The notes beneath the pieces are model-generated. The model saw nothing but the letters and a program-made list of their open reading frames with translations. It was not told where the DNA came from and ran no database searches. From Bacteroidales bacterium (lineage in GTDB: Bacteria; Bacteroidota; Bacteroidia; Bacteroidales; TTA-H9): DNA of 64,000 bases. This document shows positions 1 through 64,000 of this stretch, piece by piece. Made by a program: the position numbers and the translations under genes. The number at the start of each line of letters is the position of its first letter. Positions within the stretch are counted from its first letter, which is position 1. The stretch covers positions 1 to 64,000 of the forward strand of contig JAUSOY010000070.1 in assembly GCA_030656615.1 (NCBI GenBank), in the 5' to 3' direction.

Positions 1-81
1 ATTCAAAAATTGCGACATTTTAAAGTGCGAATTATAGGGATTTGTCCTTCATTTGAATGTCGTTTTCGCAAGATATCGTAA
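1..81 (+). other. Possible tail of a reading frame entering from the left
   Basis: The first frame is open for 26 codons from the window edge to a TAA at 79-81 and reads as a basic, Cys-containing peptide. It could be the C-terminus of a gene lying mostly outside the window, or chance. The next frame that looks like protein starts only after the stop at 119-121, so no continuous gene links the two. Confidence 0.2.
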
Positions 82-121
82 CGGGTTCTTGATATCTTTC
101 CGAAAATTTTGAAAAAAATGA

Positions 122-1399
122 ATTTTTAGAACCCCCCTTAAGTCTGGAAGGTTACTTTATACCATTGAAGAACAAATTGATTTTCCAAGATTTAGCCTAA
201 AAAGTTTTAATAATGTAATTGAACCAGCTATTCAACAAATAAACAATACCAAAGGGTCAGGTAAACAGATAAAAACATGGATTGCTGATAATCTTCTTGA
301 TGCTTTTAAGGCTCATGAAGAATTTTCGAAATTGGCATCAATTCTACATTCATTCGGTTTTGATATTTTAATTGATGAAGTGGATTATTATTTGACCGCT
401 TGGCAAATAATTACTGTTAAAGATGAAATGGGGGCTGACTTTAAAAAAGCCTGTAAATACCAATACTTTTTAGATAAAAAACAACATTATACAGAAACCA
501 TCGCAAACTACAATTTTGTAAAAGACAGGTTTGACATCAAACCAAAGGTAGAAGGAAATAGTCTCATTGTTAATTGGCCAAAGGCACATGAGCTTTCTAA
601 TGGGGAAAGAGATATTTTAACATTCATTGCTCTTTTATTGAAGACAAGAAACACCTTTAAAAAAAGAGATTGCATACTCGTGATTGATGAAATATTCGAT
701 TATATGGATGATGGCAACTTGATTACTTTTCAATATTACATCTCCACATTTATTGAAGAAATGAAAAGCCTAAAAAGGAGAATTTTTCCAATTCTTTTGA
801 CACATTTAGACCCTTTGTTTTTTAATCATTTCTGCTTTAACGATAATAAAATCAAAGTTTGCTATATAAAAGACATTAAGGTAAAATCTAATCAGAACAT
901 TTTGAACATCATTTATAACCGTGAAAATGAAATAATCAAAGATGTTGTTGATGCAAACTACTTTCACTTTCATCCTAATTCTGAAATAGTTGATTTAACT
1001 GAAGAATTTAAAACCTTAAATCTGAACTCGGATTGGGGTACGCCATCAAAATTTTTCAAAATGGTATTCAGAGAAGTCAGAAGGTATTTAATAGAAAATG
1101 ACACATTTGACCCATTAGCAATTTGCTTTGGAGTCAGAATCCAAATAGAGCAATTGGTTTATAACAAAATAACAGATTCTGAAAATAAAAGAAAGTTTAC
1201 AGAAGAGAACAATGGGACAAAAAACAAACTACATTTCGCTCAAAGTATCGGAGTGAGATTACCTGAGACTTATTTTTTATTAGGTATCATTTACAATACT
1301 TCCTTGCATCTTTCACAGGGTCAAGATATTTCAAAACCTCTTGGATTGAAATTGGAAAATGAGACAATTAAACAAATGATTATGAATCTATGGAATTAA
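122..1399 (+). pseudogene. 5'-truncated ABC/AAA-type ATPase remnant
   Basis: The frame is open from a TGA at 119-121 to TAA at 1399. Protein-like sequence begins near 140, but no ATG occurs before a TTG at 332, so the natural start is missing. Counting from that TTG, an ABC-type signature LSNGE lies at residues 88-92, a Walker B ILVIDE at 115-120 and a switch-like THLD at 157-160. This order is seen in ABC-like ATPases of the SMC/RecF/OLD type, many of which belong to defence or DNA-repair systems. No Walker A P-loop can be found upstream, although it should precede the signature by well over 100 residues. The nucleotide-binding half is therefore lost, or lies beyond a break left of 122. The C-terminal 200 residues match nothing I recognise. 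The gene is AT-rich compared with the housekeeping genes. I infer a non-functional remnant of an accessory ATPase. Confidence 0.6.
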
Positions 1400-1447
1400 T
1401 AAGCCCACGCTTCACAGCCACACACATTGCCAAGCCCCACGAGCCTG

Positions 1448-1463
1448 TCCCGATTCATCGGGA
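1448..1463. repeat. Short inverted repeat
   Basis: Arms TCCCGAT and ATCGGGA are separated by TC, with no T-run on either side. CCCGAT hairpins are common between genes in this phylum. It may mark the end of the ATPase remnant or a junction. The rest of 1400-1631 holds no gene; a TATATTTG box at 1528-1535 is a possible promoter for the RhuM fragment. Confidence 0.35.
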
Positions 1464-1631
1464 AGCCACCGCACAAACCAAAAATTACAAAAGAGTATTT
1501 CTTGCCCACACACCAGCGGTAATTTGATATATTTGTTATTATTCGAAATGGATGGCTATAAAATGACAATAGAACAATATATAAAAGTCAAGCAGAGTAT
1601 GCAAATACCAAGTTGATTAAGATTAAAACGA

Positions 1632-1985
1632 ATGGAAGAAAATAAATCACAAATCATTATATATCAAACGGAAAACGGAGAAACAAAATTAGATGTTCGT
1701 TTTCAGGACGAAACGGTTTGGCTTACTCAGAAACTAATGGCTGAGTTATTTCAAACGTCCGTGCCAAATATAAACATGCACTTAAAAAATATATTTGGTG
1801 AAGGCGAATTGGACGAGAATCGAACTATTAAGGATTTCTTAATAGTTCAAAAAGAAGGAAACCGAGAAGTTAAACGCAAACAGGATTTTTATAATCTCGA
1901 TGCCATAATTTCTGTTGGTTACCGCATAAAATCACACCTAGCCACGAAATTCAGACAGGAAAGTGCGGCAAAAATGTTAAATTAA
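1632..1985 (+). pseudogene. RhuM-family protein, C-terminally truncated
   Basis: The 117 residues match the start of RhuM ('virulence protein', often fused to a Fic/DOC domain). The family opens with a stretch like IIYQTENGETKLDVRF, then VWLTQKLMAELFQTS, HLKNIF and VGYRIKSHLATKFR, and all are present. Family members usually run to about 300 residues or more. Here the match stops after ATKFR, and the frame ends eleven residues later in unrelated sequence. Everything downstream, including any Fic domain, is missing. The break lies near 1955-1960. The cellular role of RhuM is poorly known; the genes typically sit in mobile or restriction-modification islands, which fits the decayed neighbourhood. 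Confidence 0.75.
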
Positions 1986-2006
1986 TTGGCATAAAAAAAT
2001 AGTCTC

Positions 2007-2129
2007 ATGAATATCGATTTAATTCAAGCAGAATCAGATTATCGTAAAGCACTACAATTGCCACCAAAAAAAACATCCGGAATATTAAACCAATTTCCAT
2101 TTGATTTTCAAAAAACAGCATATATGTGA
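2007..2129 (+). pseudogene. 40-codon scrap resembling a helicase N-terminus
   Basis: ATG at 2007, TGA at 2127-2129. The peptide ends GILNQFPFDFQKTAYM. The FDFQK element resembles the start of SNF2-like helicases of phages and restriction systems, where it is followed by a P-loop motif; none follows here. I read it as the broken end of a helicase gene, but the match is short and the peptide could equally be chance. Its place just after the RhuM break fits a patch of deleted accessory genes. Confidence 0.25.
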
Positions 2130-2221
2130 TACACAGTAGTTATAAAGGAAGGTTTTAAGACGGACTGTCGTTATGCGGGCATTGAAAAAACGAGACAATC
2201 AGACTGTAAACTAAATGAATT

Positions 2222-2884
2222 ATGAAATATTTCGGACTATTGATTTTAATAATTGGAATGATTTTCAGCAGTTGTAATCAAAAAAACAAGACAACAAATA
2301 CGACTGAAAATAAACTTGAGAATTCAGAAACTTCTGATAAATCTAAAGATAAGCAAGAATTTCAAAATTTTATTCGAAAGGTTCTTATTTGGTCAGATTC
2401 TAAAAGCCGTATTGATTTGTTACCAGTAATCTCGGATAGCAAAGACAGTATTTATAAAGGTTTCGACCTTGCCAAGCACAAACAGAATTTAGAGAAACTA
2501 AAATCGACTGGTTTTTTTGCGACTGAATTTGTTGACAATTATAATCAAATCATTTTGACACTTGACAAAGGACTTCGAAATGGAGAATATGAAAAATGGT
2601 TAGTTGGGGACTTGCCGACTTTTATTTTTGCAAATGATGTAAATCCTTGGTGTCTGTGTCAAGACAACATGGATTGGAATACTGTTGAAGTGAAAATTAT
2701 TTCTTTGGATAATGTGAAGGGAGAATTAGAATGGTATTGGGGAAACTTAAGTTCAGATACAGACCCAAGTTGGAAAGAATTCAAATATAAATTCAGAATT
2801 ACAAAAGAAGAAAATCATTGGAAAATTGCCTATTTGGAGGGTTTTGACTTCAAAGAAAGTACAAGAAAGGATGGACAATTCTAA
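2222..2884 (+). CDS. Putative lipoprotein of unknown function
   Basis: The protein has 220 residues. A hydrophobic N-terminus ends in FSSC, giving a lipobox with Cys 18 as the likely lipidated residue, followed by a Lys/Asn/Thr-rich linker, so I predict an outer-membrane or periplasmic lipoprotein. The mature part is an alpha/beta-looking domain with many Trp and acidic residues (DVNPWCLCQDNMDWNTVEVKI, then ELEWYWG, then EENHWKIAYLEGFDF), of the kind seen in small SnoaL- or DUF-type lipoproteins. I do not recognise the family. It is intact but lies in the AT-rich patch next to the ATPase and RhuM remnants and has no obvious operon partner. Nothing recognisable lies in 2885-3028. Confidence 0.6.
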   Translation: MKYFGLLILIIGMIFSSCNQKNKTTNTTENKLENSETSDKSKDKQEFQNFIRKVLIWSDSKSRIDLLPVISDSKDSIYKGFDLAKHKQNLEKLKSTGFFATEFVDNYNQIILTLDKGLRNGEYEKWLVGDLPTFIFANDVNPWCLCQDNMDWNTVEVKIISLDNVKGELEWYWGNLSSDTDPSWKEFKYKFRITKEENHWKIAYLEGFDFKESTRKDGQF

Positions 2885-3028
2885 ATTAATAAAAAACAAC
2901 GACCCGCTAATAAATAGGATCCCTGAGTGGTATGCAGTACCCATGGCTCGACAAACTCGCCAAACATCGACTATTAAATATTGAACGACATCTCGACTGT
3001 GCTCTATGCCGAACGTATTCCGATCAAA

Positions 3029-3967
3029 TCAGATTCCCGAAGTATTCAGATTGCCAAGGCTGATGGTGATGATTTTTTTCTGGGTCAGGTCGTCGTCATT
3101 GCTCAGACTTACCGTTACTTGTAAGTGCAGATTGTAAATACTCAGATCGGTTTCTTTGGAAGAAATGGTGCCTATTTTAAGAATATCGGCATTAATAATA
3201 CCATATCGCCGCGATACTTCCTGCTCGAATAGTTCATCAGGAAATTGCTTCAGCATATTGCGGTTATAGTTTTTAAAGTCGAAGATATTGCTTATTTCAT
3301 GGATCGTAATAACCTGCAAATTTTCCAGCCCTTCGATGTTTATCGTGAACCAGGTATGAACGTTTTCGTCGATAAGGCAGCGGTTTAAATCGTCCTTTAC
3401 CAGGATACGGGCACAGTTGATAATGGCTCGTCCATAATAATTATCGTCAAACTGATACACTTTGTCGTAGGTAATCGCATAACGCATGCTGATACCCCCA
3501 ATTATTTTTCGAAGTTTGGGGTAAACATGAAAAGCATTGTAGGTACGCAGAACGACTGCAAAATTCATGGCGAAAAGGAGGCTGTGCAGCGGAGTGTCAA
3601 GCATAAGATACCCTCCATCGCCTGTACTGATAAAGTTTTTATAAAAATCTTCGCGGCTATAACGCTGAAAAATAAACCGGTGGTTGGTCAGGCAAAGCCC
3701 AATGGTCATTTTAAAAAGCGTCTTAAAAAGGAAGGGAATCAACGTTTGTTCGAAAACGCCATACGAACTGTACTTATAAATATCGATTCCGAGAACCGAT
3801 TTTCGGGGTACTTCGTTGTAATTAATGAAGCGTTTCAGCTTATCGTATAAATCCTGACCTTCTGGAATGATGTTCGTTTTTTCAAATACCACACGGGTAT
3901 CGAATTCGTCGAGAATACCATTAAGGTCTTCAAATCCAATTTTTTTGATGGGTTTTGATCGGGCCAT
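3029..3967 (-). CDS. Orphan protein with divergent class III nucleotidyl-cyclase-like domain
   Basis: I start at the ATG at 3967 (MARSKPIKK, 312 residues); a longer frame adds 12 residues. The central domain (about residues 55-210) follows the class III cyclase plan. IDIYKYSSY places a metal-type Asp at 62, followed by a helix with an FEQ element. STGDGGYLML supplies the second Asp-type motif (D117). The IIGGISMRYAITYDKV strand is followed by NYYGRAIINCARIL, which corresponds to the family's YG..VN.A.R transition-state segment (N184, R187). The N-to-R spacing is one residue shorter than in classical adenylyl cyclases, so the substrate may differ or activity may be lost. The C-terminal 100 residues are unknown. 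No transmembrane or receptor domain is visible. It faces away from purL across about 140 bp and has no effector neighbour. The domain call is my inference from motif order. Confidence 0.55.
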   Translation of the reverse strand: MARSKPIKKIGFEDLNGILDEFDTRVVFEKTNIIPEGQDLYDKLKRFINYNEVPRKSVLGIDIYKYSSYGVFEQTLIPFLFKTLFKMTIGLCLTNHRFIFQRYSREDFYKNFISTGDGGYLMLDTPLHSLLFAMNFAVVLRTYNAFHVYPKLRKIIGGISMRYAITYDKVYQFDDNYYGRAIINCARILVKDDLNRCLIDENVHTWFTINIEGLENLQVITIHEISNIFDFKNYNRNMLKQFPDELFEQEVSRRYGIINADILKIGTISSKETDLSIYNLHLQVTVSLSNDDDLTQKKIITISLGNLNTSGI

Positions 3968-4049
3968 GATGTTTAAATACTTGTTCCACTTCAAAGGTAT
4001 CAAAAAAACTTAATGCTGTTTTCATAAGTTTGCTTTTGCGAATGATGAC

Positions 4050-4057
4050 TATATTTG
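4050..4057 (+). promoter_or_regulatory. Bacteroidota-type -7 box for purL
   Basis: TATATTTG, then C, fits the TAnnTTTG consensus and lies 54 bp before the purL ATG. A TTTG at 4029-4032 is a possible -33 element (17-bp gap). Confidence 0.45.
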
Positions 4058-4111
4058 CATCCTGATAATGATGAAGGCCGGATTCCGGTGTTAATTTTAA
4101 AATAATTCCCG

Positions 4112-7100
4112 ATGATTTTGTTTTTTAAAGGTAGGGATGTATTGTTTGCCGTAGAGGCGGGCATACGTCCTGCACATTCTGATATTCAGAAACTCGAGTG
4201 GTTATTTGCAAATGCCAAGCTACTTGATATAGATACTGTTTCAGGAATCTTTGTAGGACCCCGCCGCGAAATGATAACGCCCTGGAGTACCAATGCTGTT
4301 GAAATTACCCAGAATATGGGTATACAGGGAATTATTCGAATTGAAGAATTGCATCAGGTTCATAACGAGCATCCCGAATTTGATCCGATGCTTCAGGTGG
4401 TTTATAATAATCCTTCACAGGATATTTTCAGTATTGCCCGTTCTCCTGAGCCCGTCATTTTTATTGATGACATTTCAGAATACAATTCACGCGAAGGTCT
4501 TGCATTAAATGCTGATGAAGTTCAGTATCTCAGAGATCTTAGCCTGCGCTTGGGCCGCAAACTTACCGACAGCGAAGTATTTGGATTCTCACAAGTAAAT
4601 TCGGAGCATTGTCGTCATAAAATATTCAATGGTCGTTTTGTGATCGATGGTAAAGAAATGCCGGATACACTTTTCGCATTGATAAAAAAAACAAGCCGCG
4701 TCAATCATAATCGGCTGGTGTCGGCCTATAAAGATAATGTGGCATTTGTACTGGGTCCACCAGTGACACAATTTGCACCAAAAACGCAGGATAAATCAGA
4801 CTATTTTGAACTGACCCCCATACAAACTGTAATTTCGTTAAAGGCAGAAACACATAATTTCCCTACTACGGTGGAACCATTTAATGGTGCATCAACCGGT
4901 TCAGGAGGAGAAATCCGCGATCGTATGGCTGGAGGCAAAGGCAGTATTCCACTGGCTGGCACAGCGGTATATATGACATCCTATCCCCGTTTGTCGGATG
5001 GAAATGCATGGGAAGAAAACCCTGCTGCCCGTGCCTGGCTATATCAGAGTCCGGAAGATATTCTGATTAAAGCATCCAATGGAGCTTCTGATTTCGGAAA
5101 TAAATTTGGTCAACCACTTATTAATGGAAGTCTATTAACTTTTGAACATCAGGAAGCGGAAAAAATTTGGGGCTATGATAAAGTAATAATGCTTGCCGGT
5201 GGTGTAGGTTATGGACGTCAGGAAGACGCCATGAAAGACGATCCGGAAGTCGGCGATATCGTGGTTGTTATGGGTGGCGATAATTATCGCATAGGAATGG
5301 GTGGTGGCGCTGTTTCCAGTGTTGCTACCGGCGAATATGGAAATGCTATTGAGTTGAATGCCGTTCAGCGTGCCAATCCGGAAATGCAAAAACGCGTGAT
5401 GAATGCCATCCGTGCTATGGCCGAATTGCCTCATAATCCGGTTGTTTCTATCCATGACCATGGCGCCGGAGGCCATCTCAATTCTTTATCGGAATTGGTG
5501 GAAAAAACCGGAGGGAAAATATTCCTCGACAAACTGCCTGTTGGCGATCCGACGCTTTCGGCCCGCGAAATCATTGGAAATGAGTCACAGGAGCGTATGG
5601 GTTTGATAATGAAGCAAAAAGATCTGGCACTTTTGGAACGCATTGCTGCCCGCGAGCGGGCTCCCATGTACGAAGTTGGACATACCACTGGTGATAATCA
5701 CTTTAGTTTTGAAGATCAGAAAACAGGAATAAAACCCATGGATCTGAGTATAATGGATATGTTTGGTAACCCACCTCAAACTTTACTGGAAGATACTCGC
5801 TTGCCAGCACCAGGAAAAGAAATTGTATATGAAACCTCACGTCTTCACGAATATCTGAATGATGTTCTGCAATTAGAGGCGGTGGCGTGTAAAGACTGGT
5901 TAACCAATAAAGTGGATCGTTCTGTAAGCGGAAGGGTTGCTTTACAGCAGTGTGCCGGTGATATTCAACTGCCATTGAATAATCTGGGGATTATGGCCAT
6001 CGATTATTCCTCGCATCAGGGAATTGCCACAGCTATCGGACATGCTCCTGTACCCTCACTCATCGATCCTGCTGCTGGAGCACGTCTGGCCATTGCTGAA
6101 TCACTCACCAACGTTTTGTGGGTACCCTTACAGGATGGATTGAAGGGCGTTTCACTCAGTGCAAACTGGATGTGGCCTGCAAAAAATGCCGGAGAAAATG
6201 CACGTTTATATGAAGCCGTTCAGGCTGTGAGTGATTTTGCTTGCGCATTGGGAATAAATATTCCTACCGGAAAGGACTCACTGTCGATGACACAGAAATA
6301 TCCTGATGGAAAAACGGTTTTTTCGCCGGGTACGGTTATTATTTCTGCTGTAGCAGAAGTTTCTGATTTTACAAAAGTGCTTAGACCGGTTATTAAAAAA
6401 GATTATTCATCGGAATTGGTATACATTGATTTCAGTGATGAAACATGGCATTTAGGCGGTTCTTCCTTCGCCCAGATACACGCTGCTTTGGGCAAGCATT
6501 GCCCTGATGTTGCTTCTCCTGAGTATTTTATAAAAGCCTTTAACACCCTTCAACAATTAATTTCGGACGAAAAAATTCTTTCCGGACACGATATTAGCTC
6601 GGGTGGATTGATAACGACATTGCTCGAAATGTGTTTCGCTTCTTCTGAAGGAGGAATGGATTTAAATTTTGATGCGTTCACCGAGAAAGACATCATCAAG
6701 TTTTTATTTTCCGAACGACCCGGTGTGGTTATTCAGATAAACGACCCACAGATAAAAGACATACTTGCAAAAGCGGGTTTAAGGTTTGTAAACCTTGGAA
6801 GAATAATTCCGCAAAGGCAAATTAATTTGAAGGCAGGAACAGAGACGTATCAGTTTGATATCAATGCGTTGCGTGATGTATGGTACAAACGATCGTCATT
6901 ACTCGACGAGCGTCAGTGTGGTAAAGAGCATGCTGCTGCCCGGTTTAGTAATTATAAAAAGCAATCTCTTGGTTTTTCGTTTCCGGATGGATTTACCGGA
7001 AAGATGGCCGACTTAGGTCTTGATAAAAATCGTGTAACAAAAAGTGGCTTGCGGGCTGCAATCATTCGTGAAAAAGGCGTCAACGGTGACCGGGAAATGG

Positions 7101-7807
7101 CATTTATGCTTCATCTGGCTGGTTTTGATGTCAAAGATGTGCACATGACCGACTTAATGAGCGGCCGCGAAACCCTCGAAGAGGTTAATCTCATTGTTTT
7201 TGTAGGAGGATTTTCCAACTCGGATGTCTTGGGTTCTGCCAAAGGCTGGGCAGGTGCTTTCCTTTATAACGAAACGGCCGGTAATACGCTGAAACGTTTT
7301 TATGAACGCCAGGATACCCTGAGTTTAGGAGTTTGTAATGGCTGCCAGCTGATGATTGAATTGGGTCTTATAAATCCTTCCCATGATGATAAACCAAAGA
7401 TGCTTCACAATGCTTCCGGGAAATTTGAATCAGGATTTATTGGACTGTGCGTAGAAGAAAATGCATCAGTAATGCTTGCTGGACTCGCTGGAACTAATCT
7501 TGGAATTTGGGTAGCGCATGGGGAAGGGAAGTTCAGCTTTCCGTACGAAGAAAGCCGGTATAATATTGTAGCAAAGTATGCCTATGATGCATATCCTGCA
7601 AACCCCAATGGTTCGGATTATAATGTCGCTGGGTTGGTTTCCGACTGTGGACGTCATCTGGCTATAATGCCCCATTTCGAGCGTGCATTCTACCCCTGGC
7701 ATTGGGCAGAATATCCTGCGTATCGTTCTCAGGATGAAGTATCTCCCTGGATACTTGCCTTTGTTAATGCCCGTGAATGGATAAAATCAACAATTAAACA
7801 AGCATAA
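4112..7807 (+). CDS. purL: Phosphoribosylformylglycinamidine synthase (single-chain)
   Basis: Converts FGAR, glutamine and ATP to FGAM, the fourth step of purine synthesis, in the cytoplasm. At 1231 residues it is the large single-chain type, in which the PurS-like, synthetase and glutaminase parts are fused. Visible elements: [13 protein letters not shown] near residue 170, [20 protein letters not shown] near 250, a duplicated AIRS-like synthetase core to about 950, then a class I glutaminase from about 980. The glutaminase has its Cys nucleophile in LGVCNGCQ (Cys 1075) and His/Glu-type motifs near the end ([21 protein letters not shown]). The N-terminus [15 protein letters not shown] is typical of Bacteroidota PurL. 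deoD starts 4 bp after the stop, so the two genes should be cotranscribed. Confidence 0.97.
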
Positions 7808-7811
7808 AAGT

Positions 7812-8516
7812 ATGGGAATTCATTTAGAAGCAAAACCGGGTCAAATAGCAGAAACAGTCTTGCTGCCCGGTGATCCGCTCAGAGCAAAATTTATTGCCGA
7901 TAATCTCCTTGAAGACGCCGTATGTTATAATAATATCAGAGGTATGCTCGGATATACCGGCTTTTATAAGGGTAAACGTGTTTCGGTGCAGGGTACGGGT
8001 ATGGGTATCCCTTCGATATCAATATATGTATCAGAACTCATTAATTTTTATCATTGCAAAAACCTCATCCGGATTGGAACCTGTGGCGGAATTCAGCCCG
8101 ATTTAAAACTGGGTGATACTTTATTGGCTATGACGGCTTCCACTGATAGCTCGATGAATCTTTTGTATTTCAATCAACGCGAATATGCTCCCCATGCCGA
8201 TTTTGATTTACTTCGTAAAGCCTATGATAAATCGGTATCCATGAATCTTAGTGTTCGTGTGGGTAATGTTCTGACTACCGATATGTTTTTTGTGGATGAC
8301 CTGAAGAAGGAATATGAACTTTGGATGAAACATGGTGTTTTGGCCGTAGAAATGGAAACGACGGCACTATACACTCTGGCCGCCCGATTTGGATGCAAGG
8401 CTTTGTCTATTCTTACCGTTAGTGACCAGCTTATTACCGACGAACGATCAAGCGCGGAAGAACGACTGACTTCCTTTACAAATATGATGGAAATTGCACT
8501 TAGTATAGTAGAATAA
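7812..8516 (+). CDS. deoD: Purine-nucleoside phosphorylase, DeoD type
   Basis: Phosphorolyses purine (deoxy)ribonucleosides to base and ribose-1-phosphate for salvage. The 234 residues match the hexameric bacterial family: [12 protein letters not shown] near the start, a [11 protein letters not shown] strand, [12 protein letters not shown] for phosphate and sugar contacts, EMETTALY for the ribose, and [15 protein letters not shown] with the catalytic Asp loop. It lies 4 bp behind purL, which joins de novo synthesis with salvage in one transcript, and is followed at once by a strong hairpin terminator. Confidence 0.95.
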
Positions 8517-8543
8517 AAAAAGCGGGTTAAACCCGCTTTTTTT
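8515..8543. terminator. Bidirectional terminator between deoD and dnaN
   Basis: Arms AGCGGGTT (8521-8528) and AACCCGCT (8530-8537) are flanked by A6 on the left and T6 on the right, so the hairpin can end both the deoD transcript and the convergent dnaN transcript. It overlaps the deoD stop codon. Confidence 0.9.
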
Positions 8544-8560
8544 ATGAAAATAATATTTGA

Positions 8561-9679
8561 TTAGTTTAACATGACCGGCATAACCAGCATGAGAATAACT
8601 TCCGATTCGTTTTCGTTATCAACGGGGATTATAAGTCCCGCACGATTTGGGGCGCTCAGTTCCATGCGTATCTGATCGGTATGCAGGTTTTGCAGCATTT
8701 CTATCAGAAATTTTGAATTGAAACCGATTTCTAAATCAGCACCATCAAACTGACATTGCAAACGTTCGTTGCCTTCGTTTGAAAAGTCGATATCTTCGGC
8801 CGATAAATTGAGCTCCTGACCAGCAATCCGGAAACGAATCTGATGGGTTGATTGGTTGGCAAAAATGGCTACACGCTTAATTGAATTCAGCAATGTGGAG
8901 CGATGAACCATCAGATTACTTGGATTATCGCGGGGAATAACGGCTTCATAATTCGGATATTTTCCTTCGATAAGGCGACAAACCAATGTAATATTGCCGA
9001 AACTGAAGCGGGCATTGGTAATGTTATAATCGATACGCACCTCTTCTTCATCGGGAAGGTTGTTTTTTAACTGGTTCAATGGTTTCTTAGGCATGATGAA
9101 AGAAACTCCCACATCAATCGTAACATCATTGCGGCGGTATCTAACCAGTTTATGAGCATCAGTGGCTACAAAGGTAGCGTTACCCGGTGCCAGCTGGAAG
9201 AATACACCCGACATTGCAGGCCGTAGTTCGTCGTTTCCTGTGGCAAAAATGGTTTTGTTGATCGCATTATAAAGAATGTCACTTTTTAAATTAAAAGTTA
9301 CAGCATCGTTCAGGACCGGAGGTGTAGGAAATTCTGCGCCATTATGACCAGTAAGTTTGAATTTTCCTTCTGCAGCAACGATTTCCACAGCAAAGGTTTC
9401 AGGATGTATGCTGAAAAACAAGGGTACGTCTGGAAGGGTTTTTAATGTATCCAGTAATATTTTTGCAGGAATGGCAATGTTGCCGCCCTCTTCTAATTTT
9501 TCTGGAATGAGGCTTACACTCATAGTGGTTTCCAAATCGGAGGCAGTAATGATCAGTTGTTCCTCGAAAGTCCTGAAAAGGAAATCGTCGAGAATGGGAA
9601 GGGTGTTGCTGGTATTCAATACACCACTGATGGCCTGCAGGCTCTTAAGTAAACTGTTACTCGAAACGATGAATTTCAT
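8561..9679 (-). CDS. dnaN: DNA polymerase III beta subunit (sliding clamp)
   Basis: Ring-shaped processivity clamp for DNA polymerase III. The 372 residues have the family length and three repeated clamp domains; KFIVSSNSLLKSLQAISGVL at the start, PAKILLDTLKTLP and a C-terminus ending LMLVMPVMLN are characteristic. It stands alone on the minus strand. No dnaA, recF or gyrB is nearby, and the 216 bp upstream (9680-9895) hold no cluster of DnaA boxes, so this is not the classical origin arrangement. No clear -7 box was found before the ATG. Confidence 0.96.
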   Translation of the reverse strand: MKFIVSSNSLLKSLQAISGVLNTSNTLPILDDFLFRTFEEQLIITASDLETTMSVSLIPEKLEEGGNIAIPAKILLDTLKTLPDVPLFFSIHPETFAVEIVAAEGKFKLTGHNGAEFPTPPVLNDAVTFNLKSDILYNAINKTIFATGNDELRPAMSGVFFQLAPGNATFVATDAHKLVRYRRNDVTIDVGVSFIMPKKPLNQLKNNLPDEEEVRIDYNITNARFSFGNITLVCRLIEGKYPNYEAVIPRDNPSNLMVHRSTLLNSIKRVAIFANQSTHQIRFRIAGQELNLSAEDIDFSNEGNERLQCQFDGADLEIGFNSKFLIEMLQNLHTDQIRMELSAPNRAGLIIPVDNENESEVILMLVMPVMLN

Positions 9680-9895
9680 ATTTGTATGTGCTTATTGATT
9701 CGAAAAGCTTCCTTTATTTCTGTTAAGCTATTAATTATGAATATACTTTTGGATAACAAAGCAATCGGAAGTACATTCATCCTTAGAAGCAAATTTATTG
9801 AAAAAAATGATTAAAACATGAAATATGGCCTTTTGATTTATTTTTTAAACACTTTTCATATTTATTGACGCCGAAAAAGGGATGCATTAGCCATA

Positions 9896-10537
9896 TTATT
9901 CTGGTTTTTTTCTGGATGAACCAATGGTAAACTTTTTTTCTTCTCCTTTTAATAATCGAAGTATATTTTTCTGATGCGTTAACGGAATAAATACAGCGAT
10001 GATGATGCTTAAAATCATAAGAGGCCAATCCGGAGCCGTTGGAGAAAATATTTGAACCGTCAAAGGAAAAAACACTGAACAACTCACCGAAGCCAAAGAA
10101 ACTATGCGGGATGAGAGCATTATGACGATGAATAATGCAATGGTAACAAGCGAGGGTATCGGGTAAAGAGCCAGACTGGCTCCCAGAATGGTGGCTACCC
10201 CTTTCCCGCCTTTAAAACCGGTAAAGATTGGAAAAATATGACCGACAACGGCAGCGCATCCCATTCCAATGCGGTATCCTTCTATTGAAATCGGGTTGAT
10301 TAAATCAGCAATAAAATACTGACTGAGCCATACTGCCAGCCAGCCTTTGAAGGCATCAAAAAGCAAAACAGGAATTCCCGCTTTTGCACCCAGAATTCTT
10401 AATACATTGGTAGCTCCGGCATTTTTACTTCCATGTTCGCGAATATCAATTTTATAAAAAACCCGGCCTACCCATACAGCGGTAGATATACTTCCAATCA
10501 GATAGGCAAGAATTATTCCGGTAATAAGATAAATCAT
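9896..10537 (-). CDS. plsY: Glycerol-3-phosphate acyltransferase PlsY
   Basis: Integral inner-membrane enzyme that moves the acyl group from acyl-phosphate to glycerol-3-phosphate, the first step of phospholipid synthesis. The 213 residues carry the PlsY motifs: GSKNAGATNVLR after the first helices, then GHIFPIFTGFKGGKGVAT, and about five hydrophobic helices. A basic C-terminal tail follows. It is the last gene of the tpiA-prmA-(giant protein)-plsY operon, starting 1 bp after the giant gene ends. Confidence 0.95.
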   Translation of the reverse strand: MIYLITGIILAYLIGSISTAVWVGRVFYKIDIREHGSKNAGATNVLRILGAKAGIPVLLFDAFKGWLAVWLSQYFIADLINPISIEGYRIGMGCAAVVGHIFPIFTGFKGGKGVATILGASLALYPIPSLVTIALFIVIMLSSRIVSLASVSCSVFFPLTVQIFSPTAPDWPLMILSIIIAVFIPLTHQKNILRLLKGEEKKFTIGSSRKKPE

Positions 10538-10538
10538 A

Positions 10539-13500
10539 TCAGTTTTTATTAGTTTGCATTTCGGCCCTGAAGGTGATAGGGTCTGTTTTACTGGTTATGC
10601 TAAGTTTGTATGGCTGCCAGCGTTTACTGTTATGTTCCTTCTCATACTTATCATTTACTTTATCACGCTCTTTAAGTAATGCTGTAATAAAATCGTTATT
10701 TGTAGAAAACAGGCGCATAACACTGCCACGGCCGTAGTTGAAATAGTAATATCCTTGGTCCTCGTACTGTAAATAAATCCGAATTTCATCTTCTCTTAGA
10801 TTCGCCTTTTTAATCCATTGAATATACCCCGGTACCAATTTATTGACGATACGTCCGTAAAATGCCATCACACCAATGGGTCCATAACAATGATAAATCT
10901 GATTTTCGGCATCGTAAATAAATTTCAGATTACTAAGGACCAGGGGAAGTTTTACGATTTCGGAGGCTTTATTCACACCCGACTGAACATCAAATGCGAA
11001 ACTTTCACCGGCTTTTTCGCCCAGCCATTCATAAATCTTTCTTTTTTGCTCATCTTTCTTGGCAAGAACACCCGGATGAAATCCTTCTGAAATGTCTTTA
11101 ATGAAAACACCGGCAGCTTCTGGGGTAAACGGAAAATCGAAAACCATCATCAGATCAGCGAAAACACTATCATTTTTAAAATGATATTCTATATCTCCGT
11201 AGGTATCAAGTTTCACGGTCGGCGAAAACTGATTATAAAATTCCGGTTTGCCCTCGCCGCGTAATATGCAATGCAGGGTATCCAAAGAAACCATATTTCC
11301 GGGTTTCATGCGGTTAAAAAGTTTTTCGGCTGGCCCGATTCGATATTCACCACTTTGCGGGTCGAATGCGAGTTGACCTGTGGCAGAAAGAATGGCAGGT
11401 TCTTTGGCATCTGTCAGCGGATCAAGAAACATTGGATGAATTTCTCCGGTTTTTCGGGTGATAAATATCCCGTTCCCTATTTTAAAGTAATCGGCTGAAA
11501 GACTGTTTTCTTTTACTGGGATTATAACTTTTTCCGGATTGATGATTGTGTCGGCCTTTATCCATAAAATACCACTCTTCCGGCAATTTCCGGCATTCAT
11601 ACGATAAAATCCATCAAACCGAAGATTTTGTTGATTGCCGGTAAGATGTACGTCGCCATAAAATCCGAAATAGGGGCTGAGGCGAAGATACAGGCTATCC
11701 TTAATTTTTCCGCTACCCTGACTTATCCCACTCATTATATCGGGTTCAATATTATCGAGGTGGATAATGTTTTTCTTGTCAACAATTCGTTTGTAATATA
11801 TATCACCTGTGGCAGTATATTTTTTTGAACTGTTGATAACCGCCTTAACCCTATAAAGTTCATGGGTGGCCGAATCATTATGTATGACAAGTCCGGCATT
11901 TTCGAAATTTAAAGGTCTTGTTTCGTTTGTAATTTCAATGCTCTGACCCGAATTAATAATATAGGCGTCAGCGCTTTTTACGAAAGGAACTTTTTTGGCA
12001 ATCAGTCGGGCTGAGTTTATATCAAAACTGGTTTCGTAAGAAATAAATTGTAGCGAATCCTGTCCGTTTTTTAGCGATAATAATCGTGGCCCCGGAATAT
12101 GACCCTTGGAATATTTTTCAGGGATCTCTATGCCAGGGATTTTTTGAATTTCTGCAAACTGCCTGTCGAAATCACGGGATTTCATATATATGTGTGCCGA
12201 ATCGGTTTTCCAGATAAAATGTGAATGATCCGATACATATTTTAGGGCAGGAAAGCGTAAGCCTGCCTTGCCTGCTGCATCAAATACGGCTTCATTTTTA
12301 TCAAAATCGGCCTTAACCTTATACCCGGTTGCCTGCAGAGATATTTGTTTCTTATCCGTTGTCCGGATAAATAGTTCACTCGAATCGGACGAAAACCCTT
12401 TTTGATCGAAGGCAAAATGACCCGCCTCCAGGCTAGCATTATTAAACAAACCGGTTCCACTTCCTTCCAGACCATTTGGATTAAGAAACATGGTGCCACT
12501 AAACTTCATCTTATCTCCAAATAATTCGATGGGATGTTTTCGGGTCATCAGAGCCATGTTTTCGATGTAGGGTTTCCATTCTATGAGAATCGATTTACCA
12601 TACGTTTTTGGATATGCAATTGGTTTATCGGTTCTGTCCATCTTAAAAGACTCCATTAGTCCGGTGGCTCTGTCCGGGAAAAATACAAAGTCGGTGGAGT
12701 CCAGAAAACGGGTTGTATCTGTCTGACAAATCGAATTCAGAAACCGGAGTTCTCCGTCACCACGCAGTCCCTGATGACTTAGATCGATTTTACCTTTAAA
12801 CAGTCCCATTCCTGCACCGGTGCCTACATAAACAGGACTTCCGGCTGTTCCGGTATGATGCATTATCCCCAGCGAAAAGTCTTTTTTAATCCTTAAAGGC
12901 TGATGAATGGGAGGGAAAATATATCCCGAAAACAGTTGTCCTTTTAAATCGAGACTATCGAGTTCGAAATTATCCAGATTGCTCAAAATAAATGGCTTTA
13001 CTTTATAATAAAAACTTTGTCTTGGATAAAATTTAGCAAACTTCCCGCGATCGTAATAAACGTACGAATGGCTGGAGTCCGTATTAAAAACAGGGTAGGG
13101 GATTCGTAGACTTTTTCGTCCTGATTTATTATCCGGTTGGTCGATTTGTAAATCTCCGGCTACTTTTTCGATGACAGATTGAATACGCACATAACGGATT
13201 CTGCTTTGTTTTTCTTCTTTCTGCCGTTCTTTTACCATCATACGTATCGAATCGACTTCCGGTAAGCTCAGGCGAAATTCGTCGTAAAGAAAATAATTGC
13301 GTTTAGTTGAGAAAAAGTCGAAAGTTCCGGCTTTTGCCCGGCCCGAATAGGCGATATCACGGTTTTGTTGAACGGTGAGGGTGTAATTGTAGGGAGTGAT
13401 GGCCACTTTTTGTGAATCACTTAGTATAACCTGAACCGAATTAAATATTTGCAAATCAAGATTCCGGAGATTTAAGGTGGCATTAATTCGTGCCGAATCA

Positions 13501-15065
13501 CTAAAAATCACCAGATTATCAAAATCTTTTTTCCCGAGATGCGAATTGATAAAATGAAATAGCTTGTCTTTTGCTGTGAACAAATCCTGCTGACGATCGT
13601 AGAATAAAAAACCCTTGGATGCCAGATTAATTAGCGATAATCGTACTTGATCGGGTGATTGATGTTGTGAATATGCGTAATCTTTGGAATAGAACTTATT
13701 CGATTGATTGGCCTGAACGAACTGATAAAGACGCATAAGCGGATTAACAGGATCGACGCCCTGCAGTCCGTTGTAGAAATCGGCTCTGAAATAACTTTCG
13801 GAAATAAAATTCGCGTCCGCTTCTTTGACCAACCCAGCCGAACGCATGAAATAAACCATAGAATCATTGATGGCCCATTGTAACGAATTGGTATTTATTT
13901 CGAGTTGATGATACGAATCGTAAAAAGGGATATCACTCAGCATGTTTTGTCCCTGGAATAAAGAAACTTTCTGAGCATCCAAATCATATGTAAACCCAAT
14001 ATTCGGATGATAAACTGAATCCTTTTCATATCGGATGGTTACCGAAGCATCTTTGGCTGAAATAAATTTGTGATTAAAAAGAAATTCATAGGAACGTACC
14101 AACACCTTTGCCTTACTTTTGGAATCAAAATAAATGGATGCCTTATTTCCGGGTTTTCCCACGCCATAAAATTTCTCTGCTTCTATGCGTATGCCTCCCG
14201 AATAGTCGATATTTGGGAAGAAGTTTTTAATGTAAACTGTGGAGCCTGTGGTTGTAAATTTGGGAAATGATTTTTTATTGGCACGGAAATTTTCTTCCAG
14301 ATTCCCTTTTAAACGTGTTTTGGAAATCCTGAGGTCGGTAAGGAAACTGGAATCAGCAATAAATTCGGTATTAAGCATCAGGATATCATATTTACCCAAT
14401 GAGGCGAAGACTGAATCGGGTTGTAATCCCTGACGTTCCCAATTGAGGATGCCGCCCTTTCCTTTCCATGTTTGATTGGCTAGCTGGTAAGTTCCTGAGG
14501 CTTCTTTAATATGATAACGGGTACCGGAAATTATGCAAATCAAATCGGTGTTATTGAATAAAAACTCAGGCTCGTTTTCTGGCTTAATCTCAAAATTAAT
14601 GGATGCAGCTTTCCATTGAATATTTTTATACGTGCATAATAATGAATCGTTTAATAAATCTTCATAGGCTTTGAAAAATTTTGCATATCCTATTTTCGAT
14701 TTATTATCCGTAAGGATGTTGGTGGTTTTTATAAATGCCTCAGTCTGATTTAAAATGACTGAGCGTTGAAGTAAACGCAGATAATTATAAATGTCAGGAT
14801 ACGTACGTATACGCATTTGCTGCATCTTATCAAAAACTTCCGTTGCTTTTTTATCGATTTCTTGTGTTGAATTTGTTTTCCACTGGTTTTCAAATTCCTC
14901 AGCAAAATCAGCCCCATTAAAAACACTTTGTCCCTCATTGTTTTTAATGTTGATGGGGGCAAACAGCAAACTGACTTTCGGACATAAACTGCCTGAATTG
15001 CTGTTTTGTGATATCGCCTGAACGATAAAACCCAGAGAAACCAGAAAGATAAGCAGTCTTTTCAT
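10539..15065 (-). CDS. Very large exported protein of unknown function
   Basis: I choose the ATG at 15065 (MKRLLIFLVSLGFIVQAIS), giving 1508 residues; a longer frame only adds sequence overlapping prmA. The N-terminus is a standard signal peptide ending near SQN. The rest is rich in short alternating beta-type strands with recurring Gly/Asp turns and no membrane helices, for example segments around 200-290, 830-960 and 1060-1250. This suggests stacked beta domains of the kind found in envelope-assembly or surface proteins. No catalytic motif was recognised. The position 1 bp after prmA and 1 bp before plsY puts it in a housekeeping operon, and plsY hints at an envelope or lipid role. I do not recognise the family by name. 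It is probably a conserved Bacteroidota protein rather than a recent import, since its base composition matches its neighbours. Confidence 0.75.
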   Translation of the reverse strand: MKRLLIFLVSLGFIVQAISQNSNSGSLCPKVSLLFAPINIKNNEGQSVFNGADFAEEFENQWKTNSTQEIDKKATEVFDKMQQMRIRTYPDIYNYLRLLQRSVILNQTEAFIKTTNILTDNKSKIGYAKFFKAYEDLLNDSLLCTYKNIQWKAASINFEIKPENEPEFLFNNTDLICIISGTRYHIKEASGTYQLANQTWKGKGGILNWERQGLQPDSVFASLGKYDILMLNTEFIADSSFLTDLRISKTRLKGNLEENFRANKKSFPKFTTTGSTVYIKNFFPNIDYSGGIRIEAEKFYGVGKPGNKASIYFDSKSKAKVLVRSYEFLFNHKFISAKDASVTIRYEKDSVYHPNIGFTYDLDAQKVSLFQGQNMLSDIPFYDSYHQLEINTNSLQWAINDSMVYFMRSAGLVKEADANFISESYFRADFYNGLQGVDPVNPLMRLYQFVQANQSNKFYSKDYAYSQHQSPDQVRLSLINLASKGFLFYDRQQDLFTAKDKLFHFINSHLGKKDFDNLVIFSDSARINATLNLRNLDLQIFNSVQVILSDSQKVAITPYNYTLTVQQNRDIAYSGRAKAGTFDFFSTKRNYFLYDEFRLSLPEVDSIRMMVKERQKEEKQSRIRYVRIQSVIEKVAGDLQIDQPDNKSGRKSLRIPYPVFNTDSSHSYVYYDRGKFAKFYPRQSFYYKVKPFILSNLDNFELDSLDLKGQLFSGYIFPPIHQPLRIKKDFSLGIMHHTGTAGSPVYVGTGAGMGLFKGKIDLSHQGLRGDGELRFLNSICQTDTTRFLDSTDFVFFPDRATGLMESFKMDRTDKPIAYPKTYGKSILIEWKPYIENMALMTRKHPIELFGDKMKFSGTMFLNPNGLEGSGTGLFNNASLEAGHFAFDQKGFSSDSSELFIRTTDKKQISLQATGYKVKADFDKNEAVFDAAGKAGLRFPALKYVSDHSHFIWKTDSAHIYMKSRDFDRQFAEIQKIPGIEIPEKYSKGHIPGPRLLSLKNGQDSLQFISYETSFDINSARLIAKKVPFVKSADAYIINSGQSIEITNETRPLNFENAGLVIHNDSATHELYRVKAVINSSKKYTATGDIYYKRIVDKKNIIHLDNIEPDIMSGISQGSGKIKDSLYLRLSPYFGFYGDVHLTGNQQNLRFDGFYRMNAGNCRKSGILWIKADTIINPEKVIIPVKENSLSADYFKIGNGIFITRKTGEIHPMFLDPLTDAKEPAILSATGQLAFDPQSGEYRIGPAEKLFNRMKPGNMVSLDTLHCILRGEGKPEFYNQFSPTVKLDTYGDIEYHFKNDSVFADLMMVFDFPFTPEAAGVFIKDISEGFHPGVLAKKDEQKRKIYEWLGEKAGESFAFDVQSGVNKASEIVKLPLVLSNLKFIYDAENQIYHCYGPIGVMAFYGRIVNKLVPGYIQWIKKANLREDEIRIYLQYEDQGYYYFNYGRGSVMRLFSTNNDFITALLKERDKVNDKYEKEHNSKRWQPYKLSITSKTDPITFRAEMQTNKN

Positions 15066-15066
15066 T

Positions 15067-15894
15067 TTACTTGATAAAACGGGCAGCAACCCACTCATTC
15101 ATCGAAATATACTGGTCAATTTTCAAACCATTTCGATTGGCTTCTTCGGTAATGGTTTCCAAATCCGACTCATAAAATCCGCTGAAAAATATTACCGCAC
15201 CGGTTTTCATTTTAGCCGTATAATGTTTAATATCTGCCAGGAGTATATTTCGATTGATGTTTGCAATGACCAGATCGAAATCTGGGCATTGCTCGAGTAA
15301 TGAAGCATCGCCCATTTTTACGATAATTTGCGAACAGTCGTTGATTTCGACATTTTCGAGGCAGTTTGTATAAGCCCATTCGTCGTTATCGATGGCCCAG
15401 ATATTGGCTGCACCTTTTTTAGCGGCCAGAATCGCCAGTATTCCGGTCCCACTTCCCATATCAAGAACAGTGGAGTCTTCAACGTTTTCATCCATCAAAA
15501 GACTAATCATCTGATGGGTTGTTTCGTGATGGGCTGTTCCGAACGACATTTTCGGTTCAATAATAATTTCGAATTCAAATTCCGGCTTCGAAGGATGAAA
15601 TGGTGCCCTTACCCTGCAACGGCCATCTATTTCGACCGGATCAAAGTTTTTTTCCCATTCCTTATTCCAGTTTTGATCAGCTATACTTTCAAAACTAAAG
15701 CCAGTAACCCACTCCAGATTTGTCAATAATTCGCTAACCTCTTCCATATTAAAATGTTGTGAGGGAATCCATGCGATGAACCCGTCATCTTCGGTGCTGA
15801 AACTGTCAAAGCCAGCCTCAGCAAGTAGTGCAACAAGAATTTCGCTGTTTTGGGAATGCTGTTCCAGACTGGCGCGGAGTTCGGTATATTCCAT
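15067..15894 (-). CDS. prmA: Ribosomal protein L11 methyltransferase
   Basis: SAM-dependent enzyme that trimethylates ribosomal protein L11. The 275 residues have an N-terminal substrate-binding domain and a C-terminal Rossmann methyltransferase: SFGTAHHETTHQMI (the family's GTGxHxTT motif, slightly altered), then VLDMGSGTGILAILAAKKGA for SAM, and DLVIANINRNIL as the NI/NPP-like motif. It starts 7 bp after tpiA and ends 1 bp before the giant gene, within one operon. Confidence 0.93.
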   Translation of the reverse strand: MEYTELRASLEQHSQNSEILVALLAEAGFDSFSTEDDGFIAWIPSQHFNMEEVSELLTNLEWVTGFSFESIADQNWNKEWEKNFDPVEIDGRCRVRAPFHPSKPEFEFEIIIEPKMSFGTAHHETTHQMISLLMDENVEDSTVLDMGSGTGILAILAAKKGAANIWAIDNDEWAYTNCLENVEINDCSQIIVKMGDASLLEQCPDFDLVIANINRNILLADIKHYTAKMKTGAVIFFSGFYESDLETITEEANRNGLKIDQYISMNEWVAARFIK

Positions 15895-15901
15895 AATTGA
15901 T

Positions 15902-16660
15902 TTAAAATGCGGTGATAATTTGAATAAACTCGTTGGCTTTCAGGGATGCGCCACCGATAAGTCCACCATCAACATCGGGTTGTGCGAAAATTTCTTTGGC
16001 ATTGCCGGCGTTGCAGCTTCCTCCATAAAGTATGGTGGTATTATTAGCAATGGCAATGCTGAAATTTTCGAGCAGAATTTCACGGATGTATGCATGCATT
16101 TCCTGAGCCTGAGCCGGGGTGGCATTAAGACCTGTTCCAATGGCCCAAACCGGTTCATAAGCAATAATGACATTGTCCATTTCGTCGGCACTCAGGTTTG
16201 CTAATGCCTCTTCAATCTGAGTCTGAACTACCTCTTTATAATTTCCGGCTTCGCGTTCAGCCAGAGATTCTCCGCAACAAAAAATCGGAGAGATATTTTC
16301 TTTAAGCGCTTGTTGAATTTTTGCGGCAATTATTTCGTCGGTATCTCCAAAATATTTGCGGCGTTCAGAATGGCCAATAATACAATATTCAACATCCAGA
16401 CCAGCAAGCATGGCGGCGGATATTTCCCCGGTGTATGCTCCTTTATCGTATGCACACAAATTCTGGGCACCAACAGCAAACTGACTTTCAGCGGAAACAT
16501 CGGTGGTCATTTCGAGGTAAATAAATGGCGGGCAAATGATTATCTCGGCATCGTCTACCGGATTCTTTTCGAGGTATTCGGCAATATCGGTTACGAGTTC
16601 TTCGGCTTCATCAAAGCTGTTGTTCATCTTCCAGTTTCCAGCTACTATATTTCTTCTCAT
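15902..16660 (-). CDS. tpiA: Triosephosphate isomerase
   Basis: Interconverts dihydroxyacetone phosphate and glyceraldehyde-3-phosphate. The 252-residue TIM barrel has every catalytic element: NWKMN (Lys), CIIGHSERR (His), AYEPVWAIGTG (Glu) and the phosphate-binding LYGGSC and GLIGGASL near the end. It is the first gene of the tpiA-prmA-giant-plsY operon; a TAAATTTG box lies about 40 bp upstream. Confidence 0.97.
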   Translation of the reverse strand: MRRNIVAGNWKMNNSFDEAEELVTDIAEYLEKNPVDDAEIIICPPFIYLEMTTDVSAESQFAVGAQNLCAYDKGAYTGEISAAMLAGLDVEYCIIGHSERRKYFGDTDEIIAAKIQQALKENISPIFCCGESLAEREAGNYKEVVQTQIEEALANLSADEMDNVIIAYEPVWAIGTGLNATPAQAQEMHAYIREILLENFSIAIANNTTILYGGSCNAGNAKEIFAQPDVDGGLIGGASLKANEFIQIITAF

Positions 16661-16700
16661 GATATGGGGATTTTAAGAAATTTATCCGGGCATGTTTATG

Positions 16701-16708
16701 CAAATTTA
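16701..16708 (-). promoter_or_regulatory. Bacteroidota-type -7 box for tpiA operon
   Basis: On the minus strand this reads TAAATTTG, followed by C, about 40 bp before the tpiA ATG. No convincing -33 TTG was found. Confidence 0.4.
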
Positions 16709-16760
16709 ATGCTTTGTAATTAACCGTGGATAAATTGAATGAATTGCATGACCGGAAATG

Positions 16761-16814
16761 TAAAAACAAACCATCACTTCAGAGGGATCCCTCTGAAGTG
16801 ATGGTTTGTTTTTA
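16761..16814. terminator. Perfect 54-bp palindrome
   Basis: The two 27-bp halves are exact reverse complements around GAGGGATCCCTC, and both ends run into A5/T5 tracts. As RNA it forms a near-loopless hairpin with a U-tract, so I call it the terminator of the AT-hook gene that ends at 16836; it would work on either strand. Its length and lack of any mismatch are unusual for a simple terminator. Confidence 0.75.
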
Positions 16815-16835
16815 ATAAAAATACGTATTCGGAAT

Positions 16836-17537
16836 TTATTCGACGCCAATTTTCGACATAAATTCGGACTTTAAATCTCCGTTTTCTTCAAACCATTCGG
16901 GTAAGCCATAAAATTGATTTTTAAGGCCTTCGGCAGCATATGTCTTGAGTTTTCCTGTTTTGCGGGCAAGATTAGACATACATGCTGCTACACTCATATT
17001 GCTCTTTTTTTGCATTTCGGGAGCGATATTAAGGGTTTTAACGGCAGTATCGTGCATGGCTTTTGCAGTTATGGGCCTCGATGTATCAATGATGGTGTTC
17101 ATGATAAATTCGGTCCAATTGGCCTTAGTCGAGGGTTTTTTCGGGTTTTTTTTGGTTTTCTTCCCGGCTTTTTTCCGTGCTAATGCCTTAGCCTTTTTAT
17201 TATTTAATGCGATTTCTTCGGCTGTATAAACCTTTTTAGGGCGACCTCTTTTTTTTGGTTCTGCAATTACCTCTGCTTCAGATATTGCTATAACCTTTTC
17301 AGTTTTTTTTGCTATCTTCTTAACGCTCTTTTTTGGTTTGGGGGTTTCTGGAATTTCTTCAACCGATGTAATCTTTTTTGGTCGACCACGCTTCGACTTT
17401 ATGGGGCTTTCGGTTTCTTCAAATTTTGCCAAAATTGATTGAAAATGAGCAAGTCTTCTTTTGGTTTTTTCCAATTTAAGAATATAAAATTCTTTAAGCT
17501 CATTCGCTTCGTTTTCCGTTAAATTGATTTGTTTCAT
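16836..17537 (-). CDS. AT-hook DNA-binding protein
   Basis: The protein has 233 residues. After an N-terminal helix (residues 1-45) come two copies of the AT-hook core KRGRPKK (about residues 49-55 and 95-101), separated by Lys/Pro/Glu-rich linker, then a very basic AKALARKKAGKKTKKN stretch. The C-terminal 90 residues (WTEFIMNTIIDTSRPITAKAM onward) look like a compact helical or winged-helix domain. AT-hooks bind the minor groove of AT-rich DNA, so a nucleoid or regulatory role is likely. The Lys/Ala/Pro-rich middle recalls histone H1-like bacterial proteins. It is a single gene with its own -7 box (TAATTTTG at 17560-17567) and the large palindrome after it. I do not know the family's name. 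Confidence 0.75.
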   Translation of the reverse strand: MKQINLTENEANELKEFYILKLEKTKRRLAHFQSILAKFEETESPIKSKRGRPKKITSVEEIPETPKPKKSVKKIAKKTEKVIAISEAEVIAEPKKRGRPKKVYTAEEIALNNKKAKALARKKAGKKTKKNPKKPSTKANWTEFIMNTIIDTSRPITAKAMHDTAVKTLNIAPEMQKKSNMSVAACMSNLARKTGKLKTYAAEGLKNQFYGLPEWFEENGDLKSEFMSKIGVE

Positions 17538-17559
17538 TTAGATTTGGTTTTCTTTTCTC

Positions 17560-17567
17560 CAAAATTA
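17560..17567 (-). promoter_or_regulatory. -7 box for the AT-hook gene
   Basis: Minus strand TAATTTTG, 22 bp before the ATG at 17537. No clear -33 TTG. The remaining spacer to 17729 is AT-rich and holds a small GTCGT/ACGAC hairpin (17705-17718) without a T-run. Confidence 0.4.
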
Positions 17568-17729
17568 TGACATTTTTTCGCTTATGATATCCTGAATTTC
17601 AACTTGTTTATAAAAAAAAATAAACATTTGTTAATAACTCATTTAAGTTATTGATAAACAATAATAAAGTCGTAATGTTCGACAAGACAATATCCTCAGG
17701 TTTAGTCGTATAAACGACAGTTGATTTAT

Positions 17730-18257
17730 TTAAACGATGCCACTATTTTTATACTTAACGTAAATATGAACATCCATAATTTGTTCATTTTTTATAATGG
17801 CGTTTTTGAGGGTGGCCTCCAGGCTAAAACCACATTTCACAAGTACTTTGGCCGAAGATTTATTTATGTCGAATACTTCGGCATATATTCGATTAACTGC
17901 CGTGGTTGAAAAAACCTCGATTATTACTTTTTGCAGGGCTCGTGTCATTATTCCACCGCCCCAATACGCTTCCCCCAGCCAATACCCTATTTCCCCATTT
18001 AATGCATAGATATCGGTTTTGTAGTTTACTCCAATACCACCAACGGCTTTTCCATTAATTTCGATGGCATAAAACAAACCATATTCTATTGGTAAAATAT
18101 CGGTAATCCAGCGTTTAGCATCTTCAATGGTGTATGGGTATGGGAAAATGTCGCGGAGCATTCCCGAAACTTTTGGATTATTGGCGTGCCATGCCAATGA
18201 TTCGGCGTCTTTGGCCGTCCAAGGACGAAGAATGAAGGATGTATTAGTAAGGCTCAA
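17730..18257 (-). CDS. GNAT-family N-acetyltransferase (RimJ/RimL-like)
   Basis: The 175-residue protein transfers an acetyl group from acetyl-CoA to an unknown amine. It begins with the RimJ-type FILRPWTAKDAESLAWHANNP, continues with VGGIGVNYK and GEIGYWLGEAYWGGGIMTRAL (the acetyl-CoA loop, with Gly-rich GGGIM in place of the usual GxG), and ends with INRIYAEVFDINKSSAKVLVKCGF, all standard for this class. It starts 1 bp after the DoxX gene ends, so it is the last gene of the DUF1599-DoxX-GNAT operon. The substrate cannot be told. Confidence 0.85.
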   Translation of the reverse strand: MSLTNTSFILRPWTAKDAESLAWHANNPKVSGMLRDIFPYPYTIEDAKRWITDILPIEYGLFYAIEINGKAVGGIGVNYKTDIYALNGEIGYWLGEAYWGGGIMTRALQKVIIEVFSTTAVNRIYAEVFDINKSSAKVLVKCGFSLEATLKNAIIKNEQIMDVHIYVKYKNSGIV

Positions 18258-18258
18258 T

Positions 18259-19371
18259 TTATTGAATTTTTTGGATCTTGTAAATTAGATTATCAATTGT
18301 GGGAATATTTCGCCAGCCCCACTTATCAATAATGGAGTTGTTATGAAGAAGGATAAGTCCTGGATTTGAACGCACCATGGTTTTTATGGGAACATCATCG
18401 GCCTGATAGACTTCAAAAACGATGGAATTTTCTTTGATGAAATCGTTGAGAATTTTACCCGAAGAGGCCGTTATCATTACGAAGGAATGGCCTTCGGCTT
18501 CAAGGGCAGACGCGAGTTCATTAATTTTTTGATAATCGGCTTTTCCAGCAGTTTCTAAATCATAAGAAGTAAGAATAAACTGAAACCCATGATTTTTTAA
18601 TATCTGATCGGTATAATCAGCACCCAGTGAATCGAAAATCAGAATATCCGGTTTTTTATCATTTCCCTGATTATCAACACGGATATTTATAAAACTCCAT
18701 TCACTCATCCAGATGGAATCGTTAAAAGGATAATTATTGGCCGGGAATTCTTGCGATTCACCTGACATGTTATTTTTGTAGGTAACATAAAATATAGGAG
18801 CAACCGTGTTTTCAGGGTAAATGCTGTTTCCCTTTTTCCAGGCCATAAAATCCACGGGTGGTAAGTTGCGGTAACACATTACTGAAAACAGGAAGAATCC
18901 GGTTGCTCCAGCTATTATCAAACCCCAATGAAGAATATTCTTTTCCTTCTTTTTCACTATAGGTAAACTGATAATTAGTAGGACAACAAAAATCAATAAG
19001 GCTATATTTTTCCAAAAAGTCTGCCAGTTTGTTAATTTAATGGCGTCGCCAAAGCAACCACAATCGGGAACTGGGCTGTATAATGCATCGTAAAAAGTGA
19101 TGGCTGTAAAGAAGAGCATGATGCCCGCAGTAAACCATGCAGTAAACCGAATCCTGAGATTGAAAAATAGGGCAAAACCTATGGTAAATTCTAAAGTGCA
19201 AAGCAATATTGCAATCACCAACGCAATCGGTAAAAGAAAATCCAAATGATAGGCGATGAGGTAATCCTCTACTCTGAACATGGTACCCAAAGGATCTTGT
19301 CCTTTGACAAATCCACTGAAAAGGAATACACTGCCTAAAATAATTCGGGTAATGGTTCGTATGGTTTTCAT
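18259..19371 (-). CDS. DoxX/MauE-like membrane protein with C-terminal thioredoxin-like part
   Basis: I use the ATG at 19371; a TTG at 19383 would add four residues. The first ~150 residues form four hydrophobic helices of the DoxX type (GSVFLFSGFVKGQDP in the first, PDCGCFGDAIKLTNWQTFWKN before the last). The CGCFGD motif is typical of MauE/DoxX proteins that work with thiol redox partners. A fifth helix near 150-170 leads to a roughly 190-residue extracytoplasmic domain with a thioredoxin-like strand order but no CxxC, so it is probably not itself a disulphide reductase. Bacteroidota often keep this gene beside DUF1599 and tpiA, as here. The exact function is unknown; a role in envelope redox balance is inference. 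Confidence 0.75.
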   Translation of the reverse strand: MKTIRTITRIILGSVFLFSGFVKGQDPLGTMFRVEDYLIAYHLDFLLPIALVIAILLCTLEFTIGFALFFNLRIRFTAWFTAGIMLFFTAITFYDALYSPVPDCGCFGDAIKLTNWQTFWKNIALLIFVVLLIISLPIVKKKEKNILHWGLIIAGATGFFLFSVMCYRNLPPVDFMAWKKGNSIYPENTVAPIFYVTYKNNMSGESQEFPANNYPFNDSIWMSEWSFINIRVDNQGNDKKPDILIFDSLGADYTDQILKNHGFQFILTSYDLETAGKADYQKINELASALEAEGHSFVMITASSGKILNDFIKENSIVFEVYQADDVPIKTMVRSNPGLILLHNNSIIDKWGWRNIPTIDNLIYKIQKIQ

Positions 19372-19426
19372 TCGTAAGGACAATTAGTTTATTTAATAAT
19401 CTCAGAAATTATTATAATCAAATGAC

Positions 19427-19987
19427 TTAATTATTTTTTTTCTCCAGTTCTTCCATTAGCAGTATGCGTGCAAAAACGGCATAATTAATAATGTCGAGAT
19501 AATTGGCATCAAGACCTTCCGAAACTTCAGTTTTTCCGGCATTATTCTCTATTTGCTTAATACGTAATAGTTTCATCAATATAATATCAGTAAGTGAACT
19601 GACTCGCATTTCGCGCCATGCTTCTGAATAATCATGATTTTTATCAGACATCAAATTCTGTGCTTCCTGAGCATGTTTTTTATACAGACGCTCGGTTTCG
19701 ATGGCATCCAGATTTAATGGTTCACTGCTTCCCAGTTCGAGCTGAATCAGCGCCATAATCGAATAATTAATGATGCCGGTAAACTCGGGTTCTATGCCTT
19801 CGGCAATGCGCTGATTTTTCTTTTCCTGAATGCTGCGGATGCGTTGTGCCTTAATAAAAATCTGATCGGTCAGGGATGATGGGCGTAGTATTCGCCATGC
19901 CGTTCCATAATCTTTCATTTTGACCATGAATACTTCACGGCAAGCGTCAATAATATGCTTGTATTGCGAATTGGTTTGTTGAGCCAT
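19427..19987 (-). CDS. DUF1599 domain protein
   Basis: The 186-residue protein contains two copies of one motif: KMKDYGTAWRILRPSSLTDQIFIKAQRIRSIQ (residues about 23-55) and DKNHDYSEAWREMRVSSLTDIILMKLLRIKQIE (about 113-145). The repeated DYxxAWRxxRxSSLTDxIxxKxxRI pattern is the DUF1599 signature, a family linked to nucleotide-modification or MazG-like helical folds. Its reaction is unknown. It is divergent from folP across 40 bp and heads the DUF1599-DoxX-GNAT operon, an arrangement common in Bacteroidota. Confidence 0.85.
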   Translation of the reverse strand: MAQQTNSQYKHIIDACREVFMVKMKDYGTAWRILRPSSLTDQIFIKAQRIRSIQEKKNQRIAEGIEPEFTGIINYSIMALIQLELGSSEPLNLDAIETERLYKKHAQEAQNLMSDKNHDYSEAWREMRVSSLTDIILMKLLRIKQIENNAGKTEVSEGLDANYLDIINYAVFARILLMEELEKKNN

Positions 19988-20027
19988 GATTGATTAATTT
20001 CGCTTCTGATAATTTGCTTTAATAAAT

Positions 20028-20903
20028 ATGAATACTGCCGGTAAAGTTAGCAATACTTTAGAAGATTTCTGGAAAACAGCCTCTGGAAAATCGCTCAATA
20101 CAGGTCGCCCATTGGTGATGGGCATTATAAACCTCACGCCTGATTCGTTTTATGAGAATAGCAGGGCAGAAGTGGGTGATGATTTTATCCATCGCGTAGG
20201 AAAGATGCTGGAAGATGGCATGGATATTCTTGATATTGGTGCCGTTTCTACTCGTCCGGGCTCCGAGGATCCTGGTTTGCAGGCCGAAATGGATCGACTT
20301 TTACCAGCATTGTCGCTGCTTAGGAAATGTTTTCCGGAATTGTGCATTTCGGTAGATACTTTTCGGGCTGACGTGGCCGGGGAAGCCTTGCGAATTGGCG
20401 TATCCGCTATCAATGATATCAGTGCGGGAGGCGATGATGATCAAATGCTGAAGGTGATAGCCGGCCATAATGTTCCATACATCATGATGCATAAGCAGGG
20501 AATGCCAGCGCAAATGCAGGAGAAACCCCATTATGATGATGTATTGCTTGATATTTCAGAATTCTTTAGGCTGAAAATCGAAAAATTCAACGCCTTCGGT
20601 ATAAAAAAAATCATTCTTGACCCGGGTTTTGGTTTTGGTAAAACACTTGAACATAATTATCAGTTGCTGGCCGGGCTGTCGCATTTTAAAAGTTTTGGAT
20701 ATCCGATACTGGCCGGAATTTCCCGTAAATCGATGTTATACCGTTTGTTGGATATTACACCAGAAGAAGCCATGAATGCTTCCTCGGTAGCCAATACATT
20801 GGCGCTTTATGGTGGAGCAGATATTTTGCGCGTGCATGATGTAAAACAAGCCCGGGAGGTTGTGGAAATATTTTCGATGTATAAAAGGTTTTTGCACGAC
20901 TGA
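20028..20903 (+). CDS. folP: Dihydropteroate synthase
   Basis: Joins para-aminobenzoate to hydroxymethyl-dihydropterin diphosphate in folate synthesis; the target of sulfonamides. The 291-residue TIM barrel shows VMGIINLTPDSFYENSR (phosphate and substrate loop), DIGAVSTRPGSEDPG (loop 2), SVDTFRADV, AINDISAG, ILDPGFGFGKTLEHN (pterin-binding Asp and Lys region) and GISRKSMLYRLL near the end. The N-terminal 30 residues lack family motifs. cdaA follows 51 bp later with its own promoter-like element. Confidence 0.96.
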   Translation: MNTAGKVSNTLEDFWKTASGKSLNTGRPLVMGIINLTPDSFYENSRAEVGDDFIHRVGKMLEDGMDILDIGAVSTRPGSEDPGLQAEMDRLLPALSLLRKCFPELCISVDTFRADVAGEALRIGVSAINDISAGGDDDQMLKVIAGHNVPYIMMHKQGMPAQMQEKPHYDDVLLDISEFFRLKIEKFNAFGIKKIILDPGFGFGKTLEHNYQLLAGLSHFKSFGYPILAGISRKSMLYRLLDITPEEAMNASSVANTLALYGGADILRVHDVKQAREVVEIFSMYKRFLHD

Positions 20904-20919
20904 TATTTCTTTACCTTTG
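20891..20919 (+). promoter_or_regulatory. Promoter for cdaA
   Basis: TTTG at 20891-20894 and TACCTTTG at 20912-20919, with a 17-bp gap, fit the Bacteroidota -33/-7 pattern. The -33 element lies inside the end of folP. Confidence 0.5.
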
Positions 20920-20954
20920 GTTTCCGACATATTAATTAATGAATATTTTGTCTG

Positions 20955-21746
20955 ATGATGTTTCTGACAGCAATTCTTGGACTCCGCTGGATCGATTTTA
21001 TTGATATTGTGCTCGTTGCACTCCTGATGTACGAATTGTATAATCTGGTTAAAGGCACAGGTGCCATCAATATTTTTATTGGTATCGTAGCGGTATTTCT
21101 GCTTCATAAAGTTGTAAATGCACTGGAAATGTCCTTATTGAGCGAAATTCTAGGCGCCTTTATCAGTGTTGGTTTTATTGCCTTGATTGTAGTCTTTCAG
21201 CCTGAAATCCGGCAATTTTTACTGATGTTGGGTACTCCCTCATTTATGTCGGGGAAGAAAAGACGATTTTTATTCTGGCGATTACCTGTAGCGGGCGGCG
21301 AAGGACTCGAAATCGATCCCATCATCCATTCCGTACAGCGTATGGCTATTAATAATGTCGGAGCACTGATTGTTATTGCCCGACGTCATGAACTGGCCGA
21401 ATTTGCTTCCACTGGTGAGCATTTGGATGCACGCATTTCCGATCAGCTCATCGAAACGATCTTTTTCAAAAACAGTCCACTGCACGATGGTGCTGCTATT
21501 ATTTTAAACAATAAGATTATCGCAGCGCGCTGCATACTTCCGGTTTCGGGTACCCATAAAATTTCGGTGACTCTTGGACTGCGTCATCGGGCAGCCTTGG
21601 GAATCACCGAAAAAACGGACGCAATTGCCGTGGTGGTTTCTGAAGAAACCGGTGAAATAAGCTATTGTATGGGAGGAACGCTTGTTACGAATGTAAAGCC
21701 CTTCCAGTTGAAAAACTTCCTCGAAAAAGAATTTATTCCTTCGTAG
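20955..21746 (+). CDS. cdaA: Diadenylate cyclase (c-di-AMP synthase) CdaA
   Basis: Makes cyclic di-AMP from two ATP. The 263 residues begin with three membrane helices (to about 80), the CdaA topology. The DAC domain follows, with the catalytic DGA motif in SPLHDGAAIIL and the RHR motif in GLRHRAALGITEKTDAIAVVVSEETGEIS. Both motifs are intact, so activity is expected. c-di-AMP usually controls potassium and osmolyte uptake and wall integrity. The last 14 bp overlap the convergent TPR-lipoprotein gene. No c-di-AMP phosphodiesterase lies nearby. A second Met one codon later is an equally good start. Confidence 0.94.
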   Translation: MMFLTAILGLRWIDFIDIVLVALLMYELYNLVKGTGAINIFIGIVAVFLLHKVVNALEMSLLSEILGAFISVGFIALIVVFQPEIRQFLLMLGTPSFMSGKKRRFLFWRLPVAGGEGLEIDPIIHSVQRMAINNVGALIVIARRHELAEFASTGEHLDARISDQLIETIFFKNSPLHDGAAIILNNKIIAARCILPVSGTHKISVTLGLRHRAALGITEKTDAIAVVVSEETGEISYCMGGTLVTNVKPFQLKNFLEKEFIPS

Positions 21747-22263
21747 GCTCCGCGTTTTTCAGAATTGTTTCGAGAATTTCCTCATTTGATTTTCCGAGGT
21801 ATAGAAGAGCCATCTGCGCATCATCGGCAAATTCGTGGGTCGGATATTTTTCGATGAATTCTGTGTAAATAATTCTGGCTTTGTTAATGCGTTGTAGGTA
21901 AGCATCGTAGACATAGGCTTTCATAAACATACAATCGGCATTCTTACCAAATCCAGGATAAGTTGCCGGAATGGTATCATATAAAGCAATGGCTTTATTA
22001 TATTCCTGAAGATAGCAATTTAGCTCGGCTGCTTTGAAAAGATGAGATGCATTCAGGGTATCTTCCGGAAATTTTGTGAAGTAATTACTATAAAGATCCA
22101 GAAGTTTTTGTACTTCCTGTTTATCAGGAATAGCGCCTTTGTCACCAAATACCGTTTCTTCGGCTATCCCGATTTCTTCATTAATTTTTGATTTCTCGTT
22201 GGTACACGAAGAGATTAATATGGCAACAGATGCCACAATTACATAAAGTTTTCTAGTGTTCAT
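21733..22263 (-). CDS. TPR-like lipoprotein
   Basis: The 176 residues start with a lipobox (ISSC, Cys 20). The mature part is helical with tetratricopeptide-like pairs: VQKLLDLYSNYFTKFPEDTLNASHLFKAAELN, EYNKAIALYDTIPATYPGFGKNADCMFMKAYVYD and NKARIIYTEFIEKYPTHEFADDAQMALLYLG, resembling the short repeats of BamD-like outer-membrane proteins. A scaffold role at the envelope is likely; the partner is unknown. It starts 11 bp after def ends, in the ruvX-def operon, and its 3' end overlaps cdaA by 14 bp. Confidence 0.75.
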   Translation of the reverse strand: MNTRKLYVIVASVAILISSCTNEKSKINEEIGIAEETVFGDKGAIPDKQEVQKLLDLYSNYFTKFPEDTLNASHLFKAAELNCYLQEYNKAIALYDTIPATYPGFGKNADCMFMKAYVYDAYLQRINKARIIYTEFIEKYPTHEFADDAQMALLYLGKSNEEILETILKNAEPTKE

Positions 22264-22274
22264 CTTGCTTAAAT

Positions 22275-22847
22275 TTATCGGTTGCTTTTTTTTCTTAATG
22301 GGAAAATCATTCTGTAATCGACTTTAATATCGCCTTTGGATATATCGGCCAGCTTGCCTTTTAGCAGTATTTTACGGATGTTCGACAATAGATCGGTAAA
22401 AAGTATTCCTTCCAGATGGTCATATTCATGCTGAATAACTCGTGCGATTACACCATCAAACCATTGTTCATGTTCTGTAAAATCCTCATCATGCCAGCGC
22501 ATAAGCAAACGTGGCTTGCGCAATACGGTCTCGTTAATATCGGGAATACTCAGGCAGCCTTCGCTGTACGACCACTCTTCGCCTTCTTCTTTTATAATTT
22601 GCGCATTGATAAAGGTCTTTTTAAAATCTTTTACTTCCGGATATTTTTCTGAAAGTGCTGTAGCGTCAATCACGAAAATCCGGATGGATTTGTTAATCTG
22701 AGGAGCCGCCAAGCCAATTCCATCAGTAACATACATCGTCTCCCATAAGTCGTCGATAAATTTCTTTAAATCGGGATAGTCGGGACTAATGTCTTCGGCT
22801 TTTTTTCGTAATCCTGGATGACCGTAAGCTATTATCGGATAAATCAT
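22275..22847 (-). CDS. def: Peptide deformylase
   Basis: Removes the N-formyl group from new proteins using a metal ion. The 190 residues carry all three motifs: GIGLAAPQ (motif 1), EGCLSIPD (motif 2, metal Cys) and QHEYDHLEG (motif 3, HExxH-type metal ligands and catalytic Glu). The start codon overlaps the ruvX stop by 1 bp, so the two are translationally coupled. Confidence 0.96.
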   Translation of the reverse strand: MIYPIIAYGHPGLRKKAEDISPDYPDLKKFIDDLWETMYVTDGIGLAAPQINKSIRIFVIDATALSEKYPEVKDFKKTFINAQIIKEEGEEWSYSEGCLSIPDINETVLRKPRLLMRWHDEDFTEHEQWFDGVIARVIQHEYDHLEGILFTDLLSNIRKILLKGKLADISKGDIKVDYRMIFPLRKKSNR

Positions 22848-23281
22848 TAATTTCTGTTGTTGGTTTTTATTTCCCGGGCTTCCATGAACGACTGCAACAA
22901 GATGGTAGCACTGACCCGGTCGGCTATACTCTTGTCTTGCCGGGCTTTTTTACCGATCCCGGACTGAAGAATGGTTTGTTTTGCAATTACCGATGTGAAT
23001 CGCTCATCAAAACGCTCGATTCGCATCTCCGGGTAGGTTTTTCTTAATTTATTCACGAATGGATTGATAAATCGTGCGGCATCGGATGCTTCATTTGATA
23101 GCGTACGAGGTTCACCAACCACGATAATATCCACCGTATTTGCTGAAAGATACTGAGCTATCCATTCAAAAATGTCTTTAACATGAACGGTTTCCAATGA
23201 ACCCGCTATTAATTGCAGTTCATCGCTCACCGCCAGCCCGACACGCTTCTGTCCGTAATCTATTGCAAGTATTCTACCCAT
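22847..23281 (-). CDS. ruvX: RuvX/YqgF putative Holliday-junction resolvase / pre-16S nuclease
   Basis: I start at the ATG at 23281 (MGRILAIDYGQKRVGLAVSDE, 144 residues, the family's size). A longer frame reaching 23434 has no family similarity and would run over the dapD promoter. RNase-H-fold features are DYGQKRVGLAVSD, VVGEPRTLSNE, RFDERFTSVIA and DRVSATILLQSF with the last acidic residue. The family processes the 5' end of 16S rRNA in E. coli. The stop overlaps def by 1 bp. Confidence 0.9.
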   Translation of the reverse strand: MGRILAIDYGQKRVGLAVSDELQLIAGSLETVHVKDIFEWIAQYLSANTVDIIVVGEPRTLSNEASDAARFINPFVNKLRKTYPEMRIERFDERFTSVIAKQTILQSGIGKKARQDKSIADRVSATILLQSFMEAREIKTNNRN

Positions 23282-23388
23282 AATTGAGACTGCAAAAATA
23301 ATGCTTTTACTTGTAAGCTTTGTTTTCTGATTGTCTTGTTTGTAATGATTTTTTATCAAAGCCTCTTTAAGCATCATCGGTAGGTGGC

Positions 23389-23417
23389 TTGAGATTCGGT
23401 ATAGTATTGTATTTTTG
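23389..23417 (+). promoter_or_regulatory. Promoter for dapD
   Basis: TTG (23389-23391), 18-bp gap, TATTTTTG (23410-23417) followed by C. The same 18-bp spacing is seen before rplS. The -7 box covers an in-frame upstream ATG at 23415, so the dapD start must be the later ATG at 23433. Confidence 0.65.
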
Positions 23418-23432
23418 CATAAAACAACCACC

Positions 23433-24248
23433 ATGGAGCATCATCGATCGTTAATACTTAAGGCCTGGGAAGATAGATCCCTTTTAAATCAAACGGACAT
23501 TATCGATGCCATTCAGCAGGTCATTGCTGCTTTGGATGCCGGCCGGATTCGGGTCGCTGAAAAGATTGAAGGAGAATGGCAGGTAAACGAATGGATAAAA
23601 AAAGCAGTTTTATTGTATTTTCCGATTTGCAAGATGGAAGTTACAGAAGCGGGAATTCTTGAGTTTCATGATAAAATTCCATTGAAAAGAAATTATGGAA
23701 AGCTTGGAATACGTGTAGTACCTCATGCCGTTTCGCGATTCGGTTCATATATCGCTCCCGGAGTTGTGCTGATGCCTTCCTATGTAAATATCGGTGCTTA
23801 TGTTGATTCGGGAACCATGGTCGATACCTGGGCTACCGTTGGATCTTGTGCACAAATTGGTAAGAATGTCCACCTGAGCGGTGGCGTTGGTATCGGTGGC
23901 GTTCTGGAACCTGTTCAGGCCAGCCCGGTTATTATCGAAGATGGTTGTTTTATTGGTTCACGCTGCATTGTTGTGGAGGGTGTTCATATTGGTGAAGAAG
24001 CCGTTTTGGGAGCCAATGTTGTACTGACCTCATCCACTAAAATATTTGATGTAAGTACCGAAAAAGAAATAATGTATACAGGATATATACCTCCCCGTTC
24101 GGTTGTTATTCCCGGTTCGGTGCCAAAAAAATTCTCTGCCGGAATATATCAGGTGCCTTGTGCCTTGATCATCGGCAAACGGAAACCTTCAACCGATCTT
24201 AAAACATCACTCAACGAAACTCTGCGCGAATTTGATGTGGCCGTCTAA
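23433..24248 (+). CDS. dapD: Tetrahydrodipicolinate N-succinyltransferase
   Basis: Succinylates tetrahydrodipicolinate in the succinylase route to meso-diaminopimelate and lysine. The 271 residues have an N-terminal helical domain (to about 100) and then a left-handed beta-helix of hexapeptide repeats (VLMPSYVNIGAYVDSG through GVHIGEEAVLGANVVLTSSTKIFDV), with the family's MVDTWATVGSCAQIGKNVHLSGGVGIGGVLEP. The end, DLKTSLNETLREFDVAV, is normal. The start is set by the promoter (see previous entry). The next gene overlaps its 3' end by about 17 bp. dapF lies at 51924-52715. Confidence 0.95.
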   Translation: MEHHRSLILKAWEDRSLLNQTDIIDAIQQVIAALDAGRIRVAEKIEGEWQVNEWIKKAVLLYFPICKMEVTEAGILEFHDKIPLKRNYGKLGIRVVPHAVSRFGSYIAPGVVLMPSYVNIGAYVDSGTMVDTWATVGSCAQIGKNVHLSGGVGIGGVLEPVQASPVIIEDGCFIGSRCIVVEGVHIGEEAVLGANVVLTSSTKIFDVSTEKEIMYTGYIPPRSVVIPGSVPKKFSAGIYQVPCALIIGKRKPSTDLKTSLNETLREFDVAV

Positions 24249-25272
24249 TTTCAATACAAGAAACTTGAAAAGTGTACTTATCATACAAACGGCATCCATG
24301 GGCGATGTTATCTTGTCAACGGGATTATTGGAGAGCATTCACAAGGCTTATCCTGATGTGCAAATCGATATTCTGATAAAGCAGGGCTATGAAAGTTTAT
24401 TCGAAGGGCATCCTTTTATCCGCTGGGTATATGTATGGGATAAAAAAGCTAAGAAATATAAAAACCTATTGGCCTTGTTATTTACCATTCGGAACAATCG
24501 GTATGATTGGGTGGTAAATCTTCAACGCTTTGCTTCCACAGGTTTGCTGACGGCCTTTAGCAGAGCCGAAGTCAGTTCGGGTTTTAATAAAAATCCTTTC
24601 TCGGTATTCTTCACCCATCGCATCCGGCATACCATCAAACGTGGCGATGTACATGAAATACAACGGAATTTCCGCTTAATTGCAGCCATGTCGGGCGTGG
24701 AATTATCGAATCCGCGACTATATCCCACGGTTCAATCGTATGCAAGACTCTTGCAATATAAAACCCAAGCCTATATTTGTGTGGCTCCAGCCAGCCTGTG
24801 GTATACAAAACAGTATCCAGTCGGGAAATGGATTGAATTTATTAATGCCATTTCTCCCGATTTTTTCGTATATTTATTGGGTTCAACACAGGAAGTTTCT
24901 TTGTGCGATGAAATTGCCCGACAATCGACCCGAATCAATGTGATGAATCTTGCCGGAAAGCTGAGTTTGTTGGATGTAGCAGCGCTGATGCGTGATGCCA
25001 TAATGAATTACGTAAACGATTCGGCACCCATGCATCTGGCATCATCGGTTAATGCGCCAACCACTGCTGTGTTTTGCTCAACAATCCCTGCTTTTGGATT
25101 TGGCCCTCTTTCGGATGTGTCGTATATTATTCAGAATAAAGAAGCCCTGTTATGCCGTCCTTGTGGATTGCACGGACATATGGCTTGTCCCGAAAAGCAT
25201 TTCGACTGTGCCAATGGAATAAGGAAGGAACAATTGCTCAATACCCTAGAAACCAATGAAAATGAATTATGA
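24232..25272 (+). CDS. Glycosyltransferase family 9 (heptosyltransferase-like)
   Basis: The 346-residue GT-B enzyme is related to the ADP-heptose:LPS heptosyltransferases. Features: SVLIIQTASMGDVILSTGLLESI at the N-terminus (donor-side Gly/Asp loop), VNLQRFASTGLLTAF, VAPASLWYTKQYPVGKWIEFI, and MNYVNDSAPMHLASSVNAPTTAVF near the end, the family's NDSGxxHlA motif with SAP in place of SGP. Cys residues at LCRPCGLHGHMACPEKHFDC match the C-rich tail of this family. It probably adds a sugar to lipopolysaccharide core. The start overlaps dapD; a TTG at 24265 just before KSVLIIQ is an alternative. Its 3' end overlaps tsaC by 17 bp. Confidence 0.88.
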   Translation: MMWPSNFNTRNLKSVLIIQTASMGDVILSTGLLESIHKAYPDVQIDILIKQGYESLFEGHPFIRWVYVWDKKAKKYKNLLALLFTIRNNRYDWVVNLQRFASTGLLTAFSRAEVSSGFNKNPFSVFFTHRIRHTIKRGDVHEIQRNFRLIAAMSGVELSNPRLYPTVQSYARLLQYKTQAYICVAPASLWYTKQYPVGKWIEFINAISPDFFVYLLGSTQEVSLCDEIARQSTRINVMNLAGKLSLLDVAALMRDAIMNYVNDSAPMHLASSVNAPTTAVFCSTIPAFGFGPLSDVSYIIQNKEALLCRPCGLHGHMACPEKHFDCANGIRKEQLLNTLETNENEL

Positions 25273-25831
25273 GGATGACATTAGGGAAGCCGTAAAAGCA
25301 ATAAAAAATGGCGGCGTTATTTTGTATCCCACCGATACCATTTGGGGTATTGGATGTGATGCCACCAATGCAAAGGCGGTCGAAAAGGTTTATGCTGCCA
25401 AACATCGCACCGATGGTAAATCGTTGATAATACTCGTCGAAAATGCGGAAATGCTCTTGAAGTATGTCGATTCCGTCCCCCCAACTTCCCTCGATCTGAT
25501 ACTTTCTTATCAGAAGCCCCTCACCGTTATTTATCCACGTTCGAAGAATTTGCCCCGTAATTTACCCGGTACCGATGGAAGTATTGCTATACGAATTCCG
25601 CGCACACAGTTTTGTATGGATTTATTGAAGTTGACCGGTAAACCCATTGTTTCAACCTCAGCCAATATTACCGGTGAACCTGCACCGGTAATGTATAGTA
25701 GAGTTTCGGAAGAAATCCGTGAGAGTGTTGCCTATGCTGTTTTTCATGGCCGTGATGAAATTCGTGAGGCTGTCCCGAGTACCATTATCCGCCTGTATAA
25801 TAATGGCGATTTTGAAACCATACGCGATTGA
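25256..25831 (+). CDS. tsaC: Threonylcarbamoyl-AMP synthase (YrdC/Sua5 type)
   Basis: Makes threonylcarbamoyl-AMP for the t6A37 tRNA modification. The 191 residues show the YrdC pattern: GGVILYPTDTIWGIGCDATN, VEKVYAAKHRTDGKSLIILV (K..R..K substrate motif), KPLTVIYPRSKNLP, GSIAIRIPRTQFCMDLL, and KPIVSTSANITGEPAP. This is the short form without the Sua5 tail. It is the third gene of the overlapping dapD-GT9-tsaC operon; a second ATG two codons in is an alternative start. Confidence 0.93.
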   Translation: MKMNYEDDIREAVKAIKNGGVILYPTDTIWGIGCDATNAKAVEKVYAAKHRTDGKSLIILVENAEMLLKYVDSVPPTSLDLILSYQKPLTVIYPRSKNLPRNLPGTDGSIAIRIPRTQFCMDLLKLTGKPIVSTSANITGEPAPVMYSRVSEEIRESVAYAVFHGRDEIREAVPSTIIRLYNNGDFETIRD

Positions 25832-26171
25832 GGGAAAGGATTTGAATAGTAAATAGTGAAATTACGAATTATCAATTACGAATTACGAGTATTCGAGTGA
25901 ATAGTGAATGGTGAAGGGCAGTAAATTCGCTGTTTAGCTTTCTAAAAGCCTTGTGTGGTTAAGACTACCAATTTGTGCCAAGCATTTTAATACACACAGC
26001 AATTGATTCTGGAAGAACCGGAATACCACTACCGATTTTGGATGAAGAAACCGATAAAACGCAACTTAAAAACTTTTTCTCAAAGGCTTGCGGGAATGAA
26101 AAGGGATTTTCTATATTTGATATTTAATGGAATTGAAGATTTGTATTGAATGAGTTTGTATAATTGAATAC
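25832..26171. repeat. Intergenic spacer with low-complexity repeats and a gene-tail fragment
   Basis: 340 bp. Positions 25860-25920 hold near-tandem AATTACGA/AATAGTGAAT words, common between Bacteroidota genes. From about 25979 an open frame without a start reads IHTAIDSGRTGIPLPIL and ends in a TAA near 26127; this is the C-terminal tail of some enzyme, followed by AT-rich sequence. A degenerate second copy lies at 27080-27190. Confidence 0.5.
26053..26160 (+). repeat. Flanking repeat, left copy (gene-tail fragment)
   Basis: About 108 bp that recurs imperfectly at 27080-27190. Shared blocks include GATAAAACG/GATAAACTG, TTTCTATATTTGATATTTAA, and GGAATTGAAGATTTGTATTG. In this copy the coding tail (FFSKACGNEKGFSIFDI then stop) is intact; the rest of the gene is absent. 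Confidence 0.65.
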
Positions 26172-26564
26172 ATGGATAAATTCCAAAATAAATTCCGAAT
26201 CGCTTCAGCAAGATGGCAAAATTGGGACTACCGATGGGCAGCCGCCTATTTTATTACCATTTGCACCCAAAATCGTGAACATTTTTTTGGCGAAATCGTC
26301 CAGTCAGGGCAGCCCCCGACGGAATGCAAAATGAATTTATCCCCCACTGGAATTATCGCCGATATTATATGGTACGAAATCTCACATCATGCGTATAATG
26401 TTGAATTGGGCGCATTTGTGGTGATGCCAAACCATATTCACGGTATTTTGATATTAAACAAAAATGGTGATCATGACGGTAATACGGATGGGAACAATAT
26501 CGATAATTGTACCCGTAATGATACCGATAATAATGCCGTTGGTACCGTATGTCCCGATGGTTCT

Positions 26565-26592
26565 GTAGGCCCAGGGCATGCCCTGGGCCTAC
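26565..26592. repeat. Perfect 28-bp palindrome inside the RAYT gene
   Basis: GTAGGCCCAGGGCA and its exact reverse complement, with no loop. ATGCCCTGGACCTAC at 26593-26607 repeats its right half with one mismatch. It codes for VGPGHALGLH. RAYT proteins act on REP hairpins, and this looks like such a hairpin captured in frame. Confidence 0.8.
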
Positions 26593-26612
26593 ATGCCCTG
26601 GACCTACGGATG

Positions 26613-26648
26613 ACGCCAACAACGCCAACAACGCCAACAACGCCAACA
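26613..26648 (+). repeat. Tandem 9-bp repeat, four copies
   Basis: ACGCCAACA repeated exactly four times without spacers, coding for Thr-Pro-Thr repeats inside the transposase. Copy number probably varies by slippage. Confidence 0.9.
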
Positions 26649-26888
26649 ATCGGACAAAAACGTTTTCAGAATATTGGTAAAAATTCTGTATCGTCCATTA
26701 TTGGTTCCTACAAATCGGCGGTTTCCAAACACGCCCACCGCCTGGGATTTGTTTTCGAATGGCAGCATCTCTTTCATGACCATGTTATTCGCGATGATGC
26801 AGAATACCAGCGTATTACAAAATATATTTTAACAAATCCTCAAAATTGGACCAACGATAAATTTATGAGGGGTTTCGATAAATTGTAG

Positions 26889-27286
26889 ACTCATGGGTAA
26901 TCGTGACTATTCTGTTTCCTTATTCCTGAAATTCATAAACCGTCCAACAGGCGGGAGTCCATTTATGAATACCGAGATGGTTGTTCTTTTTGTTCTAAAA
27001 ATTGTAATTCCCCCCCGGCTTGAGTGCCTTGGTAAGGGCTGGAATTCTGGTGCTGGTTTTTTTGTGGATAAAATTATGCGATAAACTGCTCTCTAAAAAG
27101 TTTTTTATCAGGGGCTTGCAGAAGGTGCAAAGGAATTTTCTATATTTGATATTTAAAGGAATTGAAGATTTGTATTGTATGAGTTGTGTATATTTTTTTG
27201 AAGCATATTGAATAGCAAAATATTGATTATTAATTTGTTATTGGAATTATTTATACCGACTCGTTACCATGCATTAAAAAACAGCA
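26889..27286. repeat. Spacer after the RAYT with right copy of the flanking repeat
   Basis: 398 bp without an intact gene. Positions 27080-27190 repeat 26053-26160 imperfectly; upstream of this the similarity continues weakly (ATTCTGGTGCTGG beside ATTCTGGAAGAACCGG) but the frame is broken. A short inverted pair TTTATGAAT / ATTCATAAA lies near 26930-26970. The remainder is AT-rich spacer. Confidence 0.55.
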
Positions 27287-27976
27287 ATGAATAAACAGAC
27301 TGCAAAAAGAATTCTAATCATTGTAATATCTGGAATATTAATCTATGGTGGATATTGGATATATGAAATGTATCAATTTGCTAAGGGAGTAAAGGAAGAT
27401 GCACCAAGATTTGTTGAATATTTGCTACAAAACGAAATTCACAATGGCGATATTATTTTCCAAACTTCTACATCAGGACAAAGTAAAGCTATTCAGATTG
27501 CGACAGGTTCAAAATATAGTCACATGGGTATTATTTATAAGCAAGGAAAGGACTTCTTTGTTTACGAATCTGTACAACCTGTAAAACTGACTCCTTTAAA
27601 TGAATGGATTAAGCGTGGAGTGAATGAACATTACATTATTAAGCGGATTAAAAACTCAGAAACCTTATTGACTCCAGAGACTTTAACGAAAATGAAGCAG
27701 ATTGGAGAAAAGTTTTCTGGTAAAGACTATGATTTGTATTTTGAGTGGTCAGATTCAAAAATTTATTGTTCTGAATTGGTTTGGAAAATATACAAAGAGG
27801 CGGTTGGAATTGAAATTGGAGAACTTGAGAAATTAGGTGATTTCAACCTGACTGATAAAGCAGTAAAACAGAAACTTATGGAAAGGTACGGAGACAATAT
27901 ACCGAAAGATGAATTGGTGATTTCTCCTGCATCAATGTTTAATTCAGACCAATTAATTACTGTTTTTAAAAACTGA
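27287..27976 (+). CDS. YiiX/YebB-like NlpC/P60-type cysteine hydrolase
   Basis: The 229-residue protein has one N-terminal membrane helix (residues 9-27) and then a permuted papain-like domain: NGDIIFQTSTSGQSKAIQIATGSKYSHMGIIY with catalytic-type His 79, VYESVQPV, and IYCSELVWKIYKEAVG with Cys 161 as nucleophile. This His-before-Cys order is characteristic of the YiiX (DUF830) family, thought to cleave peptides or amide/lipid-type bonds at the envelope. The substrate is unknown. It probably faces the periplasm, anchored in the inner membrane. The next gene starts 2 bp later, so the two form a pair. Base composition is more AT-rich than the operons around it, as in the left-edge patch. Confidence 0.8.
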   Translation: MNKQTAKRILIIVISGILIYGGYWIYEMYQFAKGVKEDAPRFVEYLLQNEIHNGDIIFQTSTSGQSKAIQIATGSKYSHMGIIYKQGKDFFVYESVQPVKLTPLNEWIKRGVNEHYIIKRIKNSETLLTPETLTKMKQIGEKFSGKDYDLYFEWSDSKIYCSELVWKIYKEAVGIEIGELEKLGDFNLTDKAVKQKLMERYGDNIPKDELVISPASMFNSDQLITVFKN

Positions 27977-27978
27977 TT

Positions 27979-28335
27979 ATGAAAAAATGGATTTTTATAA
28001 TATCAATAACTTTCAATATCATCTTCTTGATTGGTTGGGGGTTGAATAGTTTAAATCAGCCTTCATACCAACTTGGTCGATTAGAAAAAGATATTACTGT
28101 AGGATACTTTATGGGTGATTCTGTATTATTTACTTTACCCAAAGGACTGACTGTAAGAAACTCTTCGGAAAGAGGAATTTCAGCTATCGGACAATTTGAA
28201 AATGAAAGATTTCAGATTGTAATAACGTCAGATGACGAAATGATTAATTATGAATTGCCAAATGATAGTTTGGATTCACATGGAAATTATTATTCTGCTG
28301 ATTTTGATAAATATGGCAATGAGAAAGAGGAATAA
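27979..28335 (+). CDS. Small membrane-anchored protein of unknown function
   Basis: The protein has 118 residues. An N-terminal hydrophobic segment (WIFIISITFNIIFLIGWGL) acts as a signal anchor, followed by a beta-rich domain of about 90 residues (ITVGYFMGDSVLFTLPKGLTVRN, IGQFENERFQIVITSDDE). No family recognised. It starts 2 bp after the YiiX-like gene and is probably its partner, perhaps an inhibitor or accessory subunit; that is inference. The 216 bp after it (28336-28551) hold only AT-rich spacer with AATAATCAAT words near 28516-28555. Confidence 0.6.
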   Translation: MKKWIFIISITFNIIFLIGWGLNSLNQPSYQLGRLEKDITVGYFMGDSVLFTLPKGLTVRNSSERGISAIGQFENERFQIVITSDDEMINYELPNDSLDSHGNYYSADFDKYGNEKEE

Positions 28336-28551
28336 CGCATGGTAACAATGTATAAAAATAATAGCCGAAATAGTAGTAAATTCAAGGATTGTAGCCCGCT
28401 TCAACTTTCTTGTAAATTGACAGCAAAGTGCTTCGAAATCAGCTACAAAAACATATCGCCAAACGTCAACTTAAAACTATTCAAATCAGTACCCCAAAAA
28501 CACTCAATGAAGTAATGCTCTAATAATCAATCCCCAATAATCAATAATCAA

Positions 28552-30426
28552 TCAATGAATCAGTTCTTCGAGTTCGAGCCAGCGGTCGGTTTTGGTTTCC
28601 ATTTCGGATTTTAAAACAGCATATTCATCGGCCCATTGCATAATTGATTCGGTACTTTCTGTTCCGGAATTCATTAAGGCTTCCAGTTCTGCCAGGCGGC
28701 TTTCTCCGGTTTCAATGTCTTTTTCGAGTTGTTTATGCTCCTGAATTTGTTTGTAGGTGGGTTTGTTAGAAGTATTCGTTTTCAGTGGCTTTGGTGTGGC
28801 TTTGCTTTCTGCCGGAGCTGCCATTGCGGCCTTTTCTCGTTTATGGTTCAGGTAATCGGTATAATTTCCGGGAAAGTCCTTGATTTTTCCATCGCCTTCA
28901 AAAACAAATAAATGGTCGGCAACTCTATCCATAAAATAGCGGTCATGCGAAACAACGATGATACAACCGGCAAAGTTTCTTAAAAAGCTTTCGAGTTGGT
29001 TCAGCGTAAAAATATCAAGATCGTTGGTAGGTTCATCCAGAATCAGGAAATTCGGATTTCCTATTAAGGTGAGGAGTAAATGAATTTTACGTTTTTGGCC
29101 TCCGCTGAGTTTACTGTATAATTTATAATGCTCGTGGTATCCATATCCAAAATAGTTGAGGAATTGAGCAACCGAAAAACTGCTTTTCCCCATACTAATT
29201 TGTTCGGCCTTATCTTTAAATAAATCAATTACCCGTTTATCGTCTGTGGTTTGAAGTCCATCCTGTTCAAAATATCCCAATTCAAGTGTTTCGCCCATGA
29301 CAATGCTTCCTTTGTCGGGTTTAACATATCCGGCAATCATTTTCAAAAGGGTGGTTTTTCCGCTTCCATTTTTCCCGATGATACCAACTTTTTCGCCGCC
29401 CTTAAAGGTATAGGTAAAATCCTGAATCAGATTATTCGTATCGTAGGCTTTGCATATGTAGTTGAATTCGAGGATTTTTTTTCCGAGACGGGCCGAAGGG
29501 AGGTTTATTTCTGCTCCTTTCTTGACTTGTTTTCCGGAAACTTTTTCGTCAAGTTCGTAAAACGATTCAATGCGTGATTTTGATTTAGTGGTGCGTGCCT
29601 GGGGCATTCTACGCATCCATTCGAGTTCCGAGCGGTAGGTGTTGAGATTTTTTTCCAGTTCGGCCTCCTGCTGAATCACCCTTAATTCTTTTTTTTCGAG
29701 GTATTCGGCATAATTTCCTTCATAAAAGTATAATTTGCCTTGATCCAGTTCAACAATCTGATTGCAAACGGCATCAATAAAATACCGATCATGGCTGACC
29801 ATCAGCAGGCTTTGTTTTTGGCGCGAGAGATACGATTCCAACCATTCCGTCATGCTGATATCCAAATGGTTGGTTGGTTCATCCAGAATAACAAAACCGG
29901 CCGGCGTTAATAGCGTTTGAGCCAGGGCAAGTTTTTTTCGTTGTCCGCCCGACAGGGTTTTTACTTTAGCGCTTAAATCGTCAAGGCCCAGTTTATGCAT
30001 AATTTCGGCCATACGTGCTTCATAATCCCAGGCCGATAACGAATCCATCTGCGTGATACTATCATCAAGTTTTTTCTGACTTTCGTCGGCGGAGTGATTT
30101 TGAAGGGCCAGTAATGCTTGCTCATAATTACGCAGAGCTATGGCATGTGGATGCTCAGAAGCCAGGATGATATCGAGTATGCTGGCGTTTTCATCAAACT
30201 GGGGATCCTGTTCCAAAAAAGCAATCTGGAGGTCGTTTCGGGTAGTGATTTTTCCGACATCGGCATCCTCTCTACCAGCCAGGATGCGCAGGAGGGTTGT
30301 TTTACCCGTACCGTTTTTGGCAATTAGCGCCGTTTTTTGTCCCTGACTGATACCGAAGGATAAACCCCCGAATAAATCACTGTCGCCATAGGATTTGGAA
30401 ATATTTTCTGCTGTAAGTATGTTCAT
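28552..30426 (-). CDS. ABC-F ATPase, Uup-like
   Basis: I start at the ATG at 30426 (MNILTAENISKSYGDSDLFGG, 624 residues); a longer frame adds 28 unrelated residues. Two ABC cassettes lack membrane domains. The first has AKNGTGKTTLL, LSGGQRKKLALAQ and LDEPTNHLD; the second has GKNGSGKTTLL, LSGGQKRKIHLL and LDEPTNDLD. Between them is the ABC-F linker (EYLEKKELRVIQQEAELEKNLNTYRSELEWMRR). The tail (about residues 540-624) is a charged coiled coil like that of Uup. ABC-F proteins act on stalled or antibiotic-bound ribosomes; Uup also has a role in DNA-element excision. A -7 box lies 25 bp upstream. Confidence 0.9.
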   Translation of the reverse strand: MNILTAENISKSYGDSDLFGGLSFGISQGQKTALIAKNGTGKTTLLRILAGREDADVGKITTRNDLQIAFLEQDPQFDENASILDIILASEHPHAIALRNYEQALLALQNHSADESQKKLDDSITQMDSLSAWDYEARMAEIMHKLGLDDLSAKVKTLSGGQRKKLALAQTLLTPAGFVILDEPTNHLDISMTEWLESYLSRQKQSLLMVSHDRYFIDAVCNQIVELDQGKLYFYEGNYAEYLEKKELRVIQQEAELEKNLNTYRSELEWMRRMPQARTTKSKSRIESFYELDEKVSGKQVKKGAEINLPSARLGKKILEFNYICKAYDTNNLIQDFTYTFKGGEKVGIIGKNGSGKTTLLKMIAGYVKPDKGSIVMGETLELGYFEQDGLQTTDDKRVIDLFKDKAEQISMGKSSFSVAQFLNYFGYGYHEHYKLYSKLSGGQKRKIHLLLTLIGNPNFLILDEPTNDLDIFTLNQLESFLRNFAGCIIVVSHDRYFMDRVADHLFVFEGDGKIKDFPGNYTDYLNHKREKAAMAAPAESKATPKPLKTNTSNKPTYKQIQEHKQLEKDIETGESRLAELEALMNSGTESTESIMQWADEYAVLKSEMETKTDRWLELEELIH

Positions 30427-30450
30427 TGTTAAAAAGTCCGCTGCGGTTTG

Positions 30451-30458
30451 CAAAGATA
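30451..30458 (-). promoter_or_regulatory. -7 box for the ABC-F gene
   Basis: Minus strand TATCTTTG, then C, 25 bp before the ATG at 30426. This position supports the shorter start, because the longer reading frame would include the promoter. Confidence 0.5.
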
Positions 30459-30528
30459 GAATAACTTTGCAGGCTGTACGTCGGTGCATGAAGGGCGAAA
30501 AAATGTTCAAAAAACTTGCTTCAAGTTG

Positions 30529-30557
30529 TTGGAATTATCAAAAAAATTGTACTTTTG
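30529..30557 (+). promoter_or_regulatory. Promoter for rplS
   Basis: TTG at 30529-30531 and TACTTTTG (followed by C) at 30550-30557, with 18 bp between, fit the Bacteroidota -33/-7 consensus well. The leader to the ATG is about 30 nt. Confidence 0.7.
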
Positions 30558-30592
30558 CAGTCCTTTTTGCGAGAAGATAAAAGCAATATACA

Positions 30593-30958
30593 ATGAATAA
30601 GCCGGAATTAGTAAAATTAGTAGAATCCAAAACTGCCCTGAAAGAATTCCCAAAGTTTAAGGCAGGTGATACCGTCACAGTTAACTATACCATCAAAGAG
30701 GGTAATAAAGAGCGTATCCAGAGCTTCCAGGGTGTTGTTCTGCAGTTACGTGGTGCTGGTACCACTAAAACCTTTACCATTCGTAAAATATCAGGCAATA
30801 TTGGTGTGGAAAGAATTTTCCCCTTCTGCTCGCCAAATATCGATAGCATCGAAATTAACAAACGCGGTGTGGTTAGAAGAGCAAGAATTTTCTACCTGAG
30901 AAAATTACGTGGAAAGAAAGCACGTATCAAAGAAAGACGTTACAAGGCAGCTAACTAG
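30593..30958 (+). CDS. rplS: 50S ribosomal protein L19
   Basis: Structural protein at the 30S-50S interface. The 121 residues match throughout: [61 protein letters not shown], and the basic [23 protein letters not shown] tail. It is a single-gene unit with its own promoter and terminator; no trmD or rimM is adjacent. Confidence 0.97.
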
Positions 30959-30984
30959 TATCATCTCTTTCGACACAATATTTT

Positions 30985-31007
30985 ACCCCGGAATTCCGGG
31001 GTTTTTT
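30985..31007 (+). terminator. Terminator of rplS
   Basis: ACCCCGGAATTCCGGGGT is an 18-bp palindrome (30985-31002) followed by T6. Confidence 0.9.
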
Positions 31008-31097
31008 AGTATACACCTATCTGATTTTCATTTCCGCAATTTGGATATTTGTATTTGACCAAAGGGCTTTCTAAATTCGCTGTAAAATCCTTCGGTC

Positions 31098-34000
31098 ATG
31101 CGAACCTTGTTTGTTCTTCTCTTTTTCGGTTTGTTGGTGTCGATCAGCACAGCTCAAAACAAGCATCTTACCCTCGTTGTTTCTGACATTCCCGGAAGTT
31201 CGGAAGATAGTGCAGTGGTCGATTTTGCCATGCAATTGTCTGGATATTCCCTTAAAATACTCAGCCTTTCTGAGGTACCCGATTCATACGCCATTATCAA
31301 AAAATCGGATTTAATATGGTTTCATCTGAGTGATACCAATGGATTGCCTTCGTTTTTAATTCATGAAATCTTTGCCAGAAAAATGCGTCATTTGGTCAGC
31401 AAGGGAAAGGGCGTATTGTTGAGCCTGGAAGCGGCTCAACTTATAAATGCCTGGAAATTTGAATCGGAAATTTTGCAGACCCGGTATAAAACGGCAAAGG
31501 ATGCAGGTTATGGCCGTATGCTGGGTTTTCATGCCTGTGGAAAGCATCCGCTTTTTAATGCATTGAATGGGGGAGCCTATATTCTCAAACCCAAAAAGGA
31601 TATCCGTGTTAAGGTTTCGGGATTCTTTGATGGCCATATTCCTCAGCAGGGCAAGGTTATTGCCACCGACTGGGATTATATCTTTTTACGCGAAAACGAT
31701 AAAATTGTAACTGAATATAACCTTGGAAAAGGGAAACTGATTCAGATTGGAGGCTATACTCTTTTTGGGATGGAAAACATCAACCGTTTATATCTTGAAC
31801 GATTGATTAATAATGCGCTCAATTATCTCAGCTATCCCTTTCGTACTGCCAAGAGTGATTTTTGGGATTATTCTGCCCCTGATGTAAATGTAGATCTAAA
31901 GGAATTCATTCCTGGAAAACAATCGGTTACAAAAAGTATTAGTAATGAATTTCCGGAACATCCGTTAGAAATGCGGTCGGTGCTTTCTTCTGGTAATTAT
32001 TTTGATTTGGCCGGAGAACGTATTTTATTGATGGGGAAGGATAATGGCGGGATAGAGGAACTTTGGGTGCATCCTTTTATGGCTTTCAGAGATGTGCATA
32101 CTTTCATACGTTTTGATGATAACGACACCCTGATTTGTTTGAGTGATTTAAATCCTGAAGTTCGATTCAGTCCAGGCAGAATGATTCGCTTATATCGTTT
32201 TGGTGATGCCTTATTGACTGAAGTATTGTCGGTTTCTCCAAAAAATCCCCAGGCACTCATTCAGTATGAATATTCTGGAACCGCACAGGCATATCTTACG
32301 CTTGCTTTTTCGTCGAATCTCCGTCGTATGTGGCCTTATCCACATACGCTCAATACAAAGATGGATGTTAAATATGATTCAATATACCGGGCGTTTAGAA
32401 TTTCGGATAAATCAAATTCGCATATTGCATTCATCGGATCATCCAGGGTTCCATTACGCATTGCGGCGGGTCAAAATTCCATGTATACTGTACAAAATGA
32501 CAGTTCGCAAAAGTGGGATAAACAATTTCAACTGAAAGCCGATTCAAGCAGTTTATGCATGATGTCAGGATGGCTTTCATATACACTTCAGGAAAATGAT
32601 CATTTGGATATTATTCTTGCCGTTGGGCTCTCAGAGGCTGATGAGCCTTTGACACAGTACCGGAATGCTGTTTTAAATCCACAAAAATTAAGTAGTTCAT
32701 CAAGAACTCACTTTGATTCTTTGTTTGCTACATCAATGATGATAACGACGCCGGATGATGATTTAAATAAAGCCTACCGGTGGTCGCTCGTGGCTACCGA
32801 TAATTTTTATGCGAATACTCCCGGAATTGGCCATTCGCTTATGGCAGGATATTCTACCACAAGTACTGGGTGGGATGGCGCCCAGGCTATCAGCGGCCGT
32901 CCGGGTTATGCCTGGTATTTTGGCCGTGATGCTCAATGGTCGTCTTTTGCCTTGCTTTATAGTGGTCAATTTGAACAAGTTAAAGAAGTGTTGAAAACCT
33001 TTGTACGTTTTCAGGATTTGAATGGGAAAATTTACCACGAGCTTACCACCTCGGGATTTGCCCATTACGATGCATCGGATGCCACACCTCTTTTTATTGT
33101 TCTTGCCGGTCGTTATCTCCGTCATACCGGCGATACGGCTTTTATTCGGTCAATATCGCCGGAAATTTTGAAAGCCATGGATTTTTGTATTTCAACCGAT
33201 ACCGACAACGATGGTTTAATTGAAAATACCAATGTGGGCCATGGCTGGGTGGAAGGAGGCGGGCTTTTTGGTTCGCATACCTCATTATATCTTGCTTCTT
33301 GTTGGGCGGAATGTTTGAAAGAAATGGCATTTATAAGCAGCACCCTCAAAGATTCTGAAGGATCGTTGTTTTATGATGAATGGAGTGTCAGGGTGAAAGA
33401 TATTATTAACCATAAATTCTGGAACGAACAAAAGGATGTGTATTCTCATGGCCTGATGCCCGATTCAGGTTTTCATCCATTGGAAAGTTTGATGGCTGTT
33501 ATACCCATGTTATTTGGTCAGGCTGATACTGAAAAAGCCCGCAAAGTGTTAAACGATTATTTTAGCAATGCCTATACCACAAATTGGGGTTCCCGTATTG
33601 TTTCTGAACACAGCCCTGGTTTTAACCCAAAAGGATATCATACGGGCAGCGTTTGGCCTCTTTTTACCGGATGGACCTCCCTCGCTGGTTTTGCCAATGG
33701 GTTTCCCCATCAGAGCTTTGCGTTGATGGAAGAAAACCTTCGCTTATACCAATACTGGGGGCTGGGTTTTGCAGAGGAAGTTCTGAATGGAGCTGTATTT
33801 CAGCCATCGGGTGTCTGTCATCATCAATGTTGGTCGCAAACCATGGGCACTCAACCCATGCTGGAGGGTATGCTGGGATTTAAACCGGACGCAATTAACG
33901 GAAATTGTCACTTATCGCCTTATATTCCGTATCATTGGGATAGCCTGCGGATCGATAATATGAGAATCGGTCAGACGATCATTGAGGCATCGATGGAAAG

Positions 34001-34517
34001 AGACCGGAATGTTACGCATTGGCATTTCAGGAAAAAAAGCGGATCAGGCATTGATGTGCATTTCACGCCTCAATTCCCTTCGTGTACAGAAATCTCCGGC
34101 ATGTATATCCGAAATAATGCGGATATGCCCGAGTGTTATTCCGCCAGTGATTTTACAAAACTGGATATTAATTTTGTGTTGGATGATGAAATCGATATAT
34201 GTTTTGAAACAAAAGGGGGTATTTCCGTCATCCCATTTGTTCCAAAACCCAAACCCGGTGATTTTCCAGGTGGACTACGGATATTGGATTCGGGTTTCGA
34301 CGGAGAATTTTATTTTGTTGATTTAGAGGCTCCCGGAGGCTCAGCATACGAAATTGAAATTTATGCTCCGGATTGTCCCCGTTTGATAGTCGAAAATGCC
34401 TTATATTTGAGCACTACACAGGACATTCATCGGCTGAACGTTGTTTTTCAAAAAAATGATTCGGCCTATGAAATCAAACGAATAAAAATACGTTACCCTT
34501 GTTTGGAAATACAGTGA
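31098..34517 (+). CDS. Secreted six-hairpin glycoside hydrolase, debranching-enzyme-like
   Basis: The 1139 residues start with a signal peptide (MRTLFVLLFFGLLVSISTAQN). Residues about 20-250 form an alpha/beta domain of the glutamine-amidotransferase-like or ThuA kind (VVSDIPGSSEDS, WFHLSDTNG, KGKGVLLSLEAAQL, LGKGKLIQIGGYTLF). A beta-sandwich region follows. Residues about 540-950 form an alpha-toroid: TPGIGHSLMAGYSTTSTGWDGAQAIS, YAWYFGRDAQWSSFALLYSGQF, VRFQDLNGKIYHELTTSG, DTDNDGLIENTNVGHGWVEGGG and NWGSRIVSEHSPGFNPKGYHTGSVWP. These match amylo-alpha-1,6-glucosidase/GH63-type (alpha/alpha)6 barrels, with acidic catalytic candidates in GWVEGGG and the late FAEEVLNGA segment. Substrate unknown, probably an alpha-glucan or other alpha-glycoside. 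A lipoprotein gene overlaps its stop codon. Confidence 0.8.
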   Translation: MRTLFVLLFFGLLVSISTAQNKHLTLVVSDIPGSSEDSAVVDFAMQLSGYSLKILSLSEVPDSYAIIKKSDLIWFHLSDTNGLPSFLIHEIFARKMRHLVSKGKGVLLSLEAAQLINAWKFESEILQTRYKTAKDAGYGRMLGFHACGKHPLFNALNGGAYILKPKKDIRVKVSGFFDGHIPQQGKVIATDWDYIFLRENDKIVTEYNLGKGKLIQIGGYTLFGMENINRLYLERLINNALNYLSYPFRTAKSDFWDYSAPDVNVDLKEFIPGKQSVTKSISNEFPEHPLEMRSVLSSGNYFDLAGERILLMGKDNGGIEELWVHPFMAFRDVHTFIRFDDNDTLICLSDLNPEVRFSPGRMIRLYRFGDALLTEVLSVSPKNPQALIQYEYSGTAQAYLTLAFSSNLRRMWPYPHTLNTKMDVKYDSIYRAFRISDKSNSHIAFIGSSRVPLRIAAGQNSMYTVQNDSSQKWDKQFQLKADSSSLCMMSGWLSYTLQENDHLDIILAVGLSEADEPLTQYRNAVLNPQKLSSSSRTHFDSLFATSMMITTPDDDLNKAYRWSLVATDNFYANTPGIGHSLMAGYSTTSTGWDGAQAISGRPGYAWYFGRDAQWSSFALLYSGQFEQVKEVLKTFVRFQDLNGKIYHELTTSGFAHYDASDATPLFIVLAGRYLRHTGDTAFIRSISPEILKAMDFCISTDTDNDGLIENTNVGHGWVEGGGLFGSHTSLYLASCWAECLKEMAFISSTLKDSEGSLFYDEWSVRVKDIINHKFWNEQKDVYSHGLMPDSGFHPLESLMAVIPMLFGQADTEKARKVLNDYFSNAYTTNWGSRIVSEHSPGFNPKGYHTGSVWPLFTGWTSLAGFANGFPHQSFALMEENLRLYQYWGLGFAEEVLNGAVFQPSGVCHHQCWSQTMGTQPMLEGMLGFKPDAINGNCHLSPYIPYHWDSLRIDNMRIGQTIIEASMERDRNVTHWHFRKKSGSGIDVHFTPQFPSCTEISGMYIRNNADMPECYSASDFTKLDINFVLDDEIDICFETKGGISVIPFVPKPKPGDFPGGLRILDSGFDGEFYFVDLEAPGGSAYEIEIYAPDCPRLIVENALYLSTTQDIHRLNVVFQKNDSAYEIKRIKIRYPCLEIQ

Positions 34518-35545
34518 TGAAACATCTATACTCTGTTATCGGTTATGCATTCGCTTTTTTACTGCTGGTTTTATTAAGCACTTCGTGTGTTGTGCAACGT
34601 AAGGTGCAGTTTGATGTGTTAACATCACCGGTAAATGCCTTTCCATCAGATATCAAATCGCTGGTGCTGGTGAACCACGCCATCAAACCGCTGAATGACA
34701 GCTCCGGAACCCAGTATGCGTATCAGAATAAACTGTATTATGATTCTGTAAAGCTTGATACCATGCTGACGATGCTCGCTACGGATGCCCTGGCTGGTAT
34801 TATTTCTTCTGGCGGTAGATATACCCTAATGGCTAATCCGGTAGTCATTCCGAAATATGCTGGATTGGATAAAATTTTATCCTTGTCTTCCGATTCGATA
34901 TTGTATTATTTGAAGGATAGTGGAGCCGATGCGGCGATTATTCTGGATGATGTAAAAACATTCGACTGGTTGTTTTATTATGGTGGCAATGCGGGTCCGG
35001 TTTATATTACACTTGAGACTTATGCTGCTGCTTTTTGGAAGGTTTATCGTATTAAAACCGGTGAACTTCTGGATAATTTTGCATACATGGATACCCTGAC
35101 CTGGACGGTTTCCGATTTTTCGTTTGAGAGTGGCTTTTCACAGATTCCATATCGGAGGGATGCCTTGGCGGATGTGGCTTTTAATGCTGGTGAACGATAC
35201 GCAAAAAGAATCAGTCCGTATCAAAAAACGGTTAAAAGAATTTATTTTGTTGACTCAGACGATCGCATGAAAGAGGCCGAAATATTGGTGAATCAGGGTT
35301 CATGGCTGACTGCTGCCAGAATCTGGAACGAAGTGGCATCCGGAAAGAAAAAAAAGCGTGCATCCATGGCGGCCTTCAATCTGGCCCTGGCTTCCGAAAT
35401 TCAGGGGAATCTGGATATCGCCAGATACTGGATCGATAAGGCTATCGAACTTAAATTTGATGCGATATATCAGAAATACAGGTCTATACTGTATAAACGT
35501 CAAGCAGATGTGGAATCCATGAAGCAAAACAGTGGTGTCTGGTAA
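34517..35545 (+). CDS. DUF6340-like lipoprotein with TPR-like tail
   Basis: I start at the ATG at 34517, which overlaps the TGA of the glycosidase by 1 bp (TGATG), giving 342 residues. A hydrophobic leader ends in LLSTSC (lipidated Cys 24). The body has FPSDIKSLVLVNHAI, a repeated GADAAIILDDVKTF strand and KVYRIKTGELLDNFAYMDTLTW. The C-terminal 100 residues are TPR-like (AEILVNQGSWLTAARIWNEVASG and AFNLALASEIQGNLDIARYWIDKAIEL). This order matches Bacteroidota lipoproteins labelled DUF6340; no reaction is known. Coupling to the glycosidase suggests a shared role at the outer membrane. Confidence 0.7.
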   Translation: MKHLYSVIGYAFAFLLLVLLSTSCVVQRKVQFDVLTSPVNAFPSDIKSLVLVNHAIKPLNDSSGTQYAYQNKLYYDSVKLDTMLTMLATDALAGIISSGGRYTLMANPVVIPKYAGLDKILSLSSDSILYYLKDSGADAAIILDDVKTFDWLFYYGGNAGPVYITLETYAAAFWKVYRIKTGELLDNFAYMDTLTWTVSDFSFESGFSQIPYRRDALADVAFNAGERYAKRISPYQKTVKRIYFVDSDDRMKEAEILVNQGSWLTAARIWNEVASGKKKKRASMAAFNLALASEIQGNLDIARYWIDKAIELKFDAIYQKYRSILYKRQADVESMKQNSGVW

Positions 35546-35600
35546 ACTCGCTTCTTTTGGGTGATTTCTTTTTGGAAGTACGATATTAGCGTAAGGATTT

Positions 35601-35608
35601 TATCTTTG
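35601..35608 (+). promoter_or_regulatory. -7 box for the 35632 operon
   Basis: TATCTTTG, 24 bp before the ATG at 35632. No clear -33 TTG. Confidence 0.45.
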
Positions 35609-35631
35609 TCAAAAAAAAATAATTATCAGCA

Positions 35632-36159
35632 ATGAAACAAGGGACACGCATACTTCATGCCTCATATGGCGAAGGCATCGTCAGTAAAATCAGCCTGAGT
35701 CTCGTAGAGGTGTATTTTTCTCAGGGTGGACGAAGGGAATTCTCGCGCACCAATTTTACAGCGGAAGTAATTGATGATGAAGAGGCGGGCAGTAATACAG
35801 CGGGCATTTCTCCGGAAGATGTCCGATTTATGCTCGAAGAAGTATTAGATAAGTACAATGCCGTATCGCGTCATATACAGATGGGTACAAAATGGACCGG
35901 TGGTGTAATGACGCTTCAGCCGTCCAATCCGGATTTAAAACCCAAAGAAATTCCCATTGAAAGCTTTTTTCATAAGATTGTGATGATGCGCGATCGTCTG
36001 AGGGTTCTCGAGCAAAATATCAATGCCCATCCTCAACTCAACGATGAGGAAAAGGTTAACCTTCAGCAATATATAACTCGCATTTACGGAAGTTTTACCA
36101 CCTTCAACCTTCTGTTTGAAGATAAGGAAGATTACTTTTCAGGAGAGAAAACGAAATAG
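35632..36159 (+). CDS. Conserved protein with N-terminal UvrD-tail/Tudor-like domain
   Basis: The protein has 175 residues. The first 45 (GTRILHASYGEGIVSKISLSLVEVYFSQGGRREF) resemble the small beta-barrel at the C-terminus of UvrD/PcrA helicases and CarD/KOW-like modules, which bind proteins or nucleic acid. The rest is mainly helical and acidic (PEDVRFMLEEVLDKYN, FFHKIVMMRDRLRVLEQNINAHPQLNDEEKVNLQQYITRIYGSF). No enzyme motif is visible. A gene for a possible HhH-GPD/Fe-S protein starts 6 bp later, so they should be cotranscribed. Function unknown; a role in DNA or transcription transactions is inference. Confidence 0.6.
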   Translation: MKQGTRILHASYGEGIVSKISLSLVEVYFSQGGRREFSRTNFTAEVIDDEEAGSNTAGISPEDVRFMLEEVLDKYNAVSRHIQMGTKWTGGVMTLQPSNPDLKPKEIPIESFFHKIVMMRDRLRVLEQNINAHPQLNDEEKVNLQQYITRIYGSFTTFNLLFEDKEDYFSGEKTK

Positions 36160-36165
36160 TTTGCT

Positions 36166-37155
36166 ATGCCTGCCCTGAATAATTTGCAGATTCAAAAGAT
36201 GTCGGAGGTTTTAAGGACGCTGAAATTCAAATCGTCCTTTTATGAGCGGCCGTTTATTTCGGAGCGTATGCAGGCAGAAGAAAAGCTCCGGATGTATTTT
36301 TTTTCGGTGGGAATCTGTCATCAGACTTATGCATTGGCTCATCCTTCATTGAATTTGTATGGTTGGGATTATCTCGAATACGGATTCTTAAATATGATTC
36401 GCCAATCTCCCGAACTTCTTGTTCCTGATTTTATTCATGTTTCTGATTTCGAAAAGCTGAAAGGAAGTCTGTCAGGGTTTTTTACTCCGGCTGAAATGGA
36501 ATGTACACTGGATCGGCTTGACGAACGAGTTCGTTTGATGAAGGATATGGCAGCTGTATTGGTCGATCAGTACGAATCTTCGCTCGGAAAACTTCTTTCT
36601 TCCACTACTCATGAACAGGGTGTATCTGTGGTGGAATTATATTCCGTTTTACAGAAATTCGAAGCCTATAGCGATCCACTGAATAAAAAGTCTTCATTTT
36701 TTATAAAACTAGCGGTGGATGCAGGTCTTATTCGTTTGCAGGACCCCGAAAATCTTGTACCCGTGATGGATTATCATATGCAGCGCGTTTTGCTTCGCAC
36801 GGGCTGTGTAGAAATTATGGATGATACATTAGCACAGTCTTTGCGTTTACGGCTTCCAATGACCAGCGATTCAATAATTCGTGAAATTTGTGTGAATGCT
36901 TCTGCCTTGATTGCCAGGAAAGCCGGTTTGAATGTATTGCAAATGAATGATGTACTTTATCTGGCAGGACGATCCTGTTGCCATGAACAAACACTTTGCC
37001 GTTCAGGTTCTTGTGAAAAAACACCTTGTTCGTTAACCCGCGCTGTCGAATTAGACAATCATACGGCTTGTATATTTAATGATTTTTGTAAGGCTGCTAC
37101 CGATATGGAGTACCATAAATTTTGGCAGCCGGTGGTAGAAACGCATTATTATTAA
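36166..37155 (+). CDS. Unknown protein, possibly HhH-GPD-like with C-terminal Cys cluster
   Basis: The 329-residue protein is mostly helical. Residues about 175-215 (SSFFIKLAVDAGLIRLQDPENLVPVMDYHMQRVLLRTGCVEI) resemble the helix-hairpin-helix GPD region of DNA glycosylases, where VDxHVxRVxxRLG carries the catalytic Asp; here it is MDYHMQRVLLRTG. Near the C-terminus a Cys-rich run, SCCHEQTLCRSGSCEKTPC (about residues 273-291), could hold an iron-sulphur cluster or zinc, as the Cys loop of endonuclease III does, though the spacing differs from its C-x6-C-x2-C-x5-C. A lone further Cys pair lies at ACIFNDFC. I propose a divergent glycosylase-like protein at low certainty. It lies 6 bp after the Tudor-like gene. 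Confidence 0.5.
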   Translation: MPALNNLQIQKMSEVLRTLKFKSSFYERPFISERMQAEEKLRMYFFSVGICHQTYALAHPSLNLYGWDYLEYGFLNMIRQSPELLVPDFIHVSDFEKLKGSLSGFFTPAEMECTLDRLDERVRLMKDMAAVLVDQYESSLGKLLSSTTHEQGVSVVELYSVLQKFEAYSDPLNKKSSFFIKLAVDAGLIRLQDPENLVPVMDYHMQRVLLRTGCVEIMDDTLAQSLRLRLPMTSDSIIREICVNASALIARKAGLNVLQMNDVLYLAGRSCCHEQTLCRSGSCEKTPCSLTRAVELDNHTACIFNDFCKAATDMEYHKFWQPVVETHYY

Positions 37156-37211
37156 ACACTTTGGATTTATACCGTAGGAGTTTAATAGCCGGGTTTTCAA
37201 ACTCGAAACTT

Positions 37212-38066
37212 CTACCCACCGATAGAAATTAAACCAATGGCGAGGATGGCGAGTAATATGCCCATCCAGTTAACCAATCTTAGTTTCTCCCGAAAAACGA
37301 GGAACCCTATCAATGCTGCATTGCATACAATGGCTGCATTAAATACAGGAAATAGAACAGAACTATCGTAATAGCCCATTGTTTTAATAATCATAATGGT
37401 TGACCACCAGTTGAAAAGGCCCAGAATAATGCCACCGGCAATTTCTTTAATACCAAATCCTTTTTTCCAGGAGCCACTCAACATAAGTAAGAAAACACCA
37501 CAAACCAATGCGATGCTGAATACAACACTCAGATAGATTTCCTGTGAATTTTGCATGTGTTGTTCCTCGGCAAATTTCATCACGGAGTCATTGATGCCTG
37601 TACCGGCAAAAAGCAGCATGGGAAACAGTAAATCGGCCGGACGGGTGCCACCTTCTTTTTTCTTTCTGAATGTCAGATAAAAGGCCATGAGTGCAAGAAC
37701 GATGCCTGTAATTTTTATTATTCCGGCGGTATCACCAAGAATAAATATCCCACTCAGTACAGGAATAATGACTGACATTTTACTACTGACCGATGTAAGG
37801 GCTATTCCGGCTTTTTTGGTCGAATAAGCAAATACCACAAAAACAAGAATGAAAAGGACTCCATTGACCAGTGCATACGAAAACCACGACGCCTGATAAA
37901 TGTCGGTTATATTAATCGCTTTGTGGTTTGTTATTATTCCAAAACCAGCGGCAATCACATAACTTAAAACGATGGCAGGCATAATATTTACTTTATGCTT
38001 AGCAAATAGTTTAAACGTGACGACAATCAGGGTCGAAAAAACAATGGTGGCTAAGAAATAGTGCAT
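37212..38066 (-). CDS. EamA/DMT-family transporter
   Basis: The 284 residues form about ten membrane helices in two similar halves, the drug/metabolite transporter plan. Typical elements are SVSSKMSVIIPVLSGIFILGDTAGIIKITGIVLALMAFYL at the end of the first half and NAAIVCNAALIGFLVFREKLRLVNWMGILLAILAIGLI at the end of the second. The substrate is unknown. The start overlaps the NTPase stop by 1 bp, making it the last gene of the xdh cluster. Export or import of a purine or cofactor-related compound is plausible but unproven. Confidence 0.85.
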   Translation of the reverse strand: MHYFLATIVFSTLIVVTFKLFAKHKVNIMPAIVLSYVIAAGFGIITNHKAINITDIYQASWFSYALVNGVLFILVFVVFAYSTKKAGIALTSVSSKMSVIIPVLSGIFILGDTAGIIKITGIVLALMAFYLTFRKKKEGGTRPADLLFPMLLFAGTGINDSVMKFAEEQHMQNSQEIYLSVVFSIALVCGVFLLMLSGSWKKGFGIKEIAGGIILGLFNWWSTIMIIKTMGYYDSSVLFPVFNAAIVCNAALIGFLVFREKLRLVNWMGILLAILAIGLISIGG

Positions 38067-38608
38067 TAGATAATTCGGGGTTCAGAAAGTATTTCACGGC
38101 AAGCCTCCTGCAGGCTCGTTTTACCGACTTCGAGTATGCCAACATGTTTAAGATTGTAATACGAAATGGCATCCCGAACAAAATCACGCCTGACAGTCCA
38201 GAGCTGATGGAAATTTCCTTCCATCAATAATTTCTGAATACTCAAATCCCAAAGATTCCCTTCCAGTTCAAGTTTGCCAACTTCATCCACTACCACTAAA
38301 TCAGGATTTGTAATGAGTGTATTATCGAAAAGACGATTGCCATACTGAATGGCTTCTGGATTAAAATAATAGGAACCCAGACTTAACCAATGTGGCTCTT
38401 TTTCGGTTTTGCAAAGGGTCATTTCTGTCGTGGTTGATATATCGTGTAATACAAAATGGCTACGTTGGTTTCCTTTCCAAAATCCTTTTTCGATGATGCC
38501 TTGAATGGTTTTACCCTGATACAGCAGGCAGCGTACAATGGATTCGGCCAGTTCCGATTTTCCTTCGGATTTATTACCGATAATCATCCATATTTTCTGA
38601 TGTCTCAT
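38066..38608 (-). CDS. THEP1-like nucleoside-triphosphatase
   Basis: The 180-residue P-loop protein of the NTPase_1/THEP1 kind has a Walker A IIGNKSEGKSELAESIVRCL (GxxxxGKS, with Glu in place of Thr after the Ser), a Walker B LVVVDEVGKLELEG (the family's DExGxxEL motif) and QLWTVRRDFV near the end. Known members hydrolyse NTPs of broad type; the true role is unclear. It lies 22 bp after xdhB and overlaps the transporter by 1 bp, so it belongs to the molybdenum hydroxylase operon. A part in cofactor handling, as MobB-like P-loop proteins have, is inference. Confidence 0.7.
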   Translation of the reverse strand: MRHQKIWMIIGNKSEGKSELAESIVRCLLYQGKTIQGIIEKGFWKGNQRSHFVLHDISTTTEMTLCKTEKEPHWLSLGSYYFNPEAIQYGNRLFDNTLITNPDLVVVDEVGKLELEGNLWDLSIQKLLMEGNFHQLWTVRRDFVRDAISYYNLKHVGILEVGKTSLQEACREILSEPRII

Positions 38609-38630
38609 GGTTTTCGGTATTGGTGATTAC

Positions 38631-40922
38631 TTATTCTGCTAATATACAACGTAATATTGCTTCATTGGTTGCAGGAATCTGTAGTTTTAACGCTTTTTCC
38701 TTGCCGGCCTTAGCTTCAATAGCCTGCCTTATGGCCAGCCAGGCCGAAAGTGCGAGCATAAATGGAGGTTCGCCTACCGCTTTACTACCAAAGATAGTGC
38801 CTTCATGATAATTATGGCCTAAAAGGTGAATATTAAAATCTACGGGCATATCGCCCATGGTTGGTATTTTGTATGTGTCGGGTGAAAAATTCAATATATT
38901 TCCTTTCTGGTCATATTTAATTTCTTCGAAAATACACCATCCGCAACCCTGAATATATCCACCGGCAATTTGCCCTTTGTCGATTTCTGGATTGATACTA
39001 TTCCCGGCATCATGAAGAATATCGGTACGCAGGATTTTTACCATACCGCTATGCATATCTACTTCAACTTCCGTAGCAGCCATTCCAAAAGCGAAATAAT
39101 GAAAGGGTTGGCCTTTGCCTGAATTTTTATCAAAATGAATGTCCGGGGTTTTGTAAAAACCGGTAGCGCTTAAACTGATTCGTTCGAAATATGCCTTTTG
39201 TATGAGTTCGTTAAATGGGATGAACTTTTCCGGATTATCGGCTATAAAAACCCTGGAATTATCATAGCAAATTTCCTTTTCGGGCGAAGTATCCGCTTTC
39301 AGCAGTTTTACAGCAATTGAATGAAGACGTGTTTTGAGTTTTCGGGCGGCATCCTGAACGGCCATACCGTTTAAATCCGTTCCTGAACTGGCCGCAGTAG
39401 CTGAAGTATTCGGTACATGATCCGTATGTGTTGCCGAAACCCTGATTTTGTCAACTTCAATACCCAACTCTGTTGCAGCAATTTGACGAATCTTTGTATG
39501 TAAGCCCTGACCCATTTCTGTGCCACCATGACTCACCATAATACTACCATCCTGATAAATATTCATCAGCGCTCCGGCCTGATTCAGATGCGTTGTGGTA
39601 AATGAAATTCCGAATTTCACCGGAGAAACTGCCAAACCTCGTTTAACCGATTTATTGTTTATGTTGAAGTCTTTTATGGCGGACTGTCTTTGGGCAAGAC
39701 TGGCGAGTGTTTCCAGTTCAATTGCCATACGCTGCAAATGAATATTTTTTACTTCTTGTCCGTAATGCGTGTACTTTCCGGTGTTCCCGTAAAAATTTAG
39801 TTTTCTAACTTCAAAAGGAGCAATACCTGTTTTAGCAGAAATCGCATCCATGATATGTTCTATGACGGCCATACCCTGTGGGCCGCCAAATCCACGGAAT
39901 GCTGTATTGGAGGGTAAATTGGTTTTACAAACCATGGCGGTGATGTTCATATTCGGACAGTAGTATGCGTTGTCAGCATGAAACATTGCTCGTTCCATGA
40001 TGGCCCAGCTTAAGTCAGTGGTAGCACCGGCATTGCTGAAGAGCTTCATTTCCACTGCGAGTAAGTGTCCGTTTTTATCAAATCCTGCTTTATATTGCGT
40101 CAGGAAAGGATGTCTTTTTCCGGTGAATTTTTGGTCATCGCGACGATTAAGCCTTATTTTTACTGGCCTTCCCGTAAATTTTGCCAGAAGAGCGCTCCAT
40201 GCGGCAACATGCGCAGCTTGAGTTTCCTTGCCTCCAAAGGCTCCACCCATGCGTTTTACTTCAACGCGTACAAGGTGTTTATCCAATCCTAAGACTTCTG
40301 CTATAATACTTTGCGTTTCTGCCGGATTCTGACTGGAGGAAAAAACCTGCATTTCATTATTTTCATCAGGAATACACAGGCAGGCTTGAGTTTCGAGATA
40401 CCAATGTTCCTGGCCTCCCGATCTGAATTCGCCTTCAATGAGTAAAGGTGATTCTTGCAAGGCTGTTTTTGAATCACCACAACTAATTTTTCGACCATCA
40501 CCAAAAAACGATTGATGATGAATGGCTTCTTCAATAGTAAATATTGCCGGGAGTAACTCATATTCTACTTTGATAAGCGAAGCCGCTTTAATACAAGCTT
40601 CGTTGGTGTCGGCGGCAATAAGAAAGATGGCTTCGCCCCTGAAGTTAACGATGCTTTCGGCCAGGCATGTTTCGTCGTGAACCACCGGCCCCATATTATT
40701 TTTCCCCGGAATATCGTTGGCTTTTAATATCGCGTGAACACCTTCTGTTTTTAAAGCTTCACCAATATCGTAACTCATTATACGAGCATGTGCTTCAGTA
40801 CTTCTGTAGACGTGGGCACATAATGTTCCCGGGATTTCGGGGATATCATCAATAAATTTGGCACTGCCAGTCACATGAGCCAGTGCACTTTCGTGGTTAA
40901 GGATGGCTCTGGTATTATTCAT
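38631..40922 (-). CDS. xdhB: Xanthine dehydrogenase, molybdopterin-binding subunit
   Basis: Large catalytic subunit of a molybdenum hydroxylase (purine oxidation is most likely). The 763 residues start with the a/b hammerhead domain (SALAHVTGSAKFIDDIPEIPGTL). They then show MGGAFGGKETQ and AFRGFGGPQGM (substrate Arg and Phe region), SHGGTEMGQGLHTKIRQIAA, TAASSGTDLNGMAV, and GSKAVGEPPFMLA with the catalytic Glu. All motifs expected for xanthine dehydrogenase proper are present. It overlaps xdhA by 8 bp, so the subunits are coupled. The exact substrate (xanthine, hypoxanthine or another heterocycle) cannot be fixed by eye. Confidence 0.92.
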   Translation of the reverse strand: MNNTRAILNHESALAHVTGSAKFIDDIPEIPGTLCAHVYRSTEAHARIMSYDIGEALKTEGVHAILKANDIPGKNNMGPVVHDETCLAESIVNFRGEAIFLIAADTNEACIKAASLIKVEYELLPAIFTIEEAIHHQSFFGDGRKISCGDSKTALQESPLLIEGEFRSGGQEHWYLETQACLCIPDENNEMQVFSSSQNPAETQSIIAEVLGLDKHLVRVEVKRMGGAFGGKETQAAHVAAWSALLAKFTGRPVKIRLNRRDDQKFTGKRHPFLTQYKAGFDKNGHLLAVEMKLFSNAGATTDLSWAIMERAMFHADNAYYCPNMNITAMVCKTNLPSNTAFRGFGGPQGMAVIEHIMDAISAKTGIAPFEVRKLNFYGNTGKYTHYGQEVKNIHLQRMAIELETLASLAQRQSAIKDFNINNKSVKRGLAVSPVKFGISFTTTHLNQAGALMNIYQDGSIMVSHGGTEMGQGLHTKIRQIAATELGIEVDKIRVSATHTDHVPNTSATAASSGTDLNGMAVQDAARKLKTRLHSIAVKLLKADTSPEKEICYDNSRVFIADNPEKFIPFNELIQKAYFERISLSATGFYKTPDIHFDKNSGKGQPFHYFAFGMAATEVEVDMHSGMVKILRTDILHDAGNSINPEIDKGQIAGGYIQGCGWCIFEEIKYDQKGNILNFSPDTYKIPTMGDMPVDFNIHLLGHNYHEGTIFGSKAVGEPPFMLALSAWLAIRQAIEAKAGKEKALKLQIPATNEAILRCILAE

Positions 40923-42375
40923 GATCGGTTTTCGGTATTATGGATTCATATAATTTACTCATAAGACCCCGGGCCATGAGTATACGTCCTTTTTCGCTGC
41001 TGCGCGCATCTGATATTGGTGAAAAATCTTTTCCAATCATCGATTCAGCAATGGTGAAATTATCTTTCGAAAAAGGTTTACCCTGAAGTGATTCAGAAGT
41101 TTTTACTGCCATCAGAGTTGTAGCAGCCATCCCTCCAAAGAAAATACGAATGTCTTTGATGATACCTCCATCCAAATCAATCATGGCAGCCAAACTGACT
41201 GAAGAAATATCCACATCATGACGGCGGGAAGTTTTAAAATAGCGAAAATATTGATTTACAGAAGGCTTTGGTATTATAATGTTATCGATTAATTCATTGG
41301 ATTTCAGTTGGGTCTGACGATAGCCAGTAATGAAATCACGGACATACATTTCACGGTTTTGATGAGCGGATGCCAGCCGTACCTTTGCGTTCAAAGCCAT
41401 TAGAACCGGTATGGAATCTCCAACAGGAGAGGCCGAAGCAAGATTGCCTGCAAGCGAGGCCATATTCCGGATCTGTAAAGAGGCAAATACATCGGTTAAT
41501 TCCTTTATTAGCGGAATTTTCAGGCCATATTTACGAAGCTCAGTAAAGGTGATGCCGGACTGTAACACCCAATGGTCTTTATTTTCAAGTAGTTGATTAT
41601 GATTGCTCCCGCTTAAATCGAGTATGGAAGTCCTGTTTTCCGGTTTATCAAGAATCTGGTGCGCAGCATCGGTGAAACCAAATGCGGTCTTAATATCCGG
41701 ATGACTTTTTCGGATTAAGAGTGCATCATTAAAATTTGATGGACGAAAATACTCCTGATTATTCGTTTTGAGATGAAGATTTGAATTTTTTATCCTCTGC
41801 AATTGCTCAATTGTATTCGCTTCATCTTCACTGAAATGATCATGATTTACTAAATCAATAACGTCTAAGGCCGCTTCAAAAATGGGTTTGTATCCTGTGC
41901 AGCGGCATAGATTACCCGTTAAAATTTGTTTTAATTCAGTAGCCTTTGGTTTTTCAGTTGATTTATAAATACCGAAAAGAGACATAATGACTCCTGGGGT
42001 GCAAAATCCGCACTGACTGCCAAATTTGTCGATGATAAGTTGTTGAACAGGGTGCAGTCGAAGTCTGCTGTTTTCATTAATAGCTATGTGCTCAATGCAT
42101 ATCAATTGTTTGCCATGAAGAAAGGGAAGCATAATCAGGCAGGAATTTAACGCATTGTATTGCATTTGCCCTTCGTTGTCCAGTGAGCCTACTACGATGG
42201 TGCAGGCACCGCAATCGCCTTCGCGGCATCCTTCCTTGCTTCCTTTTAATTGGCGGTGAGTACGCAGGTAATCAAGTATACTGCTGCAAGGCTGCAGAAT
42301 AGAATCAGGCCCAAATGTAATATTCTGGAGAACATTACCGAGTAAAAACTGTATGCTGGAATTGTCTTGATTCAT
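40915..42375 (-). CDS. xdhA: Xanthine dehydrogenase small subunit (2Fe-2S and FAD)
   Basis: The 486 residues carry both iron-sulphur clusters: the plant-type one in KEGCREGDCGACTIVVG (about residues 46-62) and the helical one in GSQCGFCTPGVIM with LTGNLCRCTGYKPIFEA (about 115-165). A FAD domain follows from about 210 (NMASLAGNLASASPVGDSIPVLMAL). It passes electrons from the Mo centre to FAD and NAD. Combining both domains in one chain is the XdhA layout rather than three separate subunits. The stop overlaps xdhB by 8 bp; xdhC lies 78 bp upstream. Confidence 0.92.
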   Translation of the reverse strand: MNQDNSSIQFLLGNVLQNITFGPDSILQPCSSILDYLRTHRQLKGSKEGCREGDCGACTIVVGSLDNEGQMQYNALNSCLIMLPFLHGKQLICIEHIAINENSRLRLHPVQQLIIDKFGSQCGFCTPGVIMSLFGIYKSTEKPKATELKQILTGNLCRCTGYKPIFEAALDVIDLVNHDHFSEDEANTIEQLQRIKNSNLHLKTNNQEYFRPSNFNDALLIRKSHPDIKTAFGFTDAAHQILDKPENRTSILDLSGSNHNQLLENKDHWVLQSGITFTELRKYGLKIPLIKELTDVFASLQIRNMASLAGNLASASPVGDSIPVLMALNAKVRLASAHQNREMYVRDFITGYRQTQLKSNELIDNIIIPKPSVNQYFRYFKTSRRHDVDISSVSLAAMIDLDGGIIKDIRIFFGGMAATTLMAVKTSESLQGKPFSKDNFTIAESMIGKDFSPISDARSSEKGRILMARGLMSKLYESIIPKTDHE

Positions 42376-42453
42376 TAGTTCAGAAAGTTCATTCTAATGT
42401 TTCGAGAATTGAAGCGTTTTATAATAGTCACTTCATTTTTCGAAGTTTGAAAA

Positions 42454-43227
42454 TTATTTAAGTCCTTTTTTCTTATTTCTCACATCAATAAGGCCGCCTA
42501 CAATACTCAGCGCAATTTCTTCCGGAGTTTCAGCAACAAAAGGAAGGCCAACGGGCATATTGATGCTGGCAATTTGAGCTTCTGACAGACCAAATTCAGT
42601 GGTAAAGCGCTGTTTTGCTGTAGCAATTTTACGCTGACTACCAATCATTCCCAGAAAGGCAAGCGGGTAGGGGGCAAGTGCAGCAGTGACTTCAATGTCA
42701 AAAGTATGCTGGTGGGTACATACCAGGCAGTAATCATGCATACCGAGTTGAAGATTATTAATAATCACAGAATACTCGCCTTCGATGCATTCGAATTCGC
42801 TTAGATTTTTTTGGGAAGTGAAACCAGGCCGGTTGTCGATGAGTATCGGTATAAAATTAAATTGTTTAGCCAAACGTGCAACTTCGCGGCCAATATGCCC
42901 GGCTCCAAAAATGAGTACTCTTGATACGCGTCCAACAGGCTCCAGATATATATCCAGACTACCTCCGCATTCCTGGCCATTGGCTGGAGTCAGATCAAAA
43001 TGTAACATCAGGGGTGAGTCTGTATCTATAATTCCCAGACTTATTTGTATAACTTCCTTTTCTGTAGCTCCACCACCAATACTACCCGTAACACTGCCAT
43101 CGGGCCATACTATCATACGCGATCCTGCTTTGCGGGGTGTAGATCCGCAGGTGGAGGTAATCAGACATAAAACGCCAGCTTTCTTTTGAAGAATACAATT
43201 GGCGACTTCAATAAAAATATCGTTCAT
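42454..43227 (-). CDS. xdhC: XdhC-family molybdenum-cofactor insertion protein
   Basis: I start at the ATG at 43227 (257 residues), since a longer frame would begin inside the -7 box. XdhC binds and sulphurates molybdopterin and loads it into xanthine dehydrogenase. The N-terminal CoxI-like domain shows CLITSTCGSTPRKAGSRMIVWPDGSVTGSIGGGATE; the C-terminal Rossmann domain begins RVLIFGAGHIGREVARLAKQFNF and includes CLVCTHQH and LGMIGSQRKIATAKQRF. It is the first gene of the xdhC-xdhA-xdhB-NTPase-transporter cluster. Confidence 0.9.
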   Translation of the reverse strand: MNDIFIEVANCILQKKAGVLCLITSTCGSTPRKAGSRMIVWPDGSVTGSIGGGATEKEVIQISLGIIDTDSPLMLHFDLTPANGQECGGSLDIYLEPVGRVSRVLIFGAGHIGREVARLAKQFNFIPILIDNRPGFTSQKNLSEFECIEGEYSVIINNLQLGMHDYCLVCTHQHTFDIEVTAALAPYPLAFLGMIGSQRKIATAKQRFTTEFGLSEAQIASINMPVGLPFVAETPEEIALSIVGGLIDVRNKKKGLK

Positions 43228-43244
43228 GAGTGTTTGTTCGTATG

Positions 43245-43275
43245 CAAACATACATAATTTTCTAAATTATCGCAA
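43245..43275 (-). promoter_or_regulatory. Promoter for the xdh cluster
   Basis: On the minus strand, TTG (43275-43273), 20-bp gap, TATGTTTG (43252-43245) followed by C. The TTG and TAnnTTTG fit the phylum's consensus. It decides the xdhC start at 43227. Confidence 0.6.
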
Positions 43276-43338
43276 TATGCTTAATAATCAAATAGTTATA
43301 TGCTTGTGGTTTTGAAATACGACAATCTTCAAATGACT

Positions 43339-43346
43339 TATATTTG
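43339..43346 (+). promoter_or_regulatory. -7 box for prmC
   Basis: TATATTTG followed by C. It ends only 4 bp before the prmC ATG at 43351, so transcription would begin at or very near the start codon (leaderless or nearly so). Confidence 0.45.
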
Positions 43347-43350
43347 CAAA

Positions 43351-44208
43351 ATGGCACTTCAAATTCGCTCCAACATTGCTCGTGAGGTTTATAAGCATTA
43401 TTCTCAGCAGCTTTCGCATGTTTATCCCGAACCGGAAGCTTCGTCCATAATACGATTAATTTTTGAGGAATTGCTTGGTATAAAACCTCATATGTTTATC
43501 GGGGATAATACTTTGCGGATTTCTGAATCAGAAATACTTAAAATTCATTTTGCCTTTAAGAGCGTATATAATCTAAGACCAGTTCAATATGTGTTGGGTA
43601 AGTCCTGGTTTTATGGCCTTGAGATTAAAGTGGGAGACGGAGTGCTTATCCCGCGCTCCGAGACAGAAGAATTGGTTGATTGGGTAATAAAGGATCATCA
43701 ATTGAATCACCATAATTTATCCATTCTAGATGCTTGTTCGGGCAGTGGATGCATTGCTGTTTCGCTTGCGGTTAATCTTCCTGACGCATGTTTAATGGCC
43801 ATCGATATTTCTGAAGTTGCCGAAAAATATACTCTTGAGAATGCTGACGCTTACCAGCAAGCGATCCGTTTTTCGAGAATTAACATATTAGATGACGAAG
43901 AGATAAACCTCTTGGGTACATTTGACATTGTTGTTTCCAACCCACCCTATGTTTGTGAAGAAGAAAAGCTTCTTATGCGCCCAAATGTTTTAAATTTTGA
44001 ACCACATCTGGCATTATTTGTGCCCGACGATGACGCATTAATGTTTTACATGCAGATTGTGAAAATTCCCGCCCGGATTTATTATTTCGAAATCAATGAA
44101 GGCAAAGGTGAACTGCTTCGTACGCTATTCGAAGGTATGGGATTTACAACAGAAATCCGGCAAGATATTCATGGGAAAGACCGAATGATGAAACTGAGCA
44201 GGAGGTAA
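43351..44208 (+). CDS. prmC: Release-factor glutamine methyltransferase
   Basis: Methylates the GGQ glutamine of release factors RF1 and RF2. I start at the ATG at 43351 (MALQIRSNIAREVYKHYSQQL, 285 residues); an upstream frame from 43300 runs through the -7 box and lacks similarity. Features: the N-terminal helical domain, PVQYVLGKSWFYGLEIKVGDGVLIPRSETEELVDWV, SAM-binding ILDACSGSGCIAVSLAVNLP, and the catalytic NPPY in VVSNPPYVCEEE. It is convergent with nusB, with stop codons touching. Confidence 0.92.
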   Translation: MALQIRSNIAREVYKHYSQQLSHVYPEPEASSIIRLIFEELLGIKPHMFIGDNTLRISESEILKIHFAFKSVYNLRPVQYVLGKSWFYGLEIKVGDGVLIPRSETEELVDWVIKDHQLNHHNLSILDACSGSGCIAVSLAVNLPDACLMAIDISEVAEKYTLENADAYQQAIRFSRINILDDEEINLLGTFDIVVSNPPYVCEEEKLLMRPNVLNFEPHLALFVPDDDALMFYMQIVKIPARIYYFEINEGKGELLRTLFEGMGFTTEIRQDIHGKDRMMKLSRR

Positions 44209-45330
44209 TTATTCCATCAGGCCACGGCCTGTTTTTTTAATCTTGCCTTCCGATTTAAGCTCATTTACGAGTTTATCCAGCAAACCATTAATGAATTGTG
44301 AACTTTTTGGGGTGCTGTATATTTTTGATAGCTCGATGTATTCATTCATGGTAACTTTTACAGGAATGGATGGGAATTCAATTAATTCAGCCAAAGCCAT
44401 TTGCATAAGAATCGTATCCATAAGTGCTATTCGATCAAACTCCCAGTTATCGGCTCTTGAGGAAATAAGCTCAGCATACTCGGCTTTATGGATAACAACC
44501 TGGCGAAACAATCGTGTGAGAAATTCCCGGTCATCGTCTTCGCCACCTGTAGGTTTAAGTAGATGCGGCATGGATGTAAATTCGTCCCAACTTTCTTTAA
44601 ATTCCTTGATAATTCGATGGACCACAAATCCAGAAATATTGTAATCATTTTCAGGATATACAGCAGCCTCTTCGCAGGTAATTTCCAGTGTGCCTTCGGG
44701 TGATGCGAAACGTTTGTACAGTTTTTGGGCCATTTCCTTATCAGCAAAGCGGTACAATTCGTCATTCTGAATATTTTCGGTATTCAGATTAAGGACAACT
44801 TTATGGCTGTCGTTCGTCCAGTAAAGATTTTTTTCTTCGTAGAAAAACTGCATTACTTCACTATTGAAAACCAGATTATCAAAAATAAACTGAATAAATT
44901 CTTTATCCGATTTAAAAGATGCTTCAGAAATCGACATATACGTTTTATATGGCTCTGTATCGCGTAGTTGCTGATAAATTTTCCGAATAATATCTTCCTG
45001 CTCTTTCCAGGAAATCTTCAGACTATCAACATGGCGCACGAATGAACGATTCTCGCGTAATCGACGAATGAAAGTATTATCGATAAAACGCGTGTTGGGA
45101 TTTAAATCGTCAGCGGAGGGAAGATGCTTTAGTTTATTTTCTTCGATACGGTGCTCTGCAAAATTGACCAATTCACAAATGAATGAAAAGTGATAAACGG
45201 CAAGATCAAGTATCCGGTCGAGGCTTTGAAGTAGCTGTCGTTCAGCAAGATCCATTCGGTCTGATTCAGATTGAAAAAAGGCATAAACCGCCTGAAGGAC
45301 CTTGATTCTGAGATGTCTTCGTGTAAGCAT
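44209..45330 (-). CDS. nusB: Transcription antitermination factor NusB, long form
   Basis: RNA-binding factor for rRNA antitermination. The start MLTRRHLRIKVLQAVYAFFQSES is the standard NusB N-terminus (RxxRxxxxQxLY), but the protein has 373 residues rather than the ~140 of E. coli. The extra part is a long middle (about 30-240) rich in charged helices. The typical NusB C-terminus follows: EYAELISSRADNWEFDRIALMDTILMQMALAELIEFPSIPVKVTMNEYIELSKIYSTPKSSQFINGLLDKLV. Long NusB proteins are usual in Bacteroidota. Confidence 0.9.
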   Translation of the reverse strand: MLTRRHLRIKVLQAVYAFFQSESDRMDLAERQLLQSLDRILDLAVYHFSFICELVNFAEHRIEENKLKHLPSADDLNPNTRFIDNTFIRRLRENRSFVRHVDSLKISWKEQEDIIRKIYQQLRDTEPYKTYMSISEASFKSDKEFIQFIFDNLVFNSEVMQFFYEEKNLYWTNDSHKVVLNLNTENIQNDELYRFADKEMAQKLYKRFASPEGTLEITCEEAAVYPENDYNISGFVVHRIIKEFKESWDEFTSMPHLLKPTGGEDDDREFLTRLFRQVVIHKAEYAELISSRADNWEFDRIALMDTILMQMALAELIEFPSIPVKVTMNEYIELSKIYSTPKSSQFINGLLDKLVNELKSEGKIKKTGRGLME

Positions 45331-45357
45331 GTATGTAAAGGAACAGTTAAATCTTCT

Positions 45358-45368
45358 GCAAAATTATA
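45358..45368 (-). promoter_or_regulatory. -7 box for nusB
   Basis: Minus strand TATAATTTTGC, 28 bp before the nusB ATG. The -33 region is not clear. Confidence 0.4.
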
Positions 45369-45711
45369 CAAAACTATTGTCATGTGGTAATTAAATGCAT
45401 TTGCATGATTATAAACTTTGTATATGCAGTTGATAAAATGATCGATTTTTTTGTCAGTTTGATAAGGTTTGAACGAAGTGATTTTTTTAAAACCCTGTAA
45501 TAGAATAGTATGCTGGTACTGTAATTTAATTTTGATGATTCAGGATTGGTCATTGATTCAGAGTGGATGAAATCGTTTCAGTTTGGTATAATTCGGTGAA
45601 GTTTTTAGATTTGCTGTTAATGCATGCCTTATACGATTTTAAAATTTGAGTATCATCTTCTCTGATTGTATTTTCGTAAAATCATCCGGCTGTGGACTAG
45701 AGCAAAATTTG

Positions 45712-45719
45712 TATCTTTG
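45712..45719 (+). promoter_or_regulatory. -7 box for parAB
   Basis: TATCTTTG, 24 bp before the parA ATG. The -33 region reads CTGTGG, a weak match. Confidence 0.45.
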
Positions 45720-45743
45720 TCCTGTTAAATTGGTTAATATTCT

Positions 45744-46559
45744 ATGGGAAAAATTATTGCTATTGCGAATCAGAAAGGTGGAGTTGGTAAAACAACAACC
45801 GCTATCAATGTAGGTGCCGGGCTCGCTGTTCTCGAATACAAAACGCTTATTATTGATGCTGATCCACAAGCCAATGCCACATCTGGCGTGGGTTTCGATC
45901 CTCGAAATATCAAGACCAGTATTTACGAATGTATTATTGATGATGTTGACCCACGGAGTATAATTCTCAACACCAATACACCCAATTTAGATCTGGTACC
46001 TGCTCATATTGATTTGGTGGGAGCTGAAATTGAAATGATAAACCTCCCCAATCGTGAAAAAATGATGCGGAAGGTTATACAAAAAGTGAGTGCTGATTAT
46101 GATTTTGTTCTAATCGACTGTTCCCCATCCCTTGGCCTTATTACTGTAAATGCATTAACTGCCGCCGATTCCGTAATTATTCCTGTACAATGTGAGTATT
46201 TTGCACTTGAAGGTCTTGGAAAGCTTCTGAATACCATTAAAATTGTTCAGTCCCGCTTAAATCCTGACCTCGATATCGAAGGGATATTACTAACGATGTT
46301 CGATGGCCGATTACGATTGTCGAAACAGGTGGTTGAAGAAGTAAAAACCCATTTCCAGCAAATGGTGTTTGATACCATCATTTCAAGAAATACAAGATTA
46401 AGCGAGGCACCGAGTTATGGCGAATCCATTATTATGTTTGATGCTGATAGCGCTGGTGCCGTTAATTATCTGAATCTTGCCCGCGAGATCCTTCAAAAAA
46501 ATGGTATGACCAGGCATAAGTTACCAAAGCAAATTAACGAGATAATTGATGAAAACTAA
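45744..46559 (+). CDS. parA: Chromosome-partitioning ATPase ParA/Soj
   Basis: Deviant Walker-A ATPase that moves origin regions by cycling on the nucleoid. The 271 residues have ANQKGGVGKTTTAINVGAGL (deviant P-loop with the signature Lys), IIDADPQANATSGVG (A' motif), FVLIDCSPSLGLITVNALTAAD, and ISRNTRLSEAPSYGESIIMFD near the end, all typical of chromosomal Soj. The short N-terminus lacks a DNA-binding HTH, as in chromosome rather than plasmid ParA. parB overlaps its end by 11 bp. Confidence 0.95.
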   Translation: MGKIIAIANQKGGVGKTTTAINVGAGLAVLEYKTLIIDADPQANATSGVGFDPRNIKTSIYECIIDDVDPRSIILNTNTPNLDLVPAHIDLVGAEIEMINLPNREKMMRKVIQKVSADYDFVLIDCSPSLGLITVNALTAADSVIIPVQCEYFALEGLGKLLNTIKIVQSRLNPDLDIEGILLTMFDGRLRLSKQVVEEVKTHFQQMVFDTIISRNTRLSEAPSYGESIIMFDADSAGAVNYLNLAREILQKNGMTRHKLPKQINEIIDEN

Positions 46560-47433
46560 GAAAAATGCCCTTGGAAGGGGTTTGAGCGCTATCCTTGAAA
46601 GCCCTGACACTGATATTACTTCAAAGGATATCTCAGGCGATTTTGTTGTGGGTGCTATCGCAAATATCTCCATCGATAAAATTAAAACCAATCCCTTTCA
46701 GCCTCGTACCGAGTTTGAAGAATTGAGCCTTGCTGAACTTACACAATCTATTAAGGAACAAGGCATCATTCAGCCTGTTACCGTTCGAAAAACAGGATAC
46801 GATGAATATCAGCTTATTTCCGGTGAACGCAGACTTCGTGCTTCTAAACTGGCCGGATTAACAGAAATTCCTGCTTATATACGGGTTGCTAACGACGAGC
46901 AAATGCTCGAAATGGCCCTCATCGAAAATATTCATCGGGCAGACCTTAATGCTATCGAAATCAGTTTAAGTTATCAGCGGTTAATGGATGAGTGCAATGT
47001 CAGTATCAGCATTCTTGCTGATCGTGTTGGTCAGGATCGTTCAACCATTACCAATTATATCCGCTTACTCAAGCTTCCACCCGAAATTCAGATTGCCATT
47101 CGTGATAAACAAATAAGTATGGGACATGCCCGTGCGCTTATTAGTTTGCCGGAAGTTGAGGATCAATTGAATATTCTTCGTGAAATTATCGACCGTGGTC
47201 TTTCAGTACGTGAAGTCGAAAAATGGGTTCGTGAACTTAACTCACCTCCCGATAAGAAAGAAAAGAAAGAGAAAGATATTCTCCCGGAGAGTTATGTGAA
47301 TGTTCGCAAAAATTTGTCGCACAAACTTGCGACAAAAATCGATATTAGCCGTAACCGTAAGGGGAAAGGTCATATTTCAATTAATTTCAATTCCGACTAC
47401 GAATTCGATCGGATTATTTCGCTTTTGCAGTAA
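46549..47433 (+). CDS. parB: Chromosome-partitioning protein ParB/Spo0J
   Basis: parS-binding CTPase clamp. The 294 residues show KNALGRGLSAILESP at the N-terminus, then DKIKTNPFQPRTEFEELSLAELTQSIKEQGIIQPVTVR, the CTP-binding GERRLRASKLAGL and ALIENIHRADLNAIE, an HTH (ISILADRVGQDRSTITNYIRLLKLP) with MGHARALI, and a C-terminal dimerisation tail. I start at the ATG at 46549, within the end of parA, so translation is coupled. I did not spot a parS-like 16-mer in the window. Confidence 0.95.
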   Translation: MKTKKNALGRGLSAILESPDTDITSKDISGDFVVGAIANISIDKIKTNPFQPRTEFEELSLAELTQSIKEQGIIQPVTVRKTGYDEYQLISGERRLRASKLAGLTEIPAYIRVANDEQMLEMALIENIHRADLNAIEISLSYQRLMDECNVSISILADRVGQDRSTITNYIRLLKLPPEIQIAIRDKQISMGHARALISLPEVEDQLNILREIIDRGLSVREVEKWVRELNSPPDKKEKKEKDILPESYVNVRKNLSHKLATKIDISRNRKGKGHISINFNSDYEFDRIISLLQ

Positions 47434-47443
47434 TACATGTAGC

Positions 47444-48022
47444 GTGTACGCATCATTGCTGAGGACCTTCGTATTGATATTTTTCCTGTGTTCCGGATTA
47501 TTTTCGGCGCAGGCGCAGGATACTCTTGTGCTTAATGCTACCCCTAAACATTCGCCTCATAAAGCAACCTTGTATTCTATGGCTTTACCAGGTCTTGGAC
47601 AAGTATATAACAAGAAATACTGGAAGGTTCCCGTAATTTATGCTGGTGTTGGCGTTCTTGGATATTTCGCCATCACATATTCCAAACAATATCAAAAAGC
47701 GAAGGAGGCCTATAATTATGTTAATACAGGTCAGACATACCCGATCGATAATGACTTTGTAACAAGATATGATGCCGGACAGCTTAGGAGCTTGCGTGAT
47801 TTTAACCGCAGGAATCTTGAATTTACCTATATACTTGGTGGACTACTTTATCTGTTAAATGTTATTGATGCCACAGTAGATGCTCATTTTTACAATTTTG
47901 ATATCAGCGACGATTTAAGCTTGAAGCTGGGCCCCGCGCCGGTTGAATTCCCGTCGGTAGGCGTCGTTATTTCTATTGGAAATTCTAGAAATAAACAGGC
48001 CAAAACCTTAAGCCTTCCTTAG
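47444..48022 (+). CDS. DUF5683 membrane protein
   Basis: The open frame reaches back inside parB, but real protein begins after the parB stop. The best start is GTG at 47444 (VYASLLRTFVLIFFLCSGLFSAQAQ), giving a signal sequence and 192 residues; no ATG is available after the parB stop. The body has HKATLYSMALPGLGQVYNKKYWKVPVIYAGVGVLGYF, then helices and LYLLNVIDATVDAHFYNFDISDDLSLKL, the DUF5683 pattern. This gene usually follows parAB in Bacteroidota. Its role is unknown; a link between envelope and chromosome segregation is only suggested by position. It overlaps the convergent DUF2279 gene by 38 bp. Confidence 0.8.
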   Translation: MYASLLRTFVLIFFLCSGLFSAQAQDTLVLNATPKHSPHKATLYSMALPGLGQVYNKKYWKVPVIYAGVGVLGYFAITYSKQYQKAKEAYNYVNTGQTYPIDNDFVTRYDAGQLRSLRDFNRRNLEFTYILGGLLYLLNVIDATVDAHFYNFDISDDLSLKLGPAPVEFPSVGVVISIGNSRNKQAKTLSLP

Positions 48023-48920
48023 CATCATATTCCAGCGTTGGCATGGGGATTTTTATAAAATCCACTGCATGTAAAAAATACTTGAGGGTTTTCGATCGGA
48101 CATTTAAACGTTTTAAGTCGATATCGAGCGATAAGTAAACTTGTTGTCTGCGTTGAAAATTCGGGATGTATTGACCTTTATCATTATACGATGGATTATT
48201 AAAAGCCCCGGTCATGCCCTCTACTCCATAACCTAGAGCAATATTTAACCATGAAGGTAAGGATGACTCTTTAATAAATGATTTAGGATTTATTGACGCC
48301 CAGATGGTGATCCCATTATAATCCTTTACAATTTGCTCCATCGGATTGCTGCCTAATAGTTCAGGCCTGTATTTGCTATAAATACTGGGGTGCCACGAAT
48401 AACGAATACTGATTCTTTGTTCATTCCATAATAACTCCTGTCCGGCGAAAATGAGAATTCCCCCGGCATCGGCTACCAGATCACCGGCAGAGGCACCATA
48501 TTCTGGTGACAAACCATCAAATACTTCTATACAACTCATGAAGGCTGTACTGAGTATGCTGCCGTATAATACCGCGTTTTTATTGCTCATTCCTGCCCAT
48601 CGGGCCGACAAATGAGTCAGCCTTGCAATGTGATAAGCTCCTGCCACATGCCCCGATTTATCCATCTGATTCCATTCGGCATTATCATTAAAAAAATGAA
48701 ATGCCGAATTAGTTTTATCCTTATACCAAATCGAATAGAGTCCGGCCATACTGCCAGTAAGTAATACCGCTTCTGATATTACAACAGCACTGATGCGATC
48801 CTTGCGTATTTGGGCCGGAAACTCCGGGTAAGGCTTAATGCTGTCCTGAGCTAAAGTAATATTGCTGTGCCCAAGATAAAAAATTATACATGCAGCAATG
48901 ACCGTATGCTTGAATACCAT
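47985..48920 (-). CDS. DUF2279 (YfiM-like) exported protein
   Basis: The 311 residues begin with a signal peptide (TVIAACIIFYLGHSNITLAQD). The DUF2279 core follows: AVVISEAVLLTGSMAGLYSIWYKD, FHFFNDNAEWNQMDKSGHVAGAYHIARLTHLSARWAG, and FMSCIEVFDGLSPEYGASAGDLVADAGGILIF. It has the family's HxxxxxxxxR and E-x-xD/G motifs in membrane-like helices. The C-terminal 130 residues look like outer-membrane beta strands (LNIALGYGVEGMTGAF, QVYLSLDIDLKRLNV). Function unknown. It ends the dapF-GNAT-mltG-phosphohexomutase operon, 4 bp after the mutase gene. Confidence 0.82.
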   Translation of the reverse strand: MVFKHTVIAACIIFYLGHSNITLAQDSIKPYPEFPAQIRKDRISAVVISEAVLLTGSMAGLYSIWYKDKTNSAFHFFNDNAEWNQMDKSGHVAGAYHIARLTHLSARWAGMSNKNAVLYGSILSTAFMSCIEVFDGLSPEYGASAGDLVADAGGILIFAGQELLWNEQRISIRYSWHPSIYSKYRPELLGSNPMEQIVKDYNGITIWASINPKSFIKESSLPSWLNIALGYGVEGMTGAFNNPSYNDKGQYIPNFQRRQQVYLSLDIDLKRLNVRSKTLKYFLHAVDFIKIPMPTLEYDAKEGLRFWPVYF

Positions 48921-48924
48921 GGGG

Positions 48925-50268
48925 TTAATTGCTAAATTTTTTCAGAATTTCACGAGTGGTTTCCAGTTTTTGCCGGAGAAGTTCCGTTGATTTGGCCTCG
49001 GCCAAAAATCGAAGATAGGGTTCGGTATTTGACGGCCGGATGTTATACCACCAATCGCTAAACTCGACCCGGTAACCATCAAAATCGTAATAAGCTGTTG
49101 GGATTTCCTGACTTGAAAAGTGTTTATTTATGGCGTCCATGGCTTCCTGTTTTTTACCGATGCGGAAGTTGAGTTCGCCCGAATTCGCATAGACATCTAT
49201 TCTTGAAATTAGCTTGGAAAGCGTAATTCCCTGTTCAGCAAAATCTGCAATAACTTTTAATAGCATCAAACAAGCAAGAATTCCCGAATCGGAATAATTA
49301 AAATCTTTAAAATAATAATGCCCGGCAAGTTCTCCACCAAAAAGGCCATCAATTTCCCTCAGTTTGAGTGCGGCGTAAGCACGGCCAACTCGCCACATAT
49401 GAACCTCGGCACCCATTTTTTCGAGATATTCAGTCACGCCTTTTGAAGTTCGAATATCCTGAAGAACCTTGCAGTTAAGTTTATCATCTGTAAAATAATG
49501 AGCCAATACGGCAATCATTAGATCGGGCCGGATAAAGTCAGCATTTTCATCCACAAACATTACCCGATCCGCATCGCCGTCAAAAATCACCCCGATATCC
49601 AGACTGTTTTCTTTTACCAGATTTTTTATGGCTTCCTGATTTTCTTCTTCCAATGGGTTGGGATCATGGCCAGGGAAATTACCATCAGGATTTTCATTGA
49701 TGTACAATACACCATCGCCAAAGAGTCTGCGTGCATATAATCCGGCCATACCATTCGAGCAATCGATGCCAATCTTTAATTTACCGGTTTCCGGACGGTG
49801 TGTAGCCAGAAATCGGAAATAATCTTCACTTTTATTAAAGGGAATAATATGACCAGACTCTTCATGAGTGTTTAGGAGTTGTTGATTTAAACGATCCTCC
49901 AAATCTTTCAGACCACTGTCATAACCGACCGGTAATGCATTTTTACGACTGATCTTCATCCCATTATACTTTGAAGGATTATGAGAAGCCGTTATCATTA
50001 CGGATAATCCAAAGTCGAACTTTTCTGTAGACCAGTAAATTTGGGGTGTCGTGGTAATTCCTGCATCGTAAACATCGGCACCAGCATCTCGAATGCCACG
50101 GGCAAGATTATTAAAGATTTCGTCTGATGATTCCCTTACATCTCTTCCGATAAGAATTTTTTTGACAGAAAATAAGGAAGGCAGGTTATTACCGATTCGA
50201 TAGCAATCGTCGGAGGTAAAATCAATTCCATAAATGCCACGGATATCGTAAGCTTTAAAAGCGTTCAT
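48925..50268 (-). CDS. Phosphomannomutase/phosphoglucomutase
   Basis: Interconverts hexose-6- and hexose-1-phosphates for polysaccharide and LPS precursors. The 447 residues have the four mutase loops: ITASHNPSKYNGMKI (catalytic phosphoserine), IFDGDADRVMFVDE (metal), GELAGHYYFKDF (sugar), and RPSNTEPYLRFLAEA (phosphate). The AlgC/ManB-like start AFKAYDIRGIYG suggests mannose or glucose phosphate; which one cannot be told by eye. It starts 9 bp after mltG ends. Confidence 0.92.
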   Translation of the reverse strand: MNAFKAYDIRGIYGIDFTSDDCYRIGNNLPSLFSVKKILIGRDVRESSDEIFNNLARGIRDAGADVYDAGITTTPQIYWSTEKFDFGLSVMITASHNPSKYNGMKISRKNALPVGYDSGLKDLEDRLNQQLLNTHEESGHIIPFNKSEDYFRFLATHRPETGKLKIGIDCSNGMAGLYARRLFGDGVLYINENPDGNFPGHDPNPLEEENQEAIKNLVKENSLDIGVIFDGDADRVMFVDENADFIRPDLMIAVLAHYFTDDKLNCKVLQDIRTSKGVTEYLEKMGAEVHMWRVGRAYAALKLREIDGLFGGELAGHYYFKDFNYSDSGILACLMLLKVIADFAEQGITLSKLISRIDVYANSGELNFRIGKKQEAMDAINKHFSSQEIPTAYYDFDGYRVEFSDWWYNIRPSNTEPYLRFLAEAKSTELLRQKLETTREILKKFSN

Positions 50269-50277
50269 GTATAAAAT

Positions 50278-51360
50278 TTACTTGTATATTTTCATTTGAT
50301 TAAGTGCCCGACGGTATTTTTCTGCATTAATAATGTGCTGTTCGGATGTGGCTGCAAAATTATGATAGCCCGATAAATCATCACGGGCACAGAAAAAGAA
50401 ATAATGATGTTGTTCGTAATTTAGTACCGCATCAATGCTTGCAATTGACGGAATACAAATAGGGCCAGGAGGAAGGCCTGTGGATTGATATGTATTGTAA
50501 GGCGAATTAATTTCTTTATGAATATTGAGAATTCGCCTGAGTCCGAAATCATTGGCCGCAAATTTGAGTGTCGGATCGGCCTGAAGTGGCCATCCTGACT
50601 TCAGACGGTTAATATAAACTCCGGCAATTCTTGATTTTTCGTCGTTTTTATTCGATTCCTGATCAACTATACTGGCCAGAATTATTACTTCTACCTTATT
50701 CATTCCTGTTTTTTCGGCTTTTTCCAATCTTTCCTGATTCCAGAATTTTTCGTTTTCGCGCGCCATACGTTCAAAAAAGGCCGAGGTGTCTGTAGTCCAC
50801 CACATTTCGTATGTGTTGGGAATGAATAAACTAAGTGCAGTATACGTGTTTAGACCATATTTGGCGAGCAGGCTATCATTATTTAAATTTCTTAATAGGG
50901 CTAGGGAGTCTGTTTCGAGTTGCTGAGCGATTCTTCCGGCAAACTGTTCTTTTGTGCGAATATTATTAAAAATGAGTTTAACGGGTTCCTGAGCGCCTGA
51001 ACTCAGGATTCGGATCAGAGAAAGATTACTAATTCCATCATTAATTTTATAGCGTCCTGGTTGAAAGGATTCCTCAAGTCCACGCCGTGCTGCCAGCCAC
51101 TCAAAGCTTTTATGATCAGCGATAAATCCTTTCTCAAAAAGAAGAACTTTCAGATTATTGTAGGTCGATTTAGATGGAATGCAGATGTAATCATAACCTC
51201 CTTGTTTTACCCAGACATTTGCCGCGAAAATAACATTATAAAGCCTATAAAGCATAGTACCGCTTACTCCCAGAGCAATTAGAAGAAGATAAAATAAGAC
51301 ACGTTGTAGTGGAGATTTTTTTTTCTTTCGATCGGCGTAATTTCTGTAGTATTGTGCCAT
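50278..51360 (-). CDS. mltG: Endolytic murein transglycosylase MltG
   Basis: Cuts nascent glycan strands at the inner membrane. The 360 residues show a basic start, one membrane helix (VLFYLLLIALGVSGTMLYRLYNVIF), a LysM-like domain (YICIPSKSTYNNLKVLL) and the YceG catalytic domain: VEVIILASIVDQESNKNDEKSRIAGVYINRL with the catalytic Glu, then WPLQADPTLKFA and PYNTYQSTGLPPGPICIPSIASIDAVLN. It sits between the GNAT and phosphohexomutase genes in the dapF operon. Confidence 0.95.
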   Translation of the reverse strand: MAQYYRNYADRKKKKSPLQRVLFYLLLIALGVSGTMLYRLYNVIFAANVWVKQGGYDYICIPSKSTYNNLKVLLFEKGFIADHKSFEWLAARRGLEESFQPGRYKINDGISNLSLIRILSSGAQEPVKLIFNNIRTKEQFAGRIAQQLETDSLALLRNLNNDSLLAKYGLNTYTALSLFIPNTYEMWWTTDTSAFFERMARENEKFWNQERLEKAEKTGMNKVEVIILASIVDQESNKNDEKSRIAGVYINRLKSGWPLQADPTLKFAANDFGLRRILNIHKEINSPYNTYQSTGLPPGPICIPSIASIDAVLNYEQHHYFFFCARDDLSGYHNFAATSEQHIINAEKYRRALNQMKIYK

Positions 51361-51365
51361 AGCGC

Positions 51366-51905
51366 TTAATCGGATTTTAACAATTGAAGAAATATTTCAT
51401 CGGCCCATTGGTCATTAATCATTAACCACTCTCTCTTTCGGCCATTAATCTGAAAACCAAGTTTTTGAAAAAGGCGCATACTGGCCTCGTTGTCGGTGGA
51501 TATATTGCAAAATAACTGATGTAACTGTAAATGTTCGAAGCTATATTTCAACATCAGTTTTAAGGCTTGCGTAGCATACGTTTTCCGCTGATATTCGGGA
51601 ATAATTAAGATACCTATTCCTGCCCGGTGATGCACTGGTTCAAATTCAAATAAATCTACGGTACCAATGGTTTTTCGGGTGGCTTTTGTTCCTGATACTA
51701 AATCAATCATTAGTCTCAATTGCCTGTGTGCAAAAATATCGGCCGGATTATTCAGAATGTATTGTTCGAGAGTAAAACGGCTAAAAGGAGCCAGTGTATT
51801 ACTGACATGCCACAGACTCTCATCATTTTCCCAACGGTACAATAAATCCACATCCGAGGGTTCGGGTGCTCGTAACTGTATTTCTGAAGATCGTAATTTC
51901 ATCAT
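51366..51905 (-). CDS. GNAT-family N-acetyltransferase
   Basis: The 179 residues have a RimJ/SpeG-like start (IQLRAPEPSDVDLLYRWENDESLWHVSNTLAPFSRFTLEQYI), IGTVDLFEFEPVHHRAGIGILIIPEYQRKTYATQALKLMLKYSF (acetyl-CoA binding) and FCNISTDNEASMRLFQKLGF. The spermidine-acetyltransferase-like opening is suggestive, but the substrate is uncertain. This gene between dapF and mltG is conserved in many Bacteroidota. The first two codons are both ATG. Confidence 0.85.
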   Translation of the reverse strand: MMKLRSSEIQLRAPEPSDVDLLYRWENDESLWHVSNTLAPFSRFTLEQYILNNPADIFAHRQLRLMIDLVSGTKATRKTIGTVDLFEFEPVHHRAGIGILIIPEYQRKTYATQALKLMLKYSFEHLQLHQLFCNISTDNEASMRLFQKLGFQINGRKREWLMINDQWADEIFLQLLKSD

Positions 51906-51923
51906 TCCGTTTTTTTGTGAGAA

Positions 51924-52715
51924 TTATAATTCAATTTCTCCTTCGAATACCCGCATAGCTGGTCCTTCCAGCATTATTTGCCGAAATCCGCCTTGTACTG
52001 TTTCGTAATGAACTTTTAATGAACCGCCCAATGTGTGAATGGGTATTTCCCCATTTCGTGTACCCTGCAAAAATGCATACGCCAGAGCTGATGCCGTTAC
52101 ACCAGTGCCACAGCTGAGTGTTTCATTTTCCACCCCACGCTCATAGGTCCTAACAAATAAGGAATCTTGCTGTTCTTCTACAATATTTACGTTTATTCCC
52201 TCCGGTGCAAAATCATCGCTGTATCGGATTTTTTTTCCTTCTGCCAAAATGTCAACATTGCTGACATTTTTCTCAAAACGGACATAATGTGGTGAACCGG
52301 TATTTAATACAAAAATATTTTTGCTCAGTTGCTGAATGTTATTTACATCGGATAATTGAAGTAAAATAGTACAATTCAAATTGTTATGTTCTGTTATTGT
52401 TGCCTGATGCAGTCCGTCAATCGCTGTGAAATGGCAGCTTGTGCCACTCAGCTGCTGATGAAATGCAAAAGCAGCAAAACACCTTCCACCATTCCCGCAC
52501 ATACTGGCTTCGCGTCCATCAGAATTATAATAGGTCATGAATAGTTCTCCTGATTCATTGACGTATAACTCAATCAATCCATCGGCTCCAATACCAAAAT
52601 GACGATGGCAAAGGTGTGCTATTTGCTTTTCTGTCAGGATTTTAAGTTCAGAATCCTTCCGGAGCATTATAAAATCATTACCCGTTCCGTGATATTTATA
52701 AAAGTGAAGTTTCAT
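51924..52715 (-). CDS. dapF: Diaminopimelate epimerase
   Basis: Converts LL- to meso-diaminopimelate for peptidoglycan and lysine. The 263 residues have KYHGTGNDFIML, CHRHFGIGADGLI, the first catalytic Cys in ASMCGNGGRCFAAF, GVENETLSCGTGVTASALAYAF with the second Cys, and GPAMRVFEGEIEL at the end. It heads the dapF-GNAT-mltG-mutase-DUF2279 operon. The 270-bp spacer to the divergent degQ shows only an ATCTGA/TCAGAT hairpin at 52925-52942 and no clear -7 box. Confidence 0.96.
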   Translation of the reverse strand: MKLHFYKYHGTGNDFIMLRKDSELKILTEKQIAHLCHRHFGIGADGLIELYVNESGELFMTYYNSDGREASMCGNGGRCFAAFAFHQQLSGTSCHFTAIDGLHQATITEHNNLNCTILLQLSDVNNIQQLSKNIFVLNTGSPHYVRFEKNVSNVDILAEGKKIRYSDDFAPEGINVNIVEEQQDSLFVRTYERGVENETLSCGTGVTASALAYAFLQGTRNGEIPIHTLGGSLKVHYETVQGGFRQIMLEGPAMRVFEGEIEL

Positions 52716-52985
52716 TCAATCCGAATTGGCGTTTAAGCGATTTAATGTTCAAAATTAATCATTTTCCTGCCAATGAGCGAGATCAACCTTATCGGCATTA
52801 ACACAGTATTAACTTATATGGGTATAGAATTTGTAGATAATGCGTACTGACGCTTTTTATGGTCTTCAATATTAACACTCTTTAACCTTAGACGATGAAA
52901 TATGAAGATTATTGATGCGTTTTAATCTGAGTTAATTCAGATGAATTTTTTATCTCATTAAATAACTAATTAAATTTCACCAGCA

Positions 52986-54425
52986 ATGAAAAAATATGTT
53001 TTCATGTTTTTGGTAGCCTTTTTAGGAGGGCTTATTGCTCTGGCTACCTATACTTTTATTAACAGAAATGATTCCATGGTGGATGCCGAACGTCCTCAAC
53101 CAATGCCCCAGATGGTTCTTGCTGGCGGGGCTCCGGCTACTCCTCCTGATTTTGTAAATGCCGCAGATATAACCGTACATTCTGTTGTTCATATAAAAGC
53201 GGAATTTACCCGTAAGAATAATCTTTATAATGATTTTTTTGAGGGATTTTTAAATCCCCATGGAAACAGGGGTCCCCAGGCAATTATTGGTACAGGCTCA
53301 GGCGTAATCGTGTCAAATGATGGATATATTGTTACTAATAATCATGTAGTTCAGGATGCCGGTAAAATTGAAGTAACCCTTAATGATAAGCGTTCCTATA
53401 TGGCAAAAGTGATAGGTGCTGATGCATCCACCGATATCGCGCTTATTAAAATAGAAGCAACAGATCTACCATTTATAATATATGGTAACTCTGACTTGGT
53501 AAAGGTTGGTGAGTGGGTGATGGCCGTAGGTAATCCCTTTAACCTTACAAGTACTGTTACGGCTGGCATTGTTAGTGCTAAAGCCCGTAATATAAATATT
53601 CTCAATAATCCGGATGGTACAAGCATTGAGTCTTTTATACAGACAGATGCTGCAGTTAATCGTGGCAATAGTGGTGGTGCTCTTGTAAATACCAATGGCG
53701 AACTTATAGGTATAAATGCTGCCATCGCTTCGGGAAATGGATTTTATAACGGTTATAGTTTTGCTATTCCCGTGAATATCGTACGAAAGGTTGTACGTGA
53801 TTTTATGCAATATGGCGAAATACAAAGGGCATATCTTGGCGTTCAGATACAGGAAGTAGATGCAGGCCTGGCAAAAGAAAAATCTCTTGAGAATATTAAA
53901 GGTGTCTATATTTCCGGTTTAATGGAAAAAAGTTCTGCCGAAAAGGCAGGAATGAAGGTGGGGGATATCATTACCCGCGTGCAAAATACGGAAGTAAATA
54001 CCAATGCTGAATTGATTGAAATAGTCAGCCAGTATAGTCCGGGTGATAAATTAGCTATTGAAGTTATACGGGGAGGTGATAAGAAGAAATTTGATGTCAC
54101 CTTGACGAATGATGCCGGAACAACTAAAATAGTAAAGCGCGAAGAATCCGACTTTCTTGATAATTTGGGAGCTTCTTTCCGCCCGATTACGCAAGAGCAG
54201 AAAAGCGGACTTAATATTTCAAACGGGGTAGAGGTGGCCGAACTTTCTCAAGGACCTCTGGCTTCGATTGGAATAAAAAAAGGATTTATTATTACACGCA
54301 TCGACCGGGTAAAAGTGAATTCAATTCAGGATATAAAAGATGCATTGAAGGGAAAACGGGGTGGAATATTAATTGAAGGCCTGTATCCCAATGGAATGAG
54401 AGCATATTATGGCTTGGGCTTATAA
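52986..54425 (+). CDS. Do-family serine protease (HtrA/DegQ)
   Basis: Periplasmic protease and chaperone for misfolded envelope proteins. The 479 residues have an N-terminal signal/anchor (VFMFLVAFLGGLIALATYTFI) and a trypsin-like domain with the triad in VTNNHVVQDA (His), STDIALIKI (Asp) and GNSGGALVNTNGELIGINAAI (Ser). Two PDZ domains follow (about residues 280-370 with YLGVQIQEVD and GVYISGLMEKSSAEKAGMKVGDIITRV; and 395-479). It starts with its own AT-rich leader and is followed by rpoD 109 bp later. Confidence 0.95.
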   Translation: MKKYVFMFLVAFLGGLIALATYTFINRNDSMVDAERPQPMPQMVLAGGAPATPPDFVNAADITVHSVVHIKAEFTRKNNLYNDFFEGFLNPHGNRGPQAIIGTGSGVIVSNDGYIVTNNHVVQDAGKIEVTLNDKRSYMAKVIGADASTDIALIKIEATDLPFIIYGNSDLVKVGEWVMAVGNPFNLTSTVTAGIVSAKARNINILNNPDGTSIESFIQTDAAVNRGNSGGALVNTNGELIGINAAIASGNGFYNGYSFAIPVNIVRKVVRDFMQYGEIQRAYLGVQIQEVDAGLAKEKSLENIKGVYISGLMEKSSAEKAGMKVGDIITRVQNTEVNTNAELIEIVSQYSPGDKLAIEVIRGGDKKKFDVTLTNDAGTTKIVKREESDFLDNLGASFRPITQEQKSGLNISNGVEVAELSQGPLASIGIKKGFIITRIDRVKVNSIQDIKDALKGKRGGILIEGLYPNGMRAYYGLGL

Positions 54426-54534
54426 ATTTATTGGAAATAATTTGTGAAATCAAAGTATGTTCCATATATTTAGGTCGATTGAACCATTTTAATGTTCTAT
54501 GGTTTATTAATAACACAATATAAAATACCAGTAA

Positions 54535-55401
54535 ATGAGGCAATTAAAAATTACCAAATCCATCACAAACCGTGAAACGGCTTCTTTGGACAAATATCTT
54601 CAGGATATTGGAAAAGAAGAATTAATTACGGCTGAGGAAGAGGTAAAACTGGCTCAGCGTATTCATGATGGCGATCAACTGGCTCTCGAAAAATTATGCA
54701 AAGCCAATTTAAGGTTCGTAGTTTCCGTGGCAAAGCAATATCAGAATCAGGGGCTGAGCCTACCGGATCTTATCAATGAAGGAAATCTTGGGCTTATAAA
54801 AGCAGCTCAGAAATTCGACGAAACCCGTGGATTTAAATTTATTTCATATGCTGTATGGTGGATACGCCAATCAATTTTACAAGCACTTGCTGAACAATCG
54901 CGTATTGTCCGCTTACCTTTGAATCAGGTTGGTTCACTTAATAAGGTTAAAAAAGCGGTATCAAAACTCGAACAAAAGCTTGAACGTCCCCCATCAGCAG
55001 CCGAAATTGCTGAAAATCTTGATGTACCCATCAATAAAATAGATTCAGTACTGAAAATCAGTACGCGTTATGTTTCTATGGATGCTCCCCTGGCCGACGA
55101 TGAAGATACAAAGTTCATCGATATTTTTGTCAATGACGATTCGGTTCATACCGACGATGCCCTGATTAAAGAATCGCTTTCTTGCGAAATTCAGCGCACA
55201 TTATCCACACTTTCAGAAAAAGAAAGGGATGTTATTTGCATGTACTATGGAATTGGCTTGAATCATGGACTTACCCTAGAAGAAATTGGTGCCAAATTCG
55301 ACCTTACCCGCGAACGAGTACGCCAGATTAAAGAAAAAGCCATACGCAGGCTTAAACACACCTCGCGGAGCCGATTGCTTAAAGCATATCTCGGACAGTA
55401 A
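54535..55401 (+). CDS. rpoD: Primary sigma factor (RpoD/SigA, Bacteroidota short type)
   Basis: The 288 residues lack region 1.1, as in Bacteroidota. Region 1.2 is [27 protein letters not shown]. Region 2 is [73 protein letters not shown], with the -10-recognising WWIRQ helix. Region 3 and region 4.2 ([30 protein letters not shown]) follow. This factor should read the TAnnTTTG promoters seen across the window. A terminator follows at 55415-55443. Confidence 0.95.
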
Positions 55402-55414
55402 ATCATTTTTCAGG

Positions 55415-55443
55415 AAGAACGCCAACACGGCGTTCTTTTTTTT
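55415..55443 (+). terminator. Terminator of rpoD
   Basis: Arms AAGAACGCC (55415-55423) and GGCGTTCTT (55429-55437) around AACAC, then a T-run to 55443. Confidence 0.9.
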
Positions 55444-55454
55444 GCTTTTAATTG

Positions 55455-55485
55455 TTTGAGATAACTTGGAATTTATAGTACTTTG
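55455..55485 (+). promoter_or_regulatory. Possible promoter for the PNGase F gene
   Basis: TTTG at 55455-55458 and TAGTACTTTG at 55476-55485 resemble the -33/-7 pattern, though the TA-to-TTTG spacing is irregular. Confidence 0.35.
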
Positions 55486-55506
55486 GTGCTTTAATGACAC
55501 CAAACG

Positions 55507-57198
55507 ATGAGAAAGCTGATTTTTTTAATTGTGTTAATCTGTGCTGTAGTTTCAGTAAACGCTCAGGGTCGTGCTGAATATGCCAGTATTTCAGGAAATG
55601 AGGTACTGAAAAATGCTGATTTGACAATTTTATTGAATTTTGATAACAGAACTCAGGTATACAAACAAAGTAATAAACCATTGGTCGATTTTGCTATTCA
55701 GGAGGCCAGCATTACCGATTATGAAACCGGACAAATTCGGTATTATGCCACACGTGATGGAAATTGCCTGGTTTCCTATTTGCGACCTTTGGCTGATAAT
55801 CCGGTATTTGAAGAAACAGGAAAAACCGATAGTATCCTCGGTTATTTATGCCATCATGCCAAGACAATTGTTTTCGGTAATACTATCGAAATTTGGTATG
55901 CCAGCGTCAATGGAATATCGGGTTCTCCATGGTCATCATATCAGCATGGGAAAGATTTGATATTCAAAATTCTCCGGAATGGAAGTTATGGCGCAATTTT
56001 GCAAATGTTTATGATGCCTACACGACAGTCGATACGAGTCCCGGAAAACTGGGGTGAAGAAACGGATCAGGCTGGTTATCGTCAATTTTTGAATCAGGCT
56101 TACATCAAAAGGGTGGAAGTATTTAACAACGATTCTTTATACTGGGGAGCAGAAAATGGTAAAACCAGTCAACTTGAATCAGGTCGTAGCATCCATTTTG
56201 CCGGTGGAACTTTTATTATGAAAAAAGTAAAACTTCCCAAAATTACTGCAGATTATCAGTTATTTGCTGAATTGAGTGAATGGTCAGCGGGCGATGCTTA
56301 CGATAGAACTGGTTCGGTGTTTTTTCTGATGCCAGGAAGTGAAAAAGCTTTTTTTAAAGCGTTGGATATGCACCCCGATTCATTACCAGGTATTCATGGT
56401 AAGGATGGAAAGTTTTATCAGGGATATGTTCCAAAGAACACTTACTTTCCTCCGGTTGAAATTATGCGATTTTTTACTCCATTTGGTGTGAGACAGTATA
56501 ACGAAAAAGTGAAAGTGAATGGAATTCAATGGAACGATTCGGTTTTATACAGCCAGGAGATATCGCATTTACTTCCCGTATTGAAGGGTGAAATATACAT
56601 TGGGGCATATATTGGGAATTATGATAAAGGTGGTCACCGGATCAATCTTAACCTGAAGTATTTCCCGGGTACTCTAGTTATAGAAGAAATTCCTGAAGAA
56701 AATCGATTTGTACTTCCATTGTTTAATACAGTGAACATCCTTGAAATGGCCGGGCAGGCTTATAGTACTTTATTTATCGACGATTCTCTAAGGATTGAAT
56801 TTAACGTGCCTGAGGGCAGCAAGGATTTGAAAATCATCTATACGGCTACCGGTCATGGTGGTTGGAGTGAGGGCGATGAGTTTGTTCGTAAAGAACATCG
56901 TTTTTATCTGGATGGTAATCCCCTGTATCATTTTACTCCTTGGCGCACCGATTGCATGTGTTACCGCTCATCGAATCCTGCATCCGGAAACTTCTGGAAT
57001 GGATTATCATCATCCGATTATAGTCGCTCAGGTTGGTGTCCGGGTTCTTTATCATACCCGGTTGAAATATCCTTGGGTAAGTTATCTGCCGGAAAACATA
57101 CACTAATGCTGACTATTCCAGCCGGTAAACCCGATGGGAATGGTTTTTCATTCTGGAATGTTTCTGCGGTTTTGGTTGGTATTAAAGATTCTAATTGA
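55507..57198 (+). CDS. Secreted PNGase F-type N-glycanase
   Basis: Cleaves N-linked glycans from asparagine of glycoproteins, leaving aspartate. The 563 residues start with a signal peptide (MRKLIFLIVLICAVVSVNAQG). The C-terminal third matches Elizabethkingia PNGase F almost motif by motif: TATGHGGWSEGDEFVRKEHRFYLDG, FTPWRTDCMCYRSSNPASGNFWNGLSSSDYSRSGWCPGSLSYPVEISLG, and HTLMLTIPAGKPDGNGFSFWNVSAVL. The protein is about 200 residues longer than classical PNGase F (314 mature), the extra part lying at the N-terminus, as in the F-II type with its bowl-like domain. It should be periplasmic or secreted. The next gene follows 71 bp later. Confidence 0.88.
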   Translation: MRKLIFLIVLICAVVSVNAQGRAEYASISGNEVLKNADLTILLNFDNRTQVYKQSNKPLVDFAIQEASITDYETGQIRYYATRDGNCLVSYLRPLADNPVFEETGKTDSILGYLCHHAKTIVFGNTIEIWYASVNGISGSPWSSYQHGKDLIFKILRNGSYGAILQMFMMPTRQSIRVPENWGEETDQAGYRQFLNQAYIKRVEVFNNDSLYWGAENGKTSQLESGRSIHFAGGTFIMKKVKLPKITADYQLFAELSEWSAGDAYDRTGSVFFLMPGSEKAFFKALDMHPDSLPGIHGKDGKFYQGYVPKNTYFPPVEIMRFFTPFGVRQYNEKVKVNGIQWNDSVLYSQEISHLLPVLKGEIYIGAYIGNYDKGGHRINLNLKYFPGTLVIEEIPEENRFVLPLFNTVNILEMAGQAYSTLFIDDSLRIEFNVPEGSKDLKIIYTATGHGGWSEGDEFVRKEHRFYLDGNPLYHFTPWRTDCMCYRSSNPASGNFWNGLSSSDYSRSGWCPGSLSYPVEISLGKLSAGKHTLMLTIPAGKPDGNGFSFWNVSAVLVGIKDSN

Positions 57199-57269
57199 TA
57201 AACCATGAACATTATTTCCAAATCTATCGGCTGAATGTTTTGTCTTTTAAACGAAAAAATCAAATTAAA

Positions 57270-57866
57270 ATGACTGAAAAATCGAGCATAGAAATTTTAG
57301 AAGAATTCGCAAAAAGAAATTCTTATCGCTTTTACACCCATTCCAGCGTTTATGATCACAGTTTAAGTACTGCTGACCGATTTACCACAACAAAGTTTAT
57401 TGTATTTGATTTTACCGAAATCTCAAAAAATCTGTATTTTATTTTTTATGATTTGCATTCAACGAAAGCCTATTCAGGAAGTACCTATTGTGGGCTTTTT
57501 AAGAAGATTCAGAAGTGTAATAATGAAATAAGGATTATTAAAAGAGACTGGGTAGATGTGCTGAGGTTTAAGAAAAGATTTTTAAGCAGTGATTCCTATA
57601 TCGACAAGGAAGTTAGTATTTTCACTGAAAATAGCTCGCTTGATTTGTCCATTGTAAATTCAAAGAATATCCGTTTGTTTGTTGATATCAATAAGCGGAT
57701 TTCGCCACTCGAGATGGTGAGCACGCGAGAATCGTGGAGTATAGTTCCTGAACTGAATGGAAATGATTTAGTGGCCATTAAAACCAATTTCTGGGAAATG
57801 GATTTTGAAAATCTTAAATATTTTATTGAAAAAGGATGTGAATTGATGAAGTCAATTCAGTCGTAG
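57270..57866 (+). CDS. Hypothetical protein
   Basis: I start at the ATG at 57270 (MTEKSSIEILEEFAKRNSYRFY, 198 residues); the longer frame from 57195 begins with non-protein-like sequence overlapping the PNGase F stop. No signal peptide. The fold looks alpha/beta (TTKFIVFDFTEISKNLYFIFYDLHSTKAYSG, RDWVDVLRFKKRFLSSD, WSIVPELNGNDLVAIKTNFW). No motif recognised. It is AT-rich and ends before a strong terminator. Function unknown. Confidence 0.55.
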   Translation: MTEKSSIEILEEFAKRNSYRFYTHSSVYDHSLSTADRFTTTKFIVFDFTEISKNLYFIFYDLHSTKAYSGSTYCGLFKKIQKCNNEIRIIKRDWVDVLRFKKRFLSSDSYIDKEVSIFTENSSLDLSIVNSKNIRLFVDINKRISPLEMVSTRESWSIVPELNGNDLVAIKTNFWEMDFENLKYFIEKGCELMKSIQS

Positions 57867-57897
57867 TATTTTCAGAAAGTTGATTATTGCAGGCTAT

Positions 57898-57941
57898 AAA
57901 AAAGCGAGGCTGGTTCGATTTCGAACCAGCCTCGCTTTTTT
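57898..57941. terminator. Bidirectional terminator between 57866 and gapA
   Basis: Arms GCGAGGCTGGTTCGA (57904-57918) and TCGAACCAGCCTCGC (57921-57935) with a TT loop, flanked by A6 and T6, so it serves both convergent transcripts. Confidence 0.93.
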
Positions 57942-57953
57942 ATAAATATCATT

Positions 57954-58964
57954 TTACATATGTGCAACTTTTTCGACTAGGTCGGCCAATCGGCTGGAAT
58001 AACCAACTTCATTATCGTACCATGAAACAATTTTCACAAATTTACCACCGCTTACCATTGTTAGTAAACTGTCATAAATCGATGAATGTGTATTGCCCAC
58101 AATATCAATACTTACAATGGGGTCAACGCAGAATTCGAGAACGCCTTTCATTTTGCCTTCCGAAGCTTCTTTCATAGCGGCATGAATTTCTTCTTTGGTA
58201 GCAGCATTTTCAAGTTCCAGCGTTAGGTCAATTACTGAGCCGTCGGGAGTGGGTACACGCATCGCGAAACCGTCCAGTTTGCCATCCAGTTCAGGAATTA
58301 CCAGTCCAACGGCCTTAGCGGCGCCGGTTTTGGTTGGAATAATTGACATGGCGGCTGCACGGGCTCTGCGTAAATCTTTATGCGGTGCATCCAGAATGAT
58401 CTGATCATTGGTGTATGAATGAATGGTATTCATCAATCCACGAACAATTCCAAATTTGTCATTCATAACTTTCGCTATAGGAGCCAGGCAGTTTGTTGTG
58501 CATGATGCGTTAGAAATCAGCTTGTGCTCGGGTTTAAGCAAGTCGCTGTTTACACCTAAAACTACGGTGAGATCAACATCGTCTTTTGAATCAGAGGGAA
58601 CTGAAAGAACGACCTTTCGTGCTCCGGCTGTCAGATGTTTACTCATTTTTTCACGGGTACGGAAAACTCCGGTACACTCGGCCACGATGTCGATACCATA
58701 TTCTTTCCATGGAAGATTTGCAGGATCTCTTTCTGCAAAAATTCTGATTTTATGATTGTTAACTACCAGAAAATCACCGTCAACAGCTACCTGACCGGGA
58801 AAACGGCCATGTATTGAGTCATATTTGAGTAGATGCGCAAGCGTTTTTGAATCGGTAAGGTCGTTTATGGCCACTACTTCAACACCGTCTTTTGCGAGGA
58901 GGGCGCGGAAGGTAAGTCTGCCTATGCGTCCAAATCCATTTATTGCTATTTTTTTCGTATTCAT
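57954..58964 (-). CDS. gapA: Glyceraldehyde-3-phosphate dehydrogenase, type I
   Basis: Glycolytic enzyme making 1,3-bisphosphoglycerate. I start at the ATG at 58964 (MNTKKIAINGFGRIGRLTFRALL, 336 residues). NAD-binding NGFGRIGR, AINDLTDSKTLAHLLKYDSIHGRF, the catalytic Cys in SNASCTTNCLAPIAKVM, HSYTNDQIILDAPHKDLRRARAAAMSIIPTKTGAAKA, and SWYDNEVGYSSRLADL at the end are all standard. A -7 box lies 30 bp upstream on the minus strand. Confidence 0.97.
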   Translation of the reverse strand: MNTKKIAINGFGRIGRLTFRALLAKDGVEVVAINDLTDSKTLAHLLKYDSIHGRFPGQVAVDGDFLVVNNHKIRIFAERDPANLPWKEYGIDIVAECTGVFRTREKMSKHLTAGARKVVLSVPSDSKDDVDLTVVLGVNSDLLKPEHKLISNASCTTNCLAPIAKVMNDKFGIVRGLMNTIHSYTNDQIILDAPHKDLRRARAAAMSIIPTKTGAAKAVGLVIPELDGKLDGFAMRVPTPDGSVIDLTLELENAATKEEIHAAMKEASEGKMKGVLEFCVDPIVSIDIVGNTHSSIYDSLLTMVSGGKFVKIVSWYDNEVGYSSRLADLVEKVAHM

Positions 58965-58994
58965 AATTCGGAGTTTTAGATTTGAATTACGGGG

Positions 58995-59002
58995 CAAATT
59001 TA
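58995..59002 (-). promoter_or_regulatory. -7 box for gapA
   Basis: Minus strand TAAATTTG followed by C, about 30 bp before the gapA ATG. It lies inside the longer frame that would start at 58997, supporting the 58964 start. Confidence 0.45.
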
Positions 59003-59037
59003 ATCATTTTATACCGATAAGGAATTAATAATAACGT

Positions 59038-61056
59038 TTAAAAGCCACCTTTGAACCGTATTCCAGTCATAAATTGGATACCCGGCTCAGGTACATTGGA
59101 ATGATCGAAGTAGGTTTGATTAAGAAGATTGCTGATATGTGTAAAAATAGTATAACGAGGTGTTGTCCAGTTGAGTCTTAAACCAGCCAATGCGAAAACC
59201 GGATAATCTTTTTCGACCTCGGATTGGCCTTCAATAAAATCAAGATGCTTCCCTTTACGCTCTTGTATGCTGATATTCCAAATAGCCGAAAGTCGTGTCC
59301 AGATGGTTTGACTTACCTTAATATCTGCTTTATGGCGTATATGATCTAAAACATATTTCGACTGAAGTTGATCGCTGTTTTTTTCAGACATCATATAGGT
59401 ATATGAAATGTTTATTTTGTTAAAACCAGGCAATTTAAAGCCCGAGCCAATTTCAATACCCGTAATATTGACTGATGTGAGATTTTCGGCATGCCATATT
59501 TCTTCGTCCAATTTCTTCACCCAATCAATCATATTTCTACCATCTCTTCTGAAAAGGCTGGCGTATGCATCCATATTTTTTTTTCTGTATTTAAAACCGG
59601 CTTCATACCAAAATGCTTCCTCGGGCAATAGATTGATATTCCCCTGAATGGTTGAGCTTTGATAGTACAAATCAGTAAAACTAGGCATGCGGAGGCTCTT
59701 ACTAAAATTTGAAAAAAGATTAGTATTTCTATTAAGTTGATATGATATATCAATTCCGGGGTAGAATTTCCAAATATTCAGAAAATTGTTATTCGATAGT
59801 AGAACACCTGCAGCTATATTCAGTTTTTCGAATTGGATAATATGCTCAGCGTAGAAGTTTTTTGTTTGCCTTGTCTTTGAACGGGTATAGAATGCAGAAT
59901 CGTTCCCGGATACAGCAATAGGATTCTCGATGATATCGCCTAATACATTGCTCAGGACTTTTTCTGAACGAAAATCGAATCCTGCTGAAGTAATTCCACC
60001 ACGCCAATTAAACGTAGCTGGTAAAGAGAGGCTCCAGATTTCTGTTGTGTGATAATTATGGTTTTTGTACCAAACGGGCGATTCGTTGCGGAACAATTGA
60101 AATTCATCGTCATGCTGCCGGAGGCTTATTTGAGGAGAAAGTTTTATTTTAGTTTCGGTGGCAAAATTGAGGGCTATAAATTTTACCTGAGTTTGTTCGA
60201 ATTGCTCCGGATATTTGGGTGTATAGAAACTGTTGGCACCAAAAGCCCTGTTTCCGATTCCTCCCTGCAATCGGACTGATATTTTTTTAGCCGAGTATCT
60301 GGAATTAAAAAATGCGTTAAGGTGTTTATAATCTGTATTTTCAGTATAACCATCGGAGGTGGAATATGAAACTCCGGCAAAGGTATTTGTGTTTTTTAGA
60401 GAAATATTGGCAGCTGCATCTGCTTGGCCTGATTTAAAACTTCCAAAGGAAGCGCCGCCCTGATATTCATTTTCTACTGCCTGAAGGGTAATGATATTAA
60501 TTACTCCATTGAACGCATTGGGTCCGAATAATCTGGCAGCTGGACCCTTAAGTATTTCGATTCGTTCTATCCATTCAATATTAATTGGAAGGTTGAAATG
60601 ATGATGCCCTGTTTGTGGGTCGTTCATACTGACACCATTCAGCAGTATCAGCACCTGTTCAAATGTCCCTCCCCGGATACTGATATCGGATTGCATATCA
60701 CCATTTCCTCTTTGGCGAATGTCGACTCCTGCTACATTTTCCAGCAAATCGGCCAGACTTTGACCTGTCGATGAAAGGATTTCTTCACGGCTGATGCATG
60801 TAATAATCCGAGCCGATTTTAGCGCCTCCACCGGCGTGCGTTGTGCCGTTATAACTACTTCTTCCATCTCAAAAATTTTACTGATGGATGTGCTGTCTTT
60901 GCGTTCCTGTGCAACTGCCGGTTTGTATAGCAGACTGATGGCCAGCGTAAGTGTGCAGATTTTAATGGATTTACTCAGCGAGTTATACACTGAATACTTT
61001 TTTCGGGTCCAATGCTTAAAGTGCACTACGGACTGTTTGATGGTTTGATTTTTCAT
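59038..61056 (-). CDS. TonB-dependent outer-membrane receptor
   Basis: The start at 61056 (MKNQTIKQSVVHF) gives 672 residues; the leader is long, with the signal helix at about 33-50 (CTLTLAISLLYKPAVAQE). Plug domain: MEEVVITAQRTPVEALKSARI (TonB box region), LADLLENVAGVDIRQRGNGDMQSDISIRGGTFEQVLILLNGVSMNDPQTGHH, and WIERIEILKGPAARLFGPNAFNGVINIIT. A 22-strand type barrel follows, ending in an aromatic terminus (MTGIRFKGGF). It resembles BtuB/cobalamin or iron-type receptors rather than SusC, lacking the SusC N-terminal extension and a SusD neighbour. The ligand is unknown. Confidence 0.88.
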   Translation of the reverse strand: MKNQTIKQSVVHFKHWTRKKYSVYNSLSKSIKICTLTLAISLLYKPAVAQERKDSTSISKIFEMEEVVITAQRTPVEALKSARIITCISREEILSSTGQSLADLLENVAGVDIRQRGNGDMQSDISIRGGTFEQVLILLNGVSMNDPQTGHHHFNLPINIEWIERIEILKGPAARLFGPNAFNGVINIITLQAVENEYQGGASFGSFKSGQADAAANISLKNTNTFAGVSYSTSDGYTENTDYKHLNAFFNSRYSAKKISVRLQGGIGNRAFGANSFYTPKYPEQFEQTQVKFIALNFATETKIKLSPQISLRQHDDEFQLFRNESPVWYKNHNYHTTEIWSLSLPATFNWRGGITSAGFDFRSEKVLSNVLGDIIENPIAVSGNDSAFYTRSKTRQTKNFYAEHIIQFEKLNIAAGVLLSNNNFLNIWKFYPGIDISYQLNRNTNLFSNFSKSLRMPSFTDLYYQSSTIQGNINLLPEEAFWYEAGFKYRKKNMDAYASLFRRDGRNMIDWVKKLDEEIWHAENLTSVNITGIEIGSGFKLPGFNKINISYTYMMSEKNSDQLQSKYVLDHIRHKADIKVSQTIWTRLSAIWNISIQERKGKHLDFIEGQSEVEKDYPVFALAGLRLNWTTPRYTIFTHISNLLNQTYFDHSNVPEPGIQFMTGIRFKGGF

Positions 61057-61080
61057 GAAATATATTTTAATTTTCGCCGG

Positions 61081-61107
61081 CAAAAGTACAAAAGTCGGAA
61101 GTAGCAA
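61081..61107 (-). promoter_or_regulatory. Promoter for the TonB-dependent receptor
   Basis: Minus strand TTG (61107-61105), 16-bp gap, TACTTTTG (61088-61081) followed by C. The -7 is good; the spacing is short. Confidence 0.5.
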
Positions 61108-61222
61108 TTTCCCCAATCATTGAATATTAATTTGTAATTAAATAACAATCAGCGAATTAAAAAATAACCTAAGAATAAATTGGGTTCGTGGCGTATAAAA
61201 GTAGTAACTTTCCGCCCCGTAA

Positions 61223-62854
<1,632 letters not shown>

Positions 62855-62907
62855 AAAAGTGAAACCCGGCATGCATAATGAACGGGATTTCCTAATTTTG
62901 CTGCCGT

Positions 62908-63360
62908 ATGAGAAAAGGATCTGATATCGTTATTAAAAATCGTAAAGCCGGTTTCGAATATTATCTTGTAGAACGATTTACTGCCGGTATAGAACTTACC
63001 GGAACGGAGATAAAGTCGATTCGGGCCGGAAAGGCTAACCTTTCTGATGCGTATTGCACCTTTCGCGGAAAGGAACTTTTCGTTATCAGCTTACATGTTG
63101 CTGAATATGATTTTGGTAATATTTACAATCATGAACCCCGTCGTGACCGTCGCCTGCTCCTGACCCGCCGTGAATTGAAACGTCTTGATAATAAAGTTAA
63201 AGAAAAAGGATTTACCATCATTCCTACCCTTATGTTTATCAATGAGAAAGGGCTTGCAAAACTAGAAATAGCGTTGGCAAAGGGAAAGCATAGTTATGAT
63301 AAGCGTGATACACTGAAACAAAAAGACCTGAAACGCGATATGGATCGCCGCGATGATTAA
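62908..63360 (+). CDS. smpB: SsrA-binding protein SmpB
   Basis: Delivers tmRNA to stalled ribosomes. The 150 residues are the usual length: IVIKNRKAGFEYYLVERFTAGIELTGTEIKSIRAGKANLSDAYC, FGNIYNHEPRRDRRLLLTRREL, FTIIPTLMFINEKGLAKLEIALAKGK, and the basic tail SYDKRDTLKQKDLKRDMDRR. No tmRNA gene is in the window. Confidence 0.97.
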   Translation: MRKGSDIVIKNRKAGFEYYLVERFTAGIELTGTEIKSIRAGKANLSDAYCTFRGKELFVISLHVAEYDFGNIYNHEPRRDRRLLLTRRELKRLDNKVKEKGFTIIPTLMFINEKGLAKLEIALAKGKHSYDKRDTLKQKDLKRDMDRRDD

Positions 63361-63374
63361 TTTTTTTTATCTGC

Positions 63375-64000
63375 ATGGATTATTCGAGTCAGCGAAAACC
63401 AGATTGGCTTAAAACCAGCCTCCGCCGTGATGATAGGTATTATGAAACCGCCCGATTACTGAAGCGTAAGAAAATGCATACCATTTGCACCAGTGGTCAC
63501 TGTCCGAATATTGGTGAATGCTGGGCAGCGGGTACCGCTACATTTATGATTCTTGGAGATATTTGTACCCGCAATTGCCGGTTCTGTAATACAAAAACAG
63601 GTAATCCACTTCCTGTTGATATGGAAGAATCTCGTCGGCTGGCTGAAACAGTCCATGAAATGAAACTCAGACACTGTGTAATTACATCCGTAGACAGGGA
63701 TGATTTACATGACGGAGGAGCGGCACATTGGGCAACAACCATTGAAGAAGTTCGCAAGCTCAACCCGGATGCAGGAATTGAAGTGCTTATCCCTGATTTT
63801 TCTGGAGATAAGGATGCAATAGCCATGATAATTAATGCCAGACCCGATGTTTGTGGTCATAATCTTGAGACGGTTGAGCGCTTAACACCGTTCATACGTT
63901 CTAAGGCGAGTTACCGACGCAGTCTCGAAGTAATACGCATTTTATCCTCAGCGGGCTTGCGAACAAAATCGGGTATAATGCTCGGTCTTGGTGAAACCGA
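63375..64000 (+). CDS. lipA: Lipoyl synthase, 5' part (runs off the window)
   Basis: Radical-SAM enzyme that inserts two sulphurs into the octanoyl group bound to lipoyl proteins. The frame from ATG 63375 (DYSSQRKPDWLKTSL) stays open to the window end, about 208 codons, near two-thirds of the gene. It has the N-terminal auxiliary cluster motif CTSGHCPNIGECW, the radical-SAM motif CTRNCRFC, VITSVDRDDLHDGGA and GIMLGLGET at the edge. It starts 14 bp after smpB. Confidence 0.95.
   Translation, partial: MDYSSQRKPDWLKTSLRRDDRYYETARLLKRKKMHTICTSGHCPNIGECWAAGTATFMILGDICTRNCRFCNTKTGNPLPVDMEESRRLAETVHEMKLRHCVITSVDRDDLHDGGAAHWATTIEEVRKLNPDAGIEVLIPDFSGDKDAIAMIINARPDVCGHNLETVERLTPFIRSKASYRRSLEVIRILSSAGLRTKSGIMLGLGET

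What the first reader, a model, noticed from the sequence alone, without database searches (positions are those of the whole stretch)
26172..26888. RAYT transposase with its own REP-like palindrome inside the gene
Between the HUH and Tyr motifs lies a 63-residue insertion coded by a perfect 28-bp palindrome, a partial repeat of its right half, and four exact 9-bp repeats. RAYTs recognise REP hairpins, so an in-frame hairpin could be a binding site inside the gene (self-regulation or self-mobilisation), or a REP that inserted into its own enzyme without breaking it.
Basis: partly seen in the sequence, partly recalled or inferred. Interest (0 to 1): 0.55.

Follow-up and report, generated by a model that had tools for sequence, protein, structure and literature searches.

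The report
Transposase gene carrying its own REP
A bacterial REP-handling transposase gene contains, in frame, the very kind of DNA hairpin that its enzyme family recognises; the arrangement is already known for this subclass, but this copy is perfect and is the only one found in its genome.

Summary
ORF 26172-26888 is a RAYT/TnpAREP enzyme with a perfect GTAG...CTAC palindrome (26565-26592) in frame between the HUH and Tyr motifs. The arrangement is published: Quentin et al. 2018 report in-frame "double-foot" REPs inside tnpAREP genes of subclass 2.4. So this is a new member of a known kind. Added here: 55 of 65 non-redundant loci, window included, carry a palindrome in this linker (codon-shuffled linkers: 3 of 1300). 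Its inner sequence follows the enzyme tree (12 changes on 47 typed rows, shuffled mean 29.2). Where REP-like palindromes occur in the flanks (20 of the 55), they match the in-gene one in 17 (shuffled mean 5.3). It behaves as REP DNA, not as conserved protein. By the search patterns used, the in-gene copy is the only one in this genome; 3 of 10 other genomes with an in-gene copy also have in-gene copies only. The model puts the insert in a disordered loop. Best reading: a resident cognate REP inherited with its enzyme, kept perfect partly by template switching. Binding, cutting and function are untested.

The parts
26172..26888 (+). RAYT / TnpAREP (REP-associated tyrosine transposase) gene, 238 aa
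   Evidence: NCBIfam NF047646 55.4 bits (below its cut-off of 80), two stretches; no Pfam match; profile of 22 relatives matches PDB 4er8 TnpAREP, E 1.1e-7; the model's best PDB match is 4er8
26430..26441 (+). HUH motif N-H-I-H (residues 87-90)
   Evidence: H88 and H90 invariant in the 22-sequence alignment
26463..26645 (+). variable linker between the two conserved halves, 61 codons, predicted disordered
   Evidence: pLDDT below 50 for residues 101-117 and 124-167
26565..26592 (.). perfect 28-bp double-foot REP palindrome GTAG...CTAC (30 bp with one more pair, 26564-26593); read in frame as V-G-P-G-H-A-L-G-L
   Evidence: only place found in the genome
26592..26606 (+). partial tandem repeat of the right half of the palindrome (15-bp period, one change)
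   Evidence: further half copies also in 14 of the other 54 loci with a linker palindrome
26613..26648 (+). four exact 9-bp repeats ACGCCAACA (Thr-Pro rich linker)
26760..26765 (+). conserved W197-Q198
   Evidence: invariant in the 22-sequence alignment; WQ is a subclass 2.4 motif
26823..26840 (+). catalytic Tyr motif Y218-I-L-T-N222-P
   Evidence: Y218 and N222 invariant in the 22-sequence alignment

Best explanation
The gene is a RAYT of TnpAREP subclass 2.4 (Bertels group 4). It carries its own cognate double-foot REP, in frame, in a disordered linker that loops out between the HUH strand and the helix before the Tyr. Shown here: a palindrome of REP type sits in the same linker in most sampled relatives; its inner sequence goes with the enzyme clade; and where the gene's flanks hold REP-like palindromes they usually match it. 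Inferred: the palindrome is an old resident that travels with the gene. The enzyme binds and cuts it, or its copies, as single-stranded hairpins, so enzyme and substrate move between genomes as one package and can seed a REP family. Arm perfection is kept partly by template switching between the arms. In the window's genome the package stands without detectable dispersed copies: newly arrived, or its copies were lost.
For: Linker palindromes in 55 of 65 non-redundant loci (52 of 61 without frameshift or stop), 45 with a GTAG foot; codon-shuffled linkers 3 of 1300. Core type follows the enzyme tree: 12 changes on 47 typed rows against shuffled mean 29.2, minimum 24 of 300; with the 8 untyped rows as one more state, 18 changes on 55 rows, not shuffled. 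Frame by type: AGGGCA 11 of 11 and GTTGCA 6 of 6 in frame 0, GCAATG 5 of 5 in frame 1. Of 41 zero-loop palindromes in intact genes, 33 are perfect over 28 bp, in 26 distinct sequences; in the 33 read in frame 0, Val at codon 1 is GTA 31 of 31, Glu at codon 2 GAG 22 of 22, Leu at codon 9 CTA 30 of 30, against 23%, 7% and 8% in the conserved halves of the same genes (rows were chosen for having a palindrome, so this says 'REP DNA', not by itself 'selection'). Flank and in-gene palindromes match in 17 of 20 loci, shuffled mean 5.3, maximum 12 in 2000. 21 of 82 double-foot places in 21 genomes lie inside estimated RAYT spans totalling 30.7 kb. Model: 10-residue blocks of the core 82-97 pLDDT, linker below 50 over most of its length.
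Against: Ten of 65 loci have no linker palindrome of score 10; L056 reads through in frame with a 6-aa linker, so the REP is dispensable. Frame is not fixed in every type: AAGGCA 11 of 13 in frame 0 (one of the other two, L049, is a register effect of its loop), GCGATT 3 to 1. The window's outer stem (GTAGGCCC) is unusual and its palindrome was found in 0 of 394 other phylum genomes (26 bases, up to 2 mismatches) and 0 of 22 named genomes (24 bases, up to 3). Most forks of the tree are weak (37 of 62 open). The Tyr motif is YILTNP, not YIxNNP. No binding or cleavage was tested.
Confidence: 0.6

Rival explanations
1. Neutral scar: REPs land in many places, and the disordered linker is a spot where an in-frame REP is tolerated. 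Perfection is kept by mutation bias (template switching between arms), not by selection, and the hairpin does nothing for the gene.
For: Disordered loop; genes without it read through in frame; 11 of 39 in-gene palindromes with arms of 14 nt or more have perfect arms of 18 nt or more, beyond the foot, as template switching would give (about 0.15 expected if each further pair matched by chance at 1/4; L051 and L053 are near-identical and not independent); intragenic REPs occur in unrelated genes (PMC3733652, passages).
Against: Frame and core type largely follow the enzyme clade; only in-gene copies were found in 4 of 11 genomes that have one; the GTAG foot is nearly fixed while the inner stem varies.
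Confidence: 0.27
2. Autoregulation: the enzyme binds the hairpin in its own gene or mRNA and limits its own expression or copying.
For: A REP-type site in its own coding sequence; both strands fold better than all 200 shuffles.
Against: No expression data; 'autoregul' has no occurrence in PMC8266576; genes without the palindrome exist.
Confidence: 0.1
3. Ancient protein element: the V-x-T-x-H-A-L-S-L peptide is what is conserved, and the palindrome is a by-product.
For: The peptide recurs in many relatives of the window's clade.
Against: Codons at Val 1, Glu 2 and Leu 9 are locked to the palindrome; another clade reads it in a different frame (RDAMHCVST); matching palindromes lie outside the gene.
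Confidence: 0.02

Closest known systems
TnpAREP subclass 2.4 with double-foot REPs inserted in tnpAREP (Quentin et al. 2018, PMC6006769; sections 12 with 13, 31 and search passages read; supplements not seen)
   Same: Double-foot GTAG...CTAC palindrome in frame between HuH and Tyr, variable linker with short repeats, Bacteroidetes and other phyla, predicted peripheral extension
   Different: The window's REP sequence was found in no other genome searched and has no dispersed copies in its own; the Tyr motif is YILTNP, not YIxNNP
E. coli REPtron and TnpAREP (PDB 4er8)
   Same: HUH-Tyr fold; a GTAG-footed hairpin as the expected substrate
   Different: E. coli REPs are imperfect palindromes combined at many loci of the genome (PMC8266576, passages); none inside the gene is described in the passages seen
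Intragenic REPs and Rickettsia palindromic elements in coding genes (PMC3733652, passages)
   Same: Palindromic repeat read in frame as protein
   Different: Those described in the passages sit in other host genes; here the host gene encodes the REP's own presumed enzyme
Coding palindromes in Nematomorpha mitochondrial genes (PMC6649704, start of abstract in a listing)
   Same: Perfect inverted repeats inside coding sequence
   Different: Mitochondrial genes of an animal group; no transposase or REP mentioned in what was seen

Membership tests
RAYT / TnpAREP | HUH plus single Tyr core with Y---NP | tested here: met
   H88, H90, Y218, N222 invariant in 22 sequences; NF047646 55.4 bits, below its cut-off of 80; best solved relative 4er8
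TnpAREP subclass 2.4 | NH[IFV]H and WQ motifs | tested here: met
   NHIH at 87-90, W197-Q198; motifs
TnpAREP subclass 2.4 | Tyr motif YIxNNP | tested here: inconclusive
   The window has YILTNP, one departure; the consensus is YIINNP
TnpAREP subclass 2.4 | variable insertion between beta3 and alphaC holding a double-foot REP | tested here: met
TnpAREP subclass 2.4 | placement in the published subclass tree | not tested
   No reference sequences of the other subclasses were gathered; only a tree of the window's own relatives was built
REPtron | REPs of the same family flank the gene | tested here: not met
   No palindrome of score 10 or more within 1.5 kb either side of the window's gene; in relatives, 20 of 55 have REP-like flank palindromes and 17 of these match
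REP family | many dispersed copies in the host genome | tested here: not met
   One place, plus its own half repeat; assembly 96.84% complete in 90 contigs; decayed copies beyond 3 mismatches would be missed
Active RAYT-REP pair | enzyme binds and cleaves its REP | not testable with these tools
   needs biochemistry

The most novel reading that the evidence does not exclude
Subclass 2.4 RAYTs keep a master copy of their own recognition site inside their coding sequence, under selection, so that enzyme and substrate cannot be separated. The in-gene REP is then the founder of each genome's REP family rather than a stray insertion, and each gene states its own enzyme-site pair. A REP recognition code could be read from sequence alone.
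Probability: 0.3. Interest if true: 0.68.

Novelty: new member of a known kind. Interest (0 to 1): 0.4.

Why it matters
[quoted passage not shown] Where the gene carries its own site, enzyme and site are paired without guesswork. The co-divergence seen here makes the recognition code testable by swapping in-gene REPs between clades. A genome with only the in-gene copy is a clean starting point for asking whether that copy can seed new REPs.

Tried and rejected
Rejected: chance palindrome (codon shuffles); conserved peptide (codon locking and a second reading frame); a high-copy REP family of the host; a REP family shared with the other phylum genomes searched.

Led little further: the direct repeat of about 103 bp that brackets the gene (26065-26165 / 27093-27195, 84%) has only partial matches of about 50 bp at four other places in the genome, and I could not assign it to an element. 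The first cognate test gave 14 of 21 matches, shuffled mean 3.8, 0 of 10000 shuffles reaching it, but counted register shifts as misses. The second (register slack, other filter, 20 loci) was designed after seeing the first and gave 17 of 20. The Pfam Y1_Tnp model finds three other RAYT-like pieces in the genome, two over its cut-off, but not this gene; my guess is that the insert splits the domain. No AU test and no careful tree were run.

Rows dropped: of 88 loci with a match to either half, 6 were duplicate genes and 17 held only one half; 65 remained, the window among them. Eight palindromes of unassigned core type were left out of the shuffled tree count. Palindromes with a loop, and genes with a frameshift (L013, L061, L092) or stop (L078), were left out of the pair and codon counts; some of them stay in the counts. 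In one search, 5 of 26 genomes with matches (G006, G018, G029, G036, G054) were left out because their place lists were cut. The core types were defined by me by eye. RAYT spans were extended by estimate where a match was partial.

Full report
What is there. The ORF 26172-26888 encodes 238 aa. NCBIfam's REP-associated tyrosine transposase model matches at 55.4 bits, below its cut-off of 80, in two stretches. Pfam gives nothing. A profile of 22 sequences matches the solved TnpAREP 4er8 at E 1.1e-7, the only PDB match at 0.01. H88, H90, W197, Q198, Y218 and N222 are invariant in that alignment. The palindrome is perfect over 28 bp at 26565-26592 and over 30 bp with one more pair. A partial copy of its right half and four 9-bp repeats follow.

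Known already. Quentin et al. 2018 (PMC6006769; sections 12 with 13 and 31 and passages) describe TnpAREP subclass 2.4, equal to Bertels group 4: NH[IFV]H, WQ, YIxNNP, abundant in Cyanobacteria and Bacteroidetes and scattered elsewhere. It has double-foot REPs inserted in the tnpAREP genes, in frame, generally between HuH and Tyr. They call this unique to the subclass and judge the variable region a peripheral extension. The window's gene fits on the points tested except one residue of the Tyr motif. It is a new member of a known kind. Searches for other reports were. The paper that I recall as the source of the groups was not held, and supplements could not be opened.

Relatives. The window protein matched in 26 of 60 nearest genomes, its own included, in 53 of 395 class genomes at E 1e-20, its own included, and at 29 loci of a named collection, 22 of them Bacteroidetes by my reading of the record titles. 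After removal of 6 duplicates and 17 one-half loci, 65 remained, window included. Of these, 55 have a palindrome of score 10 or more in the linker, two of them starting 2 bases before it; 45 of the 55 have GTAG at the 14-nt foot. Codon-shuffled linkers have one in 3 of 1300 draws. The ten without include six short linkers (6 to 15 aa: L017, L029, L030, L031, L056, L061) and four long ones (L018, L022, L076, L099). L018 has a GTAG palindrome 173 bp upstream of the HUH end instead. L061 is frameshifted.

DNA, not protein. In 41 intact genes with a zero-loop palindrome, 33 are perfect over 28 bp, in 26 different sequences. The outer four pairs are nearly fixed, and inner pairs show up to four Watson-Crick types. 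In the 33 palindromes read in frame 0, Val at codon 1 is GTA in 31 of 31, Glu at codon 2 is GAG in 22 of 22 and Leu at codon 9 is CTA in 30 of 30. In the conserved halves of the same genes these codons make up 23%, 7% and 8%. The rows were chosen for having a palindrome, so this identifies REP DNA but does not by itself prove selection. The GCAATG type is read in another frame. The peptide looks like a by-product.

Enzyme and palindrome go together. On a quick maximum-likelihood tree of the two conserved halves, with the linker left out, the inner core type needs 12 changes on 47 typed rows; 300 shuffles gave mean 29.2 and minimum 24. Most forks of that tree are weak (37 of 62 open). Frame is uniform in AGGGCA (11 of 11), GTTGCA (6 of 6), AACGCA (4 of 4), GCAAAA (2 of 2) and GCAATG (5 of 5), less so in AAGGCA (11 of 13) and GCGATT (3 of 4). 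REP-like palindromes occur in the flanks of 20 of the 55 loci and match the in-gene one in 17, shuffled mean 5.3, maximum 12 in 2000. An earlier version without register slack gave 14 of 21, shuffled mean 3.8, reached by 0 of 10000. The three misses are L051, L058 and L094.

Where the REPs are. In 21 genomes with complete lists (5 of 26 left out), 82 places fit the double-foot pattern. Of these, 21 lie inside estimated RAYT spans (30.7 kb in all) and 9 within 1.5 kb of one. In 4 of 11 genomes with an in-gene copy, every place found is in-gene: the window's genome, G012, G047 and G055. The pattern misses decayed or footless copies; G012, for example, has a footless palindrome in the flank of L018. 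The window's own palindrome has no other copy in its genome up to 3 mismatches over 26 bases, none in 394 other genomes of the phylum up to 2, and none in 22 named genomes up to 3 over 24 bases. No palindrome of score 10 lies within 1.5 kb of the gene. L058 (Salinimicrobium) has a related palindrome one base shorter.

How it stays perfect. Of 39 in-gene palindromes with loop 0 or 1 and perfect arms of 14 nt or more, 11 have arms of 18 nt or more, although the REP foot is at 14. By chance pairing at 1/4 a step one expects about 0.15; two of the 11 (L051, L053) are near-identical genes. Growth beyond the foot is what replication template switching between arms can produce (quasipalindrome mutations; papers seen only as a listing with abstract starts). 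So perfection by itself is not proof of selection. Extra half copies of the palindrome sit in the linkers of 15 of 55 genes, the window's among them; shuffled halves hit in 9 of 1100.

Structure. AlphaFold2 on 22 sequences gives mean pLDDT 73.0 and pTM 0.65. The two conserved halves run at 82-97 by blocks of ten (residues 21-100 and 171-230), and the linker (101-117, 124-167) and the first 17 residues are below 50. The linker lies between the HUH strand (88-95) and the next helix (173-190). The best PDB match is 4er8, E 7.2e-6, TM 0.58 by target length, rmsd 6.3. The insert is predicted to loop out.

Reading. Shown: an in-frame REP-type palindrome as a common trait of these relatives, enzyme-linked in sequence, and no second copy found in this genome. 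Inferred: that the enzyme recognises it, that it travels with the gene as its substrate, and that it can seed dispersed REPs. The rivals are a tolerated scar kept perfect by mutation bias, and autoregulation. Nothing here separates them fully; clade-wise sharing of frame and core and the genomes with in-gene copies only favour residence with the gene.

Noticed in passing
26065-26165 and 27093-27195: A direct repeat of about 103 bp (84% identical) brackets the RAYT gene, 1.03 kb apart; partial matches of about 50 bp lie at four other places in the genome (contigs C1, C30, C26, C7).
   Followed up: partly
26750-28500: GC drops to 31-36% downstream of the RAYT gene, against 40-45% at 24000-26000; the ORF at 27287-27976 resembles a YiiX-like cysteine-peptidase protein by recall only.
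   Followed up: no
L027 1406-1465; L043 2267-2314; L097 linker; L025 170-219: Very long, perfect or nearly perfect palindromes (48 to 60 bp) inside or near RAYT genes; three have grown around REP-type cores, as template switching could do, while the one in L025 has an unrelated core.
   Followed up: partly
L048 2268-2351: One RAYT gene (Aquiflexum lacus) holds two double-foot REPs of different core types (AACGCA and AGGGCA) in the same linker.
   Followed up: no
L008 1815-1848 (G000:C54, near the RAYT-like match 34710-34898): A second RAYT-like gene piece in the window's genome lies near its own perfect 34-bp palindrome with the core GAGACGCACGGCCGTGCGTCTC, lacking the GTAG foot.
   Followed up: no
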